This document shows positions 1-36,802 of a stretch of 36,802 nt of DNA, one piece after another. The notes under the pieces were generated by a model that did no database searches, was not told the origin of the DNA, and saw nothing but the letters and a program-made list of their open reading frames with translations. Source of the DNA: Gammaproteobacteria bacterium (GTDB lineage: Bacteria; Pseudomonadota; Gammaproteobacteria; Pseudomonadales; Ketobacteraceae); NCBI GenBank assembly GCA_002748575.1, contig PDSR01000058.1, forward strand, positions 1 through 36,802, in the 5' to 3' direction. The position numbers were made by a program, and so were the translations under genes. Position 1 is the first letter of the stretch, and each line of letters begins with the position of its first letter.

Positions 1-1907
1 AACAGATATTGGGTTAAGTCGTTGCTACCAACGGAAATAAAATCCACATGCTGGGCAAATTCTTTTACCTGATAAACCGCCGCCGGTACTTCAATCATCA
101 CACCGATTTCGGGCATCACTACGTGGGCACCTTCTTCAAGCACCTCAAGGTAAGCACGATGAATTAAATGCATTGCCTCTTCAATTTCAGTGACCGACGA
201 CACCATCGGCAACATGATGCGCAGGTTATCAAGCCCTTCGCTTGCCCACAGCATGGCACGCACCTGCACCAGAAATATTTCAGGGTGATCCAGGGTAACG
301 CGAATGCCACGCCAGCCTAAAAACGGATTATCTTCACTAATAGGGAAATAGGGTAACGCCTTATCGCCACCAATATCCAAAGTACGCATGGTGACCGGTG
401 CGGGTGCAAACGCTTCCAGTTGCTGACGATAAATTTCCATCTGTTCCAGCTCGCCGGGGAATCTATCGCGCACCATAAAAGGGATTTCGGTTCGATACAG
501 GCCAACGCCTTCTGCACCGCGCTCTTTGGAAATGGCAATGTCGGCCATCAAGCCGGTGTTCACATAAAGGCTCATGATGTGATTGTCGGGTGTTACCGCC
601 ATCAAATCGGCCACTTCTTCCAGCTCACGGGTCAGCTGTCGTTCCTCTTCCATAATGGAAAGGTAGCCTTTTCGCAGCTCCGCAGAAGGTGCCACTATCA
701 CTTCACCGCGATAACCATCAACCACTAATTCCCTGCCTTCGGCGCGGGAAAGGGGAAACTCGGCCACCCCGACAACCGTTGGAATACCCAGGGAGCGAGC
801 CACAATAGACATATGGCTGTTACTGGAACCCTGCAAGGAAATAATGCCGGCAATCTGATCGCGGGGCACATCGACAAATACCGTTGGGGTAATATCTTCA
901 CCCACAATAATACAGTTATCGGGAATGGCAGGTGCCTCGGCGGGATTTTGCTGCAAATAGCCCAACACCCGCAGGCCCAGATCGCGCACATCAGATGCCC
1001 GTTCCCGCAGGTAAGGGTCATCCATGGATTCAAAAGCGCGAATGTGTTTAATCACCACTTCACGCACCGCTCCCTGAACCCAGTTACCCGACTGCACACA
1101 GGCGCGAATTTCCCCGGTTAAAGCGTTGTCATCCAGCATGCGCTCGTACACATCGAACAGCGCCTGTTCTTCCGGTTGCAGGGCAACAGCTGCTTTTTCC
1201 CGAAGCTGACGAATATCCCGGCGAACCTGATTCACCGCATCCAGCAACGCAGTGATTTCTTTATCAACATTTTTTACCGGGCGGTCGGGCACCGATTTTA
1301 AATCCGCTGCCGGATACACCGCATACGCCTGCCCAATGGCAACTCCACTGGCACCACTGATACCCGCAAAACGGGCAGCATAGGGCCCGGATTTTTCTGA
1401 TGGGAATACCATACCGTCAATAGAACCGGTGGCTTCTGCATGAGCAATAACCGCCGCCAACTGGGCAGACATAGTTACCAGAAAGGATTCTTCGTTTTGA
1501 TCAAAACGCCGCGCAGCGCTTTGCTGCACCACCAGCACACCCAACAATTTACGATGATGAATAATGGGCGCACCCAAAAACGCACTGAAGGGCTCTTCGC
1601 CGGTTTCCCTTAAATAACGAAATTTAGGGTGAGAAGGGGCATCTTCCAGATTAATAGGCTCTTCACGCAGACCAACCTGACCTACCAGCCCTTCAGACAG
1701 CCCCAAAGTAGCCTGGCCCACAGCTTCTTTATTCAAACCTTCGGTGGCCATCAGCCGGTAGCATTCACCATGATGATCATGCAAATAAATAGAACAGACT
1801 TCCGTACCCATTGTTTCGCGGATACGGGCAACCATAAGATCTAACGCAGTGGTCAAATCCTCAGCAGCATTTACCTCTTGTACAATCCGCCTTAAGGTTT
1901 CCAGCAT
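1..1907 (-). CDS. ptsP: Phosphoenolpyruvate-protein phosphotransferase PtsP (EI-Ntr), GAF domain plus PEP-utilising domains; C-terminus cut by window edge
   Basis: Own reverse-strand translation from ATG at 1907: MLETLRRIVQEVNAADDLTTALDLMVARIRETMGTEVCSIYLHDHHGECYRLMATEGLN..., with the phosphohistidine region GSSNSHMSIVARSLGIPTVVG. Not in the ORF track because the stop lies outside the window. Lies downstream of rppH. Confidence 0.95.
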   Translation of the reverse strand, partial: MLETLRRIVQEVNAAEDLTTALDLMVARIRETMGTEVCSIYLHDHHGECYRLMATEGLNKEAVGQATLGLSEGLVGQVGLREEPINLEDAPSHPKFRYLRETGEEPFSAFLGAPIIHHRKLLGVLVVQQSAARRFDQNEESFLVTMSAQLAAVIAHAEATGSIDGMVFPSEKSGPYAARFAGISGASGVAIGQAYAVYPAADLKSVPDRPVKNVDKEITALLDAVNQVRRDIRQLREKAAVALQPEEQALFDVYERMLDDNALTGEIRACVQSGNWVQGAVREVVIKHIRAFESMDDPYLRERASDVRDLGLRVLGYLQQNPAEAPAIPDNCIIVGEDITPTVFVDVPRDQIAGIISLQGSSNSHMSIVARSLGIPTVVGVAEFPLSRAEGRELVVDGYRGEVIVAPSAELRKGYLSIMEEERQLTRELEEVADLMAVTPDNHIMSLYVNTGLMADIAISKERGAEGVGLYRTEIPFMVRDRFPGELEQMEIYRQQLEAFAPAPVTMRTLDIGGDKALPYFPISEDNPFLGWRGIRVTLDHPEIFLVQVRAMLWASEGLDNLRIMLPMVSSVTEIEEAMHLIHRAYLEVLEEGAHVVMPEIGVMIEVPAAVYQVKEFAQHVDFISVGSNDLTQYL

Positions 1908-2001
1908 CTGTTTTGGTAGTTACGCTATTGGCTTATGAAATCAGATAGTTTGTACTGAATTTTTATTACTCTGTTATGTACTTTGACGTACTTTATTATT
2001 T

Positions 2002-2496
2002 TTATTGTGGTTTTTTGCCTGTTTCAGCATGCAGATGGGGTGCCAGTTCTTTTAGCGCTTTACGGTAAACATCACGCTTGAAGGAAACAACCTTATCCAA
2101 CGGATACCAGTAATTCACCCAGCGCCAATCATCAAATTCCGGCGGATCCCCATGATCAAAGCTTACATCGGCCTCATCACCCGTCAGCAGCAGTAAAAAC
2201 CACTTTTGCTTTTGCCCAATACACAACGGCTTGCTTCTATGCCTTAAAAACCGTTTCGGCAGGCGGTACTTTAACCAGCCTTCGGTACACCCGATCACTT
2301 TAACATGGCCAGGCCGCAGCCCCACTTCTTCGTGCAGTTCGCGATACAGCGCATCTTCCAGGGATTCATTATCAATAATGCCCCCCTGAGGAAACTGCCA
2401 TGCATCCTGACCCACCCGACGAGCCCACAGCACTTTCCCGTCGTGGTTAGCGAGGATAATACCTACATTGGCTCGAAAGCCTTCTTTGTCTATCAC
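2002..2496 (-). CDS. rppH: RNA pyrophosphohydrolase RppH (Nudix)
   Basis: [40 protein letters not shown]; Nudix box [23 protein letters not shown]. Confidence 0.95.
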
Positions 2497-2824
2497 CGGA
2501 TTTACCTACTCCACCAGCAATAGGTGAAGCTCTTGTGCCTTTGGAATGTTTATCTGCCTTGAATTACTGAAACAATAATGACATGACCAGAGCAAGCTAC
2601 TCAACCTTTAATATAAGTTATTGTTTTCATTAATCAGCATTCAATGTATCTGCAATCTATTATAGGTTAAATCAGCAGCACGAAAGCAAACTGGCCAAAT
2701 TTAGCCTATATGCGGCTAATTAATGATCCACCCCTGCCCTATCAAACACCGTGTTTATATTTATTGGATAAAGCTGGTAGAATCGGTTCACCTGCCCAGT
2801 ATCACTCAAACGTAGTAAATTTCC

Positions 2825-3481
2825 ATGACATTAGCGATTTTCGACTTAGACAACACCCTGCTTAACGGTGACAGCGACCATGCATGGGGTGAATTCCTCA
2901 TTCAGGAAGGCATCGTAGACGAAGTTACTTACAAAACCGCCAACGATGAGTTTTATGAAGATTATAAACGGGGTGAGCTGGATATTTTTGCATATCTGGA
3001 GTTTGCCCTGGAGCCCCTGACTCATTTTGACATGGATGAACTGAGCAGGCTGCATGAAAAGTTTATGGCCGACTTTATCAGTAGCATGATGCTGCCAAAA
3101 GCCAAAGCACTGCTGGATCAGCATCGGGATCAAGGGCATTTTTTATTGATTATAACCGCCACTAACCTGTTTGTGACGGAACCGATAGGACGCGCACTTC
3201 ATATTGACGATATGTTGGCCACCAACCCGGAAATTAAAGATAACCGTTACACTGGAAAAGTTGCCGGCACCCCCTGCTATCAGCACGGCAAAGTAGCCCG
3301 CCTGGAAACCTGGCTGAAAGATAACGACCGTACTCTGGAAGACAGCTATTTTTACAGCGATTCCATTAATGATTTACCACTGCTGGAGCGCGTTACCCAC
3401 CCTGTGGCAGTGGACCCCTGCGATTCACTGCAAACCGTGGCGCAAAAAAATAACTGGCCCATTATCAGCCTGCGTGACTGA
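2825..3481 (+). CDS. HAD-IB family (SerB-like) hydrolase
   Basis: Motif I DLDNTLLNGDSDHAWGEF; late motif YSDSINDLPLLE. Confidence 0.9.
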   Translation: MTLAIFDLDNTLLNGDSDHAWGEFLIQEGIVDEVTYKTANDEFYEDYKRGELDIFAYLEFALEPLTHFDMDELSRLHEKFMADFISSMMLPKAKALLDQHRDQGHFLLIITATNLFVTEPIGRALHIDDMLATNPEIKDNRYTGKVAGTPCYQHGKVARLETWLKDNDRTLEDSYFYSDSINDLPLLERVTHPVAVDPCDSLQTVAQKNNWPIISLRD

Positions 3482-3490
3482 TAACATCCT

Positions 3491-4546
3491 ATGGGAATAA
3501 AAACCGGCATCATGCCAATCAATATAGCATCCCGTTATCGTTATGTGCTGAGCCTTTGTGCATTACTGTGCCTGGCTGTTTTATCGGGCTGCGACCAGCC
3601 AGAAACACCCGGGGAGCAACCATCTGCACCCATCGCCGAACCCATTAGCGACTTAACGCGGCAGGCCTGGAACCACTACCATATAAACGGCGTTGATATC
3701 ATTTCGCAACCCGTGGCGTGTATTGCGCTATGCAAACAAACCATAACCCGGTTGATTCAGTCGCCCACCCAGGAATTACTTGATACTGCGCGATCACAAA
3801 TAAAAACCTGTAAGGAAACTTACCTGGCAACGAAGCTGTTTACAGCAGCCAACCAGGCAACGCAAAATAAACTGGTTCAACTCCACCAAAGAATTAATTC
3901 AACCCTGGAAATGCCCGGCTTTGTTGATTCAGTGAAATCATATCCTTATTCCGGCATTGTTAACGATACCAGCATAGCTCTTAGCAAAAAAACGCTGATA
4001 TCCGAACATGGCACGGCTGATTCCGACACTATCAGCCTGGGCTTTTCTGTGATTGAGTTTTTACTTTGGGGAGAGCATTTATATGACGACAGCATAGAAC
4101 CCCGCTCACTTGAATCATTAACTGCCATTAGCGCATGGCCACCGCAAGCGGTAAAGCTCGGCTTAAATGAACTCGATATCAGTGAACATGCCAATAATCG
4201 CCGCCGCAGGTATTTAGAGCTGGCGCTATTAATTCTTGAATCCGATTTAAATCAACTGGCCACCGTTTGGAACAAAAACACTCTGCCGCCATTAAATAAA
4301 GCAGCAGCGGCGCCCATCAAACAAAATATTATCAACCACCTTTCTCGCAACCTGGATACCGTTACGCTTGACGTACTGCTGCCATTATTTACAGATTCCA
4401 CCACCAGCGATGGGCAACTGGCAGCAACCCCTTTTAGCCAATGGCTAGGCATTGCCAATGATGAAAGCTTCAACCTGCTTTTAAATGATGCAACACCCGT
4501 AGCAACAAAACAAAAATCGCTGGCTTCGCTGATTAAAGCGATTTAG
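3491..4546 (+). CDS. Imelysin-family-like lipoprotein
   Basis: Signal peptide with lipobox (LCLAVLSGC); imelysin-like segments PGFVDSVKSYPYSGIVNDTS and GFSVIEFLLWGEHLYD. Confidence 0.7.
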   Translation: MGIKTGIMPINIASRYRYVLSLCALLCLAVLSGCDQPETPGEQPSAPIAEPISDLTRQAWNHYHINGVDIISQPVACIALCKQTITRLIQSPTQELLDTARSQIKTCKETYLATKLFTAANQATQNKLVQLHQRINSTLEMPGFVDSVKSYPYSGIVNDTSIALSKKTLISEHGTADSDTISLGFSVIEFLLWGEHLYDDSIEPRSLESLTAISAWPPQAVKLGLNELDISEHANNRRRRYLELALLILESDLNQLATVWNKNTLPPLNKAAAAPIKQNIINHLSRNLDTVTLDVLLPLFTDSTTSDGQLAATPFSQWLGIANDESFNLLLNDATPVATKQKSLASLIKAI

Positions 4547-5735
4547 ATACCCGGCAAAACATGGCTTTTAAATATCGGGTTTCTGGAATCGCCGGGTGAA
4601 CGGGGTGATCCATGCCCTGACCGCCCTGCGCGAACACACTCACATGGCGATCTATATGCCTGCCTGCTTTACGAATCACATCCATCAATGCTTCGTGGGA
4701 AAGGTGCATGGAACAGGAAGCCGATACTAAAATACCATCGGGTTCCAATAAACGCATGGCCAGCTCATTCATTTGCAGATACGCCTGCAATCCTTTGGCA
4801 GCATCTTTTTTACGTTTAATAAATGCAGGTGGATCAATCACCACCACATCATAGCGCTGCTTTTCTTCCACAAGGTGTTTTAACACTTCGAAGGCATTAC
4901 CATGATAAGTGTTCACCGGCTGCTGGAAACCATTCAGTTGCACATTACGCTCAACCCAGTTCAATGCTGCCTCGGAAGCATCAACACAATCTAACGATGA
5001 TGCCCCACCCGCCAGACATTGAACACCCCAACCACCGGCATAACTGAATACATCCAGCACCGATTTATCAGCAACCAGATCCATTAACCGGGCACGATTT
5101 TCCCGGTGATCGTAAAACCATCCGGTTTTTTGGCCCTCGGAACCCGACACTTCAAACTTCACGCCGTTTTCTTCCAACAGCAAGGTTTCCGGCCACTCGC
5201 CACTGGCAACCTCAACGTAGCTATCCAGGCCATCAGCGGCACGGGCAGCGCTGTCACAACGGAGCAACAACCCTTTAGGCGACATCACATTCACAATGGC
5301 GGCTACCACCTGCTCTTTAAGAGCTTCCATACCAGCGGTATTAAGCTGTGCAACCGCATAATCACCAAAGCGATCCACCACCAGCCCGGGTAATCCATCG
5401 GCATCACCATATATCCAGCGGTAATAGGGTTGCTGGAAACAACGCTCACGCAATGTCAGCGCACTGCGTAAACGCCTGGCGATCCAGTTTGTGTTAATGG
5501 TGGCATCGGCATTTCGGGTAAGCAGGCGCACTGCAATCAATGAATGCGGGTTGACATAACCCAGCCCCAACGGCTTACCCCGGCTATCCTGAAGCAAACA
5601 TCGGCTGCCCGGTTCTATAGTTTTAATCGGGGTAGCTTTGGTATCTATTTCATTGCTATACACCCACAAATGCCCCGCTTTAAGGCGCTTTTCTTCATTT
5701 TTTCTTAACTTTAAAACAGCTGTATCAGCACTCAT
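4533..5735 (-). CDS. rlmI: Class I SAM-dependent 23S rRNA (cytosine) methyltransferase, RlmI family
   Basis: N-terminal PUA-like KNEEKRLKAGHLWVYSNEI; KTGWFYDHRENR; VLDVFSYAGGWGVQCLAGGA; VVIDPPAFIKRKKD. Confidence 0.9.
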   Translation of the reverse strand: MSADTAVLKLRKNEEKRLKAGHLWVYSNEIDTKATPIKTIEPGSRCLLQDSRGKPLGLGYVNPHSLIAVRLLTRNADATINTNWIARRLRSALTLRERCFQQPYYRWIYGDADGLPGLVVDRFGDYAVAQLNTAGMEALKEQVVAAIVNVMSPKGLLLRCDSAARAADGLDSYVEVASGEWPETLLLEENGVKFEVSGSEGQKTGWFYDHRENRARLMDLVADKSVLDVFSYAGGWGVQCLAGGASSLDCVDASEAALNWVERNVQLNGFQQPVNTYHGNAFEVLKHLVEEKQRYDVVVIDPPAFIKRKKDAAKGLQAYLQMNELAMRLLEPDGILVSASCSMHLSHEALMDVIRKAGRHIDRHVSVFAQGGQGMDHPVHPAIPETRYLKAMFCRVSKSL

Positions 5736-5788
5736 TAAAAGCCACCTTATTTAACTTAAAAAAACAGCAATTCTTTATGTAGCAACGC

Positions 5789-6556
5789 CTAACCCATATA
5801 CGCCTGGCCGCCATCAACCGCAATGCTTTGCCCACTGATATAAGAGCAATCATCGCTACACAGAGTCGCTACAAACCGGCCTATATCATTTTCGCAATCA
5901 CCCACACGGCGCATAGGCACCGTTGATAAAAACATCTTCGCTTCCTTGGGGTGGCTTTCTATCCACTGCTGCAAACCTGGTGAGCTCGCCAGCGGCAATA
6001 TCACATTGGCGCGAATCCCGTCGGGGCCCCATTCACAGGCAGCCGTATGGGTAAGGGAACGAATCGCTTCTTTGGCAGCCGAATAGGGCCCGAATGTGGT
6101 TGTATCCCAACGCTTTGCCGCTGTGGTAGCCAGATTAATAATACAGCCATCGCCCTTTAAAAAGGGGTAACACATTTTCATCATTCTATAGGTGGCGACC
6201 GGCCCCGATGCCAGGCATGTGGCGAAGTCGTCATCACTCACATCAAGCAATGTGCCTAAGGGCATTTCCTGGGCGTTGTTCACCAAAATTTGAATGCCAC
6301 CATATGCCGTAGCCACCCGGGCAACGCTATCGCTTAAATGAATGGATTCCTTTACATCGCATTGCAGCGCCATAGCTTCACCTCCACGCGCCTGTATTTC
6401 CTGAGCAGTTGCCTGTACTTTTTCCAGGGTTCTACCCAGCACGGCAACCCTGGCACCTTCAGCCGCCAGCGCAAAAGCAATACCCTGGCCAACACCCTGA
6501 CCAGCCCCTGTAACAATGGCCACTTTATTCGTTAACTTTCCCATTGGATTCCCCAA
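5789..6556 (-). CDS. SDR family oxidoreductase
   Basis: Rossmann TGAGQGVGQGIAFALA, NNA motif (LVNNAQEMPL), YSAAKEA active site, SGQSIAVDGGQAYMG C-terminus. Confidence 0.88.
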   Translation of the reverse strand: MGNPMGKLTNKVAIVTGAGQGVGQGIAFALAAEGARVAVLGRTLEKVQATAQEIQARGGEAMALQCDVKESIHLSDSVARVATAYGGIQILVNNAQEMPLGTLLDVSDDDFATCLASGPVATYRMMKMCYPFLKGDGCIINLATTAAKRWDTTTFGPYSAAKEAIRSLTHTAACEWGPDGIRANVILPLASSPGLQQWIESHPKEAKMFLSTVPMRRVGDCENDIGRFVATLCSDDCSYISGQSIAVDGGQAYMG

Positions 6557-6696
6557 AAGTTGATTGATACTGTAATGTCGTTTTTACAAACAAGCTTAGA
6601 ATTATTTTGTTGTTCAAAGGATCGACTTTCGCTGAAAACGATAAGCAGGCTATGACTGAAATAGACGCGCCTAAAGCCTGCACCACAAATAGCCCA

Positions 6697-7314
6697 TCAG
6701 CCCATTTTGCCTACAAGCGTTGTAACCCCGGAGATAACCATTTGTGTACCAATAACAGAAAGAATTAATCCCATTAACCGGGTGATGATACTCAGGCCAC
6801 TTTTACCGATGACCAGCAAAATATTTGAACTAAAAACAAAGCAGATAAAGGTGATAAGGCAAAGCACGGCAAACACCGATACGGTTACCAGAATACCCGT
6901 GGTGCCACCGGATGCAGAATAGTTCATGGCAGTGGCAATGGTGCCGGGGCCAGCCAGCAACGGAACCGCTAACGGTGAAATAGCCAGATCAGACTCAGCC
7001 GCACTTTCAGCAGAATGCAGTTGCGAGCCGTGGCCATTGAGCATGTGATAACCGACAATAAACACTAAAATTCCGCCGGTTATTCTGAGTGCATCAATGG
7101 TAATGCCGAACAAATGGAAAATCGCCTTGCCCAGTAACGCAAACGCCAGGATCACGAAAAAAGTAATCAGCAGCGCCTTGGCGGCAACTCTGGTTTGTTC
7201 AGCTTTGCTTTTATCGCCCACCAAGCCGGCAAAAGCGGCGGTATTGGCAATGGGGTTCATAATGGCAAAGAATCCCAAAAAAACAGTCACCAACTGCGTA
7301 TATAAATCGCTCAT
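6697..7314 (-). CDS. MarC family integral membrane protein
   Basis: Hydrophobic; FFAIMNPIANTAAFAGLVGD and PLLAGPGTIATAMNY are typical of MarC/UPF0056. Confidence 0.88.
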   Translation of the reverse strand: MSDLYTQLVTVFLGFFAIMNPIANTAAFAGLVGDKSKAEQTRVAAKALLITFFVILAFALLGKAIFHLFGITIDALRITGGILVFIVGYHMLNGHGSQLHSAESAAESDLAISPLAVPLLAGPGTIATAMNYSASGGTTGILVTVSVFAVLCLITFICFVFSSNILLVIGKSGLSIITRLMGLILSVIGTQMVISGVTTLVGKMG

Positions 7315-7412
7315 TGTTCAGCCTTTTTGCAGGTTCCGTTGCCTGTTTCGTTTCCAGCTCTGTTAGAAGCCCCATTGCCAGGGTTATGTCTCACCTTGCG
7401 GCAAGTATGGTG

Positions 7413-8000
7413 TTACTGCTTAATGCCTTCAATATCGAGTATTAATTCCACATGGGTGGAAGCCGGGCCAAGATTGTAATTGATTCCGTAATCTTTCAGT
7501 TTAAGCTTTACCGAACCGCTGAAACCTTGACGATAACCACCCCAGGGATCAGAACCACCACCAATACGGGTAACTGGAATCTGAATTTGTCGGGTTACAC
7601 CGTGAAGCGTCATATCACCAGTGACTATCGCTGTGTTTTCACCGGTTACTTTAACGCCGGTGCTGACAAACTCGGCAGTAGGATATTTTTTAACATTTAA
7701 AAAATCTTTGCCACGCAAATGCTTGTCGCGCTCGGCATGATTACTGTTAATGCTGGCCACATCAACGATCACCTTAATGCTGGAGTTTTCGGGGTTCTTT
7801 TCATCCAGTTCCATGCTGCCATCAAACTTGTCGAAGCGACCATACAACCAGCTATAACCCAGATGTTGAATTTTAAATTGAATAAAGGCGTGAGCACCTT
7901 TGGTATCAATTTTATAGCTGTCCGCAGCAAAAACTGACGACGCAGCAAACAGTGCAACCACCGCAATCAGCAGTGTTTTAAATTTAGAAAGAGTCTTCAT
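7413..8000 (-). CDS. YceI family periplasmic protein
   Basis: Signal peptide; YKIDTKGAHAFIQFKIQHLGYSWLYGRFDKFDGSMELDEKNP; DMTLHGVTRQIQIPV. Confidence 0.93.
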   Translation of the reverse strand: MKTLSKFKTLLIAVVALFAASSVFAADSYKIDTKGAHAFIQFKIQHLGYSWLYGRFDKFDGSMELDEKNPENSSIKVIVDVASINSNHAERDKHLRGKDFLNVKKYPTAEFVSTGVKVTGENTAIVTGDMTLHGVTRQIQIPVTRIGGGSDPWGGYRQGFSGSVKLKLKDYGINYNLGPASTHVELILDIEGIKQ

Positions 8001-8009
8001 ATTGGTTCC

Positions 8010-8591
8010 TTATTTATTATATTTAAAGTTAGGGTTGAGCATGCGTTTTAAGGTGGCATCCTTATCCAGAAAATGATGCTTTAATGCCGCCAATCCATGT
8101 AATGCCACCAGGCCGATTAAAATACAAGCCACATAAAAGTGAATATCACCGGCTATATCTTCCAGATTTTCTATCGCTGTTAGTTGTTCCAGTACCGGTG
8201 TTAACGCGGGCACTTCAAACCAGTTAAACACCGCTATTGAACGGCCATCTGCGGTAGAAATCAAATACCCACTGATTGCCAACAGCAGAAACAGCCCATA
8301 AATAGCCAGATGCACCACGGTTGCCAGGCGCTTTTCCCAAACGGTTACACTGGCGGGCAGCGCAGGCTTTATATTTATGAAACGCCATAGTAGTCGAAAC
8401 CCGAACAACAACACCAGCAATATACCCACTGACTTATGATAATGGGGCGCGGTGCGATACCAGGGATCGTAATAGGATAAGTCAGTCATCCATAAACCGA
8501 CGGCAAACAACCCGGTCACCACAACCGCCGTTAGCCAGTGTATAAATATGGCGATTGCACCGTAAGCATCCTGTGTGTTTTTCAGGTTCAT
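8010..8591 (-). CDS. Cytochrome b561 family protein
   Basis: Four hydrophobic helices with haem-ligand His residues (AIFIHWLTAVV, YHKSVGILLVLLFGFRLLWR, VHLAIYGLFLLLAISGYL, LHGLAALKHHFLDKDATLKRML); adjacent to yceI. Confidence 0.9.
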   Translation of the reverse strand: MNLKNTQDAYGAIAIFIHWLTAVVVTGLFAVGLWMTDLSYYDPWYRTAPHYHKSVGILLVLLFGFRLLWRFINIKPALPASVTVWEKRLATVVHLAIYGLFLLLAISGYLISTADGRSIAVFNWFEVPALTPVLEQLTAIENLEDIAGDIHFYVACILIGLVALHGLAALKHHFLDKDATLKRMLNPNFKYNK

Positions 8592-8619
8592 ATGGCCACC
8601 TGTGCGCTGTTACCAACGC

Positions 8620-10092
8620 CTATTCATCGGCACCTTCAGGCTGCCACACCAGATCCAGTTCACGCGCTGCTTTTACATCGTCCAAACGGCGAACCGGCTG
8701 AGTATAGGGCGCACCTTTTACCATTTCCGGGTCTTCTTCTGCTTCTTTTTGAATGGCGATCATGGCTTCAATAAAACCATCCAGCGCATCCGGTGCCTCT
8801 GTTTCTGTCGGCTCGATCAACCAGCATTCGGGCACCAACAACGGAAAATAAGTGGTGGGGGCATGAAAACCATAGTCCAGCAGGCGCTTGGCAAAGTCCA
8901 TGGCGGTAACACCCAAGCCTTTTGCCTGTTCACTCAGGGTAATAATAAATTCGTGGGTTGCACGGCGGCCCGGATAAGCCAACTGAAAACCAGCCTGTTC
9001 GGCTTTTTTCATCATGTAGTTAGCATTCAGGGTCGAGAACTCGCCCACCCGGTGCATACCTTCACGGCCCAGCACCCGGGCATAATAATAAGCACGCAAC
9101 AGCACACCGGCATTCCCCATGTAGGCCGAAAGCTTACCAATGGTGTGTGGAATATCCTGTTCCGTTAACCAGCGATAAACATCCTCGCCGTTGTGCTGTT
9201 CTTTACCCACAATGGGCGTTGGCATGTATGGCAACAAGCGCTCGCCCACACCGATTGGCCCGGCACCCGGGCCGCCACCACCGTGAGGCGTGGCGAATGT
9301 TTTATGCAGGTTCATGTGCATGACATCAAAGCCCATATCACCGGGGCGCACTTTACCTAAAATAGCGTTCAGGTTCGCACCATCGTAGTAAAGCAAACCG
9401 CCCGCATCGTGAACCAGTTGGGCAATTTCTTTAATGGAACGCTCGAACACACCACAGGTGGAAGGATTGGTCATCATCAAACCGGCGGTTTGCGGGCCCA
9501 CCATATCTTTCAGTGCCGCCACATCCACATCGCCATCGTCGCGCACCGGAATTTCACGCACTTTATAACCGCACATCACGGCGGTGGCCGGGTTAGTGCC
9601 GTGGGCCGCATTGGGGATTAGAATTTCGGTACGTTCGTGATCTTCGCGGGCTTCGTGGTAGGCGCGAATCATGGCCACACCGGCGAACTCGCCCTGGGCT
9701 CCGGCCATGGGAGTCAGGGACACTCCTTTCATACCGGTGACGTCTTTCAGGATTTCCTGTAATTCGTACATGCAGGCAAGAAAACCCTGGCTGTGCTGTT
9801 CCGGTGCCAACGGATGCCGCCCGGCAAACCCCGGCATTAATGCCGCCCGGTGTGCCCCTCGGGGGTTGTACTTCATGGTACAGGAACCCAGCGGGTAAAA
9901 ATGGGTATCAATGGAAAAGTTGCGCCGGGATAAATTGGTGTAATGCCTGACCACCTGCATTTCACCGGTTTCCGGCAACAGTGGCTTTTGCTGGCGCTGT
10001 AAATCTGCCGGGATTGATGCCGGTATTTCAGTGTTAGCCGGTGCCTGGGATTTTGCACGGCGACCAGGTTGGCCTGCCTCATAAATTAACAT
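8620..10092 (-). CDS. gcvPB: Glycine dehydrogenase (aminomethyl-transferring) subunit 2
   Basis: [20 protein letters not shown]-lysine region [27 protein letters not shown]; operon with gcvPA/gcvH/gcvT. Confidence 0.95.
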
Positions 10093-10101
10093 GGTCGCTC
10101 C

Positions 10102-11463
10102 TTATGCTGATAATACCGCAGCTAATGCCGCTTTATAGGATTGCAGGTCTGCATCTGTTTTGGTTTCGGTGGCACACACCACGATAGCATCGTCCATGCC
10201 TTCATAGGCACTTGCCAGGGCAAAACCACCCTGAATGCGCTGCTCCGCCAAACGGGTTAATACCTCGGCAGCGTTACCGGGCACCCTGATCACCGCTTCG
10301 TGAAATGTAGGCGCGGTAAATACTTTTTCTACGCCTTCAATACTGGTTAACAGTTCAACCAGCTTTTGGGTGTTACTGACACTGGCATTGGCCACTGCCG
10401 CCAGGCCATCGGCACCCAGCAGGCTGGTATAGATAGTGGCGGCGGTCATTGCCAAGCCCTGATTAGTACAAATATTGGAGGTAGCCTTGGAGCGGCGGAT
10501 ATGTTGTTCGCGGGCCTGCAGGGTTAACGCAAAGCCCGGCTTACCTTCCAGATCCACAGTGCGCCCGATAATACGGCCCGGCATTTGTCGGACAATACCT
10601 TGCTTACAACACATAAAGCCAAAATACGGGCCACCGGAAGACAGCGGTATACCCAGCGGCTGGCCTTCACCCACGGCAATATCGGCACCCGTTTCGCCCC
10701 ACTCACCGGGCGGTGTCAGGATGGCCAGTGATGTGGGGTTCACTACGGCAACCACCAACATTTTTTGTTCATGTGCCCAGTTCGTCAGGGCATGAACATC
10801 TTCCAGACAGCCAAAGAAATTCGGTTGCTGAATAATCAACGCGGCATAGTCTTCACCGACATAGTGCTGCAAAGCGCTGAGTGGTGTGGTGCCGGTATTG
10901 CTGCAATACATCACTTCTTCTATTTCAATACCCTGATTTTCGACAATCGCGTTGGTTGCGCTGCGATACAAAGGATTCACCGATGATGGCACCAGCACTT
11001 TTTTCGACTTGGACTTGCGATTCGCCCGAATGGCCATTAACACCGCTTCGGCCATGGCCGAGCCGCCATCGTATAACGAGGCATTCGATACATCCATAGC
11101 ATTCAGATGGGCCATCATCGACTGGTATTCGTAAATAACCTGCAAGGTGCCCTGGCTGGCTTCTGCCTGATAGGGTGTATAGGCCGTCATAAATTCACCC
11201 CGCCCGACAATTTCCCAAACAGCGGCAGGAATATGATGTTCGTAGGCACCGGCACCGATATAGCAGGCAACATTGCTGTCGGCCGCAGCGCGATCCGACA
11301 TTAAGCGGGTGACTTCCATTTCACTGGCGCCTTCCGGTACCTGTGAAAGTGGCTGGCTTAAAATATCTGCTGGAATTTCATCAAACAGGGCATCTATGGA
11401 ATCTACCCCGATGGCTTCAAGCATGGCTTGAACGTCAGCATCCGTATGTGGAATATATGGCAT
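10102..11463 (-). CDS. gcvPA: Glycine dehydrogenase (aminomethyl-transferring) subunit 1
   Basis: [77 protein letters not shown]. Confidence 0.95.
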
Positions 11464-11561
11464 GTAAATTCACCGAGCGGTTAGATATAAAATCTAAAAA
11501 ACAAAAGAACAAAAATAAAGGGCAATGGCAGCAGCATTGCCCTTTTAAAATACTTATTAAA

Positions 11562-11954
11562 TTAATCTTCTTCGCTAACCAGCGCCTCATAGTCTTCGGC
11601 GCTTAGCATTTTGTCCAGCTCGGAAGGATCGCTCAGTTTTATGCGAAACATCCAGCCATCGCCGTAAGGGTCCTGGTTAACGGTTTCCGGGGAATCTTCC
11701 AGGGCTTCGTTAACGGCAACGATCTCACCGGAAAGCGGTGCATAAATATCAGAAGCCGCTTTTACTGATTCAACCACACCTGCTTCTTCGGTGGCACTTA
11801 CGGTGCTGCCGACTTCCGGGGTTTCAACAAACACCAGATCGCCCATGGCATTTTGTGCATGATCGGTAATCCCCACAACAGCGGTACCGTCGTCTTCAAC
11901 ACGAACCCATTCGTGACTTGATAGATAACGTAATTCTGAAGGCAGGTTGCTCAT
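11562..11954 (-). CDS. gcvH: Glycine cleavage system H protein
   Basis: [42 protein letters not shown]; lipoyl-lysine context [18 protein letters not shown]. Confidence 0.97.
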
Positions 11955-11998
11955 ATCAGTTCCTCTTGTACTCTTTTAATAATGCTTTTTTAAAGGCG

Positions 11999-13081
11999 TT
12001 AACTATAAACACGCTCGCCGTTACGAACAAACGGCGGGCGAACCACTTTTACATCCAGCAGTTTTTTTCGTATTTCAACTTTAGCGCTACTGCCAACGCT
12101 GGCTGGCACCCGTGCCAGGGCAATAGAATAACCCAATGTGGGGGAAAAAGTACCACTGGTAATTTCGCCTTCTTCACCTTCGGCCACGATCACCTTTTGA
12201 TGGCCGCGCAACACGCCACGGCCTTCCAGTACCAGGCCAACCAGTTTTTGCGGCACGCCGTCGGCTTTTTGTTTCTCAAGGGCTTCACGGCCAATAAAAT
12301 TGCGGCTTGCAGGCTCCCAGGCGACCGTCCAGCCCATGGCAGATGCCAACGGCGTTACCGACTCATCCATATCAGCACCATACAGGTTCATACCCGCTTC
12401 CAACCGCAGGGTGTCACGGGCACCCAGTCCACAGGGGCGAACACCGGCATCTACCAACTGCTGCCAGAACGTGGCAATTTCTGTATTGGGCACCATGATT
12501 TCCAAGCCATCTTCGCCGGTGTAACCGGTACGGGCAATAAACCAGTCACCGGCAGGCTGCCCGAAAAACACACCCAAACCGGTAATAAGATCCGCCTGAT
12601 CCGGCAATACGTTTTTAACAGTTTCGATGGCTTTCGGCCCCTGAATGGCGACTATGCCCAACTCCGGGCGCTCCAGTAAAGCCACCTCGAAATCGGCTGC
12701 TTGTTGCTCCATCCAGGCCAGGTCTTTCTCGCGGGTGGCGCAGTTTACTACGGCCCGAAAGCCATCGGCCATGCGATAAACAATCAGGTCGTCAATCACT
12801 CCGCCGTTTTCATTCAGCATACCGCTGTACAGCGCCTTGCCCACCTGTTTCAGTTTGGCGACATCATTGGCTAACAGATAGCGCAGGTAATCTTCTGCGC
12901 CAGCGCCGTTAATATCCACAATCGTCATATGGGATACATCAAACATACCAACGCTGTTACGAACGGCATGATGCTCTTCAATTTGTGAGCCATAGTGAAT
13001 CGGCATATCCCAGCCGCCGAAATCTACGATTTTCGCATCCGCCGCCAGGTGATTATCATATAAGGCAGTTTTTGAACCCAT
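11999..13081 (-). CDS. gcvT: Glycine cleavage system T protein (aminomethyltransferase)
   Basis: [73 protein letters not shown]. The ORF-track start at 13138 is probably too far upstream; 13081 fits family N-termini and the candidate promoter. Confidence 0.95.
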
Positions 13082-13121
13082 TTGTGATCCTTTTGGTAAA
13101 TTCAGCTTGCCAAGTGCCCGC

Positions 13122-13150
13122 ATTGTACCTGCGAACACAGCAATAGTCAG
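13122..13150 (-). promoter_or_regulatory. Candidate sigma70 promoter for the gcv operon
   Basis: Reverse strand: CTGACT (-35) - 17 nt - TACAAT (-10), about 35 nt upstream of the preferred gcvT ATG. Confidence 0.4.
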
Positions 13151-13198
13151 GGTCTGGAAGAAAGTTTTAAGCGTTAACAGATAACCCTTAATAACCGG

Positions 13199-13501
13199 CT
13201 AGGCAACGGTAGTCTCGAAAGAAGATACCGTAGACGTTTCCTGCGTTGATTCAGGGGCAGCGTCAAGCTCAATGGATTCAGGGCCATATTCGTTCAGCAC
13301 GGGCTTTTTATCAACCATATCCACTTCAACCACTTTGCCACGCAGTTCGATTTCTTTAGTATTGATTTCAAACAGCTGGTTTAAAGCCTCATCAAAGTGC
13401 TGCTTGCAAAAAACAGGCGCTGGGTCCTTCCCTGAGCACCACTCACCTTTTTTGGTGAGGTATTGACCGAACTGATTACGCACCACGTAGGCTGTTGCCA
13501 T
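13199..13501 (-). CDS. Conserved-looking small hypothetical protein (100 aa)
   Basis: ORF MATAYVVRNQFGQYLTKKGEWCSGKDPAPVFCKQHFDEALNQLFEI..., preceded on the minus strand by an AAAGAGGGGG Shine-Dalgarno-like stretch. Confidence 0.7.
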   Translation of the reverse strand: MATAYVVRNQFGQYLTKKGEWCSGKDPAPVFCKQHFDEALNQLFEINTKEIELRGKVVEVDMVDKKPVLNEYGPESIELDAAPESTQETSTVSSFETTVA

Positions 13502-13562
13502 GGAAACACCCCCTCTTTAACGATTTATCTAAATCCCGTGTCATCCAACCCTGAATACACCA

Positions 13563-14912
13563 TTATGGTGCTTCACAATGGCTGCCACGAGATTTTTGAG
13601 CAGCAGCCATTAATGCTTCTATTTCATCCACTTTTTTCGGCACACCTTTGGTTAACACCTGGTGGCCTTTTGCGGTAACAACCACATCGTCTTCAATACG
13701 TATGCCAATGCCACGCCATTTTTCATCAACGTCTTTGTCATCTTTCGGCACATATATTCCCGGTTCAACGGTTAATACCATGCCTTCTTCCAGCACACGC
13801 CATTCACCACCCACCTTATAATCACCCACATCGTGAACATCCATGCCCAGCCAATGGCCAGTGCGATGCATATAGTATTTTGTATAGCTGCCATTCTTTA
13901 TCAGCTGATCCACCTTGCCTTTCAACAAGCCCAGTTTCACCAGCCCCCGGGTAATCACTTTTACAGCCGCTTCGTGACTCTGGTTCCAGTGATTGCCAGG
14001 CTTAACCTCACGAATCGCCGCCAGCTGCGCTTTAAGTACCACTTCATAAAGTTGTTTTTGCGGCCCTGAAAAAACGCCGCTCACAGGAAAGGTGCGGGTA
14101 ATATCAGCAGCGTAGTGATCGTATTCCGCACCTGCATCAACCAGCACCAGATCACCTTTTTTCAGCTCACTGGCGTTTTCTATGTAGTGCAGAATACAGC
14201 CGTTAGCACCACCGCCCACAATAGAAGGATAAGCCGGATAACGCGCACCCTCACGGGCAAACTCATGCAGATATTCGGCCTCCAGCTGATACTCCATCAT
14301 CCCTGGCGAACAGGTTTCCATAGCCCGCACATGAGCGTTTGCAGTGATTTCGGCGGCTCGCTTCATCATACGGATTTCCGCCTTGCTTTTGAATAAACGC
14401 ATGTCGTGCAGCAAATGATCCAACGAGATAAACTCACCCGGTGGATGAGCACCTGTGCGCACTTTGGCGCGAATCGCATTCACCCAATCCATTACCTGGC
14501 GATCAAATGTGGGGTCAGAACCCATGGCATAATAAACCCGCTCACGGCCTTCAATCAGTCCGGGCAATATTTCGTCAAGATCAGCAATCGGAAAAGCATC
14601 ATCTGCCCCATACTTTTTAATAGCACCTTCCGGGCCTGCGCGGCAGCCATCCCAGATTTCCATTTTCGGATCTCGCTCACGGCAGAATAAAACACATTCA
14701 CCGTGTTTGCGGCCCGGGATCAATACTAATACGGCTTCCGGCTCTGCAAAACCGGTTAAATAATAAAAGTCACTGTCCTGGCGGTACTGATAGTCCACAT
14801 CTCGATTACGCGAACGCACTGGTGCAGCCGGTAACACTGCAATGCTGTCGGGTTCCATTAACGCCATTAATTCCGAGCGACGAGCGGCAAATTCTTTTTT
14901 TGTTATCTTCAT
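13563..14912 (-). CDS. pepP: Xaa-Pro aminopeptidase (aminopeptidase P II)
   Basis: MKITKKEFAARRSELMALMEPDSIAVLPAAPVRSRNRDVDYQYRQDSDFYYLTGF; metal motifs LVDAGAEYDHYAADITRTFPVSG, HRTGHWLGMDVHD, LTVEPGIYV. ORF track begins at 14957. Confidence 0.95.
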   Translation of the reverse strand: MKITKKEFAARRSELMALMEPDSIAVLPAAPVRSRNRDVDYQYRQDSDFYYLTGFAEPEAVLVLIPGRKHGECVLFCRERDPKMEIWDGCRAGPEGAIKKYGADDAFPIADLDEILPGLIEGRERVYYAMGSDPTFDRQVMDWVNAIRAKVRTGAHPPGEFISLDHLLHDMRLFKSKAEIRMMKRAAEITANAHVRAMETCSPGMMEYQLEAEYLHEFAREGARYPAYPSIVGGGANGCILHYIENASELKKGDLVLVDAGAEYDHYAADITRTFPVSGVFSGPQKQLYEVVLKAQLAAIREVKPGNHWNQSHEAAVKVITRGLVKLGLLKGKVDQLIKNGSYTKYYMHRTGHWLGMDVHDVGDYKVGGEWRVLEEGMVLTVEPGIYVPKDDKDVDEKWRGIGIRIEDDVVVTAKGHQVLTKGVPKKVDEIEALMAAAQKSRGSHCEAP

Positions 14913-14953
14913 AGGCTGATTTGAAAAAACCGTTGGGGTAAGTGCAATAGAAA

Positions 14954-15562
14954 TCAATGTAATGTAGGCGGTATGTCATCGCCGGTTTGCATGGTATGCA
15001 ACGGCTGGCGAGACAAACCGTATTCAGTATAGATAAGCAGCGCCACTGTTTTTAAATATTCAACCAGCTGACAGTAGGCATTCTCTTCGGCAAAGCCAAC
15101 CTCACCATCTATTTCAATATCGATTTTGGTGATTTCCGTTAAATCCTTAATGGCTGCGGCTATATCATCGGGCAGCTGCTCATGACCGGTACTGGCAAAG
15201 CCGACCAGAAACCCGGAACACCAGTCACCAACCGCTTCCAGGCGCTCTGTTAAAGGGTCGTCATCATCGGGCAACAACAGCTGAAACTTCAGTTCCGGAT
15301 CTGCCAGCGCTTTTCCAGTCAGCTCATGGAACTGATAAAACCAGTTACGCTGATCTTCAGCCGGCTCCCTTTTAACCCCGATCCCCATTAGAAACTGTTT
15401 GAGCCACATTAAGCCATCAAGCTTGAGCCCCCCGCTTAACTGGCCAATTAAAATACCGTGGGCTTCTGCTGCGGATGCCACCGATGCCACTTTTTTTATT
15501 TCAGCGGCAAACTCATAGTAATCAAGAAACTGCTCCGGATCGAAATCCATCGACGCCCCCAA
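14954..15562 (-). CDS. UPF0149 (YgfB/YecA) family protein
   Basis: AAEAHGILIGQLSGG; WCSGFLVGFA; upstream of pepP as in other gammaproteobacteria. Confidence 0.88.
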   Translation of the reverse strand: MGASMDFDPEQFLDYYEFAAEIKKVASVASAAEAHGILIGQLSGGLKLDGLMWLKQFLMGIGVKREPAEDQRNWFYQFHELTGKALADPELKFQLLLPDDDDPLTERLEAVGDWCSGFLVGFASTGHEQLPDDIAAAIKDLTEITKIDIEIDGEVGFAEENAYCQLVEYLKTVALLIYTEYGLSRQPLHTMQTGDDIPPTLH

Positions 15563-15755
15563 ATGATGGTTATCTTAGAAAAAGCCACGGATTGTACCAC
15601 GGCAGCTCACCTTGTTTCGATTTGAGTGCTAGACTTCTCTGCAAAACAATCAAAACCAGAAGAACTGCTCACTGAAAGAATTACGCACTGGAAGAATGAC
15701 GCAAACATTGTGTAACATGAGCAATCAGTCATCTAAGGGGTGGGGCAACCTGACA

Positions 15756-15971
15756 ATGAACGCACTGGAACAACGATTTAAGCAGTTGGAAGCACGTATC
15801 GATGAACTAACAGATCTGTGCAACACCTATAAACGACATAATAACTCCCTTAGAATTCGAGAATCACAGTTAAATGAAGAACGCGCTAATCTGCTGCGCC
15901 AAAACGATATGGCACGGACCAAAGTGGAAGCCATGATTTCCCGGCTGAAAACCCTGGAGCAAGAGACATGA
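15756..15971 (+). CDS. TIGR02449-like short coiled-coil protein (ZapB-like)
   Basis: MNALEQRFKQLEARIDELTDLCNTYKRHNNSLRIRESQLNEERANLLRQNDMARTKVEAMISRLKTLEQET; AAGGGG upstream; directly precedes zapA. Confidence 0.8.
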   Translation: MNALEQRFKQLEARIDELTDLCNTYKRHNNSLRIRESQLNEERANLLRQNDMARTKVEAMISRLKTLEQET

Positions 15972-15985
15972 CACAGGAAGCTCAT

Positions 15986-16288
15986 ATGACGACTGTTCAG
16001 ATTAATATTCTTGATAAGGAATATGGTGTTGCCTGCTCACCAGAAGAAGAAACCGAGCTCAGAGACTCCGCTCGACTGCTTGATGAGCGGATGCGGGAAA
16101 TACGCCTATCGGGAAAGATTGTCGGTACCGAACGCATCGCGGTAATGGCTGCGCTGAATATCGCCCATGAATTAGTGAAAGCACAAACCGCATTAAAGCA
16201 AAATGAGCAAGTGACAGAAAAACACCTGTCACGCATTAATGCAAAAATCGAACAAGCATTGGCCGATGCCCGACAAATGGATCTATGA
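15986..16288 (+). CDS. zapA: Cell division protein ZapA
   Basis: MTTVQINILDKEYGVACSPEEETELRDSARLLDERMREIRLSGKIVGTERIAVMAALNIAHEL; AGGAAG just upstream of this ATG (track start 15968). Confidence 0.92.
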   Translation: MTTVQINILDKEYGVACSPEEETELRDSARLLDERMREIRLSGKIVGTERIAVMAALNIAHELVKAQTALKQNEQVTEKHLSRINAKIEQALADARQMDL

Positions 16289-16339
16289 AGGCTGCGAAAA
16301 TTCACAGACGTATCACTAACTTTTCGATATACTTTTAAT

Positions 16340-16522
16340 TCGCTCCCTGAGTTGTACGATTTTTCGGTAACGTCCCTGAGCCGATATTCACACCTTAGGA
16401 GGTGTCTTGTCTTGCTGGCGTGCAAGTCCGCCTTGAGCGGAAAGCCCAACGCCTGACAGATACCCCCGCCTTGAACCGAAGGGTTCAAGGGCCACTCCGA
16501 CAACGGCAACTCGGGGGGTCTT
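16340..16522 (+). ncRNA. ssrS: 6S RNA
   Basis: Located between zapA and the 5-FTHF cyclo-ligase gene, the classic 6S locus; CTCCCTGAGTTGT, GTCCCTGAGCCGATATT, CGCCTTGAACCGAAGGGTTCAAGGGCCAC and a terminal segment CAACTCGGGGGG pairing back to the 5' end; TATACT -10-like box at 16328-16333. Ends approximate. Confidence 0.92.
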
Positions 16523-16549
16523 ATCCTTGCAACAGGATTAAAACCCACC

Positions 16550-17167
16550 ATGGATTCAAAGCAGTCAAAGCAGGCCCTGCGCCGGCAACTTCGCACAGCC
16601 CGACGCAACCTTGGCAAACAGGTACAAATCCAGGCCTCTATTGGCGTTTGCCGCCAACTGATTAACCAGCCAGCATTTTTAAACGGGCAACGAATAGGTA
16701 TTTATTTCAGCAACGATGGCGAAGTGAACCTGGAGCCCCTCATTAATGCCGCCTGGAAAATGGGCAAAACCCTGTATTTACCCGTACTGCACCCCATTAA
16801 AGCAGGTGAACTGGTCTTTATGGAATACCAGCCAGAACAACCTATGGCAAAGAACCGCTTTGGCATTCCAGAACCGGTAAGCCATCGGGATACCAGCTGC
16901 CCGCTGTGGTTGCTGGATCTGGTCTTAACACCTTTAGTCGGGTTTGATGAAATAGGAAATCGTATGGGAATGGGAGGCGGTTTTTATGATCGCTCTTTTG
17001 CATTTCTAAGAACCAATACAAAACCACGTAAACCAGCACTGTTTGGAGTAGCCCATGAATGCCAGAAAGCAAAACAACTGAAGGTTGAGAGCTGGGATAT
17101 CCCTATGGATGCTATTGTAACGGGGAGCAGAACTTACATGGCTTCACGATATGCAGAAGCAGATTAA
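16550..17167 (+). CDS. 5-formyltetrahydrofolate cyclo-ligase
   Basis: SKQALRRQLRTARRNL; LVLTPLVGFDEIGNRMGMGGGFYDRSFAFL; immediately downstream of 6S RNA. Confidence 0.93.
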   Translation: MDSKQSKQALRRQLRTARRNLGKQVQIQASIGVCRQLINQPAFLNGQRIGIYFSNDGEVNLEPLINAAWKMGKTLYLPVLHPIKAGELVFMEYQPEQPMAKNRFGIPEPVSHRDTSCPLWLLDLVLTPLVGFDEIGNRMGMGGGFYDRSFAFLRTNTKPRKPALFGVAHECQKAKQLKVESWDIPMDAIVTGSRTYMASRYAEAD

Positions 17168-17200
17168 TTGGAAAGCAGCAGGGCACTGCTGACAAAATAG

Positions 17201-17326
17201 TTAACGAATGGAAAACTGGCTGGCCACAAGCTCCGGATCAGGTTCTGTAAGCGTATAACCACTGGCAACAACACCAAGACCAAATACAAATACTAATACC
17301 AGCAATAAGTCAGGCTTCTTTTTCAT
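17201..17326 (-). CDS. Small single-helix membrane protein (41 aa), below the ORF-track cutoff
   Basis: Own translation: MKKKPDLLLVLVFVFGLGVVASGYTLTEPDPELVASQFSIR*; KKK then a hydrophobic helix; purine-rich AAGGCGAG about 10 nt upstream of the ATG. Confidence 0.6.
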   Translation of the reverse strand: MKKKPDLLLVLVFVFGLGVVASGYTLTEPDPELVASQFSIR

Positions 17327-17640
17327 TAACTTACACTCGCCTTAACAGCCGAACCGGCTGATTTAAAAATTAAATTAAACGCTTTATATACCAGTATAGA
17401 CCATCCATTTGCCGCAACCAGAGGGCACGTGAGTGGTAGCTCACATAAAAAAGGTAAATTTTAAACGTTTTTTGCTTAAATAATGTCGTTTTTATAACCA
17501 GCAGTTGAATTTCTTAGTTTTCAAGTAAATACAGCCGCTTTTTAATGTGAGCGTAAGCTATCACTTACGTAACAAAATGTGAAGAATGAGCGGCCTGATT
17601 TGAAAAAATTCCCCCATTTTGACCAAAAAGCAAACAGTGA

Positions 17641-19170
17641 TTAACGTAAAAATAGCTCATAGGCGGGGTTATTGGTCTCGTCCCAGTTGGGGTAACCCAG
17701 TTCATCGAAATACTGAATCAACACTTCACGCTGCGACTCTGGCACCTGTAAGCCAACCACCACTCGACCAAAGGCTGCGCCGTGGTTGCGATAGTGGAAC
17801 AAGCTGATGTTCCATTTGGCACCCAGCTTGATTAAAAACTGCAACAAGGCACCAGGACGCTCCGGAAATTGGAACCGAAACAACACTTCGTCAGGCACAC
17901 CATTGCCATCTTTAGATGGGCCGTGACCACCGACCATATAACGCACATGCAGCTTCGCCATTTCATTATCGGATAAATCGGTAACAGCGTAACCCTTGGC
18001 TTCCAGCTTGCGATGTATTTCTTCGGTTTCTCCAGCTATACCGGTGGTTTGCACGCCAACAAAAACCTGCGCATCTTTATCTTTAGCATAACGGTAATTG
18101 AATTCTGTGATACTCCGCTTACCCAGGCTGTCGCAGAACTGCAGAAAGCTTCCCGGGCGCTCCGGAATGGTAACAGCGAACAGAGCTTCACGTTTTTCGC
18201 CCAGCTCGGAGCGCTCAGCAATATGCCGCAGGCGATCAAAGTTAACATTGGCCCCACTGGTGATTGCCATCAGGCTTTCACCTTCTAGTGATTCCCTGTC
18301 GACATATTTCTTCAGGCCTGCCACCGAAAGGGCCCCAGCCGGTTCACAGATTGAGCGGGTATCGTCAAATATATCTTTAATGGCCGCACAGATTTCATCG
18401 GTAGTCACCGTAATCACTTCGTCGACATATTGCTGTGCCAAACGAAAGGTTTCTTCGCCTATCTGTTTTACGGCAACACCATCAGCAAACAGGCTCACCT
18501 GATCCAGAATCACCCGTTCACCCGCTGCCATAGCGGCCTGCAAACAGGCGGAATCCCTTGGTTCAACGCCAATAATCTTAATACCAGGATTTAAATATTT
18601 AATATAACAAGCCACGCCTGCGATCAGGCCACCACCACCAACCGGTATAAAAATTGCCTCTAACGGGCCGGTATGCTGACGCAGGATTTCCATACCAATG
18701 GTTCCCTGACCGGCAATCACATCAGGGTCATCGTAGGGATGCACAAAAGTAAACCCTTCACGGGCTTCCCGTTGCCTGGCATATTCATAGGCTTCATCGA
18801 AGGTATCGCCATGCAGTACCACCTGAGCCCCAAACGCCCTGACAGATACCACCTTAATTTCAGGGGTGGTTTTCGGCATCACAATAACCGCCTTAATACC
18901 CAGCCCGGTAGCACCCAGCGCTACACCTTGAGCGTGATTCCCGGCTGATGCAGTTATCACACCGCGGCGCTTTTGTTCATCGCTCAAATTAGCCATTTTG
19001 TTATAGGCACCGCGAATCTTGAACGAAAAAACCGGCTGAAGATCTTCACGCTTCAGCAAAACCTGGTTTTGCAAGCGCTGGCTTAGTGATTTGGCTGGTT
19101 CTATCGGGGTTTCTTGTGCAACATCGTACACTTGAGCTTGTAGTATTCGTTTTAGATAACTATCTGCCAT
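17641..19170 (-). CDS. ilvA: Threonine ammonia-lyase, biosynthetic
   Basis: LLKREDLQPVFSFKIRGAYNKM; TASAGNHAQGVALGA; PVGGGGLIAGVA; two C-terminal ACT-like domains. Confidence 0.96.
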   Translation of the reverse strand: MADSYLKRILQAQVYDVAQETPIEPAKSLSQRLQNQVLLKREDLQPVFSFKIRGAYNKMANLSDEQKRRGVITASAGNHAQGVALGATGLGIKAVIVMPKTTPEIKVVSVRAFGAQVVLHGDTFDEAYEYARQREAREGFTFVHPYDDPDVIAGQGTIGMEILRQHTGPLEAIFIPVGGGGLIAGVACYIKYLNPGIKIIGVEPRDSACLQAAMAAGERVILDQVSLFADGVAVKQIGEETFRLAQQYVDEVITVTTDEICAAIKDIFDDTRSICEPAGALSVAGLKKYVDRESLEGESLMAITSGANVNFDRLRHIAERSELGEKREALFAVTIPERPGSFLQFCDSLGKRSITEFNYRYAKDKDAQVFVGVQTTGIAGETEEIHRKLEAKGYAVTDLSDNEMAKLHVRYMVGGHGPSKDGNGVPDEVLFRFQFPERPGALLQFLIKLGAKWNISLFHYRNHGAAFGRVVVGLQVPESQREVLIQYFDELGYPNWDETNNPAYELFLR

Positions 19171-19373
19171 GATTAAAATTGCTGGCCTTAGTTTTAAGAT
19201 TTAAAAAGTTGGCAATGATCAGGCACATACTAACAGAAGCCTGCGCAGGCGGCGACTTAACAGCCAGAAAAGGCCTGACTTTCTGTAGCAACAATCTGGA
19301 TATTGCCGGTTTAGCCGAGCCTTAAGAAAGCCTATAATACAGGCTTGTTTAAACCAGTATTCGAGACGCCCCC

Positions 19374-20033
19374 ATGACACAAGATGATCTTAAAAAAGCC
19401 GTTGCCAAAAAAGCCATTGATTACGTTGTAGAAGGCGAAATTGTTGGCGTGGGCACGGGCTCAACCGCTAACTTTTTTATTGATTACCTGGCCCGGATTA
19501 AAGACCGCATCGAAGGCACCGTTGCCAGCTCGAAGGCCAGCCAGCAACGCCTGGAGAGTCATGGTATTCCGGTGTACGATCTGAACAGCGTTGACAGTGT
19601 GCCTGTGTATGTTGATGGTGCTGACGAAGCTGACCCAAACCTTTGTCTGATCAAAGGTGGCGGCGGTGCGCTAACCCGTGAAAAAATCATTGCTGATGTA
19701 GCTGAAAAGTTTGTCTGTATTGCCGATGCCAGCAAAAATGTGGCGGTATTGGGCCAGTTTCCATTGCCGGTAGAAGTGATTCCCATGGCACGTTCGCACG
19801 TTGCCCGCCAATTAGTAAAACTGGGAGGCGACCCGGTTTATCGTGAAAACTTCGTAACCGACAACGGCAATATTATTTTGGATGTACACAATATGCAGAT
19901 TGCCAAACCCGTTGAGCTGGAGGCACAGATTAACAATATTGTGGGTGTAGTCACCAATGGTTTGTTTGCCCGGAGAAGTGCTGATGTGTTGCTGCTGGGA
20001 AATGATAACGGCGTTGAGACGATACTTCTCTGA
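19374..20033 (+). CDS. rpiA: Ribose-5-phosphate isomerase A
   Basis: [46 protein letters not shown]. Confidence 0.97.
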
Positions 20034-20060
20034 TCAACCGAAAGTCTGATCAACCGAAAG
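20029..20060. repeat. Tandem direct repeat 2 x 16 bp (TCTGATCAACCGAAAG)
   Basis: Exact duplication; first unit contains the rpiA stop codon. Confidence 0.95.
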
Positions 20061-20085
20061 TGCATCGAGATTAAACCAAAAGCAA

Positions 20086-20146
20086 TTATGCACCCGTATA
20101 ACCGATACGGTCAGAGGCTGACTCTATTGGTTATACGGGTGCATAA
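20086..20146. terminator. Long inverted repeat between convergent genes; possible bidirectional terminator
   Basis: Perfect 18-bp arms TTATGCACCCGTATAACC (20086-20103) / GGTTATACGGGTGCATAA (20129-20146), 25-nt loop; U-rich continuation only on the minus strand. Confidence 0.6.
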
Positions 20147-20186
20147 CTTGCCAGGATTATTAAATTTTAGCCTTTTCTAACGAATA

Positions 20187-21961
20187 CTATTCTGAAACCA
20201 GAATCACCCTGGAATAGACCGCACCATCAACGCTGGTTACATTAATCGTAAGTGTACCACCCGTTGTAGCGGCATTACTGTCAGGGCCTACCACAATAGT
20301 TTGGGTAATACCCTTACCAAAGATTTTAGGATCTGCACACCCATTTGGAATTTTGAATGAGCCGCCACCTATAATTTCTATTCCTTCGGCGACTATGTCG
20401 ACTGTTGTGCCAAATGCAGGCAATAAGCCATTAATATCAGAAATAGTCACATCTACAGTATTGCCATCTGTAGACATATCAAAACTGCCATTACGACTGT
20501 CTTTGATTAGAACCGCATCAGATGACATACACAGGTACATGTTGCCCCTGATTTCAGCCACTCCCCGACAGTGGCCCGCAGCAAATGCATCTGAAGTACA
20601 ATTACTGCCCCGATAAAATCTGTCAAGTTTTAGTGAATAATCACCACTGCCATCAAAATCCGAATAGTATTCACCGTAGTCATACTGGCCATTACCATTT
20701 TCATCGTTATAGGCTTCATCCAAGTGCAGAATACCTTCATCAGCATCATACAGCCCGTTGCCGTTCAGATCTGCAAACGCTTCAGGGGCATCGTATCGAC
20801 CATTGGCATTGGAATCGACGTAATCTTCACCAACATCATAAAAACCATTGCCGTTAGCATCGACAAATTCTTCCGGCGAGTCATATTCTCCATTTCCATT
20901 AATATCTGTGAAGAACTCGCCTGGATCGTACTGACCATTATCATTAGCATCAGTGTAAGCTTCACCGTGATCATAGAGCCCATTGCCATTAGCATCAACG
21001 AACCCCTCGGCACCATCGTAGTATCCGTTTTTGTTTAAATCAGAAAATCTTTCGCCCCGATCATAAACACGGTTTCCATTGGAATCTGTGTATAACTCAA
21101 TACCACCATCATACACACCATTACTGTTTTCATCCTCAAAGGTTTCCCCAACGGTATACTTACCATCAGCGTTATAATCGACATAAGGCTCACCACTATC
21201 AAAGGAGCCATTGCCGTTGGCATCAACATACAGCTCACCAGCATCATATGCGTTATTATTATTTGCATCCAGGTAAAGCTCAGCTGCATCATATACGCCT
21301 CAACGAAACGCTCGGCACCACGATCATAAAAACCGTTGCCATTCAAATCAACGTAGGGCTCCGCTTCATCAAACACGCCATTACGATTCAAATCGCTATA
21401 AGCTTCCCCGTCGTCCCACCGGCCATTTGCGTTAGCATCTTCGTAGGGCTCATAGTCATATACACCATTACCATTTCTATCGGTATAAGGTTCCGCAGCC
21501 GCGTCATAAAGGCCGTTACTGTTACTGTCTATGAAAGTTTCCTCGCCAATCGCGGTGGCCAGGATTCTTACAATACCACCTTCCGGCCTTGGCATTTGAC
21601 TCGTCCAGTCCACGGTGCAGCCACCGCCTGTTAAAGAGCAGCTTGACTCTATGGCACCACCACTGGCAACAAAGGAAACATCTATTGCATCCAGTGCCGG
21701 ATTATTATTTCTATCACCGACGCGAGTCGTCACTTTAGAAACGGTACCGAAATAATTCCAACCCCTGGGGTTCAGGATATCGGCTGCAAGTGTGAAGCTG
21801 TTTTGGTCAGGTACAGTGCCAGGATTAAAATCAGGTCTGTCACTCCCGCCACCATGCCCGCCATTTCCACTATTAAATTCTGAAGAGCTGTTCCCACCCC
21901 CACAGGCACTGATCATTGATAACACAAAAAGCGACGCCAGCAACATTCTTATTCTTATCAT
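20187..21961 (-). pseudogene. Lipoprotein with about 19 tandem DxNGNGxYD calcium-binding (EF-hand/dockerin-like) repeats, split into two ORFs by a frameshift
   Basis: 21961 start: MIRIRMLLASLFVLSMISACGGG (lipobox). The repeat series runs in one frame to about 21305, then continues without stops in another frame (VYDAAELYLDANNNNAYDAGELYVDANGNGSFDSGEPYVD...) to the stop at 20187. Confidence 0.8.
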
Positions 21962-22295
21962 TCTGCCACCTCAAGTTGGCCTGTTTAATATGTCCCTTCA
22001 CAGCGCAGCCCGGCAAAGCCTCTATGCAAGCCTATGTCTTTCATTTTTATCCGCTCTTATCGCTAGCGGTTGGAATAAAAACACATCTGTGTAGAGTTAA
22101 CTGTTATTAGTGACCCGGATCATATCAACATTCAACGCGCATTTTAAGGCCTCGGCGGCCCATAAATTAGCGAAACAGAAGGATCTCAGGCTTAACAAAT
22201 TTGGTTATGAAACGAATACTAAACCCACTGATTTTAGCTTTCAAAGCCAGCGGATTTATAACGATTTACTTTTAATACTTAACAGCAAACTTATA

Positions 22296-22937
22296 CTATT
22301 GCTCTTTTTGCTGCTCTTTTTTCGGATCACATAAAAAGAACAGATCCTTGTGCTCTTTAGAGCAGGCCGTGACCCGGTCAGGAGAATAACTGCCAGCCCC
22401 GGAACGAGCCTGATGGGGTATTATCTTTCCAAAATTATAACGAACACCAATGGAAAAAGTATGGATTTCATCAAATATAGAATCACTCTTTGTGCCAATG
22501 TAATACTTATACCCCAGTTGATAACGCAGTTGCGAATCCCCCCACAGCAAACCCGCCCCTAAAACTGCACCGGTTTCTGAATCATCAAAATCCGAGCTGT
22601 CCCAGTAAGCGCCGCCAAGGGTGCCATAAAGCGTTATTTTTGGTTTAATACGCCGATGAATTCCAGCCGACATGGATAACAGGTTGCTGCTGGCGCTATC
22701 TTCAAAATCGACGTTTGCAAAGCCGCCTTCAAGATAGTATTCGTGATTGATCTGGTAGCCAATATCAAAGCCGATGGTTTCCACATCAACATCACCACTT
22801 TCGGCATCGACAATGCCCGCACCCACAGAGCCACCAATATATATCCTGTCCTGGGCTGATGCCGCTATTCCAATATTACTCGCAGTTAAAAAAATGACTG
22901 CAATGCTCAACCGGCCTAATGGGTTTTGAATGCTCAT
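22296..22937 (-). CDS. Outer-membrane beta-barrel protein with C-terminal extension
   Basis: Signal peptide; alternating amphipathic strands; FDIGYQINHEYYLEGGFANVDF; FSIGVRYNFGKI. Confidence 0.7.
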   Translation of the reverse strand: MSIQNPLGRLSIAVIFLTASNIGIAASAQDRIYIGGSVGAGIVDAESGDVDVETIGFDIGYQINHEYYLEGGFANVDFEDSASSNLLSMSAGIHRRIKPKITLYGTLGGAYWDSSDFDDSETGAVLGAGLLWGDSQLRYQLGYKYYIGTKSDSIFDEIHTFSIGVRYNFGKIIPHQARSGAGSYSPDRVTACSKEHKDLFFLCDPKKEQQKEQ

Positions 22938-23080
22938 CGAAAATCGGTTCCTTATAAATTTATTAGAATTGTTATATTTGTAGAATTATTGGCAGAGAGC
23001 ATACCGAAAACTCGCCATTGTGCCAAATAGCGCTTGGATTTTAGCAGCATAATAGATCCCTACCTTCCTTATAAGCCAGG

Positions 23081-24148
23081 TTAAGCCACCACCTTCACCC
23101 CATGACTGCGATCGGCAGTTAAAATTTCAAATGCTGCCCGATTTCGGGTTTCCAGCACCCGTTGCGGTTTCCCTTGTCGCTTTATCTGCAAACGGCAGCC
23201 GGCTATTTTGCTGTTCAGACAGATATTCGTGCCACCGGGCGGGTTATAGTAATTCAAACCCACAAAATCATAGCGCAGCCCATAAATATCGCATACCACC
23301 GAGGTATCACCCTGCGCGGTTTCGATATGCCAGTTAAAGTAATTGAAGGTGGCTTTGGCGCGTGTAGCGTTCCATAAATTATTCAGCTTTATTTCTTCGC
23401 CATCCACCCGAATAACCAGGGTGGTCATCCAGGGTGTCCAGATCGGGCCGATTTTTAACCTGGCGGTTGCCACTTCCAGAAACGCTTGAGGGTCGTTATC
23501 AAAGCCTGCCACCTGTCCCCAGGCATAGTAATCAGTATGTTTTTCGCCCCAGTTGTGGTTTTCGCTGCCTTGCCAGTTATCAATCGCAATACTATTACCA
23601 TCAACCACAAGGGAACCCCGGTATCGCACATTGGGATTACCCACCAATGCCTTGGCTTTTGGCAGAGGCGTGCTGTATAAAACTTCAGGAAGCAATAACA
23701 AGGGCTTTTCGCCGTTGCCATAGTGTAATTGCCAACTGATTTGGTGGCCATTCAGTGCGGCAGCGCCCTGAGCTTTTCCAGGTACTAAACGAGCCCTATC
23801 ACCCATGTTGACCGATAAACCTTCACTGGAAAATGCACATTGAGCCAACGGCAGCTCTTCTTTTACCGCAGTGACCTGATGGGTTTCGCCATTAAAAAAA
23901 ATGGCCCATAGTTCACCAATGCTGTTTTCGGGCTTACCTTTGGGCACAAAAACAGTGTAACGAATCCAGAATGCATAGGGTTTTTCCGGGTGGTTTGCCC
24001 GTAAAAAATAACTTTCATAATGACCTTTTTTACTGTTTATATCGAAACGACAACGATTTGCCGCATTGCGCTGCGTGCTATATTGGTCGTCTTCAGCCAC
24101 CACAAATTTAGCCACTGTATTGTTTGCCACTGCGTTATTTTGCGCCAT
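23081..24148 (-). CDS. Uncharacterised protein, possibly CrtC/AttH (lipocalin-like) superfamily
   Basis: WQGSENHNWGEKHTDYYAWGQVAGFDND recalls the NWG/Y-W-G core of hydroxyneurosporene-synthase/AttH-like proteins; family assignment from motif impression only. Confidence 0.5.
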   Translation of the reverse strand: MAQNNAVANNTVAKFVVAEDDQYSTQRNAANRCRFDINSKKGHYESYFLRANHPEKPYAFWIRYTVFVPKGKPENSIGELWAIFFNGETHQVTAVKEELPLAQCAFSSEGLSVNMGDRARLVPGKAQGAAALNGHQISWQLHYGNGEKPLLLLPEVLYSTPLPKAKALVGNPNVRYRGSLVVDGNSIAIDNWQGSENHNWGEKHTDYYAWGQVAGFDNDPQAFLEVATARLKIGPIWTPWMTTLVIRVDGEEIKLNNLWNATRAKATFNYFNWHIETAQGDTSVVCDIYGLRYDFVGLNYYNPPGGTNICLNSKIAGCRLQIKRQGKPQRVLETRNRAAFEILTADRSHGVKVVA

Positions 24149-24174
24149 TGAAATTACCCCAAAACCGGTTTTGA

Positions 24175-24615
24175 TTAATTGGCTGCAACAGCGCTGTTAT
24201 CGGATTCCAGCCTTATGGCTTTTAAGGGGAAAGTAATAATTGGCCCCTGGTAACGCACTTCAGCATAACCAATGATTTCGCCCTTTGCATAAACTGTTAA
24301 CGGGCAGGTTACTAAAGACTCAACCAGCTCATTCATCGAATAGCTTTTTTCACCCGAAGCACGCACCAAACCAATGCCTGGAAATTCAAAGTCCAGCTGG
24401 TACTTTGGCCCAGAGAGCTGAAAAGTTAACTCACCTTCGACAGGGGTTTGATAGTCACGATCTGTTAGCCTGGCAATGCCCGCAAAAGGCTGTGCGCCCA
24501 GCAAGCGGGAACCTTTCCCCAAACCCACTTTAATGGTGAATTCAAACGCCTCGGCTTTTCGGGTTTCATTCAGTTCTATCCAACCCTGCATGGTTTCGTT
24601 CAGCACCAATTTCAT
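24175..24615 (-). CDS. Hypothetical protein (146 aa), GMC-oxidoreductase neighbour
   Basis: Complete ORF; three RBS-like repeats directly upstream; between the GMC oxidoreductase and the CrtC/AttH-like gene, same strand. Confidence 0.7.
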   Translation of the reverse strand: MKLVLNETMQGWIELNETRKAEAFEFTIKVGLGKGSRLLGAQPFAGIARLTDRDYQTPVEGELTFQLSGPKYQLDFEFPGIGLVRASGEKSYSMNELVESLVTCPLTVYAKGEIIGYAEVRYQGPIITFPLKAIRLESDNSAVAAN

Positions 24616-24618
24616 TGT

Positions 24619-24661
24619 TTTACCCCTTTAATTGTTTACCCCTTTAATTGTTTACCCCTTA
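24619..24661. repeat. Tandem 16-bp repeat (about 2.7 copies) carrying Shine-Dalgarno-like sequence on the minus strand
   Basis: TTTACCCCTTTAATTG at 24619-24634 and 24635-24650, partial third copy TTTACCCCTTA; minus strand reads AAGGGGTAAA three times before the ATG at 24615. Confidence 0.95.
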
Positions 24662-24698
24662 GTATTGCGCCTTGTAATTCTAATTATGCAGTTATTCG

Positions 24699-26696
24699 CT
24701 ATGCCTGCGCATAGTATTGTTGCGCTATTTTATGTGCCAGTTTTTCTGCTGCGCGACTGGCAAGAGCCATAATAGTCACCTGCGGATTCGCTCCCAATGA
24801 TGAAGGCACGGCACTGCCGTCCATCACGTACAAGCCATCGACACCAAACACCTGGTGATTCACATCACACACACCGTTAGCAGGGTTAGCCGCAATCCGG
24901 CAGGTGCCCAGCGGGTGATATGCCGATATTGCAAAGTGCCTGGGTTTTAATCCTGAATCAATGACTTTATCGACCATTTCTTCGGTATAAATCCTGGGGT
25001 ATTTCGCCAGCCCAACCAGATGAACGTAATCAGCTCCTGCCCGCAAATGAATTTTTGCCAGGGTGCGCGTGGCTTTTAAAAATAAGCTGAAATCCCGCTT
25101 ATTCATGTTATAGGTAATAAAAGGCACATCAGGGTGTAAGCCTTTACGAACCCGCCCCCTGGACTGGTCTTTGATCATAAAACCAAAATACCCGGTGTTT
25201 TGATAGCTCTCGGCAAAATCCACAAAATCATAACCGGTCATTGGGCTGAGCAAACCATGAGCAACAAACGGCGGCGTGCCTCCTTCAAACATGATATCGT
25301 CATCAGCCCAGTCACTAATGCCATAGCCCTGGGGAATGGAACGGGTGTTGGCAAAGTTCTGGTTTGCATAAAAACCTGTGACTGCGCCTGCTGGGTGGAT
25401 GGATAAATTTGCGCCCAGCCAGCGGTTTTTTATGCCGTTTGCCTGCAAAAACAAGGGGGTAAAAAGGGTGCCCATACTCACAACCACCTGCGGCGCTTTA
25501 ATGGTCAGGTGCCTTACAATACCATCTTGAGCCACACCTTGGGCTGTCAGGCCAACCACCGTATTACCTTTCATTTGCAGGCGATCGGCTTTCATTCCAG
25601 TGAACATAAAAGCACCTTGATCCAGCGCTTTGGGTATATAGCTGATATTGGTGGACTGCTTTGCGCCAGTGGGGCAGCCAAACTGGCACAGCCCCTGACC
25701 ATCGCACCCTGCAGCGTTACGCATTAACGGGTGCGTTTGCTTTAAGCCGATTTTATGAGCCCCTTTTTGAATCACATCACCAATAGGGCCAACATATTTG
25801 GGATCAGCAGGTTGCACCTGCAATACAGCTTCCACCTGTTCAAAATACGGTAACATGGCCTGCGGGCTTAGATCCTGCAAACCCCAACTCATCCATTGTT
25901 GCAATACCCGTTCCGGGGTGCGCAGGCAGGTGCCGGAATTCACCGTGGTGGTGCCACCGACTCCCTTACCCACAGGCACGGGTATGACCGCGCTCCCTAT
26001 GGCAGCAGTGACACCGGATGCCCGATACAGCTTGGGGATGATTTCGGTTAATTTGCCGTTGAAATCGCGCCGATCGTGGTAATGGCCTTCTTCCAGAATC
26101 ACTACCGCCAGCCCCCTACTTGCCAGCTCATAGGCAGCTGCGGCGCCACCGGCACCACTGCCAATCACTACCACATCGGCTTCGATGGTTTGCGCTGGTG
26201 GCAGATCATTAGCAGTTGATAGCTGGGAGTGCCAGCGAAAGGTTTCAACCTGACTGGGGCCAGGAATGCCATTGTGGGTCTGCATTCGCAACAGGTTGTT
26301 GCCGTCCAGCAGATAAGCCATGCGGAAGGGGATGGACAGCATCCTTAAAAGCGGGCCGGCAACCGGACTCTGGCGGTGTTTTTCAATAAAGGCTCGGCGT
26401 TGCTTTAGGGGGGCACTGGCAAAGCTTCTTCTATGCGCCAGCAAAAAACGCAGCTCAAGGCTGGCAAGCAATGTGGTAATCGCCTGCTGCAACCCGGGAA
26501 TATTGGAAAAATACCGCTGAGCTTCGCTGGCAAGTTCGCAGGCATCAGGGGCAGGCAAGTGCTCGCCCGCTGGGAACAGGGCTTCAACCCAGGCACGCAC
26601 CGTTCGATGATGCGCAAAAGCCCTGCTGTTTTCTGGCTTAGCATGATCTGATTTTGTGCTGCCTGGTTTAGTTTCCGGGTTATGTGCTGCCGCCAT
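24699..26696 (-). CDS. GMC family oxidoreductase
   Basis: ADVVVIGSGAGGAAAAYELASRGLAVVILEEG; GKGVGGTTTVNSGTCLRTP; GCDGQGLCQFGCPTGAKQST; YHPLGTCRIA; DGSAVPSSLGANPQVTIMALASRAAE. Track start is 26717. Confidence 0.92.
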   Translation of the reverse strand: MAAAHNPETKPGSTKSDHAKPENSRAFAHHRTVRAWVEALFPAGEHLPAPDACELASEAQRYFSNIPGLQQAITTLLASLELRFLLAHRRSFASAPLKQRRAFIEKHRQSPVAGPLLRMLSIPFRMAYLLDGNNLLRMQTHNGIPGPSQVETFRWHSQLSTANDLPPAQTIEADVVVIGSGAGGAAAAYELASRGLAVVILEEGHYHDRRDFNGKLTEIIPKLYRASGVTAAIGSAVIPVPVGKGVGGTTTVNSGTCLRTPERVLQQWMSWGLQDLSPQAMLPYFEQVEAVLQVQPADPKYVGPIGDVIQKGAHKIGLKQTHPLMRNAAGCDGQGLCQFGCPTGAKQSTNISYIPKALDQGAFMFTGMKADRLQMKGNTVVGLTAQGVAQDGIVRHLTIKAPQVVVSMGTLFTPLFLQANGIKNRWLGANLSIHPAGAVTGFYANQNFANTRSIPQGYGISDWADDDIMFEGGTPPFVAHGLLSPMTGYDFVDFAESYQNTGYFGFMIKDQSRGRVRKGLHPDVPFITYNMNKRDFSLFLKATRTLAKIHLRAGADYVHLVGLAKYPRIYTEEMVDKVIDSGLKPRHFAISAYHPLGTCRIAANPANGVCDVNHQVFGVDGLYVMDGSAVPSSLGANPQVTIMALASRAAEKLAHKIAQQYYAQA

Positions 26697-26843
26697 GAAA
26701 TAACCTCCTGCCCACACTGTTGCGTGAATCTGGGTTCAGTATACATGGACACAGCCAGGATGCTCGCCTTCAGGTTGCCATGCCACATTAAAAATAAACT
26801 GGCAAATCGGCAAAAACACCCGGTGAGCAAGCACTTACATACC

Positions 26844-27518
26844 CTACAGAACCCGTGATTTAAAGCAGTAACGGCGATCCGATGAGGCTTCCAATGTCGC
26901 CTCCAACTTATCCCCATGAGCTAACGGGGCCACGCCAGCCGGTGTTCCGGTCAGCACCACATCCCCCGGCAGCAGGGTAAAGTGATCCGAGATCAGCGCC
27001 ACCAGATCCAGAATGGGAAACAACATCTGGGCGGTATTCCCTTGCTGACGCAGTTCATTATTCACCGTTAGCGACACCGTAAGGTCCGTGAAATTTTGCA
27101 ATTCACCAGCAGGCACAAAGGCCGATAACGGGCAGGCACCGTCGAACGCTTTGGCCTGCTCCCACGGGTGGCCTTGCTGTTTGAGCCGAGTTTGCAGATC
27201 CCGCAGGGTTAAATCCAGGCCAATACCCAGGCCCAGAATAGCACTGCGAACACTTTCAGGGTTGGCCCGGGTTAGCGGCTTGCCGATCAGCAGGGCGATT
27301 TCGGTTTCATGGTGACACTCGCCCCGCCCCGCAGGAATAGTAAACGACGGCGCCAGTGGTACTACCGCCGTGGCAGGCTTGATAAACAGAATCGGCTCGG
27401 TGGGCACCGGGTTGTTCAGTTCTTTAGCGTGATCAGCGTAATTCCGACCAACACATACCACCTTACCCAGTGGCAATTCCACCGGCTCCCCATTTAGCAT
27501 TCGATGCTGATAGTGCAT
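26844..27518 (-). CDS. Fumarylacetoacetate hydrolase family protein
   Basis: KVVCVGRNYADHAKELNNPVPTEPILFIKPATAV; HHETEIALLIG; LLPGDVVLTGTPAGV. Confidence 0.92.
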   Translation of the reverse strand: MHYQHRMLNGEPVELPLGKVVCVGRNYADHAKELNNPVPTEPILFIKPATAVVPLAPSFTIPAGRGECHHETEIALLIGKPLTRANPESVRSAILGLGIGLDLTLRDLQTRLKQQGHPWEQAKAFDGACPLSAFVPAGELQNFTDLTVSLTVNNELRQQGNTAQMLFPILDLVALISDHFTLLPGDVVLTGTPAGVAPLAHGDKLEATLEASSDRRYCFKSRVL

Positions 27519-27528
27519 AACAGGCTCT

Positions 27529-28926
27529 TTACAGGTCAAAGATTTTACCGGGGTTCATAATGCCATTAGGGTCAAAAAGCTGCTTAACGGCTTTCATCAG
27601 GGCAATTTCTTCAGCACTGCGGCTGTATTCAAGGTAGGGCTTTTTGGTCATACCCACACCGTGTTCTGCCGACACGCTGCCCTGATGTTTTTCCACAATT
27701 TCAAATACCCATTTATTCACCTGTTTGCACTTTTCAAAGAAGGTTTCTTTGGGCAAATCATCGGGTTTCAGAATATTCAAATGCAAGTTACCGTCGCCGA
27801 TATGGCCAAACCATACGATACGAAAATCAGGGTAGTATTCCGACACGACCGCATCAATTTCCTCAAGAAACACCGGCACTTTTGAAACCGACACGGAAAT
27901 ATCATTTTTATAGGGTATGTATTCGGCAATGGTCTCGCTGATGTCTTCACGCAACCGCCACAGGGATTCCAGCTGGCCCTGGCTCTGGCTCATTACACCA
28001 TCGAGCACATAGCCTTTTTCAACACACTCTTCGAACAGTGCCATGGCCTGTTCCACCACATCTTCATTCAGCGCTTCAAATTCCAGCAGCGCATAGTAGG
28101 GGGTTGCGGTTTCAAAGGGGCGCTGCACATCGCCACGGCCTGTTACCAGCTGCACAGACAGTTCCGAGAAAAACTCAAAGGCGGTTAAGTCTATTTCCCG
28201 CTGAAAGGTATTTAATACATCCATGACCGCGCTGAATTCTGGCACGCCTAATACCAGCACACTTAAATTTTTCGGGGTGCGGGACAGTTTCATGGTGGCT
28301 TCGGTAATAAAGCCCAGGGTGCCTTCTGCGCCGATAAACAACTGCCGGAAATCATAACCGGTGGCGTTCTTAACCAGGTCCTTATTCAGCTTGAGCACTT
28401 CACCCTTGCCGGTAACTACCGTTAACCCCGCCACCCAATCACGGGTCATGCCATAGCGAATCACCTTGATACCACCGGCATTGGTGGAAATATTACCACC
28501 TAACTGACTGGAACCCGCCGAAGCCAGATCCACTGGGTAGAAAAGGCCGTTATCTTCAGCAAACTGCTGTAATTGCTCGGTAATTACTCCGGATTGGCAG
28601 CGCACGGTGCGATCAATCTCGTTAAATTCAAGAATTTGATTCATATAATCAAAAGCCACAACCACTTCATGGTTGGCAGCCACCGCAGCGGCGGAAAGGC
28701 CGGTGCGACCACCAGAAGGCACCAGAGCCACCTGATGTTCGTTGGCAAACTGCACAATCGCCTGCACTTGCTCGGTGGTTTTCGGAAACACAATCGCCAG
28801 CGGCCTGGGCTCATAGATTTTAGTCCAGTCGCAGCCGTAGGTTTGCAGGCTTTCGGAATCGGTTTTTACTTTGCCCTCATCCACTAATGCTTGTAGGCCG
28901 TTGATGATATTATCTGCCGCTGTCAT
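27529..28926 (-). CDS. FAD-binding oxidoreductase, D-2-hydroxyglutarate dehydrogenase-like
   Basis: PKTTEQVQAIVQFANEHQVALVPSGGRTGLSAAAVA; GNISTNAGGIKVIRYGMTRDWV; WFGHIGDGNLHLNIL; SAEHGVGMTKKPYL. Start chosen at MTAADNI (28926); divergent from serA. Confidence 0.85.
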   Translation of the reverse strand: MTAADNIINGLQALVDEGKVKTDSESLQTYGCDWTKIYEPRPLAIVFPKTTEQVQAIVQFANEHQVALVPSGGRTGLSAAAVAANHEVVVAFDYMNQILEFNEIDRTVRCQSGVITEQLQQFAEDNGLFYPVDLASAGSSQLGGNISTNAGGIKVIRYGMTRDWVAGLTVVTGKGEVLKLNKDLVKNATGYDFRQLFIGAEGTLGFITEATMKLSRTPKNLSVLVLGVPEFSAVMDVLNTFQREIDLTAFEFFSELSVQLVTGRGDVQRPFETATPYYALLEFEALNEDVVEQAMALFEECVEKGYVLDGVMSQSQGQLESLWRLREDISETIAEYIPYKNDISVSVSKVPVFLEEIDAVVSEYYPDFRIVWFGHIGDGNLHLNILKPDDLPKETFFEKCKQVNKWVFEIVEKHQGSVSAEHGVGMTKKPYLEYSRSAEEIALMKAVKQLFDPNGIMNPGKIFDL

Positions 28927-29114
28927 AGATTTACCTTTGAATTCAAAAACATAACCGTTCACACATTCCCTCTGAATGGCCAGACCCGCCAGTCGCCAAT
29001 AAAAGCGGACACCCAAGGGGGTGGCTATGATACCATAGCGCCCCCTGAATTTTCGGTATTTGATAATTCGACCCAAAAAATTGAGTTATTCGCTTAAACA
29101 TCACGGTATTCATT

Positions 29115-30344
29115 ATGAGCAAAACCTCACTTGATAAAAGCAAGATTCGCATCCTGTTACTGGAAGGTGTGCATCCCTCTGCGGTTAAAGTTTTCGAGAA
29201 AAACGGATACACCAATATTGAGTATCTGAAAACGTCTCTTCCCGATGATGAATTAAAAGCAAAAATAGCGGACGCACATTTTGTTGGCATTCGCTCTCGC
29301 ACCCAGCTAACCGATGACGTATTTGCAGCGGCCAACAAGCTGATTGCCGCAGGCTGTTTCTGTATCGGCACCAATCAAGTGGATTTGAATGCAGCCCTCA
29401 GCCGCGGCATTCCGGTGTTTAACGCGCCTTATTCCAATACACGAAGCGTTGCCGAACTGGTATTGGCGCAGGCGATTCTGTTATTACGCGGCGTTCCAGA
29501 GAAAAATGCCAAAGCCCACCGGGGGGAATGGTTAAAGTCCGCTGCAAATTCTTATGAAGTACGTGGCAAAACCCTGGGTATTGTCGGCTACGGCAGCATC
29601 GGCTCGCAATTAAGCGTGCTGGCAGAAAGCCTGGGTATGAAAGTGATTTTCCAGGATACCGTCACCAAGCTGCCATTAGGTAATGCTTCTCAGGTTGATA
29701 CTTTGGAAGATTTAATGAATCAGGCCGATGTGGTGAGCTTGCACGTACCGGAAACACTGGCTACCAAAAACATGATCGGCCCCAATGAATTGGCACAAAT
29801 GAAAACAGGCAGCGTGCTGATTAATGCAGCTCGCGGCACAGTTGTTGATATTGATGCGCTGGCCGATACCTTATCAAGCGGTAAATTGCTGGGCGCTGCC
29901 ATTGATGTATTTCCGGTTGAACCCCGTGGCAATGATGAAGAATTTGTTTCGCCACTGCGTGCATTCGATAATGTTATTTTAACGCCACACGTTGGCGGCA
30001 GCACTCAGGAAGCACAAGAGAACATTGGCGTGGAAGTAGCAGAAAAGTTCGTTAAATACAGCGATAACGGTTCCACCATTTCTGCCGTTAATTTTCCTGA
30101 AGTTGCGTTACCAACCCATGCGAAAGTTCACCGCTTATTACATATCCACAAAAATGTACCGGGTGTAATGACCAAAATTAACACGATCTTTTCTGATAAC
30201 AACATCAATATTGCCAGCCAGTACCTGCAAACCAATGAAGAAATCGGTTACGTGGTGATTGATGTAGATGCCGATTACAGCAACCTGGCGCAGGAAAAAC
30301 TGAAAGACGTTGAAGGCACTATTCGTACTCGCGTGTTATTTTAA
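29115..30344 (+). CDS. serA: D-3-phosphoglycerate dehydrogenase (409 aa, with ACT domain)
   Basis: KIRILLLEGVHPSAVKVFEKNGYTNIEYLKTSL; GIVGYGSIGSQLSVLAESLGM; LINAARGTVVDIDAL; HVGGSTQEAQENIG; C-terminal ACT region. Confidence 0.97.
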   Translation: MSKTSLDKSKIRILLLEGVHPSAVKVFEKNGYTNIEYLKTSLPDDELKAKIADAHFVGIRSRTQLTDDVFAAANKLIAAGCFCIGTNQVDLNAALSRGIPVFNAPYSNTRSVAELVLAQAILLLRGVPEKNAKAHRGEWLKSAANSYEVRGKTLGIVGYGSIGSQLSVLAESLGMKVIFQDTVTKLPLGNASQVDTLEDLMNQADVVSLHVPETLATKNMIGPNELAQMKTGSVLINAARGTVVDIDALADTLSSGKLLGAAIDVFPVEPRGNDEEFVSPLRAFDNVILTPHVGGSTQEAQENIGVEVAEKFVKYSDNGSTISAVNFPEVALPTHAKVHRLLHIHKNVPGVMTKINTIFSDNNINIASQYLQTNEEIGYVVIDVDADYSNLAQEKLKDVEGTIRTRVLF

Positions 30345-30380
30345 CCCCATCAGATTCGGTTAAATTTGGAAGGTATTCTC

Positions 30381-31178
30381 ATGGTTGAAGCAAACCCTGT
30401 TAAAACAGCACTGATTACCGGTGCATCTGCGGGCATTGGTTTGGAATTTGCGAAAGTATTTGCAGCACAACAATACGACGTTATTTTAGTGGCTCGTCGG
30501 GAAAAAAAGCTCAACGAAATTGCAACCGAAATCAAGGCGCAATACGGTCAGCTTGCCCACGTGATTGCAGCCGATTTATCTGACCCTTCTGCACCGGAAG
30601 CCATTTACCGCCAGGTGAAAGAAAAAGGGCTAAGGGTAGATGCTCTGGTTAACAATGCAGGCTATGCCATTAATGCCGGGTTTCTTGAAGCCGATTGGAA
30701 AACACATGCGGATTTTATGCAGGTTTTGAACACCTCGCTTGTTCATATGTGTCACCTGTTCGGCAACGACATGAAAGCAAACAACTGGGGGCGTATTATT
30801 AATGTGGCGTCGGTTGCGGCCTTTTCTCCACAGATGAAAGGCAGCTTATACGGCCCGGCAAAGGCCTTTGTAGTAGGGGTTTCTCAGGCTATTGACCTGG
30901 AACTGCGTGAGCATAACGTGTATTGCACGGCATTGTGCCCGGGATTTACTTACAGCGAATTTCACGATGTGATGGGTATAAAAGCCATGGTGGAGCGATT
31001 ACCACGCTTTTTATGGATGGATGCCCATACGGTAGCGGTAGAAGGCTTTAGTGCTGTAATGGATGGCAAACCCGTCTATATCAATGGACTGGTGAATCAG
31101 GGCATAACACAAGTGCTGTCGCATTTACCCCTTGGCATTAAACAGCTGATCGCCAAACAGCAGGAAAAAATGCTTTAA
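30381..31178 (+). CDS. SDR family NAD(P)-dependent oxidoreductase
   Basis: ALITGASAGIGLEFAKVFAAQ; LVNNAGYAINAGF; SLYGPAKAFVVG; GGAAGG upstream of the ATG at 30381 (track start 30366 is TTG). Confidence 0.9.
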   Translation: MVEANPVKTALITGASAGIGLEFAKVFAAQQYDVILVARREKKLNEIATEIKAQYGQLAHVIAADLSDPSAPEAIYRQVKEKGLRVDALVNNAGYAINAGFLEADWKTHADFMQVLNTSLVHMCHLFGNDMKANNWGRIINVASVAAFSPQMKGSLYGPAKAFVVGVSQAIDLELREHNVYCTALCPGFTYSEFHDVMGIKAMVERLPRFLWMDAHTVAVEGFSAVMDGKPVYINGLVNQGITQVLSHLPLGIKQLIAKQQEKML

Positions 31179-31187
31179 GTTCTTACC

Positions 31188-31934
31188 ATGTCAGTATCAT
31201 CTGCACCGGTATATCTTCCCGTTGTATTTGAAGATGAACACTACATTGCCATTCACAAACCTTCCGGGTTGCTGGTGCATCGCAGCCCGATTGATAAGCG
31301 CGAAACGCAATTTGCCATGCAGCTGCTTCGCGACCAGATCGGCCAACAGGTTTTTCCTGCTCACCGGCTCGACAAACCCACATCAGGGATTTTGTTATTT
31401 GCAAAATCCCTGGATGCACTAAGGGCCATCAGCACACAATTTGAAAACAATGAAGTCGGCAAAGAATACCATGCCCTTGTGAGGGGCTTTCCGCCCGATG
31501 AGTTGACCATCAATCACCCGGTTAAAACCCGCAAAGACAAATACGACAAAAAAACACTTCAGGCTCCCAAAGCAGCATTAACCCAATTAACCACCCTGGC
31601 CACCTGCACCCTTAATGTAAAAATTGAACGCTATGATACGTCTCGCTATGCATTGGTAAGACTGACGCCAAAAACCGGCCGGCGTCACCAGTTACGATAT
31701 CATATGAAACATATTGCTCACCCCATTATTGGGGATGCCACCTACGGCAAAGGCATACAGAATCGTTATTTCCAACAACATTACAACAGCCACCGCTTAC
31801 TGTTAGCGGCCACCCGGTTAAGTTTTTATCATCCTTATCTACACAAAAATATTACCCTGAACGAACCCGTTGCCGATGACTTTAAGTTACTTATCAGGCA
31901 GCTGCCTTTTAATGATAACCCATTGGATTTATAA
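31188..31934 (+). CDS. truC: RluA-family pseudouridine synthase, TruC-like
   Basis: HYIAIHKPSGLLVHRSPIDKRE; LLRDQIGQQVFPAHRLDKPTSGILLFAKS; LTPKTGRRHQLRYHMKHIAHPIIGD. Confidence 0.88.
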   Translation: MSVSSAPVYLPVVFEDEHYIAIHKPSGLLVHRSPIDKRETQFAMQLLRDQIGQQVFPAHRLDKPTSGILLFAKSLDALRAISTQFENNEVGKEYHALVRGFPPDELTINHPVKTRKDKYDKKTLQAPKAALTQLTTLATCTLNVKIERYDTSRYALVRLTPKTGRRHQLRYHMKHIAHPIIGDATYGKGIQNRYFQQHYNSHRLLLAATRLSFYHPYLHKNITLNEPVADDFKLLIRQLPFNDNPLDL

Positions 31935-32058
31935 GCGTTATAGCTGATAGCCCTGGCCGTTTCTTGTTTTTTATCGCGCTATTTTTTAGCTCTATTGCTT
32001 TCCCCCACATCAGGTTATAAGATGGAATCGCCTAACAATAAATAATAAGAAAAATAAT

Positions 32059-33768
32059 ATGAATAAAAAATATCTCCGCACACTGATCATTCCCGCAAGT
32101 GTTATTGCCTTATCCGGCTGTAACAAGCCACTCTGGTTAGCAGAAGTATTCAGTGAACAACACGAAAACGTGTACATTTCTGATATTGCCCTGGACGACG
32201 ACAACAACACCTATTCCACCGGTTCGGTACAAACTTACTTTGCCACCGACGCAAATAACGCCGCCATTAAAGGCTATGACATTTTAACGGTTAAACACGA
32301 TGCCGAGGGCAACGAAGTGTGGCGGGCAACCTATTCCAGCCCTTATGAACGCACTGCACCACGCCAGTTCATTACTAACGATGATGGCCTGGTGGATATT
32401 CTTGATCCTGAGCATTGGGATTACACCGGCGGCGAAGAAGGGCAGTTTCTGCTCAATGATGAACAGGGCAATACTTATGTGGTTGGCCGCATTCACGGTG
32501 AAAACTTTGATGCCAACCAGCACATTAGCGAACAGGACTGGGATGTTGTTGTTCTAAAATACAATACCCAAGGGGAGCTGACCGCAGAGCTGATTCTGGA
32601 AGAATCCGATCAGTTTGACGCCACTCAAAAAGCAATCTTCCAAAATAACCAGCTATCGTTAGCCATTAACGATAAACAGGATTCCAGCTATTTAGTGCTT
32701 AATCCCGACCTGAGTGTTGCCCAAAGCCACACCCTGACAAATGTTCAAGTACTCGATTTTGTAAAAACTGATGAAGGCAAGTGGGTCACTGTCTATTCCA
32801 ATGGCAAATGGCAATACGCATCCTCTAATACATGGGTTGCTCAGTACGATAACAATATGGTGCAGGAATGGCACCACTACGGCTACTATAATCGAATTTT
32901 GCCATCAATCGTATTGGATTCACAAAACAATATACTTATCGCCTCATCCATCGAGGGTGTTTTGCAAGTTGACCTTTACAGCCACTCATTATTAGAAAAA
33001 CTGACACCCGACGGAGAGCTGGCATGGAAAATTAGCTTTATAAACGGTGAAACGATCCTTCCTAACCTATACTCAAATTTCTTTAGTCTGAAAAGCAAAC
33101 TGGCTATCGCCCCTGACGATTCGATTTATTTGGCTTCGGAGAAGCTTTCAGTTTTTCCTCCCTTACTTGTTCTTGGATCATTTTCAACCAGTGCAAGCAC
33201 TTATATCAACAAAGTATCACCGGAAGGTGGGAAACTTTGGCAGCATGATTTACATGGTAAACGGTTTTTTGCGAGCAATTTCCTTTCCTCCAATACAACA
33301 GATCAAAGGCTCAACGACATTAAGCTATTACCGGATGGCCGCTTGGCAGTCGGTTATGAAAAAGTATTCGGCATTCATACTCACGGCGAATATGCCTTTG
33401 ATGATTTGCAACTGTTAGGAGCAATATACACCAGAGATCCGAACCAGAATGGGTATAGTGAAACCTATAACTACATAGAAACGGGCCGGGAATCCAGAGT
33501 GTTAATTTTACAACCCGATGGTGGTGTGTTTAAAACACTGCCACCGACTAAAGGCGAGCATCAACGCGCTTTTGCCATCAACAGCCACAACAACATTGCT
33601 GTGGCGGGTGATAATTACGATTTTCACGAAGCGCTGCCAATAACATGGACTCGAAAAAGCGGAGGCTATTTCTTTCAAGGCCTTTATTCTCTGACAAGAT
33701 TCGAAGCCACTCAGCTTAGACAGGATGCTCCGAGCAGAGGATCAATAGCCTTATTCAGCACCGATTAA
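32059..33768 (+). CDS. Propeller-repeat lipoprotein, tandem paralogue 1
   Basis: MNKKYLRTLIIPASVIALSGCNK (lipobox LSGC) then repeats of the type xxxDxxxNxYxxG...K...GxxxW. Confidence 0.85.
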   Translation: MNKKYLRTLIIPASVIALSGCNKPLWLAEVFSEQHENVYISDIALDDDNNTYSTGSVQTYFATDANNAAIKGYDILTVKHDAEGNEVWRATYSSPYERTAPRQFITNDDGLVDILDPEHWDYTGGEEGQFLLNDEQGNTYVVGRIHGENFDANQHISEQDWDVVVLKYNTQGELTAELILEESDQFDATQKAIFQNNQLSLAINDKQDSSYLVLNPDLSVAQSHTLTNVQVLDFVKTDEGKWVTVYSNGKWQYASSNTWVAQYDNNMVQEWHHYGYYNRILPSIVLDSQNNILIASSIEGVLQVDLYSHSLLEKLTPDGELAWKISFINGETILPNLYSNFFSLKSKLAIAPDDSIYLASEKLSVFPPLLVLGSFSTSASTYINKVSPEGGKLWQHDLHGKRFFASNFLSSNTTDQRLNDIKLLPDGRLAVGYEKVFGIHTHGEYAFDDLQLLGAIYTRDPNQNGYSETYNYIETGRESRVLILQPDGGVFKTLPPTKGEHQRAFAINSHNNIAVAGDNYDFHEALPITWTRKSGGYFFQGLYSLTRFEATQLRQDAPSRGSIALFSTD

Positions 33769-33794
33769 TCATACGTTAGCGGCATCTGAACCAC

Positions 33795-33829
33795 CCAGTG
33801 CGGCGCTTGTTCATGAAGCGTCGCACTGG
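33795..33829 (+). terminator. GC-rich hairpin downstream of paralogue 1
   Basis: CCAGTGCGGCGCTT - GTTCATG - AAGCGTCGCACTGG; 14-bp stem with a single G.U pair; no strong U tract. Confidence 0.6.
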
Positions 33830-33975
33830 CAACCTCCACAACACCTGGCTATCCACGCAACACGCCCCCTCGCCAAACATTAACCCTACGAAACTCTGAA
33901 TTTAACCGCTATTGCATTCCCGCTAAACGGGCTATAGGATGGAGCCACTTAGTAATAAATAATAAGAAAAATAAC

Positions 33976-35748
33976 ATGAACAAAAAGCACCTTAGTAAAC
34001 TTATTCTGCCAATAGGCGTTGTTGCCCTGTCCGGCTGTAACAAGCCGCTCTGGTTAGCAGAAATATTCAGCGAACAGCACGAAAACGTGTACATTTCCGA
34101 TATTGCCCTGGACGACGACAATAACACCTACTCCACCGGCTCGGTACAAACCTACTTTGCCACCGATGAAAATAACGCCACCATCAAAGGCTTTGATATT
34201 TTAACGGTTAAACACGATGCCGAGGGCAACGAAGTGTGGCGGGCAACCTATTCCAGCCCCTATGAACGCACTGCACCACGGCAGTTTATTATTAACGACG
34301 ATGGCTTGGTGGATATTTTTGATCCTGAGCATTGGGATTACACCGGCGGCGAAGAAGGGCTGTTTCTGCTCAACGATGACCAGGGTAATACCTATGTAGT
34401 TGGCCGGGTTCACGGTGAAAATTTCGATGCCAGCCAGCATGTTGCCGCACAGGACTGGGATGTTGTTGTGCTTAAATACGATACCCAGGGGACACTGACC
34501 GCAGAACTGATTCTGGAAGACTCCGATCAATTTGATGCGGTTCGTAATGCGTCCTTTGAAAATAACCAGCTATCGTTAGCCATTAACGATCAAAACGATT
34601 CCGATTTTTTGGTACTTAACTCCGACCTGAGTATTACCCAAAGCCACACCCTGGCAGATACTCAAGTGTTTAATTTTGTGAAAACCGATACGGGCAAGTG
34701 GGTTGTTGCAGCTTCTTCCGGTAACGATTGGCACTTAGAAAACAGCATTTCACTCTACGACCAAAACATGACGCTGGAGTGGTCTCATGTCAAGCCGGAA
34801 TACCCCTATCACCGATTATTACCTGAAATCGCATTGGACTCACAAAACAACATTATTGTTGCTTCAATCTCGCTTTATGCTGAAAGCTTTGACCACCCAG
34901 TCACCAGCGCTGCTCAACTGGAAAAGTTCACCCCTAGCGGGGAGCTGGAATGGGAAATGATCAGGACAGGTGCAGCCAACACGAACGAAAACGAATATAT
35001 TATCTGGTATGGGGATGTTGATCCGCTGACGCCCGGGAATTCGCATGACTTGTTCAATCTGAAGAACAAGCTGGTAGTCGCCTCTGATGATACCCTGTAC
35101 TGGGCTTCAGAACACCTTACCGCTTTTATACATGGGCCTTTGAATTTAATCGCAGGCCAATATGGCAGGTATACCGCCAGTGCCTCCACCTATATCAAAA
35201 AAATATCATCGGAAGGTGAAGAGCTTTGGCAACATCATTTAAGTGGCAGCAGAACGTCTACCCTTTTTGGTTTATCTTTTAATACGGTGGATCGAAGGCT
35301 TAGTGATATTCAATTATTGCCAGATGATCGTCTGGCAGTGGGCTATGACAAAGTATCCGGCACTCATTTCGACAACGTGGAATCCGGAGCTTTATTAGGC
35401 AGGCTGCCCTATTCGAGAAATTCACCCTTTGGATTTTACGATCAGTTCAACTATATAGAAAAAACGCAAAATTCCCGCCTGTTGATTTTACAGCCCAACG
35501 GAGAACCGCATAAATCTTTGTCACTGAAAGGCGAGCAGCAGCGTGCTATTGCCATCAACAACCAAAACAACATCGCCGTGGCAGGTGACAATTATGATTT
35601 TTACGAAACACTGCCACTAACATGGGATCCAGGCAATGGTGTCAACAACTTTTTCCCTGGCTTACTCTCGTTAACAAAGTTCGAATCAACCCGGCTACGG
35701 CAGGATACGCCCAGTAAAGGATCGGTGGCTTTATTTAGTGCCGAATAG
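33976..35748 (+). CDS. Propeller-repeat lipoprotein, tandem paralogue 2
   Basis: MNKKHLSKLILPIGVVALSGCNK; N-terminal third very similar to paralogue 1; shared C-terminus LRQDTPSKGSVALFSAE. Confidence 0.85.
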   Translation: MNKKHLSKLILPIGVVALSGCNKPLWLAEIFSEQHENVYISDIALDDDNNTYSTGSVQTYFATDENNATIKGFDILTVKHDAEGNEVWRATYSSPYERTAPRQFIINDDGLVDIFDPEHWDYTGGEEGLFLLNDDQGNTYVVGRVHGENFDASQHVAAQDWDVVVLKYDTQGTLTAELILEDSDQFDAVRNASFENNQLSLAINDQNDSDFLVLNSDLSITQSHTLADTQVFNFVKTDTGKWVVAASSGNDWHLENSISLYDQNMTLEWSHVKPEYPYHRLLPEIALDSQNNIIVASISLYAESFDHPVTSAAQLEKFTPSGELEWEMIRTGAANTNENEYIIWYGDVDPLTPGNSHDLFNLKNKLVVASDDTLYWASEHLTAFIHGPLNLIAGQYGRYTASASTYIKKISSEGEELWQHHLSGSRTSTLFGLSFNTVDRRLSDIQLLPDDRLAVGYDKVSGTHFDNVESGALLGRLPYSRNSPFGFYDQFNYIEKTQNSRLLILQPNGEPHKSLSLKGEQQRAIAINNQNNIAVAGDNYDFYETLPLTWDPGNGVNNFFPGLLSLTKFESTRLRQDTPSKGSVALFSAE

Positions 35749-35775
35749 GTCGTTAGCATCATCCGACTAACCAGC

Positions 35776-35810
35776 CCAATGCGGCGCTTGTTTATTGAGC
35801 GGCGCACTGG
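35776..35810 (+). terminator. Imperfect hairpin downstream of paralogue 2, homologous to the one after paralogue 1
   Basis: CCAATGCGGCGCTTGTTTATTGAGCGGCGCACTGG; same position relative to the CDS as 33795-33829. Confidence 0.5.
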
Positions 35811-35936
35811 GTATCCCCGCAAGGCTGCCCTCGCCAAACATTGGCCCCGGGAAACCCTGAATTTAAGCACTATTGCATTCCCGCTAACCCGGTTATAGGA
35901 TGAAGCCACCTAATAATAAATAACAAGAAAAATAAC

Positions 35937-36802
35937 ATGAACAAAAAGCACCTTCGCACGCTGATCATTCCTGCAAGCGTTTTAGCCCTGTCAGGCTGCA
36001 ATAAGCCACTCTGGTTAACAGAAATATTCAGCGAACAACACGAAAACGTGTACATTTCCGATATTACCCTGGACGACGACAACAACACCTATTCGACCGG
36101 TTCGGTACAAACCTACTTTGCCACCGACGCAAACAATGCCGCCATTAAAGGCTTTGATATTTTAACGGTTAAACACGATGCCGATGGCAACGAAGTGTGG
36201 CGGGCGACCTATTCCAGCCCCTATGAGCGTACCGCGCCACGGCAGTTTATTACCAACGACGATGGCCTGGTAGATATTTTCAATGTTGCTTATATCGACG
36301 ACGATATTATTCCTAACTGGGATTACACTGGCGGTGAAGAAGGGCTGTTTCTGCTCAACGATGACCAGGGCAATACCTATGTGGTTGGCCGGATTCACGG
36401 TGAAAATTTCGATGCCAATCAGCATGTTACCGCACAGGACTGGGATGTAGTTGTTCTCAAATACGATACCCAGGGGGAGCTGGCCGCAGAGCTTATTCTG
36501 GAAGATTCCGATCAGTTTGATGCCGTTCGCAATGCATCCTTTGAAAATAACCAGCTATCGTTAGCCATTAACGATCAATACGATTCCGACTTTTTAGTAC
36601 TTAACCCCGACCTGAGTATTGCCCAAAGCCACACCCTGGTCGATGCTCAAGTGCTTAATTTTGCGAAAACCGATACCGGCAAATGGGTGGTGGTCACGGC
36701 CCCCCGCGAGGACTGGTACTTTGAACAAAGCGTTTCACTCTACGACCAGAACATGACACTGGAATGGTCTCATCTTAAACCGGATTTTCCTCCTCACCGA
36801 AT
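35937..36802 (+). CDS. Propeller-repeat lipoprotein, tandem paralogue 3 (truncated by window end)
   Basis: Own translation from 35937: MNKKHLRTLIIPASVLALSGCNKPLWLTEIFSEQHENVYISDITLDDDNNTYSTGSVQ..., open to the window edge. Confidence 0.85.
   Translation, partial: MNKKHLRTLIIPASVLALSGCNKPLWLTEIFSEQHENVYISDITLDDDNNTYSTGSVQTYFATDANNAAIKGFDILTVKHDADGNEVWRATYSSPYERTAPRQFITNDDGLVDIFNVAYIDDDIIPNWDYTGGEEGLFLLNDDQGNTYVVGRIHGENFDANQHVTAQDWDVVVLKYDTQGELAAELILEDSDQFDAVRNASFENNQLSLAINDQYDSDFLVLNPDLSIAQSHTLVDAQVLNFAKTDTGKWVVVTAPREDWYFEQSVSLYDQNMTLEWSHLKPDFPPHR

Follow-up and report, generated by a model that had tools for sequence, protein, structure and literature searches.

Lipoproteins with an SBBP-type beta-propeller (Pfam PF06739) are known from Leptospira, where the LipL53 family comprises several paralogues per genome and several LipL53-like paralogues are expressed (PMC13066512). 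For LipL53 itself, binding of laminin, collagen IV and fibronectin has been reported (PMC4388678, PMC13066512). In CylK a propeller is fused to an N-terminal Ca-binding domain and an enzyme (PMC8916777). Adjacent SBBP genes are already known elsewhere, from the Leptospira paralogues and from a MAG (L031:6205-13288) in which two neighbouring genes encode giant SBBP proteins of 1172 and 1148 aa, another tandem SBBP pair.

The locus studied here lies at the right end of contig PDSR01000058.1 of a Gammaproteobacteria bacterium, whose phylum is unrelated to that of Leptospira. The whole contig (36,802 nt) was analysed and is referred to as the window; the source assembly is a draft of 1.59 Mb in 128 contigs and 55% complete. 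As in the LipL53 family, lipoproteins with a predicted SBBP propeller are present in several paralogous copies. What is unusual is only the local duplication together with a patchwork pattern of divergence; the protein class already has a name. The features of the array are as follows.

31995-32023, + strand: promoter-like element of gene 1 (TTGCTT-17-TAAGAT), conserved upstream of all three genes
32059-33768, + strand: lipoprotein paralogue 1 (P0001), SBBP-type beta-propeller; ORF of 569 aa, SBBP score 26.1 bits (cut-off 20.5)
32059-32772, + strand: 5′ part of gene 1, about the first 238 codons, putatively homogenised; breakpoint at alignment column 238
33793-33829, + strand: hairpin after gene 1 with a 14-bp stem, possible terminator without a T run; −26.7 kcal/mol, z −4.1
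33976-35748, + strand: lipoprotein paralogue 2 (P0002); ORF of 590 aa, SBBP score 12.1 bits (below cut-off), 7-8 blades predicted by AlphaFold2
35776-35812, + strand: hairpin after gene 2, a diverged copy of the gene 1 hairpin; fold z −1.7
35937-36802, + strand: lipoprotein paralogue 3 (P0003), first 288 aa; open ORF truncated by the contig end at 36802, SBBP score 23.6 bits

Protein identity amounts to 66% between P0001 and P0002, 79% between P0001 and P0003 and 85% between P0002 and P0003, which bears out the tandem same-strand array of at least three paralogous lipoproteins described in an earlier note on this DNA. All three N-termini follow the pattern MNKKxL...ALSGCNKPLWL. The lipobox LSGC is followed in each by Asn at position +2, as also stated before; this non-Asp residue is the sequence pattern of outer-membrane lipoproteins and points to an outer-membrane address. 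Copy number is given as at least three because the contig ends inside gene 3 and the assembly is 55% complete, the remainder of this assembly containing no fourth copy. No partner gene for the lipoproteins is visible at the locus. Horizontal gain on a plasmid was considered and rejected, as there was no plasmid match and the GC content of the array is just slightly lower than that of the remaining window.

The proteins had been regarded as members of no recognised family, but P0001 and P0003 score above the gathering score of Pfam SBBP. P0002 fails this cut-off when taken alone, yet it shares 66-85% identity with P0001 and P0003. The blade signature D-x-x-G-N-x-Y-x-x-G-S ... K-Y-D-x-x-G-N-x-x-W is shared with SBBP repeat proteins, although the repeats in the window are more degenerate than typical ones, e.g. 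those of the SBBP proteins of L031 and L033. The LipL53 model (NCBIfam NF047494) matched P0001-P0003 over part of their length with 33.9, 38.0 and 36.8 bits. Because these scores lie far below the equivalog cut-off of 400 bits, the three proteins are not LipL53 orthologues, and the LipL53 function cannot be transferred to them.

An AlphaFold2 model was built for P0002 from four sequences (pLDDT 56.6, pTM 0.64). It consists of repeated four-stranded sheets, six of them complete (residues 38-92, 127-180, 229-272, 280-331, 364-422 and 433-517), and one incomplete at the end (521-588); confidence is low around residues 190-225. The predicted propeller begins about 17 residues past the lipobox cysteine. 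A sequence search of the PDB yielded no match. In a Foldseek comparison most structural matches of the model were propellers, the best being the beta-propeller domain of CylK (E 1.8e-13), with TM-scores to PDB entries mostly of 0.2-0.5 and of about 0.4 for CylK and the other best matches. The structure prediction thus supports, at low-to-moderate confidence, P0002 as a 7-8-bladed propeller at the level of the class, though not in its details. The propeller-like repeats noticed earlier thereby gain support from both Pfam and AlphaFold2, whereas the exact number of blades, read from a model of this quality, stays uncertain.

Homologues were searched for in a comparison set of 16 genomes of the same family (Ketobacteraceae). 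Two other genomes encode full-length homologues with about 21-22% identity, P0004 (Gammaproteobacteria bacterium 45_16_T64; AlphaFold2 model poor, pLDDT 47.7) and P0005. In common with the window proteins they have the same lipobox, an invariant Trp after it and, at the C-terminus, a DAPS/DAPA motif. Unlike the array, both are solitary genes in unrelated neighbourhoods, so that the question whether homologues also occur as tandem arrays is answered in the negative for these two. P0004 precedes a Rieske gene by about 640 bp, and two genes on the opposite strand stand between P0005 and alkB. As no shared operon was evident, the idea that the relatives are linked to genes of alkane or sterol oxidation was dropped.

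Searches of 394 genomes of the order yielded no relative beyond the family, and in the class a weak partial match came from one of 369 genomes. With the LipL53 profile, 12 of the 16 family genomes showed at least one divergent propeller protein, in scattered distribution, and each of those propeller lipoproteins for which the neighbouring genes were inspected is encoded by a single gene. In this gammaproteobacterial group, lipoproteins of a divergent SBBP type are common. Divergent propeller lipoproteins of family members (L045, L046, L047, L048 and L049; 408-542 aa) lie in unrelated neighbourhoods, and some of them match the PQQ_2/BamB or LipL53 models weakly. The nearest relative, of the same genus and 97% complete, shares the neighbourhood of the array, with SerA-SDR-RluA in the same order, but there unrelated genes come next and a copy of an array gene is absent. 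Therefore the array represents a lineage-specific expansion, or it was lost in the nearest relative.

Similarity among the copies extends beyond the coding regions. Conservation spans about −65 to the start codon in front of all three genes and includes a promoter-like consensus (TTGCWT-17-TARGAT, 3/3) and a common A-rich leader (AATAAATAAyAAGAAAAATAAyATG). A consensus scan flagged neither the promoter-like element nor the hairpin as a terminator. The hairpin is no genome-wide repeat, as it has a single exact match in the assembly. Each gene forms its own unit, with a putative promoter and, after genes 1 and 2, a putative terminator.

Divergence is unevenly distributed along the genes. When P0001 is compared with P0002, silent differences affect 48/197 codons (24%) in the first 255 alignment columns and 82/158 (52%) thereafter (Fisher p 9e-8). 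The best single breakpoint is alignment column 238, and its score was reached by none of 1000 permutations. Since the silent sites shift in step with the replacement sites, protein constraint alone cannot explain the mosaic. It can be explained by gene conversion or recombination in the 5′ portion, as far as one full-length pair and a partial third copy allow such a reading. For the same pair dN/dS is 0.21 before the breakpoint and 0.16 beyond it, where dS is near saturation; wherever estimable, the ratio was 0.15-0.27. Purifying selection therefore acts on these genes, and diversifying selection left no sign at this resolution. Selection for diversity, which the earlier note had brought forward, was tested and is unsupported with a dN/dS of about 0.2. 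After the breakpoint, predicted strands are more alike (identity 0.61) than loops (0.47), as expected of a conserved scaffold with changing loops.

We favour, with a probability of roughly 55%, a lineage-specific tandem array of outer-membrane SBBP-propeller lipoproteins that arose by duplication of the whole unit, was homogenised in its 5′ part and probably has a binding role. The at least three genes would have arisen by joint duplication of promoter, gene and hairpin. The promoter-proximal part, i.e. signal peptide, lipobox and first blades, would be kept alike by ectopic gene conversion or unequal crossing-over, while later blades and loops would drift apart under purifying selection. At the outer membrane the lipoproteins would most likely bind a ligand, a polymer or a partner protein, and the paralogues would differ in their C-terminal blades. 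Ligand or partner binding is the most economical reading of the lipid anchor, the non-Asp residue at +2, the predicted propeller and, by analogy, the LipL53 reports. The array would then be a small, clear case of local expansion and mosaic evolution of an outer-membrane propeller lipoprotein within one lineage. It opens no new class of system and is real but mostly ordinary.

The main rival reading, a periplasmic scaffold role like that of BamB, appears unlikely. Two single-copy relatives, P0004 (29.3 bits) and L046 (33.6 bits), do exceed the gathering score of 27.6 bits for Pfam PQQ_2/BamB (PF13360), but P0001-P0003 have no match to this model, and a core assembly factor would not be expected to occur in scattered fashion, to be missing from the nearest relative or to stand in tandem copies. 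That the propellers are enzymes, e.g. polysaccharide- or small-molecule-modifying like CylK, propeller lyases and sialidases, is less probable still: CylK, sialidases and the PL24 lyase are among the top Foldseek matches, but such matches are generic to propellers, with low TM-scores and 8-13% identity, and the N-terminal Ca-binding beta-roll of CylK has no counterpart in the window proteins between lipobox and first blade.

An extension of the favoured binding array, in which conversion would maintain a uniform 5′ cassette while C-terminal blades are swapped and specificity is altered, so that recombination drives a repertoire of binding propellers, is to be regarded as a long shot. Contig ends commonly fall within repeats, and this contig does terminate within a copy; nevertheless an assembly-induced duplication of a single gene, named as an objection in the earlier note, is practically excluded by 15-34% protein divergence among the copies, hundreds of differing sites, indels and dissimilar intergenic sequence.

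Some further features of the window were recorded. A lipoprotein gene at 20187-21961 (− strand) encodes about 15 or more acidic calcium-binding-like repeats (YxDxNGNGxYDxGE) and gave no Pfam match; a frameshift near 21290, due to repeat slippage or an assembly error, splits it into two ORFs. The product of 23081-24148 (− strand), also without a Pfam match, resembles by eye, possibly by coincidence, the product of L033:12549-13556 (− strand), which adjoins an SBBP gene; both contain the motifs GHYESxFLRANHPxKPxAFWIRYTVF and YYNPPGGTxxCLNxKIAxCRL. Short tandem repeats with 16-bp units lie beside or between genes at 15670-15703, 20029-20061 and 24610-24660.
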